Assembly (NCBI GenBank): GCA_013373595.1
Contig: JABXHO010000027.1
Coordinates: forward strand, 1 to 64,000
Length of the DNA stretch: 64,000 bases
Reading direction: 5' to 3'
DNA from: Flavobacteriales bacterium
GTDB lineage: Bacteria > Bacteroidota > Bacteroidia > Flavobacteriales_D > Crocinitomicaceae
In this document: positions 1 through 64,000 of the stretch, piece by piece
Position numbering within the stretch: the stretch's first letter is position 1
How the letters are laid out: each line of letters begins with the position of its first letter
Translations under genes and position numbers: made by a program
The notes under the pieces: generated by a model
What the model was told of the DNA's origin: nothing
The model's database searches: none
Seen by the model: only the letters and a program-made list of their open reading frames with translations

Positions 1-1
1 A

Positions 2-529
2 CCGCGCGTTGGTAAAATGGCGGAACATTACGGCTTCCCATACGAAGTGGTAAAAATCGGATTCAAATACATCGCTGATATCATGGTAGAAGAAGATGTA
101 TTGGTAGGAGGTGAAGAGTCTGGAGGAATCGCAACCAAAGGACACATTCCTGAGCGCGACGGAATCTGGATGGGATTAATCATCTGGGAATTCATGGCGA
201 AGTCTGGTAAATCTTTGGACGACCTAATTGACGAAGTCTACGAAATTGTAGGAGGATTCAAATTTGAACGTAGCGATTTACACATTACTGAAGATCTTAA
301 AATGAAGATCGTAGAAAACTGTAAAAAAGGTGTCTACAAAGAATTCGGTGAGTACAAAGTGGATAGCGTTGGAACAATTGATGGGTTTAAGTATTTCTTA
401 GATGCTGATCGTTGGGTCATGATTCGTCCTTCGGGAACTGAGCCTGTATTGAGAACATACGCCGAAGCTCCAACTTTGGAAGAAGTGCGTCACATTTTGA
501 AAGTGACGGAAGAAACGATTTGTAAGTAA
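2..529 (+). CDS. Phosphoglucomutase/phosphomannomutase family protein (C-terminal part)
   Basis: C-terminal third of an alpha-D-phosphohexomutase, which moves a phosphate between C1 and C6 of a hexose phosphate. The reading frame is open at the left edge, so the N-terminal catalytic-serine domain lies outside the window. Two family motifs are visible: GGEESGG, the sugar-binding loop of domain 3, and RPSGTEPVLRTYAEA, the phosphate-binding loop of domain 4 close to the end. A second, complete family member (GlmM-like) lies at 33895-35280; this one has the GGEESGG form of the loop and is more likely the general phosphoglucomutase or phosphomannomutase. Substrate cannot be decided from this fragment. 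Confidence 0.9.
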   Translation, partial: PRVGKMAEHYGFPYEVVKIGFKYIADIMVEEDVLVGGEESGGIATKGHIPERDGIWMGLIIWEFMAKSGKSLDDLIDEVYEIVGGFKFERSDLHITEDLKMKIVENCKKGVYKEFGEYKVDSVGTIDGFKYFLDADRWVMIRPSGTEPVLRTYAEAPTLEEVRHILKVTEETICK

Positions 530-535
530 TCAACA

Positions 536-561
536 GTGGACTGAGCGGAGGCGAAGTCCAC
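536..561. repeat. Palindromic intergenic repeat (REP-like hairpin)
   Basis: A 7-bp perfect stem (GTGGACT at 536-542 and AGTCCAC at 555-561) encloses a 12-nt loop that contains TGAGCGGAGGCGA. No T-run follows, so it does not look like an intrinsic terminator. From memory, similar GACTGAGCG...CGAAGTC hairpins are common between genes in Bacteroidota. The family assignment is an inference. Confidence 0.45.
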
Positions 562-634
562 ATGGAAGAAAATAAAATATACCCAGGCGGACGTTGTGGA
601 GTCAAAGTGTGCCAAAATCAAGTCAATTCAACAA

Positions 635-1699
635 ATGTCCTCATCCATCGGTACCATATTCAAATTGAGCACCTTCGGTGAGTCGCATGGAGTGGCTATT
701 GGTGGAGTGATTGACGGTGTGCCTTCAAACGTTCAATTGGATCTTGAAGCTATACAGCACGAATTGGATCGGCGCCGTCCTGGACAATCTTCGATCGTTA
801 CGCAACGAAAAGAATCGGACCAAGTTCAGTTCTTATCAGGAATTTTTGAAGGGAAAACGACCGGGACTCCCATCGGATTTATCATTCCAAATAAAGATCA
901 AAAATCGAAGGATTACGATCATATCAAAGATGTTTACCGTCCGTCTCATGCTGATTTCACGTACGATAAAAAATACGGAAACCGCGATTACCGTGGAGGA
1001 GGACGCTCTTCGGCAAGAGAAACAGCCTGTCGAGTTGTAGCTGGAGCCATTGCGAAGCAAATTTTAGCGACTCACGGAATTGACATCTTTGCCTATGTTG
1101 ATCAAGTTGGCGCTATTTCCATGCAAGGCGAAGTACGACGTGAGGAAATTGATCAGAACGTGGTGCGTGCAGCCAACTTAGACGACGCAAAACGAATGGA
1201 AGAACTCATTCAATTGGTCCGTAAAAAAGGGGACACGGTTGGCGGAAGTGTTTCATGCAAAATTCTGAATGCCCCATTTGGACTGGGAGAACCTGTTTTC
1301 GATAAATTACACGCAGTACTCGGAAAGGCAATGCTTTCAATTAATGCCGTAAAAGGATTTGAGTACGGAAGTGGATTCGCTTCCATCGAAATGAATGGAT
1401 CGGAACACAACGACGCGTTCAATGCGGATGGTTCAACAAAAAGTAATTTTTCTGGAGGAATTCAAGGAGGAATCAGCAATGGTATGCCAATTGAAATGCG
1501 CATTGCGTTTAAGCCAGTAGCGACAATTGTGCAAGAACAAGATTCAATTAATTCAGAGGGAGAGAAAGTGAAAGTAATGGGGAAAGGACGTCATGATCCG
1601 TGCGTTGTTCCGCGTGCTGTTCCTATTGTAGAGGCAATGGCAGCAATCACCATTCTTGATTTTTTGTTGCGCGCAAATGCGGTCAAACTAACGAAGTGA
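635..1699 (+). CDS. aroC: Chorismate synthase
   Basis: Last enzyme of the shikimate pathway. It converts 5-enolpyruvylshikimate-3-phosphate to chorismate using reduced FMN, in the cytosol. The protein opens with [14 protein letters not shown], the first family signature, and contains [16 protein letters not shown], the conserved arginine-rich FMN/substrate region, and [13 protein letters not shown] near the C-terminus. The frame is open 39 bases further upstream, but I chose the ATG at 635 because homologs begin just before the GT.F...TFGESHG segment. Length is about 354 residues, normal for the family. It stands alone between the phosphohexomutase and a convergent lipoprotein gene. Confidence 0.96.
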
Positions 1700-1705
1700 G
1701 TAGAG

Positions 1706-2167
1706 TTATTTAGCAGTTCCTACGCGGTTAACTTTTACTCTAACGGATGTTGCGTCAACGTGCTTTTCTGATTTGTAATAGAATCCTGCCAAATCTCCAG
1801 GAGCCAATTGGTCTTGAACTGTATAGTTTTCTGTTCCTAAAAGTTCATTCGAATCATTATAGAAAGAGGCAATTAACTCCGTGCTTTCAAAATACGATTC
1901 ACTCGAGAAGTTTTTAATGGAACCTTCAATAATCCAATATCCTTTTGAATTTTGACGTGCAGTATACTCAGCATCAACGTATTTTTCGGCATATTCGTTT
2001 TCGAACTCTTTCGTGGTTAATTTCTCCGTTTGAAACTGATCCCATGAGGCAATTTGAACGACTTCATCCTCATAAACGCGTTGTTCATCCGGGTCGAAAT
2101 TGGTACTTCGCAGCTCGCAACTTGTTGTGAGTGTGATTAGGGAAACAATGAAAAATACGTACTTCAT
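1706..2167 (-). CDS. Putative lipoprotein with FxLYD-like domain
   Basis: A protein of about 153 residues. From the ATG at 2167 it starts with a short hydrophobic segment ending in TTSC, a plausible but not ideal lipobox. The frame continues upstream to 2254, but only the 2167 start places the signal sequence at the N-terminus. The C-terminal half (GYWIIEGSIKNFS..., then a small-residue/aromatic alternation and QLAPGDLAGF) resembles the FxLYD beta-sandwich, in which a conserved G.v.N.s pattern is followed by an L.PG..a.F turn. That suggests a cell-envelope protein of unknown role. It converges on aroC with a 6-bp gap. Confidence 0.7.
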   Translation of the reverse strand: MKYVFFIVSLITLTTSCELRSTNFDPDEQRVYEDEVVQIASWDQFQTEKLTTKEFENEYAEKYVDAEYTARQNSKGYWIIEGSIKNFSSESYFESTELIASFYNDSNELLGTENYTVQDQLAPGDLAGFYYKSEKHVDATSVRVKVNRVGTAK

Positions 2168-2637
2168 GACGCTGTGTTTAGTAGTTACACCACTAAGATA
2201 CAACCAGAAATAGTCAATTCCACGGTCAATCGGTAAAACGGGTGTTTTCCGCAATTCGAGTTTGAAAACTTGAGTTATTCGTATTTAAGTTTTTGATTTT
2301 AAAGTTGTTAATGGTGAAATTTCACGGCTTATTTTCTCCGTTTTGCGTAATTTCCGCATGTTTTTAACTGAAAAACGGGTAGAAATACTGGGGTGAAAAA
2401 TGGCTAATTTCACTCACTATATGTACTAAACAATTGAAATTTTCATCTGGGTAATCATTTAGAAGTAAAAGAAAGGCATCCATACTCAACTGTTATTTTC
2501 GGAAATCGTAATGATTTCTTAACGAGAGAAGGTCTAGTTGTTTTTTAACTTTGCAACGACTTCTTGAGTATGATATCCTATATGACTGCGAAAAGTAGAA
2601 ATAAACCATACGGAGAGGCAAATGTAAATACCGATAA
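2168..2637. other. 470-bp intergenic region between divergent genes
   Basis: AT-rich, with no convincing ORF or structured RNA. It holds a candidate -7 box for the right-hand gene (2546-2553) and two GTGAAA/TTTCAC inverted pairs: a perfect 12-bp palindrome at 2314-2325 and a wider pair at 2393-2398 with 2408-2413. Their meaning is unknown. Confidence 0.5.
2546..2553 (+). promoter_or_regulatory. Candidate Bacteroidota -7 box (TAACTTTG)
   Basis: Matches the TAnnTTTG consensus exactly. It is 84 bp before the ATG of the T9SS type B protein. I see no clear TTG -33 box at the expected spacing, so this is only moderate evidence. Confidence 0.4.
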
Positions 2638-5259
2638 ATGCAGCTTTTACTCAGATTAGGGACATTTCTAACTGTTCTTTTTCTCGTTCCGATGTTTGTA
2701 ACGTCTCAGGTTCTTTTCTTGGAAACATTTGATGAAGCCAATGGGGCAACAACTGGTACTGCAAGTGGATTAGATTGGTCGGTAGACTGTCCAACGTGCC
2801 TTTCTGGTGATTACTGGGAAGTTCAAAACGGAGTGTTGGAAGGGAATGATACGAATGGCGAAGCCGAGTGGTTGAATGATGACTTAATTGATGTAAGTAC
2901 TTGCGGTTTTGTTGAGGTTAGCTTCGATATCCAAAGCGTTGGAAATATGGAAGCGTGTGGAACAGGATGCAATTCTGCGGATTGGGTAAGGTTTCAATAT
3001 AACGTCGATGGTGCAGGGTGGATGGATCCACCGAATTCCTACTTTTGTTCAGGACCATGTTCGGGCATCAATGTTGTTGTAGACGGCGATTATACAGGTA
3101 CATACAATACGGGCTGTCTTCCTGTCAATGGGAATAATCTTCAAATAAAAATTTCAGTTCAATGTTGGGCAGGTTCCGAATCTTGGCAGATTGATAATGT
3201 ATCGGTGTCATGTGGAGGAGCGAATGCAGGAGGCGATGGTTCACTTTCACTATGTGAAGCTGGAAATTCAGTCAACTTATTGAATGAACTAACTGGAAAT
3301 CCTGACAGTGGAGGAGCATGGACGGGTCCTTCAAACTTGTTCGGGGGAGATCTTGGGACATTCGATCCTTCGAGCATGGTGGCAGGTCAATATACCTATA
3401 CCGTAGGAGCAGGATCATGTACAAATTCGGCAAATGTCGACGTCATAATACTACCAACACCTTCGGTTACGGTTGGTGTGGATACAGTCATTTGTGAAGG
3501 AAGTAGCCTTACATTAAATGCAAGTGGAGCAACGAGTTATTCGTGGAGTAATGGATTAGGGAATGGGGGAACTGTGGTGGTTTCACCCAATACAACAACA
3601 ACATATTCAGTAGAGGGGACAGATGCCAATGGTTGTGCGTCCAGCGACGACATACTTGTGACAGTTAATCAGCTTCCCACTCCTGTAATTACGGGAGCTA
3701 CGACCTATTGTTCCGGTTCCTTTGCGGTGCTATCCGTTGCTTCTCCGTATTCAAGTTATTCATGGTCGAACGGAGTGACAACTGCCACTGCGAATGTGAA
3801 TGCGGCAAATAATCCTATTTCGGTTACTGTTACCGATGCAGCAGGGTGTAGTGGAACATCTTCTGATATTTCGGTTGTGGAAACTCCACTAATTAATCAT
3901 GATTCGATTGTAGAGATTTGTCAAGGACAATCTGTGATCATTCATGGAACAGTCGAGACAACGGCTGGTGTATATTCGCAAACATTTCCATCTGCATCTG
4001 GATGTGATAGTACCTCTAATGTTACGTTGTTGGTGAAAGCTACCCCGTCGATCAACGCAGGGACAGATCAAACAGTTTGTAATGACGGAACACAGGTTAC
4101 ACTAAATGGGAGTGGAGCGACGAATTTTTCTTGGAACAATGGAGTGCAGGATGGAGTCCCTTTTACACCAACTTTGGGTGTGACAACCTATGAGGTAAGC
4201 ACAACAGGACAAAACGGTTGTGTTGGAACTGATCAAGTAAATGTGACGGTGAATCCTTTACCGATTGTTGATGCTGGAGCTGATCAAACGCTGTGTTTAG
4301 GCGATTTTATAACGTTGAATGGAACGGGAGCCACTTCTTATGTTTGGGATAATGGAGTGACAAATGGCGTGAGTTTTAGCCCAGTGCTTTCGAACACATA
4401 CACGGTTGTTGGAACGGATGTTAACGGCTGCGTCGGAACAGATAGTATATTCATTCTGGTAGAAGAAGCACCATCCATCGTTTTCGAGGGAGACATTTTG
4501 AGCGGATGCGCACCATTGGAGGTGAATTTTACAAATAATTCATTAGGTAATTTCGCGAATGCGACGTGGATGTTCGGAAATGGCGAAGTGGTGAGCACAT
4601 TAGGAAATACATCGTCTTCATTCACTAATTCGGGAACTTATGACGTAACGCTTAGCTTAACGACTTCAGGAGGCTGTGTGGTAACAAAAACGTACGCGGA
4701 TTATATTGTAGTTGATAATACACCTTCGGCTTCATTTTTAACTTCCAGCACCTCATTAAATAGTTTTAATTCTACGGTGAACTTTAACAATACTTCAATT
4801 GGTGGAGTAAACTATTCTTGGGATTTCGGGGATGGTACGCAATCAAATGTTGAAGATCCAGTGCACACGTATGAAGTGGGGATTTCATCCAATTATACAG
4901 TTGAATTGATCGCAGAATCGGAGGTAGGATGTACGGATACCGCTACAATGGAATTGACGACTGGCGGTGAGTTAATCTACTACATTCCCAATGCGTTTAC
5001 ACCAGATGGTGATGAGTTCAATCAGACCTTTCAACCTGTGTTTACAGAAGGGTTCGATCCATTCGATTATACACTTTTGATATTCAATCGGTGGGGAGAA
5101 GTTGTGTTCGAATCGCATGATGTAACTATCGGTTGGGATGGAACCTATCCAAATTCAACGGGATTAAATGCTGGAGTGTATACTTGGAAAGTAGAATTCA
5201 AAACAATGGCCTCAGATGAGCGCATTGTAGACACTGGTCACGTAAATGTACTTCGTTGA
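2638..5259 (+). CDS. T9SS type B sorting domain-containing adhesin-like protein
   Basis: A secreted 873-residue protein. An N-terminal signal peptide (about residues 1-23) is followed by a jelly-roll-like region (about 25-195) with many cysteines. Then come four to five Ig-like repeats of roughly 70-80 residues, each with a Cys after about ten residues, a G.T.Y.W.NG core and a final NGC. A PKD domain follows (SWDFGDGTQSN, about residue 730). The last 85 residues are the gliding-motility-associated C-terminal domain (IPNAFTPDGDEFN ... FNRWGEVVFES ... GWDGTY), which directs export by the type IX system. The repeats suggest a surface adhesin or SprB-like filament subunit. No enzyme domain is visible. 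Confidence 0.88.
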   Translation: MQLLLRLGTFLTVLFLVPMFVTSQVLFLETFDEANGATTGTASGLDWSVDCPTCLSGDYWEVQNGVLEGNDTNGEAEWLNDDLIDVSTCGFVEVSFDIQSVGNMEACGTGCNSADWVRFQYNVDGAGWMDPPNSYFCSGPCSGINVVVDGDYTGTYNTGCLPVNGNNLQIKISVQCWAGSESWQIDNVSVSCGGANAGGDGSLSLCEAGNSVNLLNELTGNPDSGGAWTGPSNLFGGDLGTFDPSSMVAGQYTYTVGAGSCTNSANVDVIILPTPSVTVGVDTVICEGSSLTLNASGATSYSWSNGLGNGGTVVVSPNTTTTYSVEGTDANGCASSDDILVTVNQLPTPVITGATTYCSGSFAVLSVASPYSSYSWSNGVTTATANVNAANNPISVTVTDAAGCSGTSSDISVVETPLINHDSIVEICQGQSVIIHGTVETTAGVYSQTFPSASGCDSTSNVTLLVKATPSINAGTDQTVCNDGTQVTLNGSGATNFSWNNGVQDGVPFTPTLGVTTYEVSTTGQNGCVGTDQVNVTVNPLPIVDAGADQTLCLGDFITLNGTGATSYVWDNGVTNGVSFSPVLSNTYTVVGTDVNGCVGTDSIFILVEEAPSIVFEGDILSGCAPLEVNFTNNSLGNFANATWMFGNGEVVSTLGNTSSSFTNSGTYDVTLSLTTSGGCVVTKTYADYIVVDNTPSASFLTSSTSLNSFNSTVNFNNTSIGGVNYSWDFGDGTQSNVEDPVHTYEVGISSNYTVELIAESEVGCTDTATMELTTGGELIYYIPNAFTPDGDEFNQTFQPVFTEGFDPFDYTLLIFNRWGEVVFESHDVTIGWDGTYPNSTGLNAGVYTWKVEFKTMASDERIVDTGHVNVLR

Positions 5260-5402
5260 GAGGAAGAATGGATGCATAAATACTCCGGTTTTTTTCAGAA
5301 TTCAACAAAACCATAGGATTGCCCATCGAGAAAGTTCAATTGAACAGATCAAAACATTCAAAAATCATTCGAATATTCGGTACAAAGGCACCGTACAATT
5401 TT

Positions 5403-5410
5403 TATCTTTG
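5403..5410 (+). promoter_or_regulatory. Candidate -7 box (TATCTTTG)
   Basis: An exact TAnnTTTG match lying 17 bp before the ATG of the DUF4293 gene. The -33 region is poorly conserved. Confidence 0.5.
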
Positions 5411-5427
5411 ATCAAAATTTTAAAATT

Positions 5428-5907
5428 ATGTGGCAACGCGTCCAGACTGTATATTTAGGAATTGCAATTATTCTCCTCGGAATTGTTTCGGCTGGAGTAA
5501 CTCTATTTAGTTTTGTAGGAAAAGCAAATCGTTACGTAGTAAATTCATTCGGAATTACAACGGAAAATGCACAAACAGGTGAAGCGATAGAACAGCAGAT
5601 GATGCCAATGATGGTTGGGACTATTGCACTCGCACTCTTATGCTTTTTGGCAATAATGTCGTACAAAAACATCGAACGTCAATTCAAACTTGGTCGTACC
5701 ATCTTCTTTCTTTACTTCGTAAGTGTTGTGGGAGTTATCCTACTGAGCTTTTTCGGAGACGCATTGATTGATGATCCCGCAGGAGTGCGAAGAGAATTAG
5801 GACTTGGATTTTACCTCTTCGTAGCTGGTTTACCGTTCACATTTTTGGCCAATGTCGGAATCAAAAGAGACAAGCGAACACTGGATTCTCTTAACCGACT
5901 TCGCTAG
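5428..5907 (+). CDS. DUF4293 family membrane protein
   Basis: A 159-residue inner-membrane protein with four predicted helices (about residues 8-30, 55-73, 85-107 and 125-145). The opening MWQRVQTVYL and the overall pattern are typical of the DUF4293 family, which as far as I recall is restricted to Bacteroidota and has no assigned function. It sits 3 bp ahead of the ABC-F gene on the same strand, so the two are probably co-transcribed from the promoter at about 5403. Confidence 0.85.
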   Translation: MWQRVQTVYLGIAIILLGIVSAGVTLFSFVGKANRYVVNSFGITTENAQTGEAIEQQMMPMMVGTIALALLCFLAIMSYKNIERQFKLGRTIFFLYFVSVVGVILLSFFGDALIDDPAGVRRELGLGFYLFVAGLPFTFLANVGIKRDKRTLDSLNRLR

Positions 5908-5910
5908 ACT

Positions 5911-7785
5911 ATGAATTATTTATCTGTTGAAGAACTAACGAAAACCTTTGGAGATCGAACGATTTTCGAAGACATCACTTTTGGAATTGACCAAGGTCAA
6001 AAAACGGCCATTGTCGCCAAAAACGGAAGTGGAAAAACAACCTTGCTTCGCTGTCTGTTGGGACAAGAACACATTGATTCCGGACGCGTTGTTTTCCGAA
6101 ACGATATTCGGATTGCTTTCATGGAGCAAGCAGAAAATCTCAATGGTGATCGTACCATTTTAGAGGAAGTGTTTTCACATGATTTGCCTGAACTTCGGGC
6201 AGTGCGAGATTACAACCAGGCAATGTCGGCTAATGATGAAGAGTTGATTTCGAAAACCTTCGAGGCGGTGACAGAAATGAACGCCTGGGACATGGAAACA
6301 AAGGTCCGTCAGATTTTAGACGTGCTCAAGTTGAGCGATACTTCGCAGAAAATTCGACAACTTTCAGGAGGACAGAAAAAACGCGTAGCATTAGCAAAAG
6401 TGCTTGTAGCTGAGCCTGATTTCCTCATTTTGGATGAGCCAACAAACCATTTGGATCTCGACATGATCGAGTGGTTGGAAGAATATCTAAAAAAGAGTTC
6501 TGCCACTATTTTAATGGTAACGCACGATCGTTATTTCCTTGAAGTGGTGTGTGATACCATTTTCGAGATTGATAATCAAACGATTTATAAGTACAAAGGG
6601 AACTTCTCTTACTACCTTGAAAAGAAGGCACAGCGAGAAGAAGAACATGCGGTAACGGTTGGGAAGGCACGAAATCAATTCAAGAAAGAATTGGAATGGA
6701 TGCGCCGTCAACCAAAAGCCAGAGGAACAAAGCAAAAAGCACGGATCGAAGCGTTTCATGACACGAAAAAGGTGGCAAAACAGCGTTTGGACTCGGAAGA
6801 AATGGAAATTCCAATCAAAATGGAACGCCTAGGAACGAAAATTCTAGAGCTTCACAAGATTGGAAAGTCCTTCGGTGATAAAGTCATCCTTGACAATTTC
6901 TCCTACATTTTCAAGCGAAAAGAACGACTTGGAATCGTTGGAAACAACGGAACAGGAAAATCGACCTTCTTGAATATGATTCTGGATGTCGTTCCCGTAG
7001 ATCGCGGAAAAATTGTCAAAGGGGAAACCGTTGTTTTCGGTTACTACGATCAGCAAATGCTCAAGGTAGATGACGATGTAAAAGTGATTGACGTCATCCG
7101 GGAAATAGCAGAATTTATTCCGTTGGAAAAAGGACGTCAGCTTTCTGCAGCCCAATTGTTGGAGAAGTTTCTATTTCCGCGCGACATGCATTACAACTTC
7201 GTTCGTAAGTTGAGTGGAGGAGAGAAACGTCGATTGAAATTGCTGACCGTTCTGATGAAAAATCCGAACTTCTTAATTCTCGATGAGCCTACGAACGATT
7301 TGGATATTTTCGCTTTGGCCGTACTGGAGGATTATTTGCAAAGTTTCCAAGGATGTTTAATCGTTGTTTCGCACGACCGTTACTTTATGGACAAAATGGT
7401 CGATCATTTATTCGTGTTCCGCGGAGAAGGTCAAGTCAAAGACTTGATCGGTAACTACACGACCTACCGTAAAATGAAGTCGCAGGAAGAGCGAGAAAAC
7501 AAAAAAGAAGCCAGTGCTCAGCGTGAGGAGGTGGAAAGCGAAAAGGTGGAAGAAGTGAAGCCAAAAGAGAAGAAAAAGCTTTCGTACAAAGAACAACAAG
7601 AGTTTGACTCACTCGAAGGTATTCTCGAAAAACTCGAAGAAGAAAAAGAGAAATTAACGGCGGTTCTTTCCGATCCAAATGCTGACAATGATCAACTGAT
7701 GAAAGCGGGAGAGCGCCTGTCCTTGGTTGTCGGCGAAATCGATGAGAAAACGAACCGCTGGTTGGAATTGTCGGAGTATGCTTAG
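5911..7785 (+). CDS. ABC-F family ATP-binding protein (Uup-like)
   Basis: Soluble protein with two ABC ATPase domains and no membrane part. ABC-F proteins act on the ribosome, either in translation quality control or in antibiotic protection. First nucleotide-binding domain: Walker A AKNGSGKT (residues 36-43, with Ala in place of the usual first Gly), signature LSGGQKKRVALAK, Walker B LILDEPTNHLD. Second domain: GNNGTGKS, LSGGEKRRLKLL, LILDEPTNDLD. The linker between them is basic (MRRQPKARGTKQKAR), as expected for the P-site tRNA interaction motif. The last ~100 residues are charged and likely coiled coil, as in Uup. No resistance phenotype can be read from the sequence. Confidence 0.92.
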   Translation: MNYLSVEELTKTFGDRTIFEDITFGIDQGQKTAIVAKNGSGKTTLLRCLLGQEHIDSGRVVFRNDIRIAFMEQAENLNGDRTILEEVFSHDLPELRAVRDYNQAMSANDEELISKTFEAVTEMNAWDMETKVRQILDVLKLSDTSQKIRQLSGGQKKRVALAKVLVAEPDFLILDEPTNHLDLDMIEWLEEYLKKSSATILMVTHDRYFLEVVCDTIFEIDNQTIYKYKGNFSYYLEKKAQREEEHAVTVGKARNQFKKELEWMRRQPKARGTKQKARIEAFHDTKKVAKQRLDSEEMEIPIKMERLGTKILELHKIGKSFGDKVILDNFSYIFKRKERLGIVGNNGTGKSTFLNMILDVVPVDRGKIVKGETVVFGYYDQQMLKVDDDVKVIDVIREIAEFIPLEKGRQLSAAQLLEKFLFPRDMHYNFVRKLSGGEKRRLKLLTVLMKNPNFLILDEPTNDLDIFALAVLEDYLQSFQGCLIVVSHDRYFMDKMVDHLFVFRGEGQVKDLIGNYTTYRKMKSQEERENKKEASAQREEVESEKVEEVKPKEKKKLSYKEQQEFDSLEGILEKLEEEKEKLTAVLSDPNADNDQLMKAGERLSLVVGEIDEKTNRWLELSEYA

Positions 7786-7805
7786 GCTGCTTTTTGATTG
7801 AAAAA

Positions 7806-8558
7806 CTACAGTTTACAAACGGCTCCAAACTCAATGCCTACGTTGTAATAGTTTCCGCGAATTTCTTTTGCGGCATAAATAGAATTTGTTGTGATCTGAA
7901 ATCTCGGAGCAACACGTAGACGTACATTATTAGAGACGTGGATATCGACACCTGTAGAAATCTGACCAATTAAATGAAACGTTGAAAACTGTTCTTTTCC
8001 GTCGTACTCTTGCCATTTGTGCTTCGTTCCTGAATCGTACACATATCGTTTAGAGCGAACATACTGCAAAACCATACCAAGCGATGCTCCAGCAGCGATA
8101 AACGGTCTCACTCGCTTGTTCCAAAAATACGTTCGGAAGTTAACGGGAATGGAAACTACGTGCAATCGATTGTAGTTTTGCTTAAATCCAATCACTTTGT
8201 CATACCCAGGTTCCCATTCGAAGGCAATAATGTCATCTGGTTGTTCTGCATAACCGAAAGAACTGTACCCAATCCCAGCTTCAATTGAAAAACGATCAGA
8301 CAGTACATATCCAACGAAAATATTTCCGCTTTGGCTATATTGTTTTAATTCATTGGCGTTGCGTTGCTTGATGGTCTCCGCTGTACTCGCATTTGCATCA
8401 CTACCCTCGCTCAGAAAACGATAGGAAATTTCGGGAGTGTAGTTCCAGCCCAAATAAAATTTGGAGTCTTTTTGTAGAGGGGCAGCACGTCCTGTAGTTT
8501 GTGCATTGACGATTAATGAAGAAAATAGAAAAATTAAGGCTGTGAAGGTTTTCATCAA
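7806..8558 (-). CDS. Outer-membrane beta-barrel protein (paralog A)
   Basis: A 250-residue protein with a signal peptide (residues 1-20, ending NAQ), then alternating aromatic/polar strands and a terminal segment ending VGIEFGAVCKL, as expected for a small porin-like barrel of the OMP_b-brl type. It is clearly homologous to the next gene (8749-9495): both share LGW.Y.PE..YRFLSEG, followed by ADAST-type and RNxNEL stretches. The duplication is tandem, same strand, separated by about 190 bp that contain a small opposing ORF. Function is unknown; it may be structural or a small-molecule channel. Confidence 0.8.
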   Translation of the reverse strand: MMKTFTALIFLFSSLIVNAQTTGRAAPLQKDSKFYLGWNYTPEISYRFLSEGSDANASTAETIKQRNANELKQYSQSGNIFVGYVLSDRFSIEAGIGYSSFGYAEQPDDIIAFEWEPGYDKVIGFKQNYNRLHVVSIPVNFRTYFWNKRVRPFIAAGASLGMVLQYVRSKRYVYDSGTKHKWQEYDGKEQFSTFHLIGQISTGVDIHVSNNVRLRVAPRFQITTNSIYAAKEIRGNYYNVGIEFGAVCKL

Positions 8559-8661
8559 TAAGTCGGCTTAATTGTGGTTTAAATAATTAAAAAAGTGTTA
8601 AAATACGAACTTAACTTAAACTTTTCTCGTTTTCGTGAGTCTAACTAGAAATCCTTTGCAC

Positions 8662-8754
8662 ATGAAACGAATCTTATTATCCACCGGTTTTTTCTTCTTT
8701 TTGATTACGACATTTTCGTTTTTAGCGCTTTTGGCGTCGAGAGGTGATCTATAA
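8662..8754 (+). CDS. Possible 30-residue single-helix membrane peptide
   Basis: A short ORF starting MKRILLSTGF with a very hydrophobic, Phe/Leu-rich middle and a polar tail ending SRGDL. It could be one transmembrane helix or a small signal-like peptide. It is on the plus strand between the two barrel genes, and its stop overlaps the stop of the 8749-9495 gene by 6 bp. The tail-to-tail fit and the clear helix support it. There is no good ribosome-binding site or -7 box, so it could be chance. Confidence 0.35.
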   Translation: MKRILLSTGFFFFLITTFSFLALLASRGDL

Positions 8755-9495
8755 TTTATAGGTCGTTCCGAATTCAATTCCTGCGTTGAAATAATGCCCG
8801 CGAATAGGTGTGTCCTTTGTCACACTGGTTGTTGTCATTCTAAATACAGGCGCGATGCGTAAGGAGCCTTTTCGGTTATACTTGATATCAAGTCCTGATG
8901 ATATTTGGGCGCTGACAATAAACGTTGCATACTTATCTTGAGCACTTACAGAATAGAAAACCGACGTAGCTTGATCTCCATTGTTGTAATCGATCTTTTG
9001 AACGGAACGGTATGTATGAAACATTCCTGGACTAACACCAAGGGACGAGAATACAGTAGTTTTGAGAAATCCTCCCCAGTTGTATCGAAGATTAATCGGA
9101 ATAGAAAGAACAGACAAATGATTACTCTGATTCACTGTACCGATTGGATTTTCTGGATCTCCCGCATAAACGAGGTCTGTTGGTTTTTGTGCTTCACCGT
9201 AATCGGTAGAAATGAACCCTGCTTCTACGCTCAAACGTTGGTTGAGTCGATAGCCCAAAAACAAGGAGGTAGATTGTCCAAAACGAGGAAGCTCATTCTC
9301 ATTTCTCGATTTAATAATGGATGAGGTGGAGGCATCGGCATTGTCTCCTTCTGATAGAAAACGGTAGGCAAGTTCAGGAGAGTAGAACCATCCCAACGTG
9401 AATTTTCGATCGTTGAATTCAAGCGATTTACCTGAATCGGTTTGAGCAAGACTTACCGTTGGAATGAAAAGTAGAAGGAAGGATAGAAACTTCAT
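8749..9495 (-). CDS. Outer-membrane beta-barrel protein (paralog B)
   Basis: A 248-residue protein with a signal peptide ending SLAQ at residue 18, followed by a barrel pattern with the C-terminal segment NAGIEFGTTYKL. It is the upstream partner of the tandem pair. Compared with the copy at 7806-8558, the N-terminal 120 residues align closely (FLSEGDNADAST against FLSEGSDANAST), while the extracellular-loop regions differ. That pattern fits duplication followed by loop divergence. The two genes may share a promoter upstream of 9495, but no clear -7 box was found there. Confidence 0.8.
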   Translation of the reverse strand: MKFLSFLLLFIPTVSLAQTDSGKSLEFNDRKFTLGWFYSPELAYRFLSEGDNADASTSSIIKSRNENELPRFGQSTSLFLGYRLNQRLSVEAGFISTDYGEAQKPTDLVYAGDPENPIGTVNQSNHLSVLSIPINLRYNWGGFLKTTVFSSLGVSPGMFHTYRSVQKIDYNNGDQATSVFYSVSAQDKYATFIVSAQISSGLDIKYNRKGSLRIAPVFRMTTTSVTKDTPIRGHYFNAGIEFGTTYKL

Positions 9496-9546
9496 TAGGT
9501 GTTAATTAAAGGTACTACGGTTTAGTGTGACTAAGATACGAAAAAA

Positions 9547-10134
9547 TCACCCTAAAATTTTCCGAAAAGTCACATTCAATCGTGGATCAGCAATCCTTCG
9601 CTGCTTCGGAATTTCGTGTTTCCAGTTGTGTTGTAGTGCTCCAGACATGACCAACAAATCGCCATGATTTAAAATGACTTCGAACTTTTCCTTGGTTCCG
9701 TTTTTCCGAAAAACCATTTTACGACTTGCCCCAAAATTTACACTTGCAATCACGGGATTCCTTCCTAGTTCGGGTTCATTATCCGCGTGAAGTCCCATGC
9801 TGTCATTTCCATCTCGGTAATAATTGACCAAGCCGCTGTTAAACGTTGTCTGAGCAATTTCTTCTGATTTCTGTTTCAGTTCAATGAGTTCATCTGTCCA
9901 CGGAATACCTGTGAAGAGTTGATTGCTGTACACGTAGGAAACACCATCATCCGCATAGAATCGAGATAAACGCGGTTGGGGAATCGTTTTGCCAAACAGG
10001 CGAATGCTTTCCTGTTTCAGCTCTAGCTTGTTCAATAAGTCGTCCATCTCGAAAGAAAGAGAACGGTGAAAATCAGTTATCCGCTGAATAATACCCGTTT
10101 GATCATTCAATATATCATCTGTTTTCACCTTCAT
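9547..10134 (-). CDS. alkB: AlkB-type alpha-ketoglutarate-dependent dioxygenase
   Basis: Fe(II)/2-oxoglutarate oxygenase of the AlkB family, which repairs N-alkylated bases in DNA or RNA by oxidative demethylation. The iron ligands are visible: H116 and D118 in GLHADNEPE, and H173 in NWKHEIPK. R185 and R191 in RLNVTFR would bind 2-oxoglutarate. Length is 195 residues, in the usual range for short bacterial AlkB proteins. The gene is divergent from the pterin operon and shares the short promoter region between 10135 and 10258. Co-location of a DNA-repair gene with a probable light-stress operon may be meaningful, but this is inference. Confidence 0.9.
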   Translation of the reverse strand: MKVKTDDILNDQTGIIQRITDFHRSLSFEMDDLLNKLELKQESIRLFGKTIPQPRLSRFYADDGVSYVYSNQLFTGIPWTDELIELKQKSEEIAQTTFNSGLVNYYRDGNDSMGLHADNEPELGRNPVIASVNFGASRKMVFRKNGTKEKFEVILNHGDLLVMSGALQHNWKHEIPKQRRIADPRLNVTFRKILG

Positions 10135-10150
10135 ACCCTCATTGCTTTGA

Positions 10151-10158
10151 CAAAAATA
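10151..10158 (-). promoter_or_regulatory. Candidate -7 box for alkB (TATTTTTG on minus strand)
   Basis: The plus strand reads CAAAAATA, the reverse of TAnnTTTG, 16 bp upstream of the alkB start. No clear -33 box. Confidence 0.4.
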
Positions 10159-10175
10159 AGCACTCTAGAATGAAT

Positions 10176-10209
10176 ATTGTTTAATATTTACCTTGGTAGA
10201 TTAAACAAT
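10176..10209. promoter_or_regulatory. Operator candidate 1: inverted repeat ATTGTTTAAT-N14-ATTAAACAAT
   Basis: Perfect 10-bp arms with a 14-bp spacer. The spacer contains TTG at 10193-10195, which fits the -33 box of the pterin operon promoter. A second repeat with the same core arms and the same spacer length follows 42 bp downstream. Confidence 0.75.
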
Positions 10210-10221
10210 TTTGTATATTTG
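10193..10221 (+). promoter_or_regulatory. Promoter of the pterin operon (TTG-N18-TATATTTG)
   Basis: TTG at 10193-10195 and TATATTTG at 10214-10221 match the Bacteroidota -33/-7 pattern with good spacing. Expected transcription start is about 10226. The operon's first start codon is at 10259. Confidence 0.65.
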
Positions 10222-10251
10222 TTTAATGATGATACTAAATAATTAAACAAA
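10218..10251. promoter_or_regulatory. Operator candidate 2: inverted repeat TTTGTTTAAT-N14-ATTAAACAAA
   Basis: Perfect 10-bp arms with a 14-bp spacer. It overlaps the end of the -7 box and the predicted transcription start. The 9-bp core TTGTTTAAT is identical to operator 1. The 42-bp offset equals about four helical turns, so all four half-sites face the same side of the DNA. Confidence 0.75.
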
Positions 10252-10258
10252 ATAGATT

Positions 10259-10666
10259 TTGAGAACAGCAATCATTCGAAAAGAACACTTTAATGCCGCT
10301 CATCGTTTACACAATTCCAATTGGTCGGAAGCGAAGAACAAGGAGGTGTTTGGCAAGTGTAATAATCCCAATTTTCATGGTCACAATTACCAGTTGGAAG
10401 TGAAAGTAATTGGTGATGTTGATCCTGAAACGGGATACGTCATGGATGTGAAGGTGCTCAAAAGTATCATTCGAAAAAATGTATTGGAACGCTACGATCA
10501 TAAGAATCTCAACTTGGATGTGAGTGATTTCAAAAACTTGAATCCAACGGTTGAGAACATTGCACAAGTAGTGTACACGAACATTTTAAAAGATCTCCCT
10601 GAAGGTCTTGAACTCAAAATTAGATTATATGAAACTGAACGGAATATCGCTGAATATCCAGCCTGA
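10259..10666 (+). CDS. 6-pyruvoyl-tetrahydropterin synthase (PTPS/QueD family)
   Basis: Zinc enzyme acting on 7,8-dihydroneopterin triphosphate. Zinc ligands are His15 in AAHRL and His40/His42 in NFHGHNY. The catalytic-cysteine region reads GKCNNPNFHGHNY, which is the form I know from eukaryotic PTPS rather than the CxxxHGH form of QueD, so 6-pyruvoyl-tetrahydropterin synthesis is favoured over queuosine synthesis. The 135-residue length is normal. The start is a TTG; no ATG lies upstream of the conserved HFNAAHRL in this frame. It is the first gene of the operon and lies 4 bp ahead of the likely folE start. Confidence 0.88.
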   Translation: MRTAIIRKEHFNAAHRLHNSNWSEAKNKEVFGKCNNPNFHGHNYQLEVKVIGDVDPETGYVMDVKVLKSIIRKNVLERYDHKNLNLDVSDFKNLNPTVENIAQVVYTNILKDLPEGLELKIRLYETERNIAEYPA

Positions 10667-10670
10667 AGAA

Positions 10671-11330
10671 ATGACGGTGTCGGAAGAACTCGATCCACAT
10701 GAAGTAGGAGATCAGCATTTAATGACGAGTATTGAGACGCCAATGCGAGAAGGGGCGTTTGATCTTTCTGATGAGGAAAAGAAAAAAGAGATTGAAAAAC
10801 ACTTTCGATCAATCATGCACGTACTGGGCTTGGATCTCACGGATGATTCCCTCAAAGGAACGCCTGCTCGCGTAGCAAAAATGTACGTAGAAGAAATTTT
10901 CTCGGGACTAAATCCTGAAAATGAGCCGAAAGTGGCCTTGTTTGAAAACAAATACCAGTACAATGAAATGCTGGTGGAGAAAAACATCACGCTTTATTCG
11001 AACTGCGAACACCATTTCGTGCCGATTATCGGGCGGGCGCACATCGCCTACATTTCTAGCGGAAAAGTGATTGGCTTATCAAAGTTGAATCGAATTGCGC
11101 AGTACTATGCAAAACGTCCGCAGGTGCAGGAACGATTGACGGTTCAAATTGGCAAACACTTGCAAGAAATTCTCGAAACGGAAAGCGTAGCTGTGATTAT
11201 TGATGCAGAGCATTTGTGCGTTTCTTCGAGAGGAATTCAAGATGTCAACTCATCAACGGTGTCGGCATTTTACGGTGGCGAATTCGAGAAGAAATCAACC
11301 AAAAATGAACTCTTTAATTATTTGAAGTAA
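10671..11330 (+). CDS. folE: GTP cyclohydrolase I
   Basis: Converts GTP to 7,8-dihydroneopterin triphosphate, the entry step for folate and biopterin. The typical FolE core is visible: GTPARVAKMY, then SNCEHHFVPIIGRAHIAYI with the zinc-binding Cys and His residues, KLNRIAQYYAKRPQVQERLT, and HLCVSSRGIQ with the second zinc Cys. I chose the ATG at 10671, 4 bp after the upstream stop. The open frame runs further back to 10608 inside the previous gene, and an ATG at 10629 is also possible. Acidic residues dominate the N-terminal 45 amino acids. Pairing with a PTPS-type enzyme points to a pterin other than folate. Confidence 0.95.
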   Translation: MTVSEELDPHEVGDQHLMTSIETPMREGAFDLSDEEKKKEIEKHFRSIMHVLGLDLTDDSLKGTPARVAKMYVEEIFSGLNPENEPKVALFENKYQYNEMLVEKNITLYSNCEHHFVPIIGRAHIAYISSGKVIGLSKLNRIAQYYAKRPQVQERLTVQIGKHLQEILETESVAVIIDAEHLCVSSRGIQDVNSSTVSAFYGGEFEKKSTKNELFNYLK

Positions 11331-11331
11331 G

Positions 11332-12033
11332 ATGAAAAATTATTTAGTTATTGGCGGATCGTCTGGAATTGGAGAAGCAATTGTTCAAAAACTTTCTTCG
11401 GATGCAAACAACCATGTTGCGGCGACTTATTTCAGTCATTCGATGGAATCCGAAAGCGAAAATGTGCGTTTTTTTCATTTCAAAGCAGAGGAGGATGATC
11501 TTGGCTTCCACGATCTTCCAGATGAGATTCATGGATTTGTTTATTGTCCAGGTGCCATCGAATTGAAACCGTTCCGAAGATTAACAGAGGAAGCTATCTT
11601 GGACGATTTTAAGCTGCAAGTTCTTGGAGCAGTGAAAACCATTCAGTCGATACTTCCAAATTTAAAGGCCGCTGAAAATGCGGCTATCGTCTTGTTTTCG
11701 AGCGTTGCAGTACAGCATGGATTCAATTTTCATGCACAAGTAGCAATGTCGAAGGGAGCAATCGAAGGACTAACCAGAAGTCTCGCTGCTGAGTTCGCGC
11801 CCAAAATTCGGGTCAATTGCATTGCGCCGTCACTCACGGATACGCCGCTTGCAGGTCGATTACTCAACTCAGAAGAAAAAAAGAAGGCCAATGCAGAACG
11901 TCATCCTTTGAAACGAATTGGTGAGCCAGAAGATATTGCAGAATTGGCGACTTTTCTCTTGAGCGATCAATCCAAATGGATGACAGGTCAGGTAATTCAG
12001 CTCGATGGTGGAATGTCGACGGTAAAAATGTAG
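11332..12033 (+). CDS. SDR family oxidoreductase lacking the catalytic tyrosine
   Basis: A 233-residue Rossmann-fold protein: GGSSGIG nucleotide-binding loop (residues 8-14), serine pair at 123-124, Lys141, and the C-terminal IAPSLTDTPL and G..IQLDGG motifs. In classical SDRs a Tyr lies four residues before the active Lys; here that position is Val137 (V-A-M-S-K). The alternative FabI-type position, seven before Lys, is His134. So the usual proton donor is missing. The gene begins 1 bp after the folE stop. By position it could take the role of sepiapterin reductase in a biopterin-like pathway, but that is inference. Confidence 0.87.
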   Translation: MKNYLVIGGSSGIGEAIVQKLSSDANNHVAATYFSHSMESESENVRFFHFKAEEDDLGFHDLPDEIHGFVYCPGAIELKPFRRLTEEAILDDFKLQVLGAVKTIQSILPNLKAAENAAIVLFSSVAVQHGFNFHAQVAMSKGAIEGLTRSLAAEFAPKIRVNCIAPSLTDTPLAGRLLNSEEKKKANAERHPLKRIGEPEDIAELATFLLSDQSKWMTGQVIQLDGGMSTVKM

Positions 12034-12035
12034 TT

Positions 12036-12203
12036 ATGATGAAATTATTCAAGAAAAAATCGCCTGTAGAGAAGCTGAATCAAAAATATGCGAAGTTGAT
12101 GAAGGAGGCACATCAATTGTCCTCTGTTGATCGCAGAAAAAGTGACGCAAAAGTTTCTGAAGCTGAAGCGGTATTGAATCAAATTAAAGAATTAGAAGGT
12201 TAA
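12036..12203 (+). CDS. Lacal_2735 family protein
   Basis: A 55-residue highly charged protein starting MMKLFKKK, with an internal YAKLMKEAHQLSSVDRRKSD segment and a helical tail. This matches, from memory, the small Lacal_2735 family of Flavobacteria, of unknown function. The start is 2 bp after the SDR stop, and its TAA overlaps the ATG of the SRPBCC gene (TAATG), which implies translational coupling. It is probably a short coiled coil. Confidence 0.8.
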   Translation: MMKLFKKKSPVEKLNQKYAKLMKEAHQLSSVDRRKSDAKVSEAEAVLNQIKELEG

Positions 12204-12682
12204 TGGCATTCTATCAATTACATAAAACGCAAAAGGTGAATTGTAGTCTGGACGAAATCTGGGCATTTATTTCATCTCCCAGAAATTTAAAGGAAATTAC
12301 GCCCGACTATATGGGATTTGATATCACTTCCAAGGATACGCCAGATGTAATGTATCCAGGGCTGATTATCACCTACAAAGTGAGTCCGCTTTTGGGGATC
12401 AAAACAAACTGGATGACGGAAATTACACAAGTGGTCGACAAACAGTTTTTCATTGATGAGCAACGAATCGGGCCCTACAAGCTTTGGCATCATCAGCATT
12501 TCGTAGAGGAAATTGAAGGAGGTGTGATGATGAAAGATATTGTGACTTACGCCCCACCATTTGGGTTTCTCGGAGCGATCATGAATTCCCTTGTGATTCG
12601 AAAAAAGTTGGAAGAAATATTTGACTACCGATTCAAAGCGGTGGAACAAAAGTTTGGACCATTTCAGGAAAAGAATGGATGA
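12203..12682 (+). CDS. SRPBCC family protein
   Basis: A 159-residue single-domain protein of the START/Bet v1-like (SRPBCC) superfamily, which forms a deep ligand pocket. Seen in the sequence: an N-terminal strand, a helix region DEIWAFISSPRNLKEITP, central strands ending in MMKDIVTYAPPFGFLG, and a long C-terminal helix (IFDYRFKAVEQKF). No catalytic motif is evident. Homologs in Bacteroidota and Proteobacteria often sit beside photolyase or cryptochrome genes (recollection). A role in binding a hydrophobic or pterin ligand is possible but unproven. It overlaps both neighbours by a few bases, so it is tightly coupled in the operon. Confidence 0.85.
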   Translation: MAFYQLHKTQKVNCSLDEIWAFISSPRNLKEITPDYMGFDITSKDTPDVMYPGLIITYKVSPLLGIKTNWMTEITQVVDKQFFIDEQRIGPYKLWHHQHFVEEIEGGVMMKDIVTYAPPFGFLGAIMNSLVIRKKLEEIFDYRFKAVEQKFGPFQEKNG

Positions 12683-12944
12683 AAGAACACTAAATAGGGT
12701 GATTGAAATGGCGTGGGAAGATCGAACGCCGTTCGAGGCAATTGAGTTTCAATTCGGATTGTCGGAAGCAGAGGTGATCAAAACGATGCGATCTCACCTA
12801 AAACCGTCAAGCTTTCGAATGTGGCGAAAACGGGTGAATAGTGGTGTAAGTTCGAAGCACGCGAAAAAACGTTCAAGTGATATTTCTCGCTTCAAATGTT
12901 CGCGTCAACGGGTGATTAGCAACAACAAGATTTCAAAACGATGA
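12675..12944 (+). CDS. TIGR03643/DUF2805 family protein
   Basis: An 89-residue basic protein. The first 60 residues match the TIGR03643 pattern: IEMAWEDRTPFEAIE, FGLSEAEVI and LKPSSFRMWRKRV. The helical LSEAEVI segment looks like a helix-turn-helix and the remainder is Lys/Arg-rich, so nucleic-acid binding is plausible but unproven. I start at the ATG at 12675, which overlaps the SRPBCC stop by 8 bp. From memory, this family is repeatedly found in light-induced, LitR-type gene clusters. Confidence 0.85.
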   Translation: MDERTLNRVIEMAWEDRTPFEAIEFQFGLSEAEVIKTMRSHLKPSSFRMWRKRVNSGVSSKHAKKRSSDISRFKCSRQRVISNNKISKR

Positions 12945-12960
12945 ACTAAAAACGATAGTG

Positions 12961-13611
12961 ATGATACATTTAAGTAAGAAAGACATTCAAGAAATGAATC
13001 GAATTCGCCGTTTGAATATCATTAACGGCATCTCAGGTGTGAAACCTGCGAATCTCATCGGAACTTATTCAGCCGAAACAGGGACAAACGTGGCCATTTT
13101 CAGCTCAGTGGTTCACCTCGGAAGCGATCCTGCCTTGTTAGGGTTTATCATGCGTCCTGTTTCCGATGTACCGAGAAATACCTACACAAATATCAAAGAG
13201 AATGGTTATTTCACAATCAACCATGTACATGAATCGTTCATTGAGAAAGCGCACTATACTTCGGCGAAGTTCGACGTAATTGTTTCGGAGTTCGAAGCGT
13301 GTGGATTAACGGAAGAATACTTGTACGATTTCACCGCTCCTTTTGTGAAGGAAAGTTGATTGAAATTGGGAATGAAATTAGTGGAAGAAATCGATATTAA
13401 AGCAAACGACACGAAGCTCATCGTGGGAGAAATTCAAGAGTTGATTTTACCCGAAGATTGCTTGGATGACAAAGGCTACGTGCGTTTGGACCGTCTATTC
13501 GATGTGGGGATCGGTGGACTGAACAGCTATTACAGCTTACGAAGAATGAAGTCGTTTCCGTATGCGCGTGTGTCTGAAGTTCCTGAATTCTCCGTAGGAA
13601 TGAAGCTTTAG
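12961..13611 (+). pseudogene. Flavin reductase family protein interrupted by an in-frame TGA
   Basis: Two adjacent ORFs in the same frame together make one flavin reductase-like FMN-binding split-barrel protein of about 216 residues. The first part (to 13356) carries the FMN-binding core with FSSVVHLGSDPALLGFIMRP and SDVPRNTYTNI, and ends ...APFVKES. A TGA at 13357-13359 follows, then the same frame resumes LKLGMKLVEEI to the TAG at 13609. Homologs continue straight through this point with a single residue in place of the stop. This could be a nonsense mutation, a read-through site or a base-calling error. I start at the ATG at 12961 (a GTG lies 3 bp earlier). It is the last gene of the pterin operon. 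Confidence 0.8.
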
Positions 13612-15062
13612 TTTTCAGAGAATTTTTTGATCTCCCCAATCTGTTCGTCATTCTTGAATTGGCGTAGGGTTTCTTTCTTTCCTTCAGAATCAAAGGTGAT
13701 GTATTTCCCGTTGTATGCGCCATTTTTGAAGTATACAACACGTTCTTTCTTGCCATTTTCAGTATACCATGTCGATTTACAGTGAAGTTGCCCTTTTTTG
13801 AAGCGATGCACGGACTTCTTGTTACCATTTTCCCAGTATGTTTTCAGTTTTCTGCCCTTTTCTGGAGGGAAAATGGATGCGTCTTCGATACGCTGTTTCT
13901 GAAATTGACTGTATTCTTTATCTAGATCGACACTTAGTTTTTCAGGAACGAATACAAATCGAGCGATTGTTAATTGATCGTTTGGAAATCGATAATTCAA
14001 GGTTGAAAGATCAACTTGTTCAATATCAATTGTTTCGACTGGACGGTAAATGTATTCCTCAATACCTTCTTCCTTTTCCAATGTTGATAAGTCGAACACA
14101 ACCACCTTCGTCAAGCTATTCGGCGCTTCGTACTTTACTTCGATGAGGTTACTCAAGTCAATAATTGTTTCAATTTTATACTGGTCATCGATAATATCGA
14201 CAGCATTTAACGTTCGTCCGCTTTGCACAACTTTCACAAAACGCATTTTATCAATGGAAGAAGAGTAAGAGTCAGAATAAATTTTTCCTTCAAAACCAAC
14301 TTCGAGCATGTGTGGCGGCAACTTTATCTGGTTGTCTGTGGTGTCGCGCTGAATAGAACTATTGATGAGTTTTTTGTAAAACGCTTGCGAAGCAATAACA
14401 CGATATTCCAAAATGCAATGTCCGTCGGCATTCAAGTGACAGCCATCTCCAGAATCATACTCTTTCGCCACATTAAGCGCATCATCGGCAAATCCGCTCC
14501 AAAAATCAATGCATTTTTTGCCGAAGAACTGTTTCAGAGAGTCCCTCATCACTACTTGCAATTGACGGTCTGACGCTTTTGGGAAACTCCTCGGTTGTGT
14601 GGTTGTTACCCATAAATCAACATCATTCTCATCCGCATAAAGCGCGTACATTTTAAAATTCGCCAATTGCTCTTTGATAGAGTAACCATTGGAGATGTCA
14701 TTGGACGGAAGGTTTACGATAATGCCATCAGGATTGTACGAGAAAGCCTTGGTGATATTACGCATGGTGTCTGGCTGGGTGCGCTTAGGAACCCTAGGGA
14801 CATCGGACGGCAATAAGTGATAACTGTTGTAGCCACCTTTCGCCAAATTAATCACTTGGTTATTCGGGTTAAATCCCTGAACATATTGGCGGTAAAGGTT
14901 TACCCAAGCGTCATCAATATTGGATGGACCTGCACCTGCTGCTGTGGAGGAACCAAGGATCACAATGGTAACGGGTGGATTGACAAATTCATATCCTTCC
15001 TCTTGTGAAAAGAGAAGTGTAGGAAAGAGAAGAGCGAGAAGAAAGAAAATAGCTGAGCGCAT
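13608..15062 (-). CDS. SGNH/GDSL hydrolase with C-terminal YwqK/MORN-like repeats
   Basis: Secreted esterase or acetylhydrolase candidate of 484 residues. Signal peptide (ending LFSQ at residue 20). SGNH blocks: VILGSSTAAGAG (nucleophile Ser), LAKGGYNS (oxyanion Gly), LPSNDISNG (Asn), DGCHLNADGH (Asp and His). After a central region of unknown fold, the last ~80 residues contain short repeats of the type YWENGNKK/WYTENGKKE/FKNGAYNGKY. The catalytic domain is paralogous to the one at 47629-49878, but that protein ends in a T9SS tag. It starts 2 bp after the M1 peptidase stop, so the two are probably co-transcribed, and it overlaps the flavin reductase stop tail-to-tail by 4 bp. Confidence 0.85.
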   Translation of the reverse strand: MRSAIFFLLALLFPTLLFSQEEGYEFVNPPVTIVILGSSTAAGAGPSNIDDAWVNLYRQYVQGFNPNNQVINLAKGGYNSYHLLPSDVPRVPKRTQPDTMRNITKAFSYNPDGIIVNLPSNDISNGYSIKEQLANFKMYALYADENDVDLWVTTTQPRSFPKASDRQLQVVMRDSLKQFFGKKCIDFWSGFADDALNVAKEYDSGDGCHLNADGHCILEYRVIASQAFYKKLINSSIQRDTTDNQIKLPPHMLEVGFEGKIYSDSYSSSIDKMRFVKVVQSGRTLNAVDIIDDQYKIETIIDLSNLIEVKYEAPNSLTKVVVFDLSTLEKEEGIEEYIYRPVETIDIEQVDLSTLNYRFPNDQLTIARFVFVPEKLSVDLDKEYSQFQKQRIEDASIFPPEKGRKLKTYWENGNKKSVHRFKKGQLHCKSTWYTENGKKERVVYFKNGAYNGKYITFDSEGKKETLRQFKNDEQIGEIKKFSEN

Positions 15063-15064
15063 AA

Positions 15065-18052
15065 TCAGTTAATCAATTTCGAAAGTTGATGTGATTTATT
15101 AGCAATGTTGAAGTTGAGCGTAAAACGAATTTTCTCCCCGTATGAAGCATTGACGAAGGAATCTTCCAAATCTTTACTCATCCAAAGTGGGAAGTACAAT
15201 CCGAACACATTACTGATTTTCATTCCCAATCCCGCGTTAAACGCCGTTCGATTAACAGAACCAAATCGGAATATTCCCGCATCTACGAAGGCTCCAAACA
15301 TTTTTGGTAAGTACGGAAATTGAATCCAGGCGTTTCCAGTCAACATCCATTGATCGGTCATTCCGAAGTTTGTCGTTGAACGGAATCCTCCCATGTTTTC
15401 AGAACGTTGTTGCGACCAAATTCCTGTATATTCACTTCGACCAAAGAAGTATTCTTCCGTGAAAATGTCTTGTCGACCATCAGTTCCGGCAATGGACATG
15501 TAGTAGGCGTAATCGCCAAGTCCTTGGTAGTTTCGGTGATATTGATTTCCGTAGAAACCGCGAAGTTCGATCCAGCGGTCTTGCACTTTCTGCATGTAGC
15601 GTAACTTGTAATTGGCGCTCAATCGAACACGAGCAAAGCTGTTTTCCGTATTCAGATTGTATAAATAGTCGTTGCGAGCACGAAGATTCAATTGATGATC
15701 CGGTTTTTTCAAGTCGAAGTCGTACTGAACAAATCCACCAACTTGGGCGTAATCGACAGGTCCAACTTGATCGTAGCGATACATTCCTTGAATCAACAGG
15801 TTTTGTGCATAATCCACAGCTTTCTTGTCGCGCGAACCGAGTTGCATGTTCACCGAAGGAGAAAGGGTCACGAAATAAGATTCATTATCTCGGTAGGTAC
15901 TGTCGTTTTTAAATGATTTCACGGAAAGTCCGTAGCGTACTTTTTTGAAGTTTTGCTTCGGAAGAGCTGTATAGCTGAATTCGCCTATTCCTGATACCAT
16001 TTTTCGACCAAAAGAGTACATGGGCGCAACGAAATAATTCCATTTTTCAGGAACCAATCCGTAGTTGTGTAAGGCTACTCCCAACATAAATCGGTCGTAT
16101 ACATTAGCGGCAACGGCTGGTGTCCAGAATACGTTTGTATGATCGGGTTCGTTATCGCCCATCAACCATTCAAATTTTGGTTTTTCGATTTTCTTGAAAA
16201 GCCCCTTTGTTTTCAGTGAGTTATTGGATCGATTGATTTCTGGAATGTCTTTGGTGTGGTCAATCACAATACGATCGTAGTCGTAAGAACCATCAAAGGT
16301 AAAGTTCACCTCACCTTTCTTATCGACAGGATCTAACCATTTTGTGGCAACAACCTGATCATCTTTTACCAAATTGACTTCAATCGGACCGCTAACTTGT
16401 CCTACGTTCTTAACGATGACTGATATTCCACTGTCCGTTTTCTTCGCGCGAACGAGTTTGTAGTCGATGTGGTGTGTCGTGTTGATCAAGTCATCGAAAA
16501 GCCATCCTAAATCTTTTCCAGACGTTTTTTCGTACGAAGCGCGCATGTCAGCAGGTGAGGGGTGTTTGAATTCCCATTCACGGTAGTATTCCATGGCACA
16601 TTTATCAAACAATTCCTCTCCCAGATAATCTTTCAGGTAGAAAAAGAGCAAACCTGTTTTCTGGTACATGATCACGCCATAATTTACCGGTGTAAATTCA
16701 GCTGAATGTGTCTCAACGGGTTGATCAGCTCCCAGCCATGAAATCATTCGGTAGGAAATGTCACCTGAATCATGATGATCCAAATGGTCGAAATGCATCA
16801 CTCCATTCAACAACATATCAGAGAAGTAAGTATTTCCTGGATATTTGGTTTCAATGTAGCGCATTTCGTTGAGCGTGTTCATGCCTTCGTCCATCCATCC
16901 GTGTACGCGTTCGTTACTTCCAAGCTGACCATAAAACCAGTTGTGTCCAACTTCGTGTACGATCACAATTTCCAATTCCATCGCATTGCTGGCGTTTCCG
17001 ATCACGGTTACGTTGGGATATTCCATTCCACCTCCAGCGCTAATCGTTCCGTCTACGGCTGTTACGTTGTTGTACGGGTAATCGCCATTCCATTTGGAAT
17101 AGAAGTAGGTTCCGTCGTTGATGTATTCAATGGCATTTTGCCACAATTTCCAATTGTTCGGCGTGAATAGTGCCCAGCTCGTAACGTTTCGCTTTGAGTG
17201 TGGAAGTTCTACGTTTCCTTTCAATACCCAATAACGCTTGTCGGCAAACCATGCGAAATCGTGTACGTTTTTCTGCGTAAATCGAATTGTTTTCATCTTA
17301 GAAGAAGATGCCGGAAATTTATTGTTGGTACTTCTTCCTTTATCTGAGCTCAACTCTTTTGCTGTTTTTTCAGCAAGTGCGGTCATAAATGCGAGTTCAG
17401 ATTCTGTTTGGCAGTCTCCTGTTGCACCTACCACGTAGTTTTCAGGGAGTGTAATGCGCACATCGAATGATCCGTATTCAGAGAAGAATTCTCCTTGATT
17501 GAGATAAGGCATTGCATGCCATCCATCTTTGTCGTAGACGGCTGGTTTTGGATACCATTGTGTTATTTGATACGATTGACCAATGTGCCCTAAACGTGAG
17601 ATGCTTCCAAATGGAATTTTGACGTGAAAAGGCGTCGAAATGGAGATGTGCTCTCCAGGTTTGAGCGGAAATGGGAGTGTGATGGTACAGATATCTGGAT
17701 TTTGAGGATCTAATTCCCATGATACGGGCGAACCATTTAATCGAAAATCGAGCGAATCGATGTATCCTTTCAACGAATCACTTCCATTGCGAAGGTCGTC
17801 ATCATCCTGTTCGTATTGTTGATTGGCCAAGGCTGTATGTCCAGAAGAGTAGGCATTGGGCCACAAATGAATCATTATTTTATCAAGTTCATCGGGTGAG
17901 TTATTGATGTACTCAAACTCTTCATTTCCGAATAGCTCGTGATTTTTGTCATCCAGTCGAACATCAATTGTATAATTCACTTCTTGTTGAAAGTAGTCTT
18001 GACCAACCGAGAAAAACGGCAGGAGAAATAGGAATATCACAAAAAATCTCAT
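15065..18052 (-). CDS. M1 family zinc metallopeptidase
   Basis: A 995-residue secreted aminopeptidase-like protein. Signal peptide (residues 1-17, ending SVGQ). The M1 zinc site is VIVHEVGHNW (about residues 362-371), with the third ligand Glu in HGWMDEGMN, 18-19 residues later. The exopeptidase motif appears as GGGMEYPN (GxMEN-like, with Tyr-Pro replacing part of it), so aminopeptidase specificity may differ. The C-terminal ~400 residues (from about 640) have beta-rich alternating patterns with many Tyr/Phe and end in a barrel-like strand pattern, which suggests an outer-membrane domain. Co-directional with the SGNH gene. Confidence 0.88.
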   Translation of the reverse strand: MRFFVIFLFLLPFFSVGQDYFQQEVNYTIDVRLDDKNHELFGNEEFEYINNSPDELDKIMIHLWPNAYSSGHTALANQQYEQDDDDLRNGSDSLKGYIDSLDFRLNGSPVSWELDPQNPDICTITLPFPLKPGEHISISTPFHVKIPFGSISRLGHIGQSYQITQWYPKPAVYDKDGWHAMPYLNQGEFFSEYGSFDVRITLPENYVVGATGDCQTESELAFMTALAEKTAKELSSDKGRSTNNKFPASSSKMKTIRFTQKNVHDFAWFADKRYWVLKGNVELPHSKRNVTSWALFTPNNWKLWQNAIEYINDGTYFYSKWNGDYPYNNVTAVDGTISAGGGMEYPNVTVIGNASNAMELEIVIVHEVGHNWFYGQLGSNERVHGWMDEGMNTLNEMRYIETKYPGNTYFSDMLLNGVMHFDHLDHHDSGDISYRMISWLGADQPVETHSAEFTPVNYGVIMYQKTGLLFFYLKDYLGEELFDKCAMEYYREWEFKHPSPADMRASYEKTSGKDLGWLFDDLINTTHHIDYKLVRAKKTDSGISVIVKNVGQVSGPIEVNLVKDDQVVATKWLDPVDKKGEVNFTFDGSYDYDRIVIDHTKDIPEINRSNNSLKTKGLFKKIEKPKFEWLMGDNEPDHTNVFWTPAVAANVYDRFMLGVALHNYGLVPEKWNYFVAPMYSFGRKMVSGIGEFSYTALPKQNFKKVRYGLSVKSFKNDSTYRDNESYFVTLSPSVNMQLGSRDKKAVDYAQNLLIQGMYRYDQVGPVDYAQVGGFVQYDFDLKKPDHQLNLRARNDYLYNLNTENSFARVRLSANYKLRYMQKVQDRWIELRGFYGNQYHRNYQGLGDYAYYMSIAGTDGRQDIFTEEYFFGRSEYTGIWSQQRSENMGGFRSTTNFGMTDQWMLTGNAWIQFPYLPKMFGAFVDAGIFRFGSVNRTAFNAGLGMKISNVFGLYFPLWMSKDLEDSFVNASYGEKIRFTLNFNIANKSHQLSKLIN

Positions 18053-18113
18053 TGTTTTCAGTTTAAGAGTGATAAAGATAAATGAAAGTATTCGATCGAA
18101 ACCCTTGGACGCA

Positions 18114-18145
18114 AAAAAGCTCTGATTTTTCGATCAGAGCTTTTT
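18114..18145 (-). terminator. Intrinsic terminator downstream of yegP
   Basis: Perfect 13-bp stem (left arm ends GCTCTGAT, right arm begins ATCAGAGC) with a 6-nt loop. On the minus strand the hairpin is followed by a U-run. It lies between the YegP gene and the M1 peptidase gene; because of its symmetry it could work in both directions. Confidence 0.85.
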
Positions 18146-18167
18146 CATTATTTTGTTCAATTAGAAA

Positions 18168-18494
18168 TTATGCCTCAACAACTTCTGCGTCTGGAGCATT
18201 TTTCGCTACGGAAGCAATTCCGTTTTCCATCGCCGCCGTAGAGTTGTACATCTCGCTTTTACCAATGATTTGACCATTCGTAGCGTTCAATGTAAAAAAT
18301 GGACTTCCATCTTTCGCTGTTTTGCGCCCAAATCGGGCATCATCCTGTGAGTTTTTACGAACAGACTCGATTCCGTTGTTACAACCAGCTTTAGTTGAGT
18401 AAGATTGACTTGTCAAAATTACTTGACCATTTCCAGCCTTAAGGTTAAACATCCACTTGTCTGATCCTGATGATTTAATTTCAAATTTTCCCAT
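18168..18494 (-). CDS. YegP family protein (two DUF1508 repeats)
   Basis: A 108-residue small protein made of two similar halves, each with F.LKA.NGQVI..S..Y.....GI.SV.KN, the DUF1508 repeat. The halves begin near residues 10 and 58. YegP proteins are small alpha/beta proteins of unknown role. It has its own terminator downstream and is flanked by more than 100 bp on each side, so it is probably monocistronic. No clear -7 box was found. Confidence 0.9.
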   Translation of the reverse strand: MGKFEIKSSGSDKWMFNLKAGNGQVILTSQSYSTKAGCNNGIESVRKNSQDDARFGRKTAKDGSPFFTLNATNGQIIGKSEMYNSTAAMENGIASVAKNAPDAEVVEA

Positions 18495-18613
18495 GATTTC
18501 TTTTTTGGTTTTGGTGATCTAAATATAGGAAAATCTATTCGCTTGATGCTTAATCAATAGGTGAAATCGATAACATTACAGAAAAATCCGTTGGCTGAAA
18601 AAATCACAGATAA

Positions 18614-20140
18614 TTAGTGAATTTCCTCGTCTTTTGGCTGCTCTTCCACAGGGAATAATTTCTCCGCTTCGGGAACTCCTTGCAAACGATCGAGGTATTC
18701 TTCCAATTGAGAAAGGTTCAATCCTTTTCCAATGATTTTCTTGTCTTTGTCGAGTACGAACACTTTTGGTGTCATGAATACATCAAAGGTCGTTTGGTAA
18801 TTAAGTGCCTCCAATGTGGTGCGGTGTTTCGCGATAACGCTTCTGGCATCTATTTTTGCAGCATTGTACAAGCTATCTGTCATCGCCACATTGATAAATT
18901 CCAACTTGTTCTTTTTGATAAACTTCTTCCACTTTTCGAAATCTTCACCAACGGCTTTTCCTACGGCAAAAATCTCTACGTTTCGATCGCGTAGCTTCTC
19001 GGCGTACAATGTTTGAAGTTTCGGCGTGATTTTTTTACAATGACCACATTCTGGATCCCAGAAGTAAATAATGGTGTAATCTGCGTCCAACTCGTAGAAG
19101 TTGTGCCACACCTTGTTGGTTGTGTCAGGGAGCATAATGTTTGGTGGAACAACGCCCATTACCAAATGCTCGTCAATGTCTACTTTCTTACACAGATCTT
19201 CAAGTTTTTTCTCAGGCATCCAATGCGCTTTGGCTGTGCGATCTTCATCTTTTCCACAGTAGTAACGCTGTCCCATGCGAACGAATACTTTGTCCATTCC
19301 CATGATTTTGCTTCTTTCATAGTTACTGGTGATCCAAGAAACGGAGTACTGAAGCATGTCTGATCCTTCAGGGAATTGATCACACAACTGAATGGCATAT
19401 TTGATGATCGTATCCCAATGCTGCACCATTGTTTTTTCAAAATAGTTCTGCAGTTTTGTATGATAGATGCTTGATCTCACCAAACGATCGTCGTTGAAAT
19501 CTACGTTATCCCAATAGTGCTTTTTGAAGTAATTGAAACGGAAATTAGAGTCGAGAACGACACCATTTTCATCTGTTGGTGCTTCCGGAATTTCTACGTC
19601 CATCGACATATTGATCATTTTTGAAACCAACATGTCTGGGTGAGATTTAACAATATCTCTCTGATAGTCGATTACTCCCTTGTTTTTATCCTTGATTTGC
19701 TTCGTGAGAATTTCATAGCGCTTCGATTCTTTATCGGTTGTTTCCAACTCCTTCTGCATTACATTGATTTGCGCTCTTTCTTTACTGATGAAAGAAACGT
19801 AATCCAAGAAAATTTTGTTTTCCTCCGACTTCTTCACCTTTGCGTTCGGCATTGGGTTTTTCGCTGTCGACTCGATTAAAATATCCTCGTCATTGTATAC
19901 AAATTCAAGTAATTGTTCTCCAGGAAGAAACAACGCCAAAATTCCAGCGTCTTGCTTTGATCCGTCAAATTCAATAATTCCTCGTTTTGCTTCTGCCGTA
20001 TCGGCGTAGTATAAGCCTTTACCAAAATAGCGCACGAGGTTTACCGTGGTATCTGGAAGGTCCGAAATCTTAAACTTAATGGTTTGCGAAAAGGCAGAAC
20101 TTGTTAAGGTTAAAAATGTTGCAAGGAATAATATTCTCAT
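18614..20140 (-). CDS. TlpA-like thioredoxin-fold protein
   Basis: Exported 508-residue thiol-disulfide protein. Signal peptide (ending AFSQ at residue 19). The N-terminal half has the FKISDLPDTTVNLVRYFGKGLY..DTAEAK.G pattern of the DUF4369-type domain found with Bacteroidota TlpA proteins, then a helical linker. The C-terminal half is a thioredoxin fold with the redox-active site YFWDPECGHCKKITP (about residues 357-371), and cis-Pro in the MTPKVFVLDKDKKIIG stretch. The expected role is reduction of disulfides, for example in cytochrome c maturation, in the periplasm. The acidic C-terminus (EEQPKDEEIH) is unusual but uninformative. Confidence 0.88.
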   Translation of the reverse strand: MRILFLATFLTLTSSAFSQTIKFKISDLPDTTVNLVRYFGKGLYYADTAEAKRGIIEFDGSKQDAGILALFLPGEQLLEFVYNDEDILIESTAKNPMPNAKVKKSEENKIFLDYVSFISKERAQINVMQKELETTDKESKRYEILTKQIKDKNKGVIDYQRDIVKSHPDMLVSKMINMSMDVEIPEAPTDENGVVLDSNFRFNYFKKHYWDNVDFNDDRLVRSSIYHTKLQNYFEKTMVQHWDTIIKYAIQLCDQFPEGSDMLQYSVSWITSNYERSKIMGMDKVFVRMGQRYYCGKDEDRTAKAHWMPEKKLEDLCKKVDIDEHLVMGVVPPNIMLPDTTNKVWHNFYELDADYTIIYFWDPECGHCKKITPKLQTLYAEKLRDRNVEIFAVGKAVGEDFEKWKKFIKKNKLEFINVAMTDSLYNAAKIDARSVIAKHRTTLEALNYQTTFDVFMTPKVFVLDKDKKIIGKGLNLSQLEEYLDRLQGVPEAEKLFPVEEQPKDEEIH

Positions 20141-20182
20141 GTTGACGTAATTTCTTTATTTAAAAGTATTCGGTTTTCCGAT

Positions 20183-20190
20183 CAAAAATA
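20183..20190 (-). promoter_or_regulatory. Candidate -7 box for the TlpA-like gene
   Basis: The plus strand reads CAAAAATA, the reverse of TAnnTTTG, 42 bp upstream of the start. No clear -33 box. Confidence 0.35.
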
Positions 20191-20223
20191 ATTCTCCGAA
20201 ACGGATTAACATTTCTTTAACGC

Positions 20224-21399
20224 TTAATATTCGTTAAAGATGCCTTTTTTAGCCGTAAAATAACTCGCTAGGGCAAATATTCCATAGGCGAAAATCAATG
20301 CTAGAATGCTCGTAATGGTAATGGATGTGTCGATGTTAACTCCTCCGGAGGCAAAAACGCTATCCAACAAAATTTTAAGTAAAACAAATACTCCGAATCC
20401 AGCGATGGTGATTATTCCAAAAATGCGCACAAAATACAGGAAAAATTTTCGAATGATCTTCTTTGGATGATGACCGATGCGCATTAGCGTTCTTACTTCG
20501 TAAGCATTTTTAGACATGAGTAATTGCATGAATTGAATGAGTACAAGTCCAGAAACCAATACGGCAATAATTGAAATCGACATAATCACAATAAACAACG
20601 TTCCCACGATACTTTTCAATCGCCCAACAACCATTTGTGAGTCACGCGATTCCAGTCCACGCTCTTCGAGCATGTCTTCTACTAAACCAAATTCATTTTT
20701 CTGTCCTGAAATCAAAATTTGCGTGATTTTCTGTGGTGTTCCATCGGAGAAGTTTTCCATTCCATATTCCATAAACGATTGCGGAACGAGAATGGCCGAC
20801 ACTTGATTGGTGAATCCAACCACTCGACAGTTCAAGTGTTCTACTTTTCTTCCATAAGAAAGCTTGAATTCACAGTTGATTTGCATCACGAGATCATCCG
20901 ACACTTGTGTCATTCCACTCGCACTCATGAAGGTGTTGAGCATCACGAAAAGGTCTCGGGGCATGATCACAGGAACGAATTCATCGCCTTTTTTCCAATT
21001 CCATTTGTCCGTTTTTACATCCAAGAAATTTGGATCGATGGTTTGTACAAAAGCATCTGTCGAAAAGGGAGGAACGAGCGGGTCTTTCGTACCGAACATG
21101 ACTTTAAAGTTGTTGGATACAACAGGTTGCACATCTTCCACAAAGGGCATATTTCGCATTTTCTCAATTTCGAGTTCAGAGAAATCTGTTGCTTTAATTC
21201 CAAGAGTTCCAGAATTCGATACTTTTTTCTGTACGATGATCGTGTTCGGTCCCAAAATGTCGGCACCTTCTCCAAATTCTTGCACTTTAATCAAGTAATG
21301 AATGGAGGTAACGAGGAACGTAACGCCCAAGAATGAGCCGAATACAGCAATAATCAATTGCAAACGATCCTGATTTTTAAAAAGAAGTTTATCTAGCAT
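20224..21399 (-). CDS. FtsX-like ABC transporter permease
   Basis: Inner-membrane permease of about 391 residues. One helix near the N-terminus (LQLIIAVFGSFLGVTFLV) is followed by a large extracytoplasmic MacB-PCD-like domain (about residues 35-255), then three helices at the C-terminus, the MacB/LolE/FtsX layout. I start at the ATG at 21399, 5 bp after the ATPase stop; an ATG at 21426 overlapping the ATPase gene is also open. With the ATPase gene upstream it forms a MacB/FtsX-type exporter or mechanotransmission system. The substrate cannot be inferred. Confidence 0.85.
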   Translation of the reverse strand: MLDKLLFKNQDRLQLIIAVFGSFLGVTFLVTSIHYLIKVQEFGEGADILGPNTIIVQKKVSNSGTLGIKATDFSELEIEKMRNMPFVEDVQPVVSNNFKVMFGTKDPLVPPFSTDAFVQTIDPNFLDVKTDKWNWKKGDEFVPVIMPRDLFVMLNTFMSASGMTQVSDDLVMQINCEFKLSYGRKVEHLNCRVVGFTNQVSAILVPQSFMEYGMENFSDGTPQKITQILISGQKNEFGLVEDMLEERGLESRDSQMVVGRLKSIVGTLFIVIMSISIIAVLVSGLVLIQFMQLLMSKNAYEVRTLMRIGHHPKKIIRKFFLYFVRIFGIITIAGFGVFVLLKILLDSVFASGGVNIDTSITITSILALIFAYGIFALASYFTAKKGIFNEY

Positions 21400-21403
21400 A
21401 TTA

Positions 21404-22045
21404 TTATAGAAATAATTCTTGTTCAAATGAATATCCGTGGCTGTCTCCCAATGTCGTCAAGACGAAGCCTGCATTTTGTTCGATAGTGCGCTCGTGAATC
21501 ATGTTCATGCAGCGTTCTGCGTTAGCAATATCGAGATGGGAATAAGGTTCATCCATGATGAGCCACTTGTACGGTTGAGCCATGGCGCGAACAATGGCCA
21601 CACGCTGTTGCTGTCCCATAGAGAGCAAACCACATTCTTGATCCCATTTGTTGTCAATTTCGAGTTGTTCGAGCATTCGTTTGAGTTCTACCTCGGTAAA
21701 GGTATCGGTCAAACTATTTTTGAGTCGAAGGTTTTCCGCAACGGATAGCTTGGGAAACAACTGTAAATCTTGAAATACAACAGAAACCTGACGTGTTCGA
21801 ACGTCTGTCCAATCATCGGTAGAGAAAGATTTGATATCTCGATCTCCATACATAATCGATCCTGAATAATCTTTTCGCAAGCCGATGGTGGTTGTGGTAA
21901 ACGTCGTTTTTCCTTTCCCACTAGAAGCATTTAAGAGAATGCGTTTTCCGGATTCCAGAACAACTTTATTTCCCCAGATGGAATTCTCACCATGGTTGAT
22001 TGAGGCAAGCGGTTCTGGCATTATTTGGTTAAGTGTGATGTTCAT
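21404..22045 (-). CDS. ABC transporter ATP-binding protein
   Basis: Nucleotide-binding subunit of about 213 residues. Walker A ASSGKGKTT (residues 40-48; Ala replaces the usual first Gly), Q-loop VVFQDLQLFP, signature LSMGQQQRVAIVRA (Met instead of Gly in the LSGGQ-type motif), Walker B LIMDEPYSHLD, and the switch His may be in TTLGDSHG. I chose the ATG at 22045; the frame also allows a TTG at 22072 that would overlap miaA. Partner of the FtsX-like permease directly downstream. The deviations are mild, so ATP hydrolysis is still likely. Confidence 0.85.
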   Translation of the reverse strand: MNITLNQIMPEPLASINHGENSIWGNKVVLESGKRILLNASSGKGKTTFTTTTIGLRKDYSGSIMYGDRDIKSFSTDDWTDVRTRQVSVVFQDLQLFPKLSVAENLRLKNSLTDTFTEVELKRMLEQLEIDNKWDQECGLLSMGQQQRVAIVRAMAQPYKWLIMDEPYSHLDIANAERCMNMIHERTIEQNAGFVLTTLGDSHGYSFEQELFL

Positions 22046-22068
22046 TCGCTGGTTTTTGTAGTTAGATT

Positions 22069-22995
22069 TCAAGAATCATTCCAAGTTTTTTCTTTTTCAA
22101 GTTGATCGATGATCTTTTCCTTCATTTCTTCAACTGTCGTGAAAGGAATCCAATGAGCTTCTGGATTTCGTTTTAACCATGTGATCTGACGCTTTGCGTA
22201 GCGCCGAGAATTTTGTTTGATTTGATCTACAGCTTCTTGCAAGGAGTTCGTACCATCGAAATACTGAAAGAGTTCTTTGTATCCCACTGTATTCATGGAA
22301 CTCAAATGACGATAGGGAATAACCGATTTTACTTCATCGAGTAATCCCGCTTCCATCATTAAATCGACACGCTTATTGATGCGCTCGTAAAGAAACGCGC
22401 GTTCGTGTTCGATTACAAATCGGTGGACTTGAAAAGGTCGTTCTTTCCGTTGGGATGTTCGAAGCTTCGAGTAGGGTTGATTCGTTAGTCGCATGACTTC
22501 AATGGCACGCACAACCCTCACTGGGTTCTTTCGATCAACCTGTTCGTAATAGCTAGGGTCTCTTTCCTTTAGCTCTTCAAGTAGTTCGTTCAAACCGCCC
22601 GCATCGACTTGTTGCTGCAAGGTGTTTCGAAGTTCTTTGGAAGTGGGAATATCATCTAAGCCATGACATAAGGCATCTACAAACATTCCCGATCCGCCGG
22701 TCAAAATAATGACATCATGTTTTTTGAATTGCTCTTCAAGAACAGCCATTGCTTCGCGTTCGAATTGCGCGGCAGTTACTTCATCGGATAGTTGATGTGA
22801 ATCAATAAAGTAATGAGGAACGCCCTCCATTTCTTCGGTAGTTGGCTTTGCCGTCCCGATGGAAACTTCTTTGTAAAACTGTCGAGAATCAGCGGAAAGT
22901 ACGCACGTTTTGAAATGTTGCGCAAGAGCTACGCTTAGGGAAGTTTTTCCACTAGCAGTTGGACCAGATATGACAATTAAATGTTTGATGGTCAA
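22069..22995 (-). CDS. miaA: tRNA dimethylallyltransferase
   Basis: Adds a dimethylallyl group to A37 of tRNAs that read codons starting with U. P-loop GPTASGKTS (residues 11-19), DSRQFYKEVSIGTAKP (catalytic Asp and substrate loop), GGSGMFVDAL, and the C-terminal QIKQNSRRYAKRQITWLKRN motif are all present. The 308-residue length is normal. No ATG lies upstream of the P-loop, so the start is probably the TTG at 22995 (M1-TIKHLIVISGP). It lies 21 bp after the transglycosylase gene and 23 bp before the ABC ATPase gene, as part of one operon. Confidence 0.93.
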   Translation of the reverse strand: MTIKHLIVISGPTASGKTSLSVALAQHFKTCVLSADSRQFYKEVSIGTAKPTTEEMEGVPHYFIDSHQLSDEVTAAQFEREAMAVLEEQFKKHDVIILTGGSGMFVDALCHGLDDIPTSKELRNTLQQQVDAGGLNELLEELKERDPSYYEQVDRKNPVRVVRAIEVMRLTNQPYSKLRTSQRKERPFQVHRFVIEHERAFLYERINKRVDLMMEAGLLDEVKSVIPYRHLSSMNTVGYKELFQYFDGTNSLQEAVDQIKQNSRRYAKRQITWLKRNPEAHWIPFTTVEEMKEKIIDQLEKEKTWNDS

Positions 22996-23016
22996 AAGTA
23001 AGAATTCTGTCGGGTT

Positions 23017-24450
23017 CTAATCGTAATGTTGAATCCATTCGTAGTAACGTTCGAAGACTTCGCGAACGTAGTTGTAAGTCGTTTTACTGCGCATCATTCC
23101 GTGGCGTACGACTTCATCTTGATAATATTCTTGCTTCGATAAGTTGAGAATCATTTGTTCCACGTTATCGTCCCAAACATTTGGATCTTTTCCGTATTTC
23201 TTGGCAAGACGCTGCGCATCTAAAATATGACCGCGACCAGCATTGTAGGATGCAAGCGAAAATTTCTTTCGCTGTAGCGGATCAGGAACCATACTCCAAT
23301 ACTTTTCATCGGCTTTGAGCTTCTTGGCTCCTCCCAAAATTTGTGTCAGTGGATCTGAATCAGGGAACACGCCGTAGCTAGGTCCAGTGTTGGGCATGAA
23401 TTGCATCATACCATAAGCTCCACCGAAGGAACGTGCATTCGGATTGAACTTAGATTCTTGGTAAGCAACTGCAGCAATCAGGCGCCAGTCCCATCCCGAC
23501 TTTTTCGCAGCTTGTTTGAAATAACTATCGAACTGAGAAATGTTTTTACCATTGAGCGCGACGAAGCTTTTTTGATCTTCAAAACCAAGAAATTTCGATT
23601 CGAAATATCGGCGATAGATGTGCGAGAAAACACCTTTCTTTTTAAACTTGATGAGCCATTCGTCCAACTTCGCTTTTAGCAAATGACTGGATTTGCGCAT
23701 TCCGAATGCCATTTTTTGATCGACCGAAAGTGCCAAGCTAGCATCTAGGTTTTCGAAGAACTCGGTATTGATTTTCGCTACATTATCTTCGATAATTGTG
23801 TAGTCGATGAGCCCTTCAGAAACCATTTCGATCAATTCTTCACCGCCCATGTTTCCTTCTACGGCTTCAATGTGAATGGTGTCTCCAATTTCTTCTTGTA
23901 GGTGTTCCAAGCGTTGATAATAACTCGAGTTTTTCCAAACATGAACAGATTTCCCAACGAGTTCGCTTGCCGTGTTCACCATTTCTTTTTCGAGTTCCTC
24001 TTCATCCATGTCCTTCCAGCCTTCTGGTTTCCGTTGAACCAGTACTTGGTGGGCATGCAAAAAAGGCTCAGAGAAACGAATCTTTTTACTTCGTTCTTTA
24101 GTGACGGTGAAATTACAAGCAATCAAATCGCCTTCACCTCGATTGAGCATCCCGACGAGGTTATCAAGGTTATGTACAACCCTTACATCCAGACGGACAC
24201 CGATTTCATCTGCAAATAGTTTGAGTAATTCGTACTCGAATCCCATTTTCTTCTCTTTGTAGATGAAGTAAGAGGTGGAGCTGTTTTCCATGAGAACAGT
24301 AAGCTTTCCACTCGCTAAAATTTCGGGAAGGTCACTTTTGATAATTGTTCGTTCAAACTTTTCCTCAAGCGATTCTGTCTCCATGACACACGCATTGGAG
24401 ATCAATAGGGTGATAAATACCAGCGTTATGTACCGTACCGCTTTGATCAT
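23017..24450 (-). CDS. MltF-like membrane-bound lytic murein transglycosylase
   Basis: Peptidoglycan lytic enzyme of 477 residues. A hydrophobic N-terminus ends LLISNACVM, a possible lipoprotein site. A periplasmic solute-binding-like domain follows (about residues 45-275, with GKLTVLMENSSTSYF and MGFEYELLKLFADEIGV). The SLT domain starts near 315: AAVAYQESKFNPNARS (catalytic Glu), GAYGMMQFMPNTG, and SLASYNAGRGH. This two-domain order is that of MltF. First gene of the operon that continues with miaA and the ABC pair. There is no obvious promoter box in the 285 bp upstream. Confidence 0.9.
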   Translation of the reverse strand: MIKAVRYITLVFITLLISNACVMETESLEEKFERTIIKSDLPEILASGKLTVLMENSSTSYFIYKEKKMGFEYELLKLFADEIGVRLDVRVVHNLDNLVGMLNRGEGDLIACNFTVTKERSKKIRFSEPFLHAHQVLVQRKPEGWKDMDEEELEKEMVNTASELVGKSVHVWKNSSYYQRLEHLQEEIGDTIHIEAVEGNMGGEELIEMVSEGLIDYTIIEDNVAKINTEFFENLDASLALSVDQKMAFGMRKSSHLLKAKLDEWLIKFKKKGVFSHIYRRYFESKFLGFEDQKSFVALNGKNISQFDSYFKQAAKKSGWDWRLIAAVAYQESKFNPNARSFGGAYGMMQFMPNTGPSYGVFPDSDPLTQILGGAKKLKADEKYWSMVPDPLQRKKFSLASYNAGRGHILDAQRLAKKYGKDPNVWDDNVEQMILNLSKQEYYQDEVVRHGMMRSKTTYNYVREVFERYYEWIQHYD

Positions 24451-24735
24451 TTTTATAGACAGAGGTTGCTTGATTATTTAAACAAATTACTTTTTTTTTC
24501 TGGAAGTTCCATTGAATTGTTCAAAAATAGCGAATTCCATTCGATGGTTTTTCGTCGGATTTTACGTGCTGAGGATCATCTGTTATTGTGTTAGCTCACT
24601 ACCATTCATCAACTTAGCGTCTTACGAAAGCCAATAATCAAATGGCATTACCGTTTGTACTTTTTTCGCTTCCACTTTGGTCGGACATCGCTACTATTGT
24701 TGAGCCTGAGCGAATATGCAATCAAAATAGCCTTT
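24451..24735. other. 285-bp divergent intergenic region
   Basis: Promoter space for the MltF-like gene (leftward) and the outer-membrane receptor (rightward). Only a near-match TACCGTTTG at 24649-24657 (one base too long) was seen. No ORF or RNA structure recognised. Confidence 0.5.
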
Positions 24736-27165
24736 ATGAAGTACCTACTGTTTACATTATTTCTAAGTTCTTTTTCAATCGCGTATTCGCAAACGACGTT
24801 TGAGATAAATGGAGCGGTTTTCAATGAGAGTAATGTTCCCTTAGATTTGTGCGCCATTAATTTGTTTCAACAATCTGATTCATCGTTTGTAAAAACAGAA
24901 TTTACCGATCAAGATGGTTCATTTCTTCTATCTGGAATAGAAAAAGGTGCGTATTATATTTTGGTAAAGCAGTTCGATTATGTTGATTATAAGCTTGACA
25001 TTCAGGTAGAACAATCTTTTACCATTCCGAACATTCAATTGGAGAAAAGCGCCCAAGATTTGGAACAAGTCGTGGTTGCGCATAAAGTTCCATTCATTGA
25101 GCGACAAATAGATCGAGTAGTGGTGACGCCAGACGCGTTAATTGCAAATGCTGGAAGCAATGCGCTTGAAGTGTTGGAAAGAGCCCCGGGTGTCACGGTA
25201 GATCAAAATGGAACAATACTCTTGAAAGGGAGATCGGGTGTTGCTGTTTTTATTAATGATAAACCTTCGTATTTGTCGGGAACGGAATTGGAAAACTATT
25301 TAAAAACACTTCCTGCAGGCTCCATCAAGAATATTGAAATCATGGAGAATCCGCCAGCTAAGTATGACGCGGAAGGAAATGCGGGAGTCATCAATATTAA
25401 TATCAAAAGGTCTACCATGAAAGGTCTTTTTGGAAATACATCAGTGAGCTATCGAAGAAGCCGATACAACAGTAGCAACAACAGTTTAAATCTCAATTAC
25501 AATCGAAATAAGATCAGCCTGTACGCTAATGTGTATGCAGGTTTCTGGGGAAGTTATCAGGACCTAAATATCAACAGGTATTATTTGAATCAAGATAACT
25601 CGCTTGCGTCTTCATTCGAGCAAAATTCCTTCAATGAAAATGACGGTAAATACCTAGATGGAAAAGTAGGGATGGATTATTATCTATCGGATAAAAGTAC
25701 CATCGGGATTGCCTATAAATTGTCAACTTCTCCATCAAATAGAGGTGTAGACAATACTGCATTGATCCGAAATGCTTCGGGAGATCTTGTACAGCGGGTG
25801 GTTGCCGACAACTTGAGTCAACGAACATTTGAGAACAACTTGATAAATGCTTATTTCAGTCACTCGCTTGATTCCCTCGGAAGTAAGATATCAGTTGATG
25901 CAGATTACGTGAACTATAAATCGACAAACGATCAGACCTTTAAAAACTATCAATACAACCAAAACGAACAGTTGATTTACGCCGACCTGATCAATGGAGA
26001 GATTCCTTCGGAGATCAGTATTTATGCCATGAAATCGGATTACACCAAAACGTTAAAAGGGAAATCAAAATTAGACGCTGGGCTGAAAACTGTTTTAACT
26101 AAAACGGACAATGAAGCAATTTACAGCACAACCGTTGGCGGCGTAACAACTCCAGATTACAATTTGAGCAATCGTTTTTTGTACGATGAATGGATCAATT
26201 CGGCTTATGTAAACTATAGCACCGAATTGGGACGTTTTGGACTTCAGTTTGGCTTGAGGGGAGAGTATACGCAGTTGGAGGGAAATCAGCTGGGAAATGC
26301 CGTAACTGCAGATACGAGTTTTACACGTGAATATGCTTCACTTTTTCCTACCTTCTATGTATCTACTCAATTGGATTCAGCAGGAAATCACGGAATGTAT
26401 TTTTCGTATGGACGTCGAATCAATCGTCCTTATTTTCAAGATTTAAATCCATTCATTAGTCCACTTGACAAGTTTACGTTCTATACGGGAAACCCAAATC
26501 TCCTTCCCACGTATTCGCACAATTTATCCTTGAGTTATTCATTCAAGAATATGGTCAACACGGCGCTTTCTTACTCGTTGGTAACAGATGGAATTCAAGA
26601 AACACTCGAAATTCAAGATAGTTTGTATTTCAGCCGACCAGGGAATATAGCTTCGAGTCAATTTTTGTCGCTGTCGGTTGATGGACATTTTAGCGTTGCT
26701 TCGTGGTACGACTTGAACCTGTACACAGAAGTAGCATTGGTGAGCTTCAAGAGCGATTTGTATACTGAACAGTTGAATAGTCAAGGAGTCAATGTGTTTG
26801 CTTCGATTACCAATAGCTTTAAACTTGGGAAGGGCTGGAAAATTGATGTAAGTGGAAGGGCATTGAATGATCAGGTGGCTTCTCAGTTGTTGATTAAAGG
26901 TTATGGAACAGTAGATGTTGGTGTTCAGAAAAATATCTTGAAAGGGAGAGCTTCCATTAAAGTTTCTGCCACGGATATTTTCCACACGCAAAGAGGAGAT
27001 GGAATCATTAATAATTTGCGATTAACGAATGCCGATTGGAATAGTAAATACGATTCTCGAAGTGTGCGCCTGACCTTCTCCTGGAGATTCGGTAAATCAA
27101 CCATGAATAAGAAAAAACATAACAGTTCCGGTTCCGATGCTGAACAGGATAGGATAAAGGGATAA
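24736..27165 (+). CDS. Outer-membrane beta-barrel receptor (TonB-dependent receptor-like)
   Basis: Secreted protein of about 809 residues. From the ATG at 24736, the signal peptide ends SIAYSQ. A carboxypeptidase-regulatory-like domain follows (GAVFNESNVPLDLCAINL, D.DGSFLLSGIEKG), then a plug-like domain (ALEVLERAPGVTVDQNGTILLKGRSGVAVFINDKP, and AEGNAGVININIK), then a long barrel region. This is the 'outer membrane beta-barrel family' version of TonB receptors, with no TonB box seen. A frame opening 81 bp further upstream is open but lacks a signal-peptide start. Convergent with the acpH-like gene with no gap. Substrate unknown. Confidence 0.87.
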   Translation: MKYLLFTLFLSSFSIAYSQTTFEINGAVFNESNVPLDLCAINLFQQSDSSFVKTEFTDQDGSFLLSGIEKGAYYILVKQFDYVDYKLDIQVEQSFTIPNIQLEKSAQDLEQVVVAHKVPFIERQIDRVVVTPDALIANAGSNALEVLERAPGVTVDQNGTILLKGRSGVAVFINDKPSYLSGTELENYLKTLPAGSIKNIEIMENPPAKYDAEGNAGVININIKRSTMKGLFGNTSVSYRRSRYNSSNNSLNLNYNRNKISLYANVYAGFWGSYQDLNINRYYLNQDNSLASSFEQNSFNENDGKYLDGKVGMDYYLSDKSTIGIAYKLSTSPSNRGVDNTALIRNASGDLVQRVVADNLSQRTFENNLINAYFSHSLDSLGSKISVDADYVNYKSTNDQTFKNYQYNQNEQLIYADLINGEIPSEISIYAMKSDYTKTLKGKSKLDAGLKTVLTKTDNEAIYSTTVGGVTTPDYNLSNRFLYDEWINSAYVNYSTELGRFGLQFGLRGEYTQLEGNQLGNAVTADTSFTREYASLFPTFYVSTQLDSAGNHGMYFSYGRRINRPYFQDLNPFISPLDKFTFYTGNPNLLPTYSHNLSLSYSFKNMVNTALSYSLVTDGIQETLEIQDSLYFSRPGNIASSQFLSLSVDGHFSVASWYDLNLYTEVALVSFKSDLYTEQLNSQGVNVFASITNSFKLGKGWKIDVSGRALNDQVASQLLIKGYGTVDVGVQKNILKGRASIKVSATDIFHTQRGDGIINNLRLTNADWNSKYDSRSVRLTFSWRFGKSTMNKKKHNSSGSDAEQDRIKG

Positions 27166-27750
27166 TTACAAGGTTTTCAGAAATGCTTGGTGGTGCGGAA
27201 TGGCGTCTTCCATGAAATCATAAAATGTTTGTACTACTTCCTTCTCGTATATTTTAAATACTTTATGTCCTGTATGAAGAACGTTGGGGAAGGAAATTCG
27301 CGAGGATACACCATTGCACGCTTTCATTAATCCATAGCTGAATTGATACTGATACAGCCAATTCTTCTCTTTCATCTTCGCAATCATGTATTTGAAATCG
27401 GGAGAATAAGATGCCTCGTTTTCCAATGGCGTTTGGTAGAAGCTTTCCACGAACTCATCAAGTGGAACTTCATGGAAATTGTTCCATTCTCGGGCAAGTA
27501 CATGATCAAAAAAGAGGTCAACGGCAATTCCAGCTACCTTTGGTAGAGGTTCATAGAGTTTTCGCATGAGCTCTAGCACTTTTGGATGATGATCGATGTA
27601 GGAATCAATCATCCGATGCAGGAGAATGCCTTGTTGGAGCTTTTTGGGAAGATAGGATAAGTCTTTCCCTCGAACAAAATCACCATGTAAATTCGCGTAC
27701 ATGAGTTGAGGATCGTTATTGGAAAAATAGATGTGTCCGAGGAAATTCAT
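27166..27750 (-). CDS. ACP phosphodiesterase-like protein
   Basis: A 194-residue soluble protein of the AcpH/ACP phosphodiesterase family (HD-like fold), which removes 4'-phosphopantetheine from acyl carrier protein. Motifs seen: MNFLGHIYFS at the start, GDFVRG, LLHRMIDSYIDHHPKV with the metal-ligand His residues, and VDLFFDHVLAREW. The N-terminal Met fits homologs. Its stop abuts the stop of the receptor gene. Whether it truly hydrolyses holo-ACP is not provable from sequence alone. Confidence 0.82.
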   Translation of the reverse strand: MNFLGHIYFSNNDPQLMYANLHGDFVRGKDLSYLPKKLQQGILLHRMIDSYIDHHPKVLELMRKLYEPLPKVAGIAVDLFFDHVLAREWNNFHEVPLDEFVESFYQTPLENEASYSPDFKYMIAKMKEKNWLYQYQFSYGLMKACNGVSSRISFPNVLHTGHKVFKIYEKEVVQTFYDFMEDAIPHHQAFLKTL

Positions 27751-27765
27751 TGTCCGAATATAGAC

Positions 27766-27810
27766 AAAAAAAATCCCGTCTAATTTCGATACAGATCGAA
27801 ATCAAACGGG
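27766..27810 (-). terminator. Intrinsic terminator of the DUF2795 gene
   Basis: A near-perfect stem: CCCGTC + TAATTTCGAT on the left (27775-27790), a 4-nt loop, then ATCGAAAT + CAAACGGG on the right (27795-27810). The pairing includes two mismatches. On the minus strand it is followed by a U-run (plus strand A-run at 27766-27773). Confidence 0.85.
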
Positions 27811-27834
27811 AAAGTTATTTAAATGGTGCTTGTT

Positions 27835-28056
27835 CTAATATTCGTCTTCGTTGAAGAGGAAATCTTCTCGCGACGGATAATCAGGCCAAATTTCTTCGAT
27901 ACTTTCGTATGTTTCCCCCTCATCTTCAAGAGCCTGAAGATTTTCCACTACTTCAAGAGGTGCACCAGTTCGGATAGCGAAATCTATTAACTCGTCTTTA
28001 GCTGCTGGCCAAGGTGCGTCTTCTAGATATGATGCTAATTCTAATGTCCAATACAT
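27835..28056 (-). CDS. DUF2795 domain-containing protein
   Basis: A 73-residue acidic protein starting MYWTLELASYLEDAPWPA, with an IDFAIRTGAPLEVVENLQ helix and the IEEIWPDYPSREDF tail. This is the well-conserved short Bacteroidota form of DUF2795, of unknown function. The frame is open upstream to 28134, but the conserved start is the ATG at 28056. It has a strong promoter at 28083-28113 and a terminator at 27766-27810, so it is a single-gene transcript. Very abundant expression would fit this compact arrangement (inference). Confidence 0.9.
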   Translation of the reverse strand: MYWTLELASYLEDAPWPAAKDELIDFAIRTGAPLEVVENLQALEDEGETYESIEEIWPDYPSREDFLFNEDEY

Positions 28057-28082
28057 AGTCCTCTGTTTATTGTTATTTGGCG

Positions 28083-28113
28083 CAAAAGTAATTTTAATTT
28101 GAAATAATGCAAA
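28083..28113 (-). promoter_or_regulatory. Promoter of the DUF2795 gene (TTTG-N19-TACTTTTG)
   Basis: On the minus strand, TTTG (28110-28113) and TACTTTTG (28083-28090) are separated by exactly 19 bases, the textbook Bacteroidota spacing. It lies 26 bp before the start codon. Confidence 0.7.
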
Positions 28114-28193
28114 TAAAAACGAAGAAACTTTCAAAAAAATACGAAAAGCCTTCAGTTATAGGTAGAAATCAATAAGCGATTTGGAATCCGAAA

Positions 28194-28742
28194 TTACATT
28201 CGAGCTACCCACGGATGTTCCGTAGCATTGAGGTCTTTGCTCAATTTTCTACTCAACACGAAGAGATAATCACTCAATCGGTTGAGATAGGTCAATAAAA
28301 TTGGCGCGATGGGCTGATCAGCATTCAAATCCACGCAAATTCGTTCGGCTCTGCGACAAACACAACGGGCAATGTGACAGTAAGAAACGGTGGTATGTCC
28401 TCCTGGAAGAACAAAGCTACGCATGGGCTCGAGCTCTTCGTCCATTTTGTCGATCCAGTTCTCTAAATTTTCAACATCAACATTGGAAAGATCGGGCAAC
28501 TTCATATTGGAAGCTTCGGGATCAGCCGCTAATTGAGATCCCATCGTAAACAATCGATCTTGAATCTCGAGCAGTTGCTCAACGATTTCTTGAGCGATGT
28601 CTTGATCGCGAATTAATCCGATGTGCGAGTTGAGTTCATCCACTGTTCCGTAGGCTTCAATTCTCAACGAACTTTTTGGAACACGTGTTCCTCCAATTAA
28701 TTGTGTTGTTCCTTGATCTCCTTTTTTCGTGTATACTTTCAT
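28194..28742 (-). CDS. Cob(I)yrinic acid a,c-diamide adenosyltransferase (PduO type)
   Basis: ATP:cob(I)alamin adenosyltransferase, which makes adenosylcobalamin from reduced B12 and ATP. The PduO fold is recognisable: KVYTKKGDQGTTQLIGGTRVPKSSLRIEAYGTVDELNS at the N-terminus (ATP-binding), RSFVLPGG, and CRRAER in the middle. Length 182 residues, as expected. It overlaps the upstream cyclase gene by 4 bp (ATGA), so it is translationally coupled to it. Three genes (ispH, cyclase-HD, pduO-like) form one transcript. Confidence 0.93.
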   Translation of the reverse strand: MKVYTKKGDQGTTQLIGGTRVPKSSLRIEAYGTVDELNSHIGLIRDQDIAQEIVEQLLEIQDRLFTMGSQLAADPEASNMKLPDLSNVDVENLENWIDKMDEELEPMRSFVLPGGHTTVSYCHIARCVCRRAERICVDLNADQPIAPILLTYLNRLSDYLFVLSRKLSKDLNATEHPWVARM

Positions 28743-30427
28743 GCTTCTGTTTGTTCTAACTTACTACGTAATTCTTGAATTCGTGCTTGTTTCCCGATGT
28801 TGCGAATGTTTTTGGCTGTTTCGGTATAGTACTCGTGTACACCATCCAGAAAGTTCAATTGATACATGATCCATTCTTTATCCGTCATGGTTCTGCCTTC
28901 TTGAGCATATTCCTGTCGAAGCTTGTTCGCAATGGCATAGTAGTCGGGTCTGCCCAAATAATCGTGGTCAGCATCACACATGATTTTCTCTAACAGGTCT
29001 TGAGGCTCCACGTTTTTCTTCGTGCAGTTGATGATACGCTCCACAATATCTACCTGAATATCTGAATATCCGAAATTGGGCAGCATGGCTTTTGCCATAC
29101 CAATTCCGAAATCTTCATTGTCCTTGCTGGAGTGAATGTATCCTGCATCATGGAATAGCGCAGCTGTACGCAATAATAAGATCGATTCGTCGTCTACTCC
29201 TTCTAATTTCGCATAGCGGATGGCAGCTTTTTCTACATTCAATGTGTGTGGTACATCGTGATAAACAACTGTTTCAGGAAGTAGCGAACGCAATCGCGTC
29301 AAGATGTTGACACGCATTTGATCGAAATCCATCGATGCTAACCCGCAGATGGTGCGCAATTTAGCAGATGGATATAATCCATTGCCACCCATTGAATGCT
29401 GTCCTTTTAACTTCGATAAATAGAACATTTCGATGCTTCCACCACGCTTGTGAATATCAATTTTTCCTCGGGGAATCGTTTCGAAATAAGAGCCAATGCC
29501 ATCGGCAATGTTGGACGTAATGGTGATGTTTCCACTTTTGGTCACTTCTTCCGCTCGCGATGCAATGTTGACCGTATCTCCCCAAACGTCGAAACTAAAT
29601 TTGGAAGAACCGATAATCCCGGCAACCAGCGGTCCCATGTGCAAACCGATTCGAATCTCCCAGAAATCCTTCCGCATTGCAATGGCAATATCGCGTTCAT
29701 TTCGCATGAAATCACGGATTTCCAGTGCAGCCAGACATGCTCGAATTGCAGGACGTGGCATATTTTCAGTTACTCCCGAAAGTGCCATGTAGGCATCTCC
29801 GATTGTTTTGATTTTTTCGAGTTTATACTTCTCAACAATGTCATCGAACTTCGTGAAATAGTATTCCAGTCGTTTGATCAATTCGAGCGGGTGAATGTTC
29901 TTCGCTTTGGATGAAAAGTCGACAAAGTCCGTAAACAGTACAACGCCATTTTGAATCCGTTTTGGAGAGAATTTCCCCACATTGCTTAACTCACCCAAAA
30001 TGGAATCGGGAAAGATATTACTAAGCAACTGTGCAATTCGCTGATCTTTGTAAAAGAGAGATTTGTAGACCTCAATCTTGCTTCGAATCAAATTGGGACT
30101 AAATGGAGCCGAAATGTAATCGACCGCTCCTTGCTTGATGCCCTTCACCAATTTACCCGATGCTCTGGGGTCTTTCGAGATCAAAATAATGTATTGGTTC
30201 CCGAATGTATTTTCCTTTTGGATTTCCTTGAGTTGCTCAATCGCATCTTTTGATTCTTCAACATTGACCAAAACGATTCCGACCTCTTTTCGTTCCAAGA
30301 TCGGAGTTGCATCTTCTAGTGAATCGGCGAGCAAGACATTATTTCCGCTTCCAGCGAGCATTTCCTTTAAACCAACGCGGGTTTTTCGGTCGCTCTCAAT
30401 AATCAATATGTTGATAAACCGTTCCAC
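28739..30427 (-). CDS. Pseudo-receiver / class III adenylate cyclase / HD-domain fusion protein
   Basis: A 562-residue soluble signalling protein. Residues 1-120 have the CheY fold, but the phospho-acceptor Asp is Asn55 (IVLVNVEE) and the conserved Lys is Ala107 (DYISAPF), so it is a pseudo-receiver. Residues ~155-340 are a class III cyclase: metal-binding Asp167 and Asp211 (FTDFVDFS, KTIGDAYM), adenine-type specificity residues Lys207 and Asp279, and the Asn286/Arg290 pair in NIASR, which predicts cAMP synthesis. Residues ~385-500 are an HD metallophosphohydrolase-like domain (HT at 393, HD at 425-426, D484 or D486). Start is a GTG at 30427, overlapping the ispH stop by 1 bp. Confidence 0.86.
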   Translation of the reverse strand: MERFINILIIESDRKTRVGLKEMLAGSGNNVLLADSLEDATPILERKEVGIVLVNVEESKDAIEQLKEIQKENTFGNQYIILISKDPRASGKLVKGIKQGAVDYISAPFSPNLIRSKIEVYKSLFYKDQRIAQLLSNIFPDSILGELSNVGKFSPKRIQNGVVLFTDFVDFSSKAKNIHPLELIKRLEYYFTKFDDIVEKYKLEKIKTIGDAYMALSGVTENMPRPAIRACLAALEIRDFMRNERDIAIAMRKDFWEIRIGLHMGPLVAGIIGSSKFSFDVWGDTVNIASRAEEVTKSGNITITSNIADGIGSYFETIPRGKIDIHKRGGSIEMFYLSKLKGQHSMGGNGLYPSAKLRTICGLASMDFDQMRVNILTRLRSLLPETVVYHDVPHTLNVEKAAIRYAKLEGVDDESILLLRTAALFHDAGYIHSSKDNEDFGIGMAKAMLPNFGYSDIQVDIVERIINCTKKNVEPQDLLEKIMCDADHDYLGRPDYYAIANKLRQEYAQEGRTMTDKEWIMYQLNFLDGVHEYYTETAKNIRNIGKQARIQELRSKLEQTEA

Positions 30428-31638
30428 TACAATTCAATTTGATCGATCGATACAGGAGCTTCTTTTAGTTCTAAAATGCGTTGAATCACTTCATCTACAG
30501 CGGCATCTGGACAACTCGCACCTGATGTTATGATAATGGTCGTGTGTTCTTTATCGGGTAAAAACGCGTGATGTTTTTTCAGTTCTTTTGAATGAATATC
30601 AAACGCTTGGATGCTCTCTTTTGAAAGAATCTCTCCCTTGTTCTTGATGAAGAAAGTAGGAAATTTAGGTTCCAATAATTCAACGAGATGCGAGGTGTTG
30701 CTACTGTTGTAGCCACCTACCACAACTGCCAAGTCTGCATCAACATTCAATAATTCCAGCGTAGCTGATTGGTTATCGTTTGTGGCGTAACACAGCGTGT
30801 CACGTGTATCAGAGATGTGTTCCTTAATGGATGACTCTCCATACTTCTCAATCATTGTTTGTCGAAGAAAATCGGTGATTTCCTGTGTTTCGGAGGCCAA
30901 CATCGTTGTTTGGTTGACCACACCAATGCGGTTTAAATCTTTCTCCGGATTAAATCCTTTGGAAAGCTTTCCCTCAAAGTAGTGGGTGAACTCTTCGGTG
31001 GATATCTTCCCCAAAATATAGTCAGAAAGTTTTCGCGTCTCTTCGAGGTTTTTCACCACCAATGAAGGTGCATTTTCCTTAGTATGCGAAAAAGTTGCTT
31101 TCGTTTCTTCGTGTTTGTGTTTACCGTGAATGATGATGGTATGATCCAATTCACCCAACTTCGCGGAACGGTTCCATACTTTCTCAACAAAAGGGCACGT
31201 TGTATTGTATTTCACCGTATCGATGCCTTTTTTCTCTAGCAACTCTTGAATTTCGATAGTTGTTCCAAATGCGGGGATAATGACAATATCTTCAGGCTGA
31301 ATTTCATCCCATGGAATGAGTTGCGTACCATCCGTATCTTGAATGAAACGAACACCTTGACTTAGGAGATCGCTGTTAACATCTGGATTGTGAATCATCT
31401 GACTTAACAAGAAGATCCGTTTGTCTGGATTTTCCTGAATCGCTTTGTATGACTTTTCGATGGCATTTTCTACGCCATAACAAAAACCAAAATGACGACT
31501 AATTACAAAAGTGACATTACCGAAATTCAACGAAGTGGGAGAGAAGTCCTTCTTACGAGGATCTTCCAGCTTTCGCTTCGCCTTTACTTTAGAAATAATA
31601 GGCGATCGATAATGAAGAGGGATATCGAATTTTTTCAT
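30427..31638 (-). CDS. ispH: 4-hydroxy-3-methylbut-2-enyl diphosphate reductase
   Basis: Last step of the MEP isoprenoid pathway. The three iron-sulfur cysteines are visible: Cys53 in HFGFCYGVE, NTTCPFV, and TSGASCPDAAVD. 403 residues, the longer Bacteroidota form with an N-terminal HYRSPIISKVKAKRK extension. The start at 31638 lies only 5 bp from a TAACTTTG -7 box (31644-31651, minus strand), so the mRNA may be leaderless. First gene of the three-gene operon. Confidence 0.95.
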   Translation of the reverse strand: MKKFDIPLHYRSPIISKVKAKRKLEDPRKKDFSPTSLNFGNVTFVISRHFGFCYGVENAIEKSYKAIQENPDKRIFLLSQMIHNPDVNSDLLSQGVRFIQDTDGTQLIPWDEIQPEDIVIIPAFGTTIEIQELLEKKGIDTVKYNTTCPFVEKVWNRSAKLGELDHTIIIHGKHKHEETKATFSHTKENAPSLVVKNLEETRKLSDYILGKISTEEFTHYFEGKLSKGFNPEKDLNRIGVVNQTTMLASETQEITDFLRQTMIEKYGESSIKEHISDTRDTLCYATNDNQSATLELLNVDADLAVVVGGYNSSNTSHLVELLEPKFPTFFIKNKGEILSKESIQAFDIHSKELKKHHAFLPDKEHTTIIITSGASCPDAAVDEVIQRILELKEAPVSIDQIEL

Positions 31639-31643
31639 CTACT

Positions 31644-31673
31644 CAAAGTTAAGAATATTGTCATATTGGCAAG
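31644..31673 (-). promoter_or_regulatory. Promoter of ispH (TTG-N18-TAACTTTG)
   Basis: On the minus strand, CTTG (31670-31673) and TAACTTTG (31644-31651) with 18 bases between them. The -7 box is 5 bases from the ATG. Confidence 0.6.
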
Positions 31674-31788
31674 AGGATAATTGCACCGATCTATTTTCTT
31701 AGAATTACAACGATTCGTTTGGAATTTTAGTCCATTTTTTCGTTGAGATGACTAACTTTCCCAGAATAAAACAACGAGCTTCGTCAAC

Positions 31789-32451
31789 ATGATTCGCAGG
31801 ATTCAATCATTCTTTACAAAACAGAAAATCAGTCAGCTTTTTTTGATTTCATCAGAATTGATCGTCGTGCTCTTTTTATGGGCGAATTTTCGGGTATTGA
31901 CAGTGAGTCACGCTTTTGTAAGTGGCGATTTTAATGAGTTACCGAAGGTAAAAGTGGGAATCGTTCCAGGAACCATTCGTTATTTATCTTCTGGACAACC
32001 GAATCTTTACTTTTCTTATCGAATTGATGCGGCTGCGGAATTGTACCGTTCGGGTAAGATTTCACACTTGTTGATTAGCGGGGACAATGGAACCAAGGGA
32101 TACAATGAACCGCAGGATATGAAGAATGCGTTGATGGAAAAAGGAATTCCAGCTGCGGCAATTACACTCGACTATGCTGGATTCGACACATACGATTCCA
32201 TGATTCGGGCGCGAGAAGTATTTGGGCAAGATCGCTACATAGTCATTTCACAAGAATTTCAGAATGAGCGAGCCGTGTATATCGCCCGACGATTTGGAAT
32301 TGAAGCGTATGGTTTCAACGCGAAGGATGTTAAAAATTACGGAGGTATTCGCACAAAGCTGCGTGAATCACTCGCTCGGGTGAAAGCATTTGTTGAAGTT
32401 CAGCTCGGCGTACAGCCCACCTATTTGGGTGAAAAAATACGGATCAAATAA
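31789..32451 (+). CDS. SanA/YdcF family membrane protein
   Basis: A 220-residue protein with one N-terminal membrane helix (about residues 17-37) and a DUF218 (ElyC/SanA/YdcF) domain. Motifs: VGIVPGTIRYLSSG, RIDAAAELYRSGKISHLLISGDNG, and SQEFQNERAVYIARRFG. SanA-type proteins affect envelope permeability and vancomycin sensitivity in enterics; the activity is unknown. A second member (YdcF/ElyC type) lies at the right end of the window. Confidence 0.88.
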   Translation: MIRRIQSFFTKQKISQLFLISSELIVVLFLWANFRVLTVSHAFVSGDFNELPKVKVGIVPGTIRYLSSGQPNLYFSYRIDAAAELYRSGKISHLLISGDNGTKGYNEPQDMKNALMEKGIPAAAITLDYAGFDTYDSMIRAREVFGQDRYIVISQEFQNERAVYIARRFGIEAYGFNAKDVKNYGGIRTKLRESLARVKAFVEVQLGVQPTYLGEKIRIK

Positions 32452-32618
32452 TGGTCCTAATCCAAGCGGAAACCACTTTCGGATATTTTTTTATCTATTT
32501 AAAATCCTGTTATTCAGTTAATTGAATCAGTTTTACTAAATTGTTTTCAAGAAAAATGCAATGGATTGGAATTCTCCCGTCTTTAATAGTGAAGGATCAA
32601 TGATGTATCCCATTTTGA

Positions 32619-33161
32619 ATGGAAACTGAAAGAGAAAATAAAAAGAAACTGGAAAGCTTTTTCCGTGATGAATACGATTCGCTGAAGTTATTTGTGAATT
32701 CGCGTATTCGATCTTCGGCGGAGCGCGATTCGGACGATATTATTCAAGATGTTGCATTGCGATTATTCTCTGGAGCAGATCGATATGCTCCGATAAATAA
32801 TGTGGCGGGCTTTGTGTACCACTCAATTAAGAATAAGATTATCGATGTAATGCGTGGCGGTAAATCAACGATTCAGGAGCATGACGAAAATGAAGCGAAG
32901 TTGATTGAATTTACGGAGCTACTGTATGGGAAATCAGATAATTCTTATTCCGATCGAATGATACACGACTTGAAAAGTGCCATCATGAACTTAAAGCCTG
33001 CGTACCGAGATATCATTATTGCGATTGATTTTGAGGGATTTACCTACAAGGAAATCACAGATGAAACAGGAATACCCCAAGGTACATTGATGTCGAGAAG
33101 ACATAGAGCTATTGCCTTGTTGCATAACGAATTAAGAGAAAAGAAAAAAACGAACGCATAA
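32619..33161 (+). CDS. ECF-type RNA polymerase sigma factor
   Basis: A 180-residue sigma-70 family factor without a detectable N-terminal region 1. Region 2 is visible (LFVNSRIRSSAERDSDDIIQDVALRLF, then VAGFVYHSIKNKIIDVMR), and region 4 at the C-terminus (YRDIIIAIDFEGFTYKEITDETGIPQGTLMSRRHRAIALLHNEL). Two small genes follow at 14 and 3 bp and probably share its transcript. The first is a two-helix membrane protein that could act as a non-standard anti-sigma factor. Confidence 0.9.
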   Translation: METERENKKKLESFFRDEYDSLKLFVNSRIRSSAERDSDDIIQDVALRLFSGADRYAPINNVAGFVYHSIKNKIIDVMRGGKSTIQEHDENEAKLIEFTELLYGKSDNSYSDRMIHDLKSAIMNLKPAYRDIIIAIDFEGFTYKEITDETGIPQGTLMSRRHRAIALLHNELREKKKTNA

Positions 33162-33174
33162 ACAATTAGAAAAC

Positions 33175-33624
33175 ATGAGAAATTATTTTGAACACAAGAT
33201 GAGAAAGAAAAATCCAGCGGTGATTGCAGGGATGGTTGTTTTAGGAATTCTAGCCATTGGTGGATTAATAACCTTGTTCGGGTTCACCGTAATGTGGCTG
33301 TGGAATTGGCTGATGCCTGAACTCTTCGGGTTGCCGACACTCACTTTTTGGAAGGCCGTAGGTGTGATTATTCTGTCGAAATTACTTTTTGGAGGCTTCG
33401 GTGGAGGCGGAAAAAGTGGCAAATCTGGAAAGAAGAGAAAGAAATCATGCGAATCCGATACATCGAAAAAGAAAGACTTCTCCAAATGGAAACACTATGA
33501 TTCGTTTTGGAAAGAAGAAGGGGACAAGGCATATGAAGCATATTGCCAACGATTGGAAAATCCAGAATCAAGTCAATCTGAGTTGGATGAGGATTCATCC
33601 GAAACGAACAAAACAGTAGAGTAG
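33175..33624 (+). CDS. Two-helix membrane protein linked to the ECF sigma factor
   Basis: A 149-residue protein. Two predicted membrane helices (about residues 18-40 and 58-77, the latter ending LLFGGFGGGG) are joined by WLWNWLMPELFGLPTLTFW. A basic Gly/Lys/Ser linker follows, then an acidic C-terminal domain with FWKEEGDKAYEAY. From memory, similar small proteins (WNWLMP.LFG core) follow sigma factors in many bacteria. There is no classical zinc anti-sigma HxxxCxxC motif. Function is inferred only from position. Confidence 0.75.
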   Translation: MRNYFEHKMRKKNPAVIAGMVVLGILAIGGLITLFGFTVMWLWNWLMPELFGLPTLTFWKAVGVIILSKLLFGGFGGGGKSGKSGKKRKKSCESDTSKKKDFSKWKHYDSFWKEEGDKAYEAYCQRLENPESSQSELDEDSSETNKTVE

Positions 33625-33626
33625 CA

Positions 33627-33845
33627 ATGGAAGTACTTGTTCTTAAAACGAATGTGACGTCAAAGCAGAAAGCTGAGCAATTGCGCGCGGTCTTCGATAA
33701 TCATCAATCCATCGAGAAATGGTCCGTGGATATCGAAGACTGCGATAAAGTCCTAAGAATTGAAGCGCAGAACGGATTTGGCATCAAAGAGGCCGTTGCG
33801 TTGATGCAATTACAGGGATTCTACGGAAATGAGTTGGAAGATTGA
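33627..33845 (+). CDS. HMA-like small protein without the metal-binding cysteines
   Basis: A 72-residue protein with the beta-alpha-beta pattern of copper-chaperone (HMA) folds: VLVLKTNVTSKQKAEQL, SIEKWSVDIEDCDKVLRIEA, GFGIKEAVALMQLQG. The N-terminal CxxC loop is absent (NVTSKQK), so it should not bind metal in the usual way. Begins 3 bp after the preceding gene, in the same operon. Confidence 0.7.
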   Translation: MEVLVLKTNVTSKQKAEQLRAVFDNHQSIEKWSVDIEDCDKVLRIEAQNGFGIKEAVALMQLQGFYGNELED

Positions 33846-33894
33846 ATTTTAAGAGTCGCGATAACTTCCGCTAGGATTAATGATCAGTTCGATC

Positions 33895-35280
33895 TTAAAT
33901 CAACTCTCTAATCTCTCCCATAATGCGTTCCGCTAATGCATTTGCGGCATCCAAATCTTTGCTTTCCGAGTAAATTCGGATAATCGGTTCTGTGTTACTC
34001 TTGCGCAGGTGTACCCATTCTTTTCCGATGTAGATCTTTACGCCGTCTGTCGTGTCGACTTCTTCGTGAGCGTATTTGGTTGCCATTTCAGCCAATACTT
34101 TATCTACGTCGATTTCAGGAGTCAATTGAATTTTATTCTTCGAAATGATGTACTTCGGATAGCTGTCACGCAAAGCAGAAACACTCATTTTTTTGTGGGC
34201 CAAATGCGAGAGGAATAGAGCAATTCCAACCAGAGAATCTCTTCCGTAGTGCAATTCTGGGTAGATCACACCTCCATTTCCTTCTCCACCAATCACAGCG
34301 TTTTCAGCTTTCATTTTCGTTACCACGTTCACTTCGCCTACGGCAGAGGCAAAATAAGCATTACCACTTGCTTCAGTTACGTCGCGCAAGGCACGTGTTG
34401 AAGATAAATTTGAAACGGTAGAACCAGGTGTTTTGCTCAACACGTAGTCCGCAACGGCAACTAGGGTGTATTCTTCTCCGAACATGCTTCCGTCCTCACA
34501 AACGAGTGCAAGGCGATCAACATCTGGATCTACTGTAATTCCTACATCAGCTCCCGTTTCTTTGATTTTATCAGAAAGATCGGTCAAATGTTCTGGAAGC
34601 GGCTCTGGGTTGTGTGGGAATTCTCCCGTTGGATCACAATACAGTTTCGTAATGTTTTTCACGCCCAAAGCTTCGAGCATTGCTGGAACGAAAATACCTC
34701 CCGTTGAATTCACAGCATCTACAACAACACTGAAATTCGCTGCTTCAATGGCTGCTTTATCAACAATTGGCAAGTCAAGAATGGCTTGAATATGTTTTTC
34801 TAAATAACTGTCATCGTGGGTAACTGTTCCCAAATCATCTACCTCTGCAAAGTTGAAGGCTTCTTGCTCTGCAATTTCCAAAACGCGTTTTCCATCGTCT
34901 CCAGAGATAAATTCTCCTTTTTCATTCAACAGTTTGAGTGCGTTCCATTGTTTTGGGTTATGACTTGCTGTGAGAATGATTCCTCCGTGAGCATTTTCCA
35001 TTGGAACGGCAACTTCTACGGTCGGAGTGGTGGACAATCCAAGATTAACAACATTAATTCCCAATCCAGAAAGGGTTGAGATGACTAAATCAGAGATCAT
35101 TTGTCCTGAAATACGTGCATCACGACCAATGACAACGGTCAATGTTTGATTCGGATTGTTTTCCTGAAGCCACGTACCATATGCTGCCGCAAATTTTACT
35201 GCGTCGATAGGAGTGAGGCCATTATTTACTGCGCCACCAATTGTTCCGCGAATTCCAGAGATTGATTTGATTAATGTCAT
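33895..35280 (-). CDS. glmM: Phosphoglucosamine mutase
   Basis: Converts glucosamine-6-phosphate to glucosamine-1-phosphate for UDP-GlcNAc and peptidoglycan. 461 residues: catalytic serine loop ILTASHNPKQ (Ser106), metal-binding DPDVDRLAL, GGEGNGGV sugar-binding loop, and RKSNTEPIIRIYSE phosphate-binding loop. The GEGNGG form of domain 3 is the one seen in GlmM, supporting this over phosphomannomutase. Third gene of an operon with the TPR protein and ribH (12-bp gap). Confidence 0.88.
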   Translation of the reverse strand: MTLIKSISGIRGTIGGAVNNGLTPIDAVKFAAAYGTWLQENNPNQTLTVVIGRDARISGQMISDLVISTLSGLGINVVNLGLSTTPTVEVAVPMENAHGGIILTASHNPKQWNALKLLNEKGEFISGDDGKRVLEIAEQEAFNFAEVDDLGTVTHDDSYLEKHIQAILDLPIVDKAAIEAANFSVVVDAVNSTGGIFVPAMLEALGVKNITKLYCDPTGEFPHNPEPLPEHLTDLSDKIKETGADVGITVDPDVDRLALVCEDGSMFGEEYTLVAVADYVLSKTPGSTVSNLSSTRALRDVTEASGNAYFASAVGEVNVVTKMKAENAVIGGEGNGGVIYPELHYGRDSLVGIALFLSHLAHKKMSVSALRDSYPKYIISKNKIQLTPEIDVDKVLAEMATKYAHEEVDTTDGVKIYIGKEWVHLRKSNTEPIIRIYSESKDLDAANALAERIMGEIRELI

Positions 35281-35292
35281 AATGTAGTATTT

Positions 35293-35781
35293 TTAGAAAG
35301 AGCGCTTGAGCGCAATCATCTTCATGCACGCAATGGCGCATTCTGTGCCTTTGTTTCCGTGTTTTCCTCCTGAACGGTCAATGGATTGTTGAATGTTCAA
35401 ATCTGTCAAGAGACAAAATGAAACAGGGGTGTTGTATTTCAGGTTTACGTCGATGATTCCTTGCGTAGCGCCATCGCACACAAAATCAAAGTGACGTGTT
35501 TCCCCTTGAATGACACAACCAATGGCTACAACGCCATCTACGGTTCCTTGCTCGCAGAAATATTGACTTCCTAGCGGAAGTTCAAACGCTCCGGGAACAA
35601 ATCGAATGTCAATATTCTCTTCTTTCACACCGTTATCGAGCAGTGCCGACTTTGCTCCTTCGAGCAATCCGAGTGTGATTTTGTCATTCCATTCAGAAAC
35701 AACAATGCCGATTTTAAAATCGGCACCGTTTGGAATTACTTCTTTTATATAATCTGAAAGATTGCGATGTTCTGTCGCCAT
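35293..35781 (-). CDS. ribH: 6,7-dimethyl-8-ribityllumazine synthase
   Basis: Penultimate step of riboflavin biosynthesis. 162 residues: VVSEWNDKITLGLLEGAK, VPGAFELPL, the active His97 in VIQGETRHFDFV, and GNKGTECA near the end. Second gene of the TPR-ribH-glmM operon, with 9 bp and 12 bp gaps. No other riboflavin gene is nearby. Confidence 0.95.
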   Translation of the reverse strand: MATEHRNLSDYIKEVIPNGADFKIGIVVSEWNDKITLGLLEGAKSALLDNGVKEENIDIRFVPGAFELPLGSQYFCEQGTVDGVVAIGCVIQGETRHFDFVCDGATQGIIDVNLKYNTPVSFCLLTDLNIQQSIDRSGGKHGNKGTECAIACMKMIALKRSF

Positions 35782-35790
35782 AATTTCGTG

Positions 35791-36435
35791 TTATTTTCCA
35801 ACTTTCATGTTAGATGCTTTCGACAAGTATTTTTCAACTTGGTGCTGTCCAGCGTATGATGGGTAATCATCAACAATTCGTTGGTACATCTCAGCTGCTT
35901 TTGGGAAGTTTTTGATTTCTTCCGAACAAAGTCCTGCTTTCATCAAGTACATTGGAGTTGTCAATTCATTCTCTAGCATGTCAGCAGCTTCCAAGTATTT
36001 GTTTGCTGCATCTTCGTACTTTTTCATTTCAGAAAGACAGTCAGCTTGAAGTCCAACAGCCATAATTGAAACGTATGTATCTTCGGTATCAACTCCTTCC
36101 AACTGCTCGATAGCACCTTCGAAATCTTTGCTTTCCATCAATTGACGTCCCAAAACAAATTGTGCTACTTCACCACCAATTCGACCGTCATATTTCTTCA
36201 CCTCGCTTTCCAAGTATTCAATGGCAAGATCGGTAGAATCTATTTTTGCGTAGTTCAATCCTTCCCAGTAAACGTGTTTTGACTTCTCGTTTGCCGGCTT
36301 CACTACGAACTGGCGGTAGAGGAAGTATCCCAAAATCCCAATAACCAAAACACCAATCCCAATTGTTACAAAACGCAAGGTCTTGTTTGATTTGAATTGT
36401 CTCTTTATTTCTTCTCCTGTGATATCTTCTAACAT
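35791..36435 (-). CDS. Membrane-anchored TPR protein
   Basis: A 214-residue protein. A cytoplasmic N-terminus of about 22 residues, one membrane helix (about 23-42, VTIGIGVLVIGILGYFLY), then TPR-like helices to the end, with repeats such as YVSIMAVGLQADCLSEMKKYEDAANKYLEAAD and MKAGLCSEEIKNFPKAAEMYQRI. It resembles YfgM/ancillary SecYEG-type TPR proteins in layout. First gene of the ribH-glmM operon. Function unknown. Confidence 0.82.
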   Translation of the reverse strand: MLEDITGEEIKRQFKSNKTLRFVTIGIGVLVIGILGYFLYRQFVVKPANEKSKHVYWEGLNYAKIDSTDLAIEYLESEVKKYDGRIGGEVAQFVLGRQLMESKDFEGAIEQLEGVDTEDTYVSIMAVGLQADCLSEMKKYEDAANKYLEAADMLENELTTPMYLMKAGLCSEEIKNFPKAAEMYQRIVDDYPSYAGQHQVEKYLSKASNMKVGK

Positions 36436-36454
36436 TGTAATAATTTAAGCAGCG

Positions 36455-36462
36455 CAAAAATA
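36455..36462 (-). promoter_or_regulatory. Candidate -7 box of the TPR-ribH-glmM operon (TATTTTTG)
   Basis: The plus strand reads CAAAAATA, the reverse of TAnnTTTG, 19 bp upstream of the TPR start codon. No good -33 box. Confidence 0.45.
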
Positions 36463-36514
36463 GTTTTTTTTTTGAGAAAAGTCATACCGATTTATGTTAA
36501 TGAAGGAATTCCGC

Positions 36515-36522
36515 TAATTTTG
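36515..36522 (+). promoter_or_regulatory. Candidate -7 box of recF (TAATTTTG)
   Basis: An exact TAnnTTTG match ending 5 bases before the recF ATG. If used, the transcript would begin at or next to the start codon. Confidence 0.5.
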
Positions 36523-36527
36523 TCGCG

Positions 36528-37634
36528 ATGCATCTCGAAAACCTCCATCTTGTTAATTTCAAAAACTACGAAGAAGCTGATATTTCGCTTACTTCTGGGA
36601 TTAACTGTTTCGTTGGGAAAAACGGGGCAGGGAAGACGAATATTTTGGATGCTGTGCACTATTTGAGCATGTGCAAGTCGTACATGAATGTGATTGACCG
36701 TCAGAATATTCGTTTTGAACAACCCTTTTTTGTGATTCAAGGTGATTGGCAGAAGGAAAATACTTCCATCAACATTCATTGCGCGGTGAAAGTTGGCGCC
36801 AAAAAAGTCTTCCGTCGAAATAAAAAAGAATACGAAAAGTTAGCGGATCACATTGGTCAGTTTCCTGCCGTAATGATTTCTCCGTATGATCGTGATTTAA
36901 TCTCCGAAGGAAGTGAGTTGCGACGCAAATGGATGGATGGAATTATAGCGCAATTCGATCGAAAATACCTTGCGGATATTCAGAAATACGCGAAAGTACT
37001 GCAACAGCGGAATGCGTTATTGAAAAATATGGCGGAGCATCGACTGTTTGATCGCGAGTCCATCGAAGTGTGGAATATCCAGATGATTCAGCTAGGCGAA
37101 CGCATTTTTGAGCGAAGAAAGGAATTTCTTGAATCGTTTATTCCCGTTTTTCAAAAGCACTACAACACGATTGGAAATACGGATGAGCAGGTAAGTTTAA
37201 CCTATCGTTCACATTTGCTAGAGGGTGATTTTGAGACCTTGCTGCAGCGCGCCGAGCGAAAAGATGCTCAAACGAGGTATTCGACGGTTGGAACGCATCG
37301 CGACGATCTCATTTTTGAAATCAAAGGTCATCCCGTGAAGAAATTCGGATCGCAGGGTCAACAGAAATCGTACATCATTGCGCTTCGATTGGCTCAATAT
37401 GAATGGCTGAAAGAACAATTGGGCGTTACACCCGTTTTGCTACTCGATGACATTTTTGATAAGCTCGATCAAACGCGTGTGGAGCGCTTGATGAAATTGG
37501 TGCATGATCAGTTTTTTGGTCAGGTTTTGGTTTCGGACACAGATGAGGAACGCGTGCGCGATATTTTTGCCAAAAACGATTTGGAGAGTAAGTTGTTTCG
37601 CGTTGCTGAGGGAGGTGTTTCTGAGGCGGAGTAG
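36528..37634 (+). CDS. recF: DNA replication/repair protein RecF
   Basis: A 368-residue SMC-like ATPase that helps load RecA at gaps. Walker A GKNGAGKT (30-37), RKWMDGIIAQFDRKYL, signature-like FGSQGQQKSYIIALRLAQYEWLK, Walker B VLLLDDIFDKLD. RecF family length and start agree. It is followed 89 bp later by the DUF721/DciA-like gene, the usual neighbourhood of replication genes. Confidence 0.95.
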   Translation: MHLENLHLVNFKNYEEADISLTSGINCFVGKNGAGKTNILDAVHYLSMCKSYMNVIDRQNIRFEQPFFVIQGDWQKENTSINIHCAVKVGAKKVFRRNKKEYEKLADHIGQFPAVMISPYDRDLISEGSELRRKWMDGIIAQFDRKYLADIQKYAKVLQQRNALLKNMAEHRLFDRESIEVWNIQMIQLGERIFERRKEFLESFIPVFQKHYNTIGNTDEQVSLTYRSHLLEGDFETLLQRAERKDAQTRYSTVGTHRDDLIFEIKGHPVKKFGSQGQQKSYIIALRLAQYEWLKEQLGVTPVLLLDDIFDKLDQTRVERLMKLVHDQFFGQVLVSDTDEERVRDIFAKNDLESKLFRVAEGGVSEAE

Positions 37635-37723
37635 TTTTTGTGACTATCTGAAATTCTCACTCAGCGCTTCAATTATCTAGCCTTTCAATTTTTTCATCAT
37701 ACAATTATCCATACCTTTACACT

Positions 37724-38026
37724 ATGAGTGATCTCAAACGTACATCCAACGAAGCACCGTTAAAAGAAGTCATCAACAGATGGTTGAAGGCTTATGGCCT
37801 CGACAAAAAAATGAAGGAGATGGACGTAGTCAATTCTTGGGAAGAAATGATGGGAACGGCCGTTGCGCATCGCACGAAGGAAATCAAGATTCGTAATGGA
37901 ACGCTTTATCTTAAAATGGATTCTTCGGTAATGAGAGATGAGTTGTCACATGGAAAGCAAGTGATCATTCAACGCGTGAACGAAAAAGCGGGATTTCAGA
38001 TCATCAACGATGTGTGGTTTGGTTGA
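37724..38026 (+). CDS. DUF721 (DciA-like) protein
   Basis: A 100-residue protein of the DUF721 family: W.E..G.AVA.RT KEIKIRNGTLYLKMDSSVMRDEL matches the DciA-type KH-like core. DciA proteins load the replicative helicase in bacteria lacking DnaC. Adjacent to recF, which supports a DNA-replication role. A near -7 box TACCTTTA lies just upstream. Confidence 0.83.
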   Translation: MSDLKRTSNEAPLKEVINRWLKAYGLDKKMKEMDVVNSWEEMMGTAVAHRTKEIKIRNGTLYLKMDSSVMRDELSHGKQVIIQRVNEKAGFQIINDVWFG

Positions 38027-38086
38027 TCACGGGTGAAAACTTTAAAATTCTCAAGTCGTTTGATCATCTAGGCAGAATTCTGACAA

Positions 38087-38947
38087 ATGAAAATTGTAGA
38101 ACTGATTTTATTAGTGATTTGCTACTCTTCGTTGCTAATCGCTCTGTTTCTAGAAATAATCTGTTACTCCAAAAATATTGAATCCAAAATTACGATAGCA
38201 TTCACTTTGTCGCTACTGTTGTTTGTCGTTTCAATGTCGATTTCTCCTCTAGTAGAATTGAAATTTGGCACTTCTGCAGCTCTCACTTCAAGCATGGTTT
38301 GCCTTGTCTTTGTTTCGGTAACCACATTTCGGAATATCTTGAATGAAAGGAAGCATAAGGTTCCCAAGTTGGCAGTAACGCTTCATCTTGTTCTCGGAGG
38401 AATCTTGTTGATTCTATCCATACTGGGGTACATTTTTCAATTTTCGGAGAGTGTCAACTCAGCAGTAATTGTTTACTTGTTGTTCTCGGTTCTACTTTCC
38501 ATGCTGATCGTATTTCGAACAGATCCCAAAAAACAGTATGCGCATCTTGAAAAAGTTGAAAGGCGATTTGCACTGGCTTTTATGGTCGTAGTTCCCGTTG
38601 TGGTTATTTTCAGCTATTGGTTTGAGGAACAATACAGTCAATTGCAAATTGGTTTTATGGTTCCTGTCATTTTTATCCTCTTGGCATCAAATAAGATTTA
38701 CGATGATCTCAAACGATTATCGATCATTCAATCGAAGCTTGAACCCAAAAAACAAAAGTTTAAGAATTTCAATTTCACAAAGCGAGAGGAGGAAATTGCT
38801 TCGTTGCTTTTTGAAGGACATACCTACACATCAATATCTGAACAATTGTTTATTTCTCTTCCAACTGTGAAGACACATGCAAGTAATGTGTACAAGAAAT
38901 GCAATGTAAAGAACAAGCACGAATTGATTTTGCTCCTGATGAGTTAA
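38087..38947 (+). CDS. Seven-helix membrane protein with C-terminal LuxR-type DNA-binding domain
   Basis: A 286-residue protein. Seven hydrophobic segments fill residues 1-210 (about 4-25, 33-54, 63-82, 99-120, 128-146, 165-184, 192-210). The C-terminal 60 residues are a LuxR/NarL HTH: FTKREEEIASLLFEG, TYTSISEQLFISLPTVKTHASNVYKKC, NVKNKHEL. So the DNA-binding domain should be tethered to the inner membrane on the cytoplasmic side. The signal it senses is unknown; there is no histidine-kinase or receiver domain. A separate small membrane gene follows. Confidence 0.85.
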   Translation: MKIVELILLVICYSSLLIALFLEIICYSKNIESKITIAFTLSLLLFVVSMSISPLVELKFGTSAALTSSMVCLVFVSVTTFRNILNERKHKVPKLAVTLHLVLGGILLILSILGYIFQFSESVNSAVIVYLLFSVLLSMLIVFRTDPKKQYAHLEKVERRFALAFMVVVPVVVIFSYWFEEQYSQLQIGFMVPVIFILLASNKIYDDLKRLSIIQSKLEPKKQKFKNFNFTKREEEIASLLFEGHTYTSISEQLFISLPTVKTHASNVYKKCNVKNKHELILLLMS

Positions 38948-38950
38948 TCA

Positions 38951-38977
38951 TTTGTCGTTTTTTCTCTCATACTTTTG
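38951..38977 (+). promoter_or_regulatory. Candidate promoter (TTTG-N15-TACTTTTG)
   Basis: TTTG at 38951-38954 and TACTTTTG at 38970-38977; spacing is slightly short (15). It could drive the four-helix membrane gene at 39075. The -7 box sits in a CATAC-TTTT-GTATG palindrome. Confidence 0.35.
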
Positions 38978-39074
38978 TATGAATTTCAGTGTAATTGGGG
39001 ATTTTCAACCATTTCTTGTCCAATTTCTTTATCTCCATCATCTACTTTTGCTCCGTTCGATAAAAGTGAGATAA

Positions 39075-39461
39075 ATGGTTTTGAGAAAGAAAGTCGCCTT
39101 GATATTGATGTTTGTTTTGTTGGGAGTTTTGCTAACATTTCATGCAATGGTGCTCAGTGGAGTAATTCCTTACGACATTGTTTGGGCAGGGAAGTTGAAA
39201 TCGTACGATGAGATGATTCGCTTTGAAACAGTTTCTATTTTGATTAATTCTCTGATGCTACTCGTTTTTGTCGTGAAATACCGTTTGTTGCGAAGTGGGA
39301 GAAGCAATAAGATCATTGATATCATTATCTGGATTTTCGCGTTACTTTTTCTGCTGAATACTGTGGGGAATTTATTCTCGAAAAGTACTTTGGAGTTGGT
39401 TTTAGGATCCGCTCTCACCTTGGTTTCCGCCGTTCTGTGCGTTGTAATCGTTAGGAAATAG
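39075..39461 (+). CDS. Four-helix membrane protein of unknown function
   Basis: A 128-residue protein with four predicted helices (about residues 7-28, 50-68, 80-97, 104-126). Conserved-looking segment GVIPYDIVWAGKLKSYDEMIRFETVSILIN between helices 1 and 2. No family recognised with certainty. Convergent with the CAP/OmpA-like gene with a 10-bp gap. Confidence 0.7.
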   Translation: MVLRKKVALILMFVLLGVLLTFHAMVLSGVIPYDIVWAGKLKSYDEMIRFETVSILINSLMLLVFVVKYRLLRSGRSNKIIDIIIWIFALLFLLNTVGNLFSKSTLELVLGSALTLVSAVLCVVIVRK

Positions 39462-39471
39462 TGGATAGGTG

Positions 39472-42153
39472 TTAGTTCGCACCACGGCCAGTAAGTTCCA
39501 AAATAACCTTGTTTTTGTCCATACACGATTGGCAAAACACCTCGCGGAGTTTCTCATGATCGAAGGCTTGGAAGGGAATATGACAGTCACCCATGAACAT
39601 GTTGCACCAAGTGTCGGGATTCATCGTTTGGTTCAATTCGATCAGATAATCGTAGTAACGCGCCCATTGTGCATCCGACGGGTGATTCCAGCTTAGATGC
39701 ATGAAATAAGCAATTGTTTCATCGGTTTTGGCGTGAGGTTCTAACATGCCCACCGCAGAATTGATGTCTCCGTATTTTACCGCACATTTTGTTAAGGCAA
39801 TCGCAACGGAGTCGGTCAGTTGGTTATACTTCGTATAATACGCAAATAATTGAGCAATACTCTTTGAAGCGTCGTGTCCGCTTCCCATCAAGTCTTTATT
39901 CAAGGTGAAAACTTCGTTGAGTAGCATTACATTCAAATCAAAATTGAGTCGATCGATATTTTTCCGAAAAACGGAGTCAACTTGATAAGAAGATTGCAAC
40001 TTCTGCATGAGGTCAAGGAGTTGTTGAACTTGATCTTGTTCAAATGGAGGTTGTCTTTTGTAGTCGTCTACTTGAAGTCGAACGTACTGATACAAAAACG
40101 CTGGGAGCATCTCATTTGACTGCCTGTTTTGTTTATAGAACTTGTCCATGTCGGATGCATGGTAGCGTTTCCAACGATCATTATGTTGTTTGAAGGCATC
40201 CTCGAATTCATATCCGTACAGCAAGTGTTGTTGAGTGAGTTTCGGCGAGGATTCGGCGAGAGTGGGAATTGTATATTTTGCCAATTCATCGGGACTCAGT
40301 GAATCATTTTTCACTAGATAATGCGAGAATTCATACAATGCCTCGATGTAGCGAAGAAGCGAATCGCGTTTTTCTGGACGTTTCTCGTACTTGAATGCAT
40401 CAAGCAAACGTTGATTTTCATTTCGAATGAGGAAGGGATAGTTTTTTTGATCGAGTGGAATAGTGGCATATAACCGAACGTCACCCCGACGTGTTGGAGC
40501 GAGAAGCGATTCGAGTTCCTTCGTGTCGTGCGATTGAAGGTACTGTTGAATTTCCTTACTCGTTTTGTTTGCTAAAAACTTCCATTTCGCGCTTTTGGAG
40601 GCGTTGGTCGTAAATCCATACCAATCTGTTGAGGTTAAAACGGATAATTTAATCGTGTTTTCCTGGCGAGATTGGATCAATCGAGTGATGTTTTCTGCTC
40701 GGAGTCGTTGCAGGCGTTGATTGATGATAGAATCGCCTTCAACGGAAGCGTAAGCGTGAATCTCAATCGAATCAATGTTGTATTTCAATTCGCCAAAAGA
40801 AGCAAGTAGTGGCTGGATATCTTCATCTGTGAACTCAACTTGACCTTGTTCGAATGGAACGGTGAAATTGGCGATTTTTTCTTTCGGGAAGAAGACATAC
40901 GCGCGCTCGGATTTCAACGGAATGAATTCGCTTTCTTGATAATCGGAATATAACTCACCACAAAACGATGTGAAATAATCAATGTCGCAAATCTGTTTGT
41001 TTTGGATGTAAACCAAGTTATGATTCCAATAGTTTACATTTTTCGGAACTTTTCCCAAACTGATTTCGAAGTATTCACTGCTATACCGATCGGCTTTGTA
41101 TTGACCAAATCGTCGGAAGAAAGAGGTAGAATCCTTTCGGAAGATGTAGGGCAAAAACGATACGTCTTTTTTCTTCTTCCGCTTTTTGTAGCCCTTGAAT
41201 AAGTCTTTTCGATAGAGAGGCTCCAAAGTGAAACCATTGAGGCGTAATTGCCCATTTCTTCGACTCGGTTTGGTGTAGTACGCTGGATTTCCACACATGT
41301 AATCATCGAAGGAAACGATCTCGACAGCAAAGCCGTCGGTGCGATCGCGAATCAGTTGTTGAACATACGCTGAGTTTTCAACTTTTAAAATGAATCGATT
41401 GCGTTCTACACGAAGTGTAATGTGCGGTTTTTCCGCTTCAAGTGCTTCGCAAGGCTGACATTTTTCAAGTTTATTGTGCTTGAGTTTGTAGGGATATTTG
41501 TGGTTTTCAATTAATTGATTTGGAATGCCTTCAAAACTCGAAACAACTGGCGGTGGGACGTAGTCGGAGTAGTTGAAAAAGTCCTTGTTTTCTTCGAAAC
41601 GAAACTGATGCGCCACTTTTGCAAACTTCTGACACGCGTAGATTCGACCGCTCTCTATGTCAATTGAAACGGACAAGCCTGTTATTTGATAATCGGGCGT
41701 AATCATGTTCTTGAAGTGTCCAGGCGAATTCACCCAAGAGTCAACCATGGCTGCTGCAATTCCTTGGTAAGTATGCGTATCGAACTTTTTTCCTTTTTTG
41801 CTCTCAACTTCTGAGTTGAAGGGAACATAAAGCACATTCTCACCAACGCTGTAGTTTTTGGCTCCGAAATATTCGGCGCGAAGCTGTGGTGTTCGTGTGG
41901 AAACCGAGTCAACTTCTGTATGCGTGAGTCGTTTCTTGCGGTTCATGTAGCGCGCATGATGATCGGAAGCTACGTAAAGAATGGAATCGTTTACTAATAC
42001 ATCGCAATCGTGCTTTTTTCGGACATCATCAACGCCCGTTTTCACCAAATGTTCGAGGTACTTTTGATTGAAATTGTAGGCATCGAAGCGGTCTCCCTGC
42101 GCATGTAATTGCGGAAGTAAAGCGATAAAAAGTACGAACAAGCGAAATTTCAT
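39472..42153 (-). CDS. CAP-domain protein with C-terminal OmpA-like region
   Basis: A secreted protein of about 893 residues; I use the ATG at 42153, which gives a signal peptide ending QLHAQ (the frame is open to 42201). Residues ~20-190 form a CAP/SCP domain: SDHHARYMNRKKRLTH, YSVGENVLY, AAAMVDSWVNSPGHFKNMI. Around residues 445-495 an OmpA-like segment occurs (IEIHAYASVEGDSIINQRLQ, then RAENITRLI), with YAS replacing the usual TD. The remaining half is helical and ends with a cysteine-rich tail (CNMFMGDC ... CQSC). A secreted envelope protein; function unknown. Confidence 0.75.
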   Translation of the reverse strand: MKFRLFVLFIALLPQLHAQGDRFDAYNFNQKYLEHLVKTGVDDVRKKHDCDVLVNDSILYVASDHHARYMNRKKRLTHTEVDSVSTRTPQLRAEYFGAKNYSVGENVLYVPFNSEVESKKGKKFDTHTYQGIAAAMVDSWVNSPGHFKNMITPDYQITGLSVSIDIESGRIYACQKFAKVAHQFRFEENKDFFNYSDYVPPPVVSSFEGIPNQLIENHKYPYKLKHNKLEKCQPCEALEAEKPHITLRVERNRFILKVENSAYVQQLIRDRTDGFAVEIVSFDDYMCGNPAYYTKPSRRNGQLRLNGFTLEPLYRKDLFKGYKKRKKKKDVSFLPYIFRKDSTSFFRRFGQYKADRYSSEYFEISLGKVPKNVNYWNHNLVYIQNKQICDIDYFTSFCGELYSDYQESEFIPLKSERAYVFFPKEKIANFTVPFEQGQVEFTDEDIQPLLASFGELKYNIDSIEIHAYASVEGDSIINQRLQRLRAENITRLIQSRQENTIKLSVLTSTDWYGFTTNASKSAKWKFLANKTSKEIQQYLQSHDTKELESLLAPTRRGDVRLYATIPLDQKNYPFLIRNENQRLLDAFKYEKRPEKRDSLLRYIEALYEFSHYLVKNDSLSPDELAKYTIPTLAESSPKLTQQHLLYGYEFEDAFKQHNDRWKRYHASDMDKFYKQNRQSNEMLPAFLYQYVRLQVDDYKRQPPFEQDQVQQLLDLMQKLQSSYQVDSVFRKNIDRLNFDLNVMLLNEVFTLNKDLMGSGHDASKSIAQLFAYYTKYNQLTDSVAIALTKCAVKYGDINSAVGMLEPHAKTDETIAYFMHLSWNHPSDAQWARYYDYLIELNQTMNPDTWCNMFMGDCHIPFQAFDHEKLREVFCQSCMDKNKVILELTGRGAN

Positions 42154-42217
42154 GGTACGGATGCGTACCCTAAATAACGTGAAAAAAAGATTTGGTTTCA
42201 AAGAGAAATGAAAACTC

Positions 42218-42463
42218 TTACTTCCGCATCAATTCCAAATACATTTTCTCTACTTTGTTGCGTGCCCAATTCGTTCTGCGGAGAAATTTTAAACTGGAGC
42301 CCATCGAAGGATTATGCGTAAAGCAACGAATATTCACGCGTTGCCCCATTTCTTCCCAGCCGTACACTTCAACGAGTAGTTCGAGCATGTCTTTGAGCTT
42401 CACACCATGAAGTGGATTATTCGGTTGCGGCTCGAGTTCTTTATCCTTTGGAGAATCTGACAT
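42218..42463 (-). CDS. VF530 family (DUF2132) DNA-binding protein
   Basis: An 81-residue protein with the VF530 pattern: [55 protein letters not shown]. Family members are small DNA-binding proteins of unknown role. It lies 7 bp after the DUF4249 gene, so it may be co-transcribed with the receptor pair by proximity only. Confidence 0.87.
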
Positions 42464-42470
42464 CTTTATT

Positions 42471-43256
42471 TTATTGAATAACAGTCGTTTGTCGACTCGA
42501 TGGATATGCAGAGAAGTAACCTAAGGCGCGGTTTTCCCATTGATATGTTGGATTCGCTGGGGCAGCACTATTTGGATCGATCAATGAAATCAACTCATTG
42601 TAGTAATCGTAAATTTTCTTGTCGATAGTACGTAATTCAATTTCAATCGTGTCTCCAACGTCAAATAAATCGACAAAAACAGGACGAAGCACAAGGTTAC
42701 CGTTGGTGAATTCATCGTTGTTGAGAGTGATGTCATCCAACTCTTTGTACAAAGTGTCATTTTTGGTCAAATACGCTGAAGTGAAATCTCCTTCTGCCGC
42801 TGGATCTTGATAGCTCACAGCAACCAAATAACCGCCATCACCCGAAAATGCTCCCGGCTCGATGTACTCGTATATGATTCCATTTTGAGGAATGAGATCA
42901 TTCAACTTACACGACGCATTATAGGTTACGCCATTGGCAAGTACGGTCATGGTGTATGTTGTTCCGAACTGAGGAATGTAGTTGTTCAAAACGTATTCTC
43001 CGTTGGCAACAAAAGGAACTTGCTGAGAGTTACCACTTTGATCGGTAATGGTGACTATTGCATCGTCAATTGTTGGCTCATCTTCATTCGAAAAGAAGTT
43101 CGATGTTTCAGTTACCACAACGCGAACAGTACTGTCTTCAGCGGTGTAGTTAGCTTCGATAACCGTAACAGGATTCGCTTCGTTGAGATCCACATCAATC
43201 ACCTTGGTGCAAGATGCGAGAACGATAATTCCTAAAATAAGTGCTGCGTATTTCAT
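42471..43256 (-). CDS. DUF4249 lipoprotein
   Basis: A 261-residue lipoprotein with an excellent lipobox (IIVLASC) and the start at the ATG at 43256; the frame is open to 43388. Typical DUF4249 core, [23 protein letters not shown] at the N-terminus. It starts 1 bp after the TonB receptor stop, the usual pair in Bacteroidota: a surface lipoprotein acting with a TonB receptor, possibly as a lid. Substrate unknown. Confidence 0.88.
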
Positions 43257-43257
43257 C

Positions 43258-45576
43258 TTATTTAATTTTAAAGTTGTACGTGATAGAAGGAACAATTTTG
43301 AAGAGTGCTGTTTGAACAGCTTCTGTTTCTCCAGTATCTTGATTTTCTTGGAAAGAGATCGTAAATGCATTTTCACGACCATAGACATTGTAGATGGAGA
43401 AGTTCAAGTTGTGCTCGAATCGTTTTTTGTCTTTGAGGTACCATGTTAAGCCAAGGTCGGCACGGTGATAATCTGGCATTCGGTATCCGTTGCGTTCGGT
43501 GTATAATGGAATTACGTTTCCGCCAATTTCATATTTTCCCGAAGGGAAAGTAACGGCATCTCCTGTGTAGTATATGAACGTTCCTGCAAGTGCGAGGTTT
43601 TTGGTAATGTCATACATCAATACAACGGAAACATCGTGAATTCGGTCCTGACGTGCAGAGAATTCTTTTCCATCGTTGATGTCGTCAAACTGTCGTAATG
43701 AGCGCGAAAGTGTGTAGCTGATCCATCCTTTGAATTTTCCTTTCTTCTTCTCCAACAACAATTCCAATCCGTACGTACGACCTTTTCCGTAAACCAATTC
43801 ACCTTCTACTTGATCATTTAAGATGAGGTTGGCACCGTTTCGGTAATCGATTTGATTTTGAAGCCATTTGTAGTAAATCTCCGTTGAGATACGGTATTTG
43901 TTTTTCTTGAGGTTTTGATAATATCCAAGCGCTACTTGATCGCCAATTTGTGGTTTGATGTTGTTCGAACTCGGCACCCACACATCCGTTGGACTGCTCG
44001 TAGTTGAGTTCGAAAGTTGGTGTAAATATTGGAAATTTCGGTTGTATCCAGCTTTAATCGAATTGCTTTCTGAAATCACGTAGCTCATAGAGAAGCGTGG
44101 CTCCAACCCTTGGTGATATTGGACGCTTTCCCAACGGCCAATGGTTGAATCTTGTGAGATTAAATCTCCGTTGTCATCGTAATCAAATTTCGTTCCGCCA
44201 ACAAGATCGAATCCTGAGTAACGCAAACCGTACATCAAGTTGATCCGAGGACCTATTTTCTGTTCATTTTGAACGTAAGCACCAAATTCAAGTCCGTAGC
44301 GACTATCCAATACAATTTCATTAAATGATTCATTGCCACCCGTTAATGCTCCAGGCATAAAGGTGTGATGCATGGCATTGAAACCGAATTTCAAGCTGTT
44401 ATTTTGATTTGCAAAAAGCGAGAAGTCTTGTTTTACGTTCCAATCTTGAATAGAAGAGTTCACACCAAATGCTTCATCATCCGAACCAATGGTGAAACGG
44501 TAGTTGAAATTACTGAAGATGACCGATGTATTCGAAAAGAGTTTATCGCTAATGATACGGTTGTATCGAACGGTTCCTGTGGCATTTCCCCAATCAAACC
44601 CAAATTGATCTCCGAAACTGAAGTTATCTCTTCCGAAGTATCCTGAAATGAAAATACGGTCTTTGTCGGAAAGTTTGTAATTGGCTTTTGCGTTTAAATC
44701 GTAGAAGTACAACTTCGTGTTGCGAATATTTTCGTCGCGTGAAAGTCCTAAGAAGACATCCAAATAACTTCTTCTTCCAGAAACGATGAACGATCCTTTG
44801 TCTTTAACAATTGGTCCTTCAACAGCCAATCGCGAAGAAATCAATCCAATTCCTCCTGAAAGTCCGAATTTCTTGTTGTTACCGTCTTTCATTTTCACAT
44901 CCATCACAGAGGAGGCGCGACCACCGTATTCAGCGGGAATTCCTGACTTGTATAGCGAAACGTCTTTTACAGCGTCCGAATTAAATACAGAGAAGAACCC
45001 GAGTAGGTGAGAGGCGTTGTAAACGACAGCTTCGTCGAGTAGCACCAAGTTTTGATCTGCTCCACCTCCGCGCACAAAGAATCCTGAGTTTCCTTCTCCT
45101 GCTGTTTTTATTCCAGGAGTGAGTTGGAGGGTTTTCATGATGTCTTTCTCTCCAAAAATCACAGGAATGGTTTCAATATCTTTCGGATCGAACTTGGTTA
45201 CGTTCATTCCTGATGAGGTAATGTTTTCGTTCTCTTTTACACCAGTTACCACGACATCTTCCATTTCTTGGACATCTTTGGGAAGCGATAACTCCACATT
45301 TAGCGTCATGTTTTCGGTCAAGTCAACTTTGATTTCTTTCGTTTCAAAACCCGCCGAGCGATACATCAAGGTATAACTTCCTTTTTCGAGGGTAAGTGAA
45401 TAAAATCCGTAAGAATTGGCTCTAGCACCAACGTTGGAAAGTTCTTTAACAATCACAGAACCTCCGAATAAATCTTCTCCGTTGGTTGAGTCTTTCATCG
45501 TTCCGCTCACCGTATAGGTTTGTGAATAGGCTGTGCTAAAAATCAGGAATAGTACGAATGTACTTAGGTATTTCAT
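43258..45576 (-). CDS. TonB-dependent receptor
   Basis: An outer-membrane receptor of about 772 residues with a signal peptide ending STAYSQ. Carboxypeptidase-regulatory-like domain (GTMKDSTNGEDLFGGSVIVKEL, ...YGFYSLTLEKGSYTL), plug domain (KDIMKTLQLTPGIKTAGEGNSGFFVRGGGADQNLVLLDEAVVYN), then a 22-strand-type barrel ending in an aromatic residue pattern. The partner DUF4249 lipoprotein follows directly. An alternative start at 45585 would add three residues. Substrate cannot be read from the sequence. Confidence 0.9.
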   Translation of the reverse strand: MKYLSTFVLFLIFSTAYSQTYTVSGTMKDSTNGEDLFGGSVIVKELSNVGARANSYGFYSLTLEKGSYTLMYRSAGFETKEIKVDLTENMTLNVELSLPKDVQEMEDVVVTGVKENENITSSGMNVTKFDPKDIETIPVIFGEKDIMKTLQLTPGIKTAGEGNSGFFVRGGGADQNLVLLDEAVVYNASHLLGFFSVFNSDAVKDVSLYKSGIPAEYGGRASSVMDVKMKDGNNKKFGLSGGIGLISSRLAVEGPIVKDKGSFIVSGRRSYLDVFLGLSRDENIRNTKLYFYDLNAKANYKLSDKDRIFISGYFGRDNFSFGDQFGFDWGNATGTVRYNRIISDKLFSNTSVIFSNFNYRFTIGSDDEAFGVNSSIQDWNVKQDFSLFANQNNSLKFGFNAMHHTFMPGALTGGNESFNEIVLDSRYGLEFGAYVQNEQKIGPRINLMYGLRYSGFDLVGGTKFDYDDNGDLISQDSTIGRWESVQYHQGLEPRFSMSYVISESNSIKAGYNRNFQYLHQLSNSTTSSPTDVWVPSSNNIKPQIGDQVALGYYQNLKKNKYRISTEIYYKWLQNQIDYRNGANLILNDQVEGELVYGKGRTYGLELLLEKKKGKFKGWISYTLSRSLRQFDDINDGKEFSARQDRIHDVSVVLMYDITKNLALAGTFIYYTGDAVTFPSGKYEIGGNVIPLYTERNGYRMPDYHRADLGLTWYLKDKKRFEHNLNFSIYNVYGRENAFTISFQENQDTGETEAVQTALFKIVPSITYNFKIK

Positions 45577-45598
45577 GACCGACATTTTTTATGTAACG

Positions 45599-45632
45599 CA
45601 AAAGTAGAGAAAAGCGAAAGTTATTTTTCAAA
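45599..45632 (-). promoter_or_regulatory. Promoter of the TonB receptor operon (TTTG-N22-TACTTTTG)
   Basis: On the minus strand TTTG (45629-45632) and TACTTTTG (45599-45606), 22 bases apart. 22 bp before the chosen start. Confidence 0.6.
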
Positions 45633-45748
45633 AGAATGATGATCGGCTAAATCACATGTTCGGTGGATGTAGCCTGCCCATTACGTGCTTGTCGAATTGC
45701 TTGATTACCCGAGAGTCAGATGATTGGGAGACCTGGCAATCCAAGGGT

Positions 45749-47572
45749 CTAAATCGAATCTGAAACCACGTGATACGTCGGATCTTCCTCTACATTAATT
45801 TCGATGATCTTGTCCGCGTTTTTCAACAGTTTTTGACAGTCTGGACTCAAATGACGCAAATGAATCGTTTTTCCTGCTTTTTGATAGCGATCAGTTAGTT
45901 GATTCAGAGCTTCTATGGCCGACATATCAACAACGGTACTCTCAGAGAAGTCAATGATTACTTCCTCTGGATCGTTCTGAATATCAAATTTGTTGTTAAA
46001 TACAGATACAGAACCGAAGAAAAGTGGACCATAGATCTCGTAATGCTTCACACCATTTTCGTCAACGTGTTTGCGCGCACGAATGCGTTTGGCATTTTCC
46101 CATGCGAATTTTAAGGCTGAAATAATCACACCGATCAACACAGCAAGCGCTAAGTTGTGAAGGAAGACAGTCACCAAGGTTACAACGACCATCACCACTA
46201 CATCCGTCATTGGCATTTTTCCGAATACTTTCAAAGACGCCCACTCGAAGGTTCCGATTGAAACCATCACCATTACACCTGTGAGGGCTGCCATTGGCAA
46301 CTTCTCAATAATGGGTGCACCATACATAATGAAAATCAACAGTCCAATTGCTGCGATAATTCCTGAGAGTCGAGCGCGTGCTCCAGACGAAATGTTGATC
46401 AAACTTTGTCCAATCATCGCACAACCTCCCATTCCAGAGAAGAATCCTGTTACAATATTTGCCGTTCCCTGTGCAACACATTCTTTGTTTCCTCGACCGC
46501 GTGTTTGCGTAATTTCATCAATCAAGTTCAAGGTCAACAAGCTTTCGATCAATCCAACTCCCGCTACAATCAATGCGTATGGGAAGATCAATACCAAGGT
46601 GTCCCATGTAAATGGAATCGAAGGAACGTTGAACGGTGGGAATCCTCCTTTGATAGATGCAATGTCCCCAACAGTTTTTGTTTCAATGCCAAAGCCAATT
46701 ACGAGCCCTGAAACGACCAAGATCGCAGCCAAAGAAGAGGGAAATACCTTCGTGAGTTTCGGAAGTCCCCAAATGATTAACATCGTGAGCAAGACCAAGC
46801 CAATCATCAAAATCAGTTGATTCTGATCTAGATACTCCATGATTCGGCCTTTTTGTTCTACTTCGTAGAGATCGCCTTTCTCAATGTTGAACTTCACTTT
46901 TTTGGTTTCTACGTCGAACACTTGTCCGTTGTGAACCTCAAATTCTACTTCTCCCGATTCGATATTTGAAATTTTGTTATCACGGAAATTGTAAGCGATT
47001 ACACCTGTTTCGTTATCCGTGAAATACGTTCCTGTTGAGTTGAGATCAAAGGCCTTTTCGGTAGAAACTGTCTCGATTTTATCTTGTCCGTAGTAGTCTT
47101 TCACTGGCTCTTTGAACGAATCAATTTGTGCCATGAAAATGACGATGGCTAACCCGTTCACAAACCCAAACATAACGGAGTGAGGCACCAAACGGATGAA
47201 TTTTCCAAGTCGTAGTAATCCAGCTAAAATTTGCAGAACCCCTGCGAGAATAACGGTTGCAAAGATGTATTGCGTAATTTCATCCACGCTGATGTCTGGC
47301 ATTGTCTTTTTCAAGACAGCAATCATTCCCACGTAAATAACCGCTACGGCACCCGTTGCACCCGAAATCATTCCTGGGCGACCACCCAAAATAGAGGTAA
47401 TCAACCCGATAGAGAATGCAGCGTACAATCCCGTAAGTGGAGAAAGTCCAGCGATCATTGCGAAGGCAATGGCCTCAGGAACCAAGGCTAACGCAACCGT
47501 TAGTCCACTAAGAATTTCATTTTTGTAATTGACTTTCGCTTTGAGATCAAAGAGGTTGAAAATTTTCTGCAT
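45749..47572 (-). CDS. SulP family anion transporter with STAS domain and a large insertion
   Basis: A 607-residue inner-membrane transporter of the SulP/SLC26 family (sulfate, bicarbonate or other anions). Family motifs: LVPEAIAFAMIAGLSPLTGLYAAF and GRPGMISGATGAVAV at the N-terminus; C-terminal STAS domain (VIIDFSESTVVDMSAIEAL). Residues about 152-248 form an extra stretch that I do not expect in the family: charged, beta-rich, with repeats like EVEFEVHNGQVFDVE and KKVKFNIEKGDLYEVE. It lies between two transmembrane segments. Single gene, own -7 box at 47599. Confidence 0.9.
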   Translation of the reverse strand: MQKIFNLFDLKAKVNYKNEILSGLTVALALVPEAIAFAMIAGLSPLTGLYAAFSIGLITSILGGRPGMISGATGAVAVIYVGMIAVLKKTMPDISVDEITQYIFATVILAGVLQILAGLLRLGKFIRLVPHSVMFGFVNGLAIVIFMAQIDSFKEPVKDYYGQDKIETVSTEKAFDLNSTGTYFTDNETGVIAYNFRDNKISNIESGEVEFEVHNGQVFDVETKKVKFNIEKGDLYEVEQKGRIMEYLDQNQLILMIGLVLLTMLIIWGLPKLTKVFPSSLAAILVVSGLVIGFGIETKTVGDIASIKGGFPPFNVPSIPFTWDTLVLIFPYALIVAGVGLIESLLTLNLIDEITQTRGRGNKECVAQGTANIVTGFFSGMGGCAMIGQSLINISSGARARLSGIIAAIGLLIFIMYGAPIIEKLPMAALTGVMVMVSIGTFEWASLKVFGKMPMTDVVVMVVVTLVTVFLHNLALAVLIGVIISALKFAWENAKRIRARKHVDENGVKHYEIYGPLFFGSVSVFNNKFDIQNDPEEVIIDFSESTVVDMSAIEALNQLTDRYQKAGKTIHLRHLSPDCQKLLKNADKIIEINVEEDPTYHVVSDSI

Positions 47573-47598
47573 AACTCGTTTTGCCTGTTTGGAGGGGG

Positions 47599-47606
47599 CA
47601 AAAGTA
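47599..47606 (-). promoter_or_regulatory. Candidate -7 box of the SulP gene (TACTTTTG)
   Basis: The plus strand reads CAAAAGTA, 26 bp upstream of the start. No convincing -33 box. Confidence 0.45.
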
Positions 47607-47628
47607 CGGGTTTTTTCGCAATCTGTTC

Positions 47629-49878
47629 TTAGTGATTCTCCTTAAGGACTTTTATCACTTCTGTGTGATTCTCTAATGAAACGGATAAAAGATAGAATCC
47701 ATCGTTCAACGCAGAAAGATCAATGCTTCCATTCAGTGGAGAAAGCACTGTCACTTTCTTGCCGTCGAGCGTGAAGACTTCGATCTGATCGATGTTTGGA
47801 TGAGCGAAATTCAAAATGCCCGTCGTTGGATTGGGATAAACAGTTTTTGACATGTTCAATTCATTCAACCCGACAAGGTCAGCTACGCCAACAATCACGG
47901 TGTCTTCATGGTAACAACTCAAGGAGTCGTAAGCGAAAACAGTAACATAGTGAATGCCTGTTCCGAATTGCGAAGCAATAAATTCAAACGAATTGTTGGT
48001 AGAACCATCCATCCATTCATAGCTCATCATACCCGGCGAAGAAGTAACTTCGAGCGTGTCAAAGATGTCGATAATCGTATCGGCGATGCTTTCAAAGGTA
48101 ATGTCGTTAAGATGAGCCGTAACGGGAAATCTTCCAGATGAACAATCTCCTTGTAAACGTTCTCCGTAGTGGTAATAAACGCGTCCGTTCCAATCGCGTG
48201 GGAAGTAATTGCTCGTCATGTTAAAATTGACGCCACTTCCTGTAATCATGGTGAGTTCACTGGTGGATCGAGTTTGAGGTGAGCCTGGGTTTCGGTAGGA
48301 TAATTTAGAAGCGGAGTTCGCCATTTTTAGGTAAATTCCGACCGTATCGTCGGTGTTCATGCTGAAAGCAGAGAATGGAACGTGAGTTTGAACGGTAGGA
48401 TCAGATACATTAACGGTCACTGCATCTACCAAGGTCCACGCGCCGGGTATCAATTCGTAACCAAGATGACTTCCTGCTTTTTTGTAAATCTCGATTGATT
48501 GTGTTCCAGTAGAATTGATTTTCACATCGAAACTATCAATCACAATGCTGTCGTGTGCGACTAAATCAAACATGGTTCCATTGTAATCGATCGAGGAAGT
48601 ATTTGTGGTAAAGAGATCATCCGAATAGTATAAATTCCCTCGAACTACTTCTGCATACCAATCGCTTGTTGAGGTGATAAATGGAGTGAAGTAATCATTT
48701 CCGAAAGCGATAGGAGTTGGGTTTGTGGCGTCGGCATACCAAATAACGGTGTCCTGACTAGCGGCGTTTACAGACACAACTGCTGTTCCTGGATCACATA
48801 AAGTATCATGAATCGGTGTCCATGTTGGGTGTCCACTGGTGGAAAAAGTATACGCTAATGTGTCGTTTGATGTGTCGAAATTATTGGTTGTTGAAACAAC
48901 TACGGTTAACGAGTAATCGCCTGCTTCAATCGTCGAAGCGCTATAATTCATGCTGTAAATTGAGCATTCTGTCAATCCTGATGAGATAGTAGCCGAAGTT
49001 ACATTGTTTGTTGCCGATTGAAAATGATATAGCGCTGAGGTGACAGTCACGGGAAGCGAATCGTTCGGACCTAGGTTGATGAGTTCGAATTCAAATTCGG
49101 AGAGCGAGTCTCCACATGCACTCAAGTTGACTGGAGTAATTGAAACAACCGCAGGATCAGTATCGGGCAATGAAACATACACGTTTTCGGGAATGTTAAC
49201 AGCAATTACGCGCGATTCCAATAAATCATGTCCTGCATCATTCAAGTGCACACCGTCTCCAGAGTCATAAAAAGGCTCGATTGTGTTTGTGGGTGTCGCA
49301 ATTGTTGTCCAAAAATCAATGGTATTGGGAGCGAACTGTACAAGTATAGAATCTTTCAAATCCGATTGGAGTTGAGCTTGGGCTGCACTGAAATTTCGAG
49401 GTTGTGTGGTGCAAATCCAGATAGGAACGGACGCAGCTGTGGCAATTTGAACAACGGTATCAAGGTTGAACATTTGTTCCGAATAGGAGAATCCAGCTGC
49501 GACATCATTCGATGGCATATTCACAATTATGGCGTCTGGCGATTCCGCCAAAGCAGCAGTAATATTTCGCGCTACATCAGGATTCGGACGACCTGGAGGC
49601 GGTGTGAATCCGGTAGGCATAATTCGGTAGGTATTGTATCCACCTACAGCAAGATTGATCACTTCATTTGCAGGGTTGATGGATTGTAAATGATTGCGGT
49701 AGCGGTTTACCCATGCACTATCGGCAGTAGAAACGCCGGAGCCCGCAGCAGTTGAAGAGCCTAATACAACAATTTTAAAGGTGGAGGCGGAAACGCACGG
49801 GTTTGCTTGCGCATTCGCAATTGAATTCAGTAGAAAAACTGAAATGCACAGTAGTAGGGTGTGGTGTAGATTTTTCAT
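47629..49878 (-). CDS. SGNH hydrolase with T9SS type A sorting signal
   Basis: A 749-residue exported enzyme candidate. Signal peptide ending ANAQ (residue 24), then SGNH blocks: VVLGSSTAAGSG (nucleophile Ser), LAVGGYNTY, MPSNDVAAG, GDGVHLNDAGHDLL. A beta-rich region of Ig-like type follows (roughly residues 245-660), and the end is a T9SS type A C-terminal domain (VYPNPTTGILNF... DLSALNDGFYLLSV...). Its catalytic domain is paralogous to 13608-15062. Surface or secreted esterase; substrate unknown. Confidence 0.88.
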   Translation of the reverse strand: MKNLHHTLLLCISVFLLNSIANAQANPCVSASTFKIVVLGSSTAAGSGVSTADSAWVNRYRNHLQSINPANEVINLAVGGYNTYRIMPTGFTPPPGRPNPDVARNITAALAESPDAIIVNMPSNDVAAGFSYSEQMFNLDTVVQIATAASVPIWICTTQPRNFSAAQAQLQSDLKDSILVQFAPNTIDFWTTIATPTNTIEPFYDSGDGVHLNDAGHDLLESRVIAVNIPENVYVSLPDTDPAVVSITPVNLSACGDSLSEFEFELINLGPNDSLPVTVTSALYHFQSATNNVTSATISSGLTECSIYSMNYSASTIEAGDYSLTVVVSTTNNFDTSNDTLAYTFSTSGHPTWTPIHDTLCDPGTAVVSVNAASQDTVIWYADATNPTPIAFGNDYFTPFITSTSDWYAEVVRGNLYYSDDLFTTNTSSIDYNGTMFDLVAHDSIVIDSFDVKINSTGTQSIEIYKKAGSHLGYELIPGAWTLVDAVTVNVSDPTVQTHVPFSAFSMNTDDTVGIYLKMANSASKLSYRNPGSPQTRSTSELTMITGSGVNFNMTSNYFPRDWNGRVYYHYGERLQGDCSSGRFPVTAHLNDITFESIADTIIDIFDTLEVTSSPGMMSYEWMDGSTNNSFEFIASQFGTGIHYVTVFAYDSLSCYHEDTVIVGVADLVGLNELNMSKTVYPNPTTGILNFAHPNIDQIEVFTLDGKKVTVLSPLNGSIDLSALNDGFYLLSVSLENHTEVIKVLKENH

Positions 49879-49916
49879 CGAGGACTAATTTACCGTTTGT
49901 TGTCCTCTTGAACAAG

Positions 49917-50396
49917 TTATTCTTGATGATTTGGAGGTAAGTCCGTTGGGATTTTTGAAACGCGATCATGCAAAACAATACTCCCCGTAACGCCAACATT
50001 GAGCGAAGAATTTCCTGGAAGCTTCACGAGGAAGTGACATTTTTCCTTTACAAATTCTGGGAGGCCAGTGTCTTCAGCCCCTAACAAGTAAATAGCGCGC
50101 TTCGGATGTTCGAATTCGTGCAACATTTCCGCTCGATCGTCAATTTCGATTCCAACAATTCGACAATCGTAAGGAATATTCGCGAGGAAATCATCAAAGG
50201 TTTTATAGTTGAACAACGGAATACGCGACCACGTTCGAAGAACGTCAGAAGATTGTTTCTTGTAACGACCATCTACCGTAAAAATGTACGAAGCACCAAG
50301 TATATAGGCTGATCTCCAAAGCGTTCCAATATTGTGATGTGTTTTCCCACGAAATACGCCAATCGCGCTATATCCTTTAATGTTCACTGTTTTCAT
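49917..50396 (-). CDS. TrmH/SpoU family RNA methyltransferase
   Basis: A 159-residue small SPOUT methyltransferase: NIGTLWRSAYILGAS (motif 1), YLLGAEDTGLPE (motif 2), LPGNSSLNVGVTGSIVLHDR (motif 3, with SLNV). It would 2'-O-methylate RNA with SAM. Short for the family, so without an extra RNA-binding domain. Target unknown; possibly a tRNA, as in TrmL-type proteins. Confidence 0.85.
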   Translation of the reverse strand: MKTVNIKGYSAIGVFRGKTHHNIGTLWRSAYILGASYIFTVDGRYKKQSSDVLRTWSRIPLFNYKTFDDFLANIPYDCRIVGIEIDDRAEMLHEFEHPKRAIYLLGAEDTGLPEFVKEKCHFLVKLPGNSSLNVGVTGSIVLHDRVSKIPTDLPPNHQE

Positions 50397-50593
50397 GTGT
50401 CTAAATTTTCAGCGGAAGAAAATGCAGAAAATATGCATTCGTGCAGCCGCTTCGCTTTCTTACGATATTTTTAAATCAGTCAAATTGTGTGATGAATAAA
50501 TATCAAGCTCGTTTCAGCTGCAAAAGTGCGATTTTCTTCTCGATTGGCACAAGCAGGGCATTGTTTTTGTTGCTTTGACACCAAAATACCTTC

Positions 50594-51391
50594 ATGTTTC
50601 GACTTCTACTTTTTCTGTCCATTTCTCTTTTCTTTTTGAGTTGCAAAGAGGTTTATACCAAAGGTGATGAATTGTTTTATCAGATTTCAGAGGCAGATAG
50701 TACACGGTGTATGGATGAAATTCTCGATGGGATTTGGGAAGAAGGTCAGAATAATTTATACAAACTGGATATAATATATAACAGCGACATTGCATATTGC
50801 GGGATAATAGATGTTTTTAGAGTCATGATGAACAGTCAAGGGCAGGTGATGGTGAATACGAACATTGATTCTTCTAATGTTACGGCGAAAGTAGTTGACT
50901 ACTTTATGTTCAATCGAAATAAAGCGTCTAACATGGATTATCAATACGCTTCATATTTTAGTTTGAATGCTAGTGAGTTAGCAGAACAGCTGCTTTGGGC
51001 GGAGGAGAGAGTTAAAAAGTTGCAAGGAAAGGAGTCTGTGGATACTTTTGATTTGCGTATTGCTCAGGATTATTTAGAAACTGTGAAAAGCTGGACGCAA
51101 ACAAGAGAATTGATTGATGAAAAACTCTTTGTTCAGTCATCAACTGCTCACATTCGTTTTTCTTATTTAGTGAAAGGAGAAAAATGGCAATCAATCAAAA
51201 GAAAAATTGAATTGGCGTATTATCAAATGCGCAATTACGAGTGCATGCGTTACTTTGGAGAGACTTATCTTCATCTCTTTGAGCGCACACAGCGAAAGGG
51301 AAGGGATTTGGACAAACAAAAATTGGAAGCGCTGAAAACAATGCACCCAGCAATTATCATTGATAACGATTGGAGCAAAAGAGATAAGTAA
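50594..51391 (+). CDS. Lipoprotein with ExbD-like periplasmic domain
   Basis: A 265-residue protein. The N-terminal segment ends FFLSC (Cys17), a fair but imperfect lipobox. The rest resembles the soluble part of Bacteroidota ExbD proteins: VFRVMMNSQGQVMVNTNID in the first half, and IELAYYQMRNYECMRYFGE...LEALKTMHPAIIID at the end, which I align with the ExbD tail pattern AYN.LRD.....YG...-YP..(I/L)SEAE. The ExbD membrane helix and its pore Asp are absent. No ExbB gene is nearby. Inference; moderate. Followed 1 bp later by a shorter paralog of its C-terminal part. Confidence 0.7.
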   Translation: MFRLLLFLSISLFFLSCKEVYTKGDELFYQISEADSTRCMDEILDGIWEEGQNNLYKLDIIYNSDIAYCGIIDVFRVMMNSQGQVMVNTNIDSSNVTAKVVDYFMFNRNKASNMDYQYASYFSLNASELAEQLLWAEERVKKLQGKESVDTFDLRIAQDYLETVKSWTQTRELIDEKLFVQSSTAHIRFSYLVKGEKWQSIKRKIELAYYQMRNYECMRYFGETYLHLFERTQRKGRDLDKQKLEALKTMHPAIIIDNDWSKRDK

Positions 51392-51392
51392 A

Positions 51393-51629
51393 ATGAAGAG
51401 TGTCATCAATAATATCGTTTGGATTAATCTGCGAAATATTGAGTGTTTACGCTATTTTGGAGAAACGTACCTCAGTCTCTATGATCGATTTCAGCGGAAA
51501 AAGCGATCCATTGACAAGGAAAAACGGCAAGCGATTGAAATTGTGCGACCCATTGTCATCTATGACAAAAATCTGGAAGTGAGTCCTCGTTCCTATGGTC
51601 CTGTGGAATTGCCGTCCCCTGCTCGCTAA
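51393..51629 (+). CDS. Small protein homologous to the tail of the preceding ExbD-like protein
   Basis: A 78-residue protein (ATG at 51393, 1 bp after the previous stop). Its middle, RNIECLRYFGETYLSLYDRFQRKKR, closely matches RNYECMRYFGETYLHLFERTQRKG in the upstream gene, but many codons differ at synonymous positions (for example Cys, Arg and Tyr codons), which suggests selection on the protein. It has no signal peptide and ends VELPSPAR. So it is a partial duplication that kept the helical tail only. Function unknown. Confidence 0.6.
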   Translation: MKSVINNIVWINLRNIECLRYFGETYLSLYDRFQRKKRSIDKEKRQAIEIVRPIVIYDKNLEVSPRSYGPVELPSPAR

Positions 51630-51660
51630 TTTATTCCCATCTTTGCAGAAAGATTAGAAT

Positions 51661-52548
51661 ATGTGGATTTTCCAATTTTTTAAGCATGCACTGGGTGGGG
51701 CGTTCGATTATTTCTCAATACGGATAAAAGGGAGATTCGCGGCTTTTGCCATTCAATTGGTGCTTTCGTATTTGCTGGTAGGAGTGTTCACGTATATCAT
51801 TGCAATGCTTGCGAGTCCGCTGTTTTATGGTGGAAGTTTCTCTCTAAATATTATTTCGGTGGATGTTCTGTACGATTGGGCGTTACTCATCGACCCTGCG
51901 TGGACTGTAACGATGGTCGTTGCGGTCAATTTTTTGTTTCGAACGGATCTTTCCAACAAACGAATGAAGTTTGCTGATTTTTACAACAAGCGCACTTCCA
52001 CTTTTTGGTTTGAACTCTTTCTTGCCGTCTCTTTACTTACAATTCTTTTAATTATTTACCATAGAAATGATTTGTACTATCCGATTTCCTATGGGAATGA
52101 CCTAGACTTTTTATTGGGGCAAGGGTTTGGCGATAACATGGAGTTTCTTGGTCCATTAATCGAGAATTGGTTGTACTATATTTCTCTTTCCTTACCGATT
52201 ATTGCGATCGTTGTACTGGAAATTCGTGAGCGTAAACGAAATGGTGTCGTGTTAAAACATCCGATGTGGAAGATGTTGGTTGTTGCGATTATTCTCGGTT
52301 TCTTCGTTTCATGGTCAATGGATGCCTTTCTTCGTATGTTTGGAGATCTCGTGTTAACGCTTATTTATGCACCTTTTGAAATGATGGAAATCCCTATTAT
52401 TTTGGGAGTGCTGACAACTATTTTCTTTACAACTTTCAAGTTCATTGCACTATCTACAATATATCATTTTACCATTCAATACGGTACTCAAGAGAATAAA
52501 GAACGTGTGCTTTTTTCAGAAACTTCAGAAGACCTTTTAGATAATTAA
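51661..52548 (+). CDS. Polytopic membrane protein of unknown function
   Basis: A 295-residue protein with about six hydrophobic segments (around residues 22-45, 75-97, 115-137, 165-187, 200-222, 230-265). Features: FKHALGGAFDYFSIRIKGRFAAF at the N-terminus and an acidic C-terminal tail. No family recognised. First in a tightly packed run with the methyltransferase and pseudouridine synthase genes (4-bp and 7-bp gaps). Confidence 0.75.
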   Translation: MWIFQFFKHALGGAFDYFSIRIKGRFAAFAIQLVLSYLLVGVFTYIIAMLASPLFYGGSFSLNIISVDVLYDWALLIDPAWTVTMVVAVNFLFRTDLSNKRMKFADFYNKRTSTFWFELFLAVSLLTILLIIYHRNDLYYPISYGNDLDFLLGQGFGDNMEFLGPLIENWLYYISLSLPIIAIVVLEIRERKRNGVVLKHPMWKMLVVAIILGFFVSWSMDAFLRMFGDLVLTLIYAPFEMMEIPIILGVLTTIFFTTFKFIALSTIYHFTIQYGTQENKERVLFSETSEDLLDN

Positions 52549-52552
52549 TAGT

Positions 52553-53194
52553 ATGGAATTTATTTCACAAGAACTCGACGATTACGTGTGCGCTCATACC
52601 GAAAAAGAGCCTGAATTATTATACGAACTCAACCGAAGAACTCATTTGGAGGTATTGCAGCCCCGTATGTTGAGTGGTCAGTTTCAAGGGCGTGTGTTGA
52701 GCATGCTTTCTCACATGATTCGACCTAAAAACATCCTCGAAATTGGAACGTATACCGGATATTCTGCGCTGTGTTTGGCGGAAGGTATGCAAGAAGGAGG
52801 AAAGATTGTAACACTCGATAAAAATGAAGAACTCGAAGATTTAATCACTGAGTTTTTTGAACGCGCGGGCTTGGCGGAATCCATCGATTTTAGAGTGGGA
52901 AATGCCATGGAGATCGTCCCAACGCTCGAAGAGCAATTCGATTTGGTGTTTATCGATGCTGACAAACGAAATTATGGCAATTACTACGACATGGTGATCG
53001 ATAGAATGCCGTCGGGTGGATACATTTTATTGGATAATGTCTTATGGTCTGGTAAAGTGGTTGAAGAGGTAGATCCAAATGACATTGATACGGTTGAATT
53101 GATCGCCCTGAACAAGCGCTTGCAAGAAGATGATCGCGTGCAAAATGTGCTACTTCCTATTCGTGACGGATTGACGATACTCAGGAAAAAATAG
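52553..53194 (+). CDS. O-methyltransferase (class I SAM, COMT family)
   Basis: A 213-residue SAM-dependent methyltransferase: ILEIGTYTGYSAL (SAM-binding), VTLDKNEELEDL, DLVFIDADKRNYGNYYDMV (metal-binding Asp), ILLDNVLWSGKV. The family methylates hydroxyl groups of small molecules, often catechols or caffeoyl-CoA. Cytosolic. Substrate unknown. Co-transcribed with neighbours on both sides. Confidence 0.9.
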   Translation: MEFISQELDDYVCAHTEKEPELLYELNRRTHLEVLQPRMLSGQFQGRVLSMLSHMIRPKNILEIGTYTGYSALCLAEGMQEGGKIVTLDKNEELEDLITEFFERAGLAESIDFRVGNAMEIVPTLEEQFDLVFIDADKRNYGNYYDMVIDRMPSGGYILLDNVLWSGKVVEEVDPNDIDTVELIALNKRLQEDDRVQNVLLPIRDGLTILRKK

Positions 53195-53201
53195 GATCGA
53201 G

Positions 53202-53885
53202 TTGGAGTTAGACATTCTTTTCGAAGACGATTTCTTGGTCGCAATTCACAAACCTGCGGGACTACTCGTTCACCGAACGAAACTAGCGAAAGATGCCACC
53301 GAATTCGCCCTTCAAATTTTACGCGATCAGATTGATCACAAAGTGTTTCCTGTACACCGTTTGGATAGAAAAACGTCGGGCGTATTGCTTTTTGCGAAAG
53401 ACCAGGAAACCAATCGCATCATGCAAACTCAATTCATGGAACGTGAAGTTGGTAAACGCTATAAAGCAATTGTTCGCGGATGGACGGACGATGAAGGAAC
53501 CATCGATTATGCCTTAACGAATGAAAGCGGATCGGAACAGGAAGCCGTAACGCATTTCAAAACACTCCTTCGATCCGAAATTAATCTTCCCAATGGGAAA
53601 TTTTCAACCGCTCGATTTTCACTCGTCGAATTGAATCCAGAAACGGGACGCATGCACCAATTGCGCAAACACCTCGCACATATTTTTCATCCGATTATTG
53701 GCGATCGTCCGCACGGTTGCAACAAACAAAACAAGCTGTTCAAAGAACACTTTTCCATGATGGAAATGATGCTACATGCCGAAAAGCTCACATTTAAGCA
53801 CCCGAAGAGTGGGGGCGATATATTAATACAGTCGACCATTCGAGGTGAGTTTAAGCGAATGTTATTAGAGTTGCATCTCGATTAG
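53202..53885 (+). CDS. RluA-family pseudouridine synthase (TruC-like)
   Basis: A 227-residue enzyme that converts uridine to pseudouridine in RNA. Catalytic Asp55 in HRLDRKTSG, plus VAIHKPAGLLVHR at the N-terminus and GRMHQLRKHLAHIFHPIIGD. No S4 domain. Length and HRLDR context fit TruC (tRNA U65) better than RluA/C/D, but the target is not certain. Starts with a TTG at 53202, 7 bp after the methyltransferase stop; no ATG is available before the core. Confidence 0.88.
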   Translation: MELDILFEDDFLVAIHKPAGLLVHRTKLAKDATEFALQILRDQIDHKVFPVHRLDRKTSGVLLFAKDQETNRIMQTQFMEREVGKRYKAIVRGWTDDEGTIDYALTNESGSEQEAVTHFKTLLRSEINLPNGKFSTARFSLVELNPETGRMHQLRKHLAHIFHPIIGDRPHGCNKQNKLFKEHFSMMEMMLHAEKLTFKHPKSGGDILIQSTIRGEFKRMLLELHLD

Positions 53886-54090
53886 TTGGGCGTTTTTACG
53901 CGCTCTTCGTTCCTATCTTTTCTCGTTCCTTAAAAAAGGATATCCACTGCGATCCCGAACGCGAAATTTCCATAACAACCCTCAATCTTCTGCCCAGACG
54001 AAGGGCGATAGCTTTACGAAAAGAGAGAACTGTGGTGCTTAACCGTGCGCGTAATCTTTAAATCCTTCAATCTCTCAATGCGTCATGAAA

Positions 54091-54891
54091 TCAAAGAATC
54101 CCTGCAATCATCAATCCGCCCATCACAAAGAGCAGAACCCCAACCAAACGCTGGACACCCACAATGGTTGTTTTTTCAATCAGCCGTTTTCCTACGAAGG
54201 TGCCGACAAAGGCAAATACAATTCCAACGATGAGTAACATTTTTCCATCAGACAAGGAAGCTGCTAAGTTTATTTCCTTTGATGAACCAATGGAAAATAG
54301 TCCGAGGTAAACGGGGATTCTCGAAATATCAATTACAAGCGAAATAGCATTGGAAGTTCCAACAAATTGTTTTTTATCCAAACCTGATTTCGATAGAAAC
54401 GCTGCTCGAAATGCGCCTTGATGTCCTGAAACACCTCCGAAAAATCCACTTAACAACCCACCGAGCGGCAAGTGCTTTTCATCGACTTGCAAATTGCTGT
54501 ATTTTGGGCTCAAATCAAACCACGCGAAAAAGATCATCAACGAACCGACAATGATGTTGAGGTAGGTCATTTCGAAGGTTTTTTCTCCAATGGAGTAGGA
54601 GTGAATGGGAGCATATCCTGTAACTTCTGCAAGAAGAAGTCCACCGAAAACGGCTGCAATCATTGCGGGAATTCCAAATCGTAGAAAGGTTTGAAGGTGA
54701 ATAAATTTCCGTACCAATAAGAATTTAAACAGGTTGTTGGACAAGTGGACGATTGCTGTAGCTCCTACTGCGACTTCAATATCAAAGAAGAGAGCGAAAA
54801 CGGGGAGCATAATGGTTCCTAATCCAAACCCCGAAAAGAATGTGAGGCTGGCTCCAATGAGCACAGCGATGGCAACGATGATGTATTCCAT
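54091..54891 (-). CDS. TauE/SafE (TSUP) family transporter
   Basis: A 266-residue membrane protein with about eight helices: LIGASLTFFSGFGLGTIMLPVFALFF at the N-terminus and GLLSGFFGGVSGHQGAFRAAFL, the repeated G-rich TSUP motifs. Sulfite, sulfoacetate or other anion export or import is possible. It is flanked by intergenic sequence on both sides. Confidence 0.87.
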   Translation of the reverse strand: MEYIIVAIAVLIGASLTFFSGFGLGTIMLPVFALFFDIEVAVGATAIVHLSNNLFKFLLVRKFIHLQTFLRFGIPAMIAAVFGGLLLAEVTGYAPIHSYSIGEKTFEMTYLNIIVGSLMIFFAWFDLSPKYSNLQVDEKHLPLGGLLSGFFGGVSGHQGAFRAAFLSKSGLDKKQFVGTSNAISLVIDISRIPVYLGLFSIGSSKEINLAASLSDGKMLLIVGIVFAFVGTFVGKRLIEKTTIVGVQRLVGVLLFVMGGLMIAGIL

Positions 54892-54968
54892 ACAGCAAAA
54901 AAACGGAAAAAGCAGGCAAACTTTGTTACGGAAGTATTATTTTTTGCCCTCATTAAATAGATAAAGCA

Positions 54969-55988
54969 ATGATCGATTTTCGAAGTGATACCGTAACCAA
55001 ACCGTCTGAAGCGATGAGAGACGCCATGTTGTCTGCCCCAGTAGGAGATGATGTTTTTGCAGAAGATCCTACGATCAATGAGCTACAGGAATATGCAGCC
55101 GATTTGTTTGGAATGGAAGCAGCGCTCTATTGTTCTTCGGGGACGCAAACAAACCAAATTGCAATCAACGTTCATGTAACACCAGGAGGAGAGGTGATCA
55201 CGCACAAAGAAAGTCATGTCTATAAATACGAAGGTGGTGGAATTGCTCGAAATTCGGGCGCTTCCGTGCGACTATTAGAAGGGAATCGTGGACGAATCTC
55301 TGTGCATCAAATAGCGCAATGGATCAATAATCCAGATGATGTACATTATCCACTCACACAACTAATTTCACTCGAAGATACGTCCAACAGAGGCGGTGGA
55401 GCGATTTACGATTTCAATGAAATCAAAAAGATTCGAAAGTTCTGCTTGGAACAAGGGCTTCCTCTTCACCTTGACGGAGCGCGCTTGATGAATGCTATGG
55501 TAGAGAACGGAATTGACATCAAAGAATATGCTTCGCAATTCGATTCGATATCATTGTGCCTCTCCAAGGGATTAGGTGCTCCTGTTGGTTCCTTGTTGAT
55601 TGGCTCGAAGGATTTTATCAAAAAGTCGCACCGTGTTCGAAAAGTATTCGGAGGTGGAATGCGTCAAGCAGGAATTATTGCAGCTGGTGGATTGTACGCG
55701 TTGAAGAATAATGTTGAAAGGTTGAGAGAGGATCACGAAAATGCGCGAGCATTGGAAGCGGCATTCAACGAAATGGATTGGGTAGATAGCGTAATGGGCG
55801 TGGAAACAAATATTGTTGTCGTCCTTTTAAAGGATGCTGATGCACGCGACGCCATTATCTCGAAATTTCATGAAGCGGGGATGGCACCCATGGCATTCGG
55901 TCCTGGAATGATTCGTTTTGTAACACATTTAGACATTTCCAAAAGCGATATTGACAAAACGATTTCATTTATTCGCTCGTTGAAGTAG
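54969..55988 (+). CDS. ltaE: Low-specificity L-threonine aldolase
   Basis: PLP enzyme cleaving threonine or allo-threonine to glycine and acetaldehyde. 339 residues. MIDFRSDTVTKP at the N-terminus, LHLDGARLMNAM, and the PLP lysine Lys200 in SLCLSKGLGAPVGS. Gene starts 77 bp after the divergent TauE gene. Isolated from other amino-acid genes. Confidence 0.93.
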   Translation: MIDFRSDTVTKPSEAMRDAMLSAPVGDDVFAEDPTINELQEYAADLFGMEAALYCSSGTQTNQIAINVHVTPGGEVITHKESHVYKYEGGGIARNSGASVRLLEGNRGRISVHQIAQWINNPDDVHYPLTQLISLEDTSNRGGGAIYDFNEIKKIRKFCLEQGLPLHLDGARLMNAMVENGIDIKEYASQFDSISLCLSKGLGAPVGSLLIGSKDFIKKSHRVRKVFGGGMRQAGIIAAGGLYALKNNVERLREDHENARALEAAFNEMDWVDSVMGVETNIVVVLLKDADARDAIISKFHEAGMAPMAFGPGMIRFVTHLDISKSDIDKTISFIRSLK

Positions 55989-55998
55989 AGAAAGGAAA

Positions 55999-56733
55999 TT
56001 AATCCTCCTCAACTCTCATGGGCGGCGGAGGTGGTGGAATCGGAGGAAGAGAAGTCCTCTCAGATGGCTCCTTACGTGTTGGTTCAGTAACCGGGAAAAG
56101 TGGTTCCCCTTCTAGAACATAGGCATGCGGAAGAACCATTTCGAAGCGCTCGGGCTTCGGAGGAGTGGAATTGACAGTTGTTGCGGTATATTTTACATCG
56201 GCAATGTCCATGGGGAGCGTAAATTCTAAACAGGTTCCAGCGATTTCAGTGGGAATAGGTAGCAAATTCCCTCCGAGTTCAATATCTGTGCAAAACCATG
56301 CCTCATATGGGATACCAGCGAGTTCGTACGTTGCCAAGTGACAAGGATAGCTTGCAATCACCTTGATGGTGTCAAAATTAAATGATAAACTATCAAATAT
56401 AAAGACCTCTAAATCTTCGTAGAGAACCGTCTTTGCCTTCTTATTTGAGCCAAACCGTTCTAAATACAACACCCATTCTTTCTCCTTTTTATATGTGACA
56501 TTCAAATTATATGCAATCGTTGCCAAGAAATCAATTTCTAAATGGGTAGAGTCGAAATAAATCTTTCCTAAAACTCCTTGCGTGTTTTGTCGTTCGAATG
56601 GGATTTCAATTTGGTAGTTTTCTGCATCATACATGTGGGTGACACGCCCAGAGAATTCAATAGAGCCGACGCGAACTTGTCCAATTGAACAATAAGAAAT
56701 AATTGAGAAAAGTATGAGGGATAATGACTTCAT
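55999..56733 (-). CDS. Secreted protein with proline-rich C-terminus
   Basis: A 244-residue protein with signal peptide ending CSIGQ (residue 19). The middle is beta-rich, with ATYELAGIPYEAWFCTDIELGGNLLPIP reminiscent of GLPGLI-type secreted proteins, which is only a weak resemblance. The last 35 residues include IPPPPPPM and charged residues. No catalytic motif. Convergent with ltaE with a 10-bp gap. Confidence 0.7.
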   Translation of the reverse strand: MKSLSLILFSIISYCSIGQVRVGSIEFSGRVTHMYDAENYQIEIPFERQNTQGVLGKIYFDSTHLEIDFLATIAYNLNVTYKKEKEWVLYLERFGSNKKAKTVLYEDLEVFIFDSLSFNFDTIKVIASYPCHLATYELAGIPYEAWFCTDIELGGNLLPIPTEIAGTCLEFTLPMDIADVKYTATTVNSTPPKPERFEMVLPHAYVLEGEPLFPVTEPTRKEPSERTSLPPIPPPPPPMRVEED

Positions 56734-56867
56734 TGAGGTAAAAGTAACATTTCGATGACAGTTTTCATCTCTGATGCTTAATTTCCGTAGTCATTCAATT
56801 CTTCTTCACTATCTTTACTACAAATAATTGTGACGAGATTCCATCATCGTGATTTACAACAAGCAAC

Positions 56868-57506
56868 ATGAAAATGAGTTGGATGAAATACATAGCCGTT
56901 TTCGTGATTAGTTCCGTACTGATCGCTTGTTCCTCCGAGAAGAAGGAGGAAATCAAGGATTTGGGCGAAATATTGCCCAAATCGGAGCGCAGCTATGACG
57001 AACCAGACGAAGAACAAACGAATGATTCAGATACACTTTCTGCCTATCAAGAACGTTTTTCTGAAATTGGCGTACTGGATAGCATTTTGCCTTACGATGA
57101 AGATTTGTTTCCAGATCGGGTAGGACCAGAAAAGATGGAAAAACTTCGACTTTTTGTGGGAGACGAGGAAGTGGTATTTGCGCGGTGGACTTTTGCAGAT
57201 TCTACCTTGGTAACGAATGCATTGTTTAACTGGTTCGATTGTTTTGGACCCAAGTGCAAGTTCATTCGAATAGGAGAAGAAAAGAACCTTCAAGTAAATT
57301 CATTTCAGATTTTCATGAATGATACAGCATTGGTCTATATCGAATCGCCTGCAAAGATTGATTCAAAAAGATGGGACGCCTATTTTGAAGGAAAAAACTA
57401 CGAACTCGACTGGAATTACCGATTGGAGCAATCGCGTTACGGAAAAGTTCGGTGGTACAATTACATGGATAAAAAGAAAACACGCATACAAAACGAAGCA
57501 TTATGA
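56868..57506 (+). CDS. Lipoprotein of unknown function
   Basis: A 212-residue protein with a clear lipobox VLIAC (Cys21 of the long form; the start could also be the ATG at 56883). A low-complexity acidic linker (SYDEPDEEQTNDSD) follows, then a globular domain with two tryptophan/cysteine patches (FNWFDCFGPKCK). No recognised family. Overlaps the next gene by 4 bp (ATGA), so the two are translationally coupled. Confidence 0.75.
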   Translation: MKMSWMKYIAVFVISSVLIACSSEKKEEIKDLGEILPKSERSYDEPDEEQTNDSDTLSAYQERFSEIGVLDSILPYDEDLFPDRVGPEKMEKLRLFVGDEEVVFARWTFADSTLVTNALFNWFDCFGPKCKFIRIGEEKNLQVNSFQIFMNDTALVYIESPAKIDSKRWDAYFEGKNYELDWNYRLEQSRYGKVRWYNYMDKKKTRIQNEAL

Positions 57507-57802
57507 ACATATTAGACCGAGGATTCATTATCGTTCGACCGAAACAAGCTTTTGTCGACTGGGCAAATCAACAAGACGATGAATTTCAAATTGATCTCGA
57601 TGCCGAACCTTCGGTTTATTTGATTGAAGAAGACTTTTTTGAAGTGGAGCCAATTATCGAGCGTCACTATAAAATGATTTTCGAATGCGAATTGGTGGCC
57701 GTTTCTGATAATGAAGAAGGTTTTCCTGAAATCAAAATGGACGTTTTCAAAGAATGGTTCTCATTGGAGGTAGGCTCCACAGTGGTTGATTTGGAAGAGT
57801 AG
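57503..57802 (+). CDS. Conserved hypothetical cytosolic protein
   Basis: A 99-residue acidic protein: DRGFIIVRPKQAFVDWANQQ at the start, then VYLIEEDFFEVEPIIERHY and EIKMDVFKEWFSLEVGSTVVD. No signal or membrane segment. I have seen similar short proteins in Bacteroidota and Proteobacteria without a function (recollection). Coupled to the lipoprotein gene by a 4-bp overlap. Confidence 0.75.
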   Translation: MNILDRGFIIVRPKQAFVDWANQQDDEFQIDLDAEPSVYLIEEDFFEVEPIIERHYKMIFECELVAVSDNEEGFPEIKMDVFKEWFSLEVGSTVVDLEE

Positions 57803-57858
57803 TTTCTGACTTCGGAATTTACTTCGATAATCCAACACCGTGCAGCAGCACCGCAGGT

Positions 57859-57897
57859 AATCTGAAAATCTAACAATCTGAATATCCGAAAATCGAA
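57859..57897. repeat. Short-period intergenic sequence (AATCTGAAA / AATCCG type)
   Basis: A run of near-repeats of 9-10 bp built on A(A)TCTGA/ATCCGAA between two convergent genes. It is similar in flavour to the CGACTATC run at 58381. Confidence 0.35.
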
Positions 57898-58350
57898 CTA
57901 ACACTGATCAATTAAAACGGCATTGTAGTAATTCGGATCAGTAGAAACATCTTGCGTGACCCAATTCGGTTTCGTGAAGGTTTCATCTTCGGATTCAACT
58001 TCTAATTCGGCGAGAATCAACCCTTCGAGTTTCCCGTGAAATTCGTCTACTTCCCATACCTTTCCGTCAACCATTACTTCGTAGCGGTGCTTACGGATAT
58101 GCTTTTCCGTGAAAAGGTCAATCATTGCTTCAGCGTCGGAAACTGGAATCTCATACTCAAATTCAGTTCGGGTAATTCCTGTAGTTTTTCCCTTAATGGT
58201 TAGGTAACCGCGTTCCCCTTTGATGCGGACACGCACCGTCGAATCCTCACTTTTGGAAATATATCCTTGCACAATCAACTCAGGTGTCGGCTTTTCTGCC
58301 TTTTCCCAAATCACTCGATCCACCAAAAACTTATATTCAATCTCCTTCAT
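57898..58350 (-). CDS. CYTH domain protein
   Basis: A 150-residue triphosphate tunnel protein with the ExExK signature EIEYK (E3, E5, K7) at the N-terminus; I use the ATG at 58350 rather than 58362. Downstream tunnel residues: RVRIKGERGYLTIKGKTTG, RTEFEYEIP, EVDEFHGKLEGLILAELEVE. Family members are inorganic triphosphatases or adenylate cyclases of class IV. A triphosphatase is the more likely role here. Confidence 0.88.
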   Translation of the reverse strand: MKEIEYKFLVDRVIWEKAEKPTPELIVQGYISKSEDSTVRVRIKGERGYLTIKGKTTGITRTEFEYEIPVSDAEAMIDLFTEKHIRKHRYEVMVDGKVWEVDEFHGKLEGLILAELEVESEDETFTKPNWVTQDVSTDPNYYNAVLIDQC

Positions 58351-58380
58351 ACAATCCTTCAATTTTTTTTCTTGATTTTC

Positions 58381-58412
58381 CGACTATCCGACTATCCGAC
58401 TATCCGACTATC
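58381..58412. repeat. Four tandem copies of CGACTATC
   Basis: Four exact 8-bp copies in a row between the CYTH gene and the next gene. It could arise by slippage; too short to call a regulatory array. Confidence 0.75.
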
Positions 58413-58488
58413 TAGCGCTCCAGTCAACCTTTGGTTTGGACATTCATAAAATCGGAAAATCTAAGAGCGCAGCGATCCAAAAATCCAA

Positions 58489-58908
58489 TTATCCTACAGC
58501 TCCCACAAAACCAAATTTCTTCCCCGACTTTCGCAAGGTCAATGGCACTTCAATGACTGTTTCGCCAGATTTTACGTGAAAAATATATTCCCATTCGTTC
58601 TCGCCACGTTCAAACACATCTTGAATTTCAATGTTGTCAATTTCATCAAGCTTCAAATTGACCCACTTTCCCGTAGAAATATCTGATCCGCCAAATAACT
58701 CGTTTACGAACTGATCTTTGTTTCCATCCAAAAATGCAATTTGCTCCTTGCGATAGCCTTTGTCCATGCATTTGATCACTTTCTTTTCTTGGTGATTAAC
58801 GACGGCTGTATAAAACTTATTAACGAAGTCAATCGCCTTTGTATCTATCTCTTGTGCTTGTGTGCCAAGTCCGAAGAAGATGAATAAAATGAGTGCCAGG
58901 TATTTCAT
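58489..58908 (-). CDS. Small secreted protein of unknown function
   Basis: A 139-residue protein from the ATG at 58908, with a signal peptide ending GTQAQ (residue 19). The rest is a compact alpha/beta-like domain with FVNKFYTAVVNHQEKKVIKCMDKGY and VFERGENEWEYIFHVKSGETVIEVPLTLRK. The pattern (helix, then a strand pair) resembles NTF2-like folds, a guess only. Divergent from the next gene. Confidence 0.7.
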   Translation of the reverse strand: MKYLALILFIFFGLGTQAQEIDTKAIDFVNKFYTAVVNHQEKKVIKCMDKGYRKEQIAFLDGNKDQFVNELFGGSDISTGKWVNLKLDEIDNIEIQDVFERGENEWEYIFHVKSGETVIEVPLTLRKSGKKFGFVGAVG

Positions 58909-58968
58909 AATAGCCAAGTTACCAATTTGCGTCAAATTTCACGTGATCATTCCTTATATTCGCACTTG

Positions 58969-59862
58969 ATGCAGTTGAAAATTACAGAACGGAAGGACCT
59001 AGATGTCGAAAAGTGGGACGCCTTGGTGAGTCGAACAGGTACAACTGCTATTTTTTCCTACTCTTTTTATCTCGATGCGGTTGCCGAAAATTGGTGTGTG
59101 ATTACAAATGATGATTACACTGTTGGCTTGGCACTTCCGTACACAGTTCGTGCGAGACGAAAGATTTTGTACACGCCCATTTTTGTCAGTTACCTTGAGT
59201 TAATGGGAAAGGTCGACAATGAGTTGCTTCAAACAGTGATTCTCAAATTTTTTAAAACGGTTGAAATCGAGCTGCGAAGTGCTGTGCTCGGAGCGCCCCA
59301 AGAGATGTTTGTGACGCAATTGTTGAATCCAGAAAAAAAGCGAAAGGGACAAGTCAATCGGATGTTGAACAAAGCCAAGCGCGCGAACTTGGAAGTCGTA
59401 ATGACAGATGATTGGCAAAAAGTATTTGGCGTAGTAAGTTCTGAATTGAAAGGGAAGTTCTCTGGCATGACGGAGATTTCACTCCAACGATTGAAAAAAG
59501 CGTACAGCAATGCACATGATCAAAAACGACTCAAGACCTTCGAAGTTCAGCTAGAAAACGAATGTGTGGGCGGGATTGTTTGTATCGAAGCAAACGGACA
59601 ATTGCTCTATTCGAAAGGTGCGTGTATAGCAGAAGCGAGAGATAACGGTGGAATGTATGCCGCTATCGATGCGGCCATTGGGTATGCAAACGAACAGAAT
59701 TTAGTCTTCGATTTCGGAGGTTCACGCGTGGAAGGTGTGCGCCGCTTCAATTATGCGTTTGGTGGTGAAGACATCGAATACGCGAGTTATCGCATCGATC
59801 GGAGTCCACGCTGGTTTCGTTGGGTGCGAAGATTGAAAAAACGTTGGGGTAAAAAGTCATAA
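58969..59862 (+). CDS. GNAT/FemAB-like N-acyltransferase
   Basis: A 297-residue cytosolic protein from the ATG at 58969 (the frame is open to 58927). Two GNAT-like halves, as in FemAB-type aminoacyl or acetyl transferases: MQLKITERKDLDVEKWDALV at the N-terminus; VGGIVCIEANGQLLYSKGACI, NGGMYAAIDAAIGYANEQNLVFDFGGSRVEGVRRF in the C-terminal half. The Y.A...A..YA....FDFGGS motif is typical. Basic C-terminus. It lies 40 bp ahead of the sugar-nucleotide gene, which suggests envelope biosynthesis. Confidence 0.82.
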   Translation: MQLKITERKDLDVEKWDALVSRTGTTAIFSYSFYLDAVAENWCVITNDDYTVGLALPYTVRARRKILYTPIFVSYLELMGKVDNELLQTVILKFFKTVEIELRSAVLGAPQEMFVTQLLNPEKKRKGQVNRMLNKAKRANLEVVMTDDWQKVFGVVSSELKGKFSGMTEISLQRLKKAYSNAHDQKRLKTFEVQLENECVGGIVCIEANGQLLYSKGACIAEARDNGGMYAAIDAAIGYANEQNLVFDFGGSRVEGVRRFNYAFGGEDIEYASYRIDRSPRWFRWVRRLKKRWGKKS

Positions 59863-59891
59863 TGATACCTAAGCCTATGAACTCAAATTCG

Positions 59892-59899
59892 TACTTTTG
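59892..59899 (+). promoter_or_regulatory. Candidate -7 box (TACTTTTG)
   Basis: Exact consensus, only 3 bases before the ATG at 59903. No -33 box seen; may be chance. Confidence 0.3.
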
Positions 59900-59902
59900 A
59901 AC

Positions 59903-61783
59903 ATGCTTCTCCCAAAATCAAATACACCGAGGTGGATCGTGATCGTCATCGACTTGATGCTTTCTGCATTTGGTTTGCTCTTTGCTTATTTGATTCGTTT
60001 CGATATCAAGGTTGATGAAGCGGTCATCGCAGAAGAATGGCAAATTCTATCGAAGTCAATTGGTATTTTCTTCGCTGTCAAATTTTTGGTGTTCTACACG
60101 TTCCGTATTCACAAAGGATTGGTTCGACATACATCAACGGAAGATTTACGTCGTATTTTTCTTGCCTCTGCGCTCAGTTCACTGATCTTCTTCTTGCTCG
60201 GAATGGTTCGCTTCTACTTCGTAGATGAATATTATTTGCTTCCAACATCCGTATTGCTAATCGAGTTTTTGGCTTCTTTTATGCTGTTATTGGGGTTCCG
60301 CTTCTTTGTGAAACTCATCTACCTCGAATCCATAAAAGTGAAGAACGTGGAAGACCGCGTGTTGATTTATGGAGCTGGAATTTCGGGCTTAATCACCAAA
60401 AGAACCATCGAAAAGAGTGTTGAAAGTGGTGAAAAAATCATTGGTTTTCTCGATGATAATGCAAAGCTCGCAGGAAATCGTTTGGAAGGCGTCACGATTT
60501 ACCACACTTCGAAACTGGAGAAAATCATCGAGAGAGAAAAAATATCACGACTCATTATCGCCATTCAAGAACCAGATGAGAACAAGCGCAAGCAAGTGGT
60601 TGAAATGTGTTTGAAGCACAATGTATCCGTTCAGAAAGTTCCAAGTACGAAGAGTTGGATCAACGGAGAGTTCTCGACCAAGCAAATTGCAAAAGTGAAA
60701 ATTGAGGACCTTCTCGGAAGAAAACCAATTCGATTGGGAGAGGAGAAGATTCAGGAAGAATTGAGTGATGAGGTGATTTTGATTACAGGAGCGGCAGGAT
60801 CGATTGGAAGCGGGCTCGTTCGACAAATTGCACCATACGCACCCAAACAGATTGTCTTACTCGATCAGGCGGAATCACCTTTGTACGATCTGCAGAATGA
60901 ATTGAAATCGGATTTCCCAGACTTGCATTTTGAGGTCGTTATTGGAGATATTCGAAGTTTTGAGCGCATGAAAAACGTGTTCAATAGCTTTAAACCGCGT
61001 TTCGTTTTCCACGCGGCAGCGTACAAACACGTGCCATTGATGGAGAGCAATCCTTCCGAGGCTGTTTTAACAAACGTTTTGGGAACGCGAAATTTAGTAG
61101 ATCTCGCACTGGCAAACGAAGTATACAAGTTTGTGATGATCTCGACCGACAAAGCGGTGAACCCAACGAATGTGATGGGAGCATCAAAGCGCATTGCCGA
61201 GATTTATGCTCAAGCGAATAGCATTCAGAACAAAACGAAATTCATCACAACGCGCTTCGGAAATGTACTCGGATCAAATGGTTCGGTGATTCCATTATTT
61301 AAACGACAAATTGAAAACGGAGGCCCCATTACGGTGACGGATGAGAAAGTAACGCGCTTCTTTATGACGATTCCTGAAGCCTGTCAACTCGTGCTCGAAG
61401 CTGGAGTAATGGGCGATGGAGGAGAGATTTTCGTGTTCGATATGGGTGAATCCGTTAAAATTATTGATTTAGCGAAAAAGATGATCAAGCTGAGTGGTTT
61501 GGAACTCGGAAAGGACATCGAAATAAAGGTGACTGGATTGCGTCCAGGTGAAAAACTCTACGAAGAGCTGTTGGCCAAAGAGGAAAACACCTTGCCTACG
61601 CATCACCCGCAAATTTTGAGAGCAAAAACAAGTGTTTCAGATGGTAGCCTAATCGAAAACGTGAATCGATTGGTAGAACTCTTTGAGACGCAAAACAATA
61701 TGATTATCGTTCAAAAAATGAAGGAGATTGTACCTGAGTTTATCAGTAATAACTCCGATTTTGAAAAATTAGACAAGAAATGA
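59903..61783 (+). CDS. CapD/WbpM-type nucleotide-sugar dehydratase (polysaccharide biosynthesis)
   Basis: A 626-residue membrane enzyme. Four N-terminal helices (about residues 10-130), a first Rossmann-like domain (about 150-290) and a C-terminal SDR domain with ITGAAGSIGSGLV (nucleotide binding), FHAAAYKHVPLME, STDKAVNPTNVMGASKR and TRFGNVLGSNGSVIPLF. The family (CapD, FlaA1, WbpM, PglF) removes water from UDP-sugars as a first step to aminodideoxy sugars of capsule, LPS or glycoproteins. An alternative upstream TTG start at 59897 is possible. Overlaps the thioesterase gene by 4 bp. Confidence 0.93.
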   Translation: MLLPKSNTPRWIVIVIDLMLSAFGLLFAYLIRFDIKVDEAVIAEEWQILSKSIGIFFAVKFLVFYTFRIHKGLVRHTSTEDLRRIFLASALSSLIFFLLGMVRFYFVDEYYLLPTSVLLIEFLASFMLLLGFRFFVKLIYLESIKVKNVEDRVLIYGAGISGLITKRTIEKSVESGEKIIGFLDDNAKLAGNRLEGVTIYHTSKLEKIIEREKISRLIIAIQEPDENKRKQVVEMCLKHNVSVQKVPSTKSWINGEFSTKQIAKVKIEDLLGRKPIRLGEEKIQEELSDEVILITGAAGSIGSGLVRQIAPYAPKQIVLLDQAESPLYDLQNELKSDFPDLHFEVVIGDIRSFERMKNVFNSFKPRFVFHAAAYKHVPLMESNPSEAVLTNVLGTRNLVDLALANEVYKFVMISTDKAVNPTNVMGASKRIAEIYAQANSIQNKTKFITTRFGNVLGSNGSVIPLFKRQIENGGPITVTDEKVTRFFMTIPEACQLVLEAGVMGDGGEIFVFDMGESVKIIDLAKKMIKLSGLELGKDIEIKVTGLRPGEKLYEELLAKEENTLPTHHPQILRAKTSVSDGSLIENVNRLVELFETQNNMIIVQKMKEIVPEFISNNSDFEKLDKK

Positions 61784-62193
61784 TAGAACCTTTTAAAGTA
61801 CATGTTCGTTTTTCTGATCTCGATGTATTGGGACACGTAAACAACAGTGTGTATTTAACGTATTTTGAATCAGCCAGAGTTTATTACTTCAAACATTTGT
61901 TAGGAGTGGATTGGGACTGGACGAAAGACAGTGTTGTATTGGTGAAGAATGAAGTGGAATACATTCGCCCAATTTTGTTGCACGATGTTCCAGAAATCGA
62001 AGTGTACACAAAACACATCGGAACAAAAAGCTACACCTTTGGCTACAACATTCGCGTAAATGGGGAACTTTACTCAAAAGGCGCATCTACTTTGGTGGCG
62101 TACGACGTCAACACGCAAAAAACAACGGAGATAAAACCGGAGATGTTGGAAGTACTTCGTAAGTTGCAAAAAGAATCATCCGACGAGAAGTAG
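61780..62193 (+). CDS. Hotdog-fold acyl-CoA thioesterase (YbgC/FadM-like)
   Basis: A 137-residue 4HBT hotdog enzyme: HVRFSDLDVLGHVNNSVYLTYFE at the N-terminus contains the catalytic Asp (Asp15), with Asn21 and Tyr nearby. Hydrolyses acyl-CoA thioesters. Translationally coupled (ATGA overlap) to the sugar-nucleotide gene. Confidence 0.92.
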   Translation: MIEPFKVHVRFSDLDVLGHVNNSVYLTYFESARVYYFKHLLGVDWDWTKDSVVLVKNEVEYIRPILLHDVPEIEVYTKHIGTKSYTFGYNIRVNGELYSKGASTLVAYDVNTQKTTEIKPEMLEVLRKLQKESSDEK

Positions 62194-62247
62194 GAAAAGT
62201 GGACTAAGATTTGTAGAATACAAGTCATCACGAAATAAAACAATCAC

Positions 62248-63291
62248 ATGAAAGGACTCATTTTAGCGGTATTGACATTGACTTTTTTTGGTGCGAACGC
62301 ACAATTGGACGTACCGAAAAGACAAGAACGAAAGTGTTACGAGAAGTACGATGCTGAAGGAAAATTGATTCCGAAATCGAAGCAGCGCTATGCGGAATGG
62401 GAGTGTGGTAAATTGGCAGGAGTAGTCGACTGTAACGAAAAATTGACCTACGATCAGGATGCTGATATCGTGTATGCTGGAAACTACGGCAAACCGTTTA
62501 CAGGACGTTGTGAAACCTGTCACATGAACGGAAAGCTCGAGCGCCGAATCACGTTCGTAAATGGAAAACAAAACGGAATCGATACAAGTTATTACCTATC
62601 AGGATGTGTTCAGTCTGTTCAAAGTACGATTCTCGGAGAGCAAAACGGGCAGTGGTTGTTGTATTATGATAGTACCTACAATTTGATGTGGGAAATGAAC
62701 TACCAAGCAGGTGAAAAGCATGGTAAGCATATTTTCTTCACGAAAGAAAAAGACACAACGAAGTGGGAGAATTATAACAACGGTTTACTCCATGGAACAA
62801 AGCGCGTGTACTATCCAGGTTCGAAAATTAAGCGCGAAGTGAATTACACAAATGGCGTGATGGACGGGTATTTCAAAGAGTACAATCCAGAAGGAATTTT
62901 AACACTTGAAATTCTTTACAAAGACGGAAAGAAGAACGAAGAAGCAAAATACTATTACGATGACGGAACCTTGTTGAAAACAGAGAACTGGATGATGGAT
63001 GTAAAGCACGGAGAGTTTAAAACGTTCTATTATCAAGGTGATGTTCAAACACAAGAGAACTACAAAAAAGGTGTCAAAGTAGGATGGTTCATCGAATATT
63101 ATCCTGACGGAAAAGCGAAGCAGAAAATTCTGTACGATAAAAAAGGTGTTCGCATTGAGGAGCACAAATACGACGAGCAAGGTCGCGAAACGTACGCTTT
63201 TGGTGCGCCAGATCAAGGTGGAGCAGAAGATGATGCCATTCCAACAGTTGGTAAAAAGAAGAAGAAACGTCGTAGAAAAAAAGGCGAGTAA
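62248..63291 (+). CDS. Secreted YwqK/MORN-like repeat protein
   Basis: A 347-residue protein with a signal peptide ending GANAQ (residue 19). The main body from about residue 80 is a series of short repeats of the type (Y/F)Y.DG......NY..G...G, for example YYPGSKIKREVNYTNGVMDGYFKEY and YYDDGTLLKTENWM. It is like the MORN-2/YwqK antitoxin-family repeats. Cysteines cluster near the N-terminus. The last 20 residues are almost all Lys/Arg (KKKKKRRRKKGE), unusual for a secreted protein. Function unknown. Confidence 0.8.
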   Translation: MKGLILAVLTLTFFGANAQLDVPKRQERKCYEKYDAEGKLIPKSKQRYAEWECGKLAGVVDCNEKLTYDQDADIVYAGNYGKPFTGRCETCHMNGKLERRITFVNGKQNGIDTSYYLSGCVQSVQSTILGEQNGQWLLYYDSTYNLMWEMNYQAGEKHGKHIFFTKEKDTTKWENYNNGLLHGTKRVYYPGSKIKREVNYTNGVMDGYFKEYNPEGILTLEILYKDGKKNEEAKYYYDDGTLLKTENWMMDVKHGEFKTFYYQGDVQTQENYKKGVKVGWFIEYYPDGKAKQKILYDKKGVRIEEHKYDEQGRETYAFGAPDQGGAEDDAIPTVGKKKKKRRRKKGE

Positions 63292-63349
63292 GAATGATTG
63301 CTAACCTATATTCGTTTCGATGCATAGGTATCAGATCTGACGAGTGAAA

Positions 63350-64000
63350 TCAAATATAGCCTGCCATTGAATAGGCAATATACCCAACCATTTCCTTGAT
63401 CAGTTTGTTCCAATAACTAAAGTTATCCATACTTGGAATGATGTATTGATCCCAATGGAAACTCCACGTTTGATTTGTGAGTAAGTCCGTTGAAAAAGGC
63501 GTACACTTCAATCCTTCTTTTTTGAAACACGCCAACGACCGCTTCATGTGCGTGCCAGATGTCACAAGTATATACGATTTTAATTCGGGATGTTTCTTTA
63601 GCAATTTTGCACTTTCCTGCGCGTTTTCATGGGTATTTTTAGAAATCTCTTCAGTTAGAATGTCTTCGGGCGGAAAGCCCCATTTTACTAAAATCGATTT
63701 CATTTGTCGTGCCTCGTGTAGACCGCGATCGGTGATGTAGCCAGAATCACCAGAAATCAATATTTTTTTCACTTTTCCCGTTTTGTAGAGCGTAATCGCT
63801 TGAAAGATACGATCCGCTTGACGGTAAATGGTGAGTTCATCCAAATCATTGTTGTAGTCCGACATTCCCCCCAACACAATGGCTACGTCATGCTTTTTTA
63901 CGTCTTTTATTTTTGTTCCTGGGACTTCCCACAAACCGCAGAACATGGAAAAGATCACCGAGTTGGAAAAGAAAACAAACAAACCGATGGAGGTCCACTT
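63350..64000 (-). CDS. YdcF/ElyC family protein (N-terminus outside window)
   Basis: DUF218 protein, at least 216 residues in the window, with the frame open to the right edge; the nearest in-window start is a TTG at 63982. Motifs: DVAIVLGGMSDYNND, RIFQAITLYKTGKVKKILISGDSG, VTSGTHMKRSLACF, and a hydrophobic C-terminal segment. ElyC/YdcF proteins usually have N-terminal membrane helices that would lie outside. Related to the SanA-like gene at 31789. Confidence 0.85.
   Translation of the reverse strand, partial: KWTSIGLFVFFSNSVIFSMFCGLWEVPGTKIKDVKKHDVAIVLGGMSDYNNDLDELTIYRQADRIFQAITLYKTGKVKKILISGDSGYITDRGLHEARQMKSILVKWGFPPEDILTEEISKNTHENAQESAKLLKKHPELKSYILVTSGTHMKRSLACFKKEGLKCTPFSTDLLTNQTWSFHWDQYIIPSMDNFSYWNKLIKEMVGYIAYSMAGYI

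Follow-up and report, generated by a model that had tools for sequence, protein, structure and literature searches.

A second pterin operon in a Flavobacteriales bacterium as a candidate member of a CarH-type light regulon

Why would a Flavobacteriales bacterium that has a PTPS-folE pair on one contig (C153) carry another such pair at the head of a seven-gene operon? The operon lies in the window, the whole stretch of 64,000 nucleotides analysed here. The first-pass annotation had read it as a tetrahydrobiopterin-like pathway with partners that recur in CarH/LitR-type light regulons. Sequence comparisons suggest that the operon is a second, dedicated and light-regulated pterin pathway controlled by a CarH-type (B12-binding MerR) repressor, a reading to which we give a probability of roughly 0.78. 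This reading is based on a common operator, on co-location with light genes and on a cobalamin motif conserved among the regulators.

The operon and its proteins

The genes follow each other in the order PTPS-folE-SDR-Lacal_2735-SRPBCC-DUF2805-flavin reductase (Table 1). Neighboring genes overlap by 38 bp (PTPS/FolE), 1 bp (Lacal/SRPBCC) and 8 bp (SRPBCC/DUF2805), and the remaining gaps are 1, 2 and 13-16 bp. All seven genes of the first-pass annotation are thus in place and tightly packed, with two corrections: PTPS comes first and FolE second, and an in-frame TGA at 13357-13359 splits the flavin reductase gene, so that the ORF list gives two frames. The nearest relative, L026, has a sense codon at the position of this TGA. 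It also keeps all seven genes in identical order, which argues against a chance arrangement. Curated profiles (Pfam, NCBIfam) recognize six of the seven proteins; the SRPBCC-like protein has no match in either collection, and its homologues occur in some light clusters.

Table 1. Features of the operon and its upstream region (window coordinates).
Feature	Position (strand)	Basis and remarks
AlkB-like 2OG-Fe(II) oxygenase	9547..10134 (-)	PF13532, 109 bits; divergent from the operon, common intergenic region
Operator 1	10177..10208	TTGTTTAAT-N14-ATTAAACAA; covers -33 element
Probable Bacteroidota-type promoter	10193..10221 (+)	TTG 10193-10195, 18 bp, TATATTTG 10214-10221; read from sequence
Operator 2	10219..10250	Identical sequence, 42 bp past operator 1; overlaps -7 element and probable transcription start
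PTPS (6-pyruvoyl-tetrahydropterin synthase family)	10259..10666 (+)	TTG start; PF01242, 121 bits
folE, GTP cyclohydrolase I, type B (light-linked clade)	10629..11330 (+)	TIGR00063, 224 bits; ATG at 10629, longer frame opens at 10608
Tyr-less short-chain dehydrogenase/reductase (SDR)	11332..12033 (+)	PF13561, 139 bits
Lacal_2735 / DUF6435 small protein	12036..12203 (+)	NF033487, 82 bits; PF20027
SRPBCC-like protein	12203..12682 (+)	Name from the first-pass annotation
DUF2805 / TIGR03643 protein	12675..12944 (+)	ATG at 12675; PF10985/DUF2805, 123 bits; TIGR03643, 117 bits (both with query from 12678)
Flavin reductase-like gene	12958..13611 (+)	PF01613 (Flavin_Reduct), 49 bits on first piece

FolE scores above the equivalog cut-off (TIGR00063, 223.8 vs 181.6) and contains CEHH and HLCVSSRG, for which we assume a role in zinc binding. 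The PTPS exceeds the PF01242 cut-off and carries the catalytic residues of the family, and its score with NCBIfam TIGR00039 (93.9) is under the cut-off of 125.5. Its best PDB matches are 1b66 (122 bits) and 3i2b, which we take to be the rat and human PTPS, respectively; the best 6-carboxytetrahydropterin synthase in the PDB scores 40 bits. The alignment to 1b66 at CNNPNxHGH, DHKNL and YET (CNNPNFHGH, YDHKNL and YETERN in the window protein) includes what are presumably the catalytic Cys, Asp-His and Glu and the zinc His. The active-site region, GKCNNPNFHGHNY, is mammal-like; the first-pass annotation had called it eukaryote-like. It does not mark the operon, however, because C-x5-HGH is found in 13/13 Bacteroidota PTPS loci looked at, among them housekeeping copies and the two other PTPS copies of this genome. 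A special eukaryote-like PTPS as the hallmark of the operon was therefore rejected.

The SDR had been proposed as the sepiapterin reductase of the pathway. This role, or that of any classical catalytic SDR, was dismissed since the catalytic Tyr of YxxxK is replaced by I or V in 38/38 close family members; among eight distant SDRs in the same alignment, six keep the Tyr and two are FabI-like. Lacking a catalytic Tyr in its SDR, the operon leaves tetrahydrobiopterin unproven as the end product. The predicted structure has an SDR fold (pLDDT 90.5), and His134 (i-7) and Lys141 are invariant in 35 sequences. The His occupies the place of the FabI Tyr, yet we do not claim ENR-like Y-x6-K chemistry, because a classical reductase with a normal Tyr also carries His at i-7. 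Of three plasmid loci with a Tyr-less SDR that were read, two in Alphaproteobacteria have a photolyase alongside and one in Spirosoma (L214) has none.

For the DUF2805 protein a helical bundle is predicted (pLDDT 78). The best match of this model in the PDB has an E-value of 2.3, with weak HTH-type names only, on which we base no function, and a profile search of the PDB gave one match (E 0.55), taken as chance. The protein is present in 43/119 genomes, and a photolyase-family gene lies within 10 kb of it at only 17 of 42 loci. Of three Gammaproteobacteria plasmid loci with DUF2805 that were read, one (L212) has a photolyase and a flavin reductase nearby and two (L211, L213) do not.

The operator and its putative regulator

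The operon promoter carries two perfect copies of the operator TTGTTTAAT-N14-ATTAAACAA, and the promoter itself was assigned with the Bacteroidota consensus. All four copies of TTGTTTAAT in the window fall within 10177-10250. Four copies per window are not rare by count alone, being reached in 8/100 shuffles. The two dyads have 0 mismatches; at ≤3 mismatches 0.21 would be expected, and two were reached in 3/100 shuffles. Both operators lie between PTPS and the divergent AlkB-like gene, a position suggesting that the latter may also belong to the regulon; its product scores far under the cut-offs of the NCBIfam AlkB models.

A search of the whole genome for a CarH-like regulator, proposed in the first-pass annotation, was successful. 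A CarH-like MerR gene adjoins the carotenoid operon and is flanked by a perfect operator (0 mismatches). MerR_1 and B12-binding_2 are over cut-off in its product, and B12-binding (26.8 bits) is under its cut-off of 32.1. It shares with Thermus thermophilus CarH/LitR the MerR and B12-binding domains, the W-x9-E-H motif and the ligand His, although the similarity is modest (56 bits), with CarH and 3whp, presumably LitR, as best PDB matches. W-x9-E-H and the ligand His form the cobalamin motif of CarH and are kept in 25/25 distinct regulators found.

Near-matches to the operator are located at crtI (1 mismatch), at fasciclin (2) and at a short frame with CIA30 (2). The match at the cryptochrome-DUF2256-FeS photolyase genes has 3 mismatches and is weak, because at ≤3 mismatches the pattern occurs in 18 places in the genome vs 11 for the control. 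Three of nine sites with ≤2 mismatches are at genes without evident light connection. As noted before, the window holds no amino-acid hydroxylase or cryptochrome; elsewhere in the genome, there are one aromatic amino-acid hydroxylase (contig C108) and at least three photolyase-family genes.

The proposed link to light regulons is supported beyond this genome as well. In a survey of 119 Bacteroidia genomes, the exact operator has 70 sites in 44 genomes, and the reversed control has 2. Strict light genes (CarH-type MerR, carotenoid, photolyase, fasciclin and the like) lie within 5 kb of 46/70 perfect sites, strict light or pterin genes near 54/70 and neither near 16/70; at 13/70, PTPS or folE is no more than 500 bp away. 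Regions upstream of PTPS hold 42 sites in 31.8 kb, whereas the remaining 1.38 Mb of these loci holds 9. One half-site spacing at PTPS stands out with 42 sites; no other spacing between 4 and 30 exceeds 8, and the reversed control gives 1. Gilvibacter sediminis and an Algoriphagus, for instance, both have the operator ahead of PTPS. TAnnTTTG is placed at the same offset (-5) as at operator 2 in 14/83 oriented sites. An operator within 400 bp is absent from 45/80 PTPS loci, of which 31 are type B, including six of seven Dyadobacter loci.

The folE tree separates clade B, to which the window copy belongs, from clade A (SH-aLRT 100). In genomes with two folE genes, light genes are near 14/26 type-B copies (the window locus left out) vs 0/23 type-A copies (Fisher p 1.6e-5, kinship ignored), the strict test applied to the operator sites likewise giving 0/23 at type-A folE, and 12/26 type-B copies have no nearby light gene; a light label falls on 6/42 type-A copies overall. 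Window-type folE thus recurs across Bacteroidota near genes for CarH-type MerR proteins, carotenoid synthesis and photolyases; at two loci (L156, L163), a one-strand run reads MerR-crtI-crtB-idi-PTPS-folE-SDR-flavin reductase-photolyase. Collectively, these data support membership in a CarH/LitR light regulon, the operon promoter carrying the regulator's putative operator.

A model of regulation, and its alternatives

In the dark, the repressor would occupy both operators, which bracket the promoter. By homology to Thermus CarH, light would free the repressor. The resulting expression would raise GTP cyclohydrolase and PTPS and lead through dihydroneopterin triphosphate to a 6-substituted tetrahydropterin. 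Carotenoid synthesis would be switched on through the same operator, and so, to judge from poorer matches to the site, would the genes for fasciclin, CIA30 and cryptochrome/photolyase. It is probable that the SDR, SRPBCC, DUF2805 and flavin reductase proteins complete the pterin, bind it or recycle it, or else assist the photolyases induced alongside. While operon, operator, regulator and co-location can be read off the DNA, we infer light induction, the exact pterin and its use. The chances are about even that the pterin either protects against photo-oxidation or supplies a cofactor to the co-induced photolyase/cryptochrome system. A use other than these or folate replacement is possible, if doubtful.

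Might the extra GTP cyclohydrolase simply replace folate? Because reduced folates do not survive light and singlet oxygen, the enzyme would replenish them, along with any photolyase antenna made of methenyl-THF, with PTPS and SDR as accessories. PTPS, however, diverts the intermediate from folate, and the window PTPS keeps its catalytic Cys. The Asn-Glu antenna motif of the E. coli photolyase was not seen in the L156 cluster photolyase, the best matches of which are 1tez and 1owl (Anacystis photolyase), which may speak against an MTHF antenna there. In favor of folate replacement, PTPS is absent beside folE in 7/14 light clusters; these were chosen by their folE, and its presence in 14/14 is thus circular and was discarded as an argument. 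Similarly, the Rhodobacter regulon has folE2, and the portions of the report used here note no PTPS (PMC7074977). Loci picked by operator comprise 11 with folE and PTPS, 2 with folE only and 1 with PTPS only (L260, same-family genome G018), and because of these counts folate replacement is rated lower, as unlikely.

Instead of light itself, the regulator might sense the B12 level, the redox state or a LOV partner, and the operon would be a stress or vitamin response. A LOV protein does switch the Pseudomonas class II LitR (PMC9758184), but the conserved cobalamin motif and the carotenoid and photolyase genes among the targets make this quite improbable. Supply of cofactor to the aromatic amino-acid hydroxylase is very unlikely. 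The genome has one such gene, and hydroxylase (27/119 genomes) and DUF2805 occur together in 14 genomes, with ~10 expected (p 0.045); yet C108 has no operator match at ≤3 mismatches, and the hydroxylase is found in 6/25 two-folE genomes, the same share as overall. Finally, these could be ordinary folate or queuosine genes with chance neighbors, given that in some Bacteroidota (L206 and many other loci) a type-B PTPS-folE pair is the sole one, without light gene or operator nearby. Here, the separate pair on C153, the operator and co-location statistics and the QueD score, under cut-off (TIGR03367, 75.0 vs 89.25), leave this idea scarcely credible, contrary to the outcome that the first-pass annotation had named as its refutation.

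Related systems and significance

The closest parallel to the proposed light-regulated pathway is the Pseudomonas PplR/PmlR (class II LitR) regulon, in which light induces folM 2.4-2.5-fold and folE 1.6-3.3-fold (PMC9758184). It likewise has a B12-domain MerR repressor, a photolyase, a cryptochrome-like protein (cryB), an SDR and a GTP-cyclohydrolase pterin operon, folM-folE-folX. It differs in having FolX/FolM (monapterin) instead of PTPS, the operator TGTACA-N12-TGTACA and a LOV partner, and carotenoid genes are not noted in the parts of the paper used (PMC9758184). The Rhodobacter RpoE-ChrR singlet-oxygen regulon also includes a photolyase (phrA), folE2, a fasciclin (RSP_1409) and an SDR (RSP_1087), but is under sigma/anti-sigma control, with FolE2 for FolE (PMC7074977). 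Tetrahydrobiopterin synthesis in animals and cyanobacteria also relies on FolE and PTPS, and the active site of the window PTPS is mammal-like, but the SDR of the operon lacks the catalytic Tyr.

For bacterial structural colour, the gene cluster with the highest predictive power in Bacteroidetes and Proteobacteria was that of pterin metabolism, which links pterins to a light-related trait, although the sections consulted name no operon or regulator (PMC11260094). Later work points to molybdopterin, and the role of unconjugated pterins in non-phototrophic bacteria is described as still poorly understood, according to the part of a review available here (PMC13259868). Our literature search, which covered few subscription papers, found no Bacteroidota pterin light regulon, and nothing joining GTP cyclohydrolase, photolyase and light, or CarH and carotenoid (with or without photolyase), in Bacteroidetes/Bacteroidota.

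As a tentative proposal, which we hold with considerable reserve, a B12 photoreceptor across Bacteroidota would induce a dedicated pathway to a reduced pterin not described so far, with the Tyr-less SDR family completing or handling it. This pterin would protect against light, or else work in the co-induced cryptochrome/photolyase system as a light-harvesting or redox cofactor. On a Mesorhizobium plasmid, this SDR family is represented alongside fasciclin, CIA30 and an FeS-type photolyase; if the reading is true, the module would be common to phyla under different sensors. In a Chryseobacterium study, carotenoids were light-induced, and car or lit genes are not reported in the text consulted (PMC7064467); the operator described here offers a concrete lead. 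The Tyr-less SDR, DUF2805 and SRPBCC proteins are predicted new light genes. In a major aquatic phylum, pterin genes would thereby be linked both to a specific operator and to a B12 photoreceptor, and work on their function would have a switch, a set of genes and species suited to experiments.

Operon structure and the promoter region

The studied interval carries seven plus-strand genes, PTPS, folE, an SDR gene, Lacal_2735, an SRPBCC-like gene, DUF2805/TIGR03643 and a flavin reductase gene. All the genes named in the first-pass annotation are therefore present, but PTPS leads and folE is second. An in-frame TGA (13357-13359) splits the flavin reductase gene, the last in the operon, and may mark a true pseudogene, a sequencing error or a strain variant. 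The closest relative, an uncultured Fluviicola contig, has all seven genes in the same order and an intact flavin reductase, with a sense codon in place of the TGA. FolE is judged orthodox from its profile match. PTPS retains its catalytic residues and resembles mammalian PTPS most closely, rather than QueD, while scoring below the NCBIfam PTPS/QueD subfamily cut-off.

The 124 bp intergenic region upstream of the operon contains two perfect copies of the operator, TTGTTTAAT-N14-ATTAAACAA. Within the whole 64-kb window the nine-base arm is found at four places, every one in this region. Four arms per window alone is not rare (reached in 8 of 100 shuffles); relative to the shuffles, the rare feature is their grouping into two dyads. 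Read from the sequence, both operators bracket TTG-N18-TATATTTG, by its consensus the probable promoter. TAnnTTTG begins five bases before the operator in 14 of 83 oriented sites from many genomes, and likewise at operator 2; around these 83 sites, 45 such elements were counted versus 10 for the reversed motif. Operator variants with eight-base arms 17 apart, not 16, were seen in L061 (upstream of 1192) and in L032 and L033 (both upstream of 10001); in the two Roseivirga loci among these the longer-spaced variant has the arms TTGTTCAA/TTGAACAA.

Positions of operators, the divergent gene and Tyr-less SDR genes
Feature	Position	Remarks
Operator 1	10177-10208	perfect TTGTTTAAT-N14-ATTAAACAA
Operator 2	10219-10250	perfect TTGTTTAAT-N14-ATTAAACAA
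AlkB-like DNA-repair oxygenase	9547-10134	divergent from operon; upstream/operator region common to both
Tyr-less SDR, Alphaproteobacteria	L209 6001-6723	FeS-type photolyase, fasciclin, CIA30, DUF1365, cyclopropane synthase, MsrPQ nearby
Tyr-less SDR, Alphaproteobacteria	L210 6001-6753	adjoins FeS-type photolyase

The operator in this genome and across Bacteroidia

Allowing three mismatches, the genome has 18 operator places; the control pattern gives 11, which leaves only the closest matches informative. Nine sites have at most two mismatches, two of them being those of the operon. Two more flank a CarH-like MerR gene adjoining crtI-crtB-idi-crtZ, one precedes a fasciclin-domain gene (L023 5206-5237, contig C164) and another a CIA30 gene along with a short frame. 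The remaining three lie at genes for which no link to light was apparent. The best solved-structure matches of the MerR protein are CarH and 3whp (LitR). A three-mismatch site precedes a cryptochrome-DUF2256-FeS photolyase run. One operator with all 16 arm bases (L019 5813-5844; C44:6812) lies upstream of genes that by eye resemble a contractile injection system/tail sheath cluster, for which light control would be odd.

Among 80 PTPS loci, 35 carry an operator in the 400 bp upstream, allowing up to 2 mismatches in 16. One spacing spikes in the PTPS upstream regions with 42 sites; no other spacing exceeds 8, and the reversed control has 1. The rest of these loci holds 9 sites in 1.38 Mb. Because these loci were found by similarity to the window, counts from 119 evenly drawn Bacteroidia genomes weigh more. 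In this set, 70 exact operators were counted over 44 genomes, against 2 for the control. Custom profiles were used to annotate the surroundings of each of the 70 sites, some of them shortened by contig ends. A light gene, here CarH-type MerR, carotenoid, photolyase-family, DUF2256, fasciclin or CIA30, lies within 5 kb of 46 sites (fasciclin near 8), and a pterin gene within 5 kb of 18 (within 500 bp of 13); 54 have one or the other and 16 neither. The W-x9-E-H motif and the ligand histidine are kept in 25/25 distinct MerR proteins found. An operator common to the pterin operon, the CarH-like MerR and carotenoid genes, and recurring class-wide, points to the operon being part of a light regulon, as first suggested.

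Two folE types and the role of the pterin

In a quick tree, FolE sequences separate into a clade A and a clade B with an SH-aLRT of 100. Two clear folE copies occur in 25 of 119 genomes. Within 8 kb, a light gene accompanies 15 of their 27 type-B copies (14/26 without the window) and none of 23 type-A copies (Fisher p 1.6e-5 without the window, uncorrected for relatedness). An operator lies near 13 of the 27 and near one of the 23, 6 kb off. L156 and L163 carry MerR-crtI-crtB-idi-PTPS-folE-SDR-flavin reductase-photolyase on a single strand. The split is not clean, as the sole folE of a genome may be type B with neither a light gene nor an operator nearby (L206), and the light label over 139 FolE rows falls on 61/97 B and 6/42 A. 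Still, type-B folE is often near light genes across Bacteroidota, so the two are not "never co-located". In five loci (L052, L066, L076, L099 and L101; three titled Chitinophagaceae, one Niastella, one unclassified), a photolyase gene lies a few kb upstream of type-A PTPS-PTPS-folE, the PTPS having no operator; L099 has a 2-mismatch site at the photolyase itself.

The window's folE is type B, and the genome holds a separate type-A folE paired with its own PTPS, which counts against the alternative that these are ordinary folate or queuosine genes. A folate role of light-linked folE is given room by the lack of PTPS in 7/14 light clusters picked by folE, but appears unlikely: operator-picked pterin loci have folE and PTPS in 11 of 14 cases (folE only, 2; PTPS only, 1), and in the window's family L260 (G018:C7) has a crtI-crtB-idi-PTPS-photolyase run behind a perfect operator with folE absent, which favours a PTPS product. 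Cofactor supply to an aromatic amino-acid hydroxylase has at most a weak association. Cyanobacterial pterins have been linked to phototaxis and to protection from UV-A (PMC3546692).

The Tyr-less SDR and relation to known regulons

The SDR had been read as sepiapterin reductase, a role that its catalytic residues do not support: I or V replaces the catalytic Tyr in 38/38 close members. His134 and Lys141 are invariant in an alignment of 35, and the predicted structure has the SDR fold (pLDDT 90.5). Relatives on Mesorhizobium (42% identity) and Methylobacterium (41%) plasmids likewise lack the Tyr; the former sits among fasciclin, CIA30, DUF1365, cyclopropane synthase and FeS-type photolyase genes, and the latter adjoins an FeS-type photolyase gene. 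These neighbourhoods place members of the family in photo-oxidative gene sets outside Bacteroidota as well. A Spirosoma plasmid SDR lacks both the Tyr and a nearby light gene.

GTP cyclohydrolase is described in Pseudomonas light regulons (PMC9758184) and in the Rhodobacter singlet-oxygen regulon (PMC7074977), which the fasciclin genes near class-wide operators echo. A search by topic of the literature available turned up no paper that describes the operator, a pterin regulon in Bacteroidota or an SDR of the Tyr-less kind.
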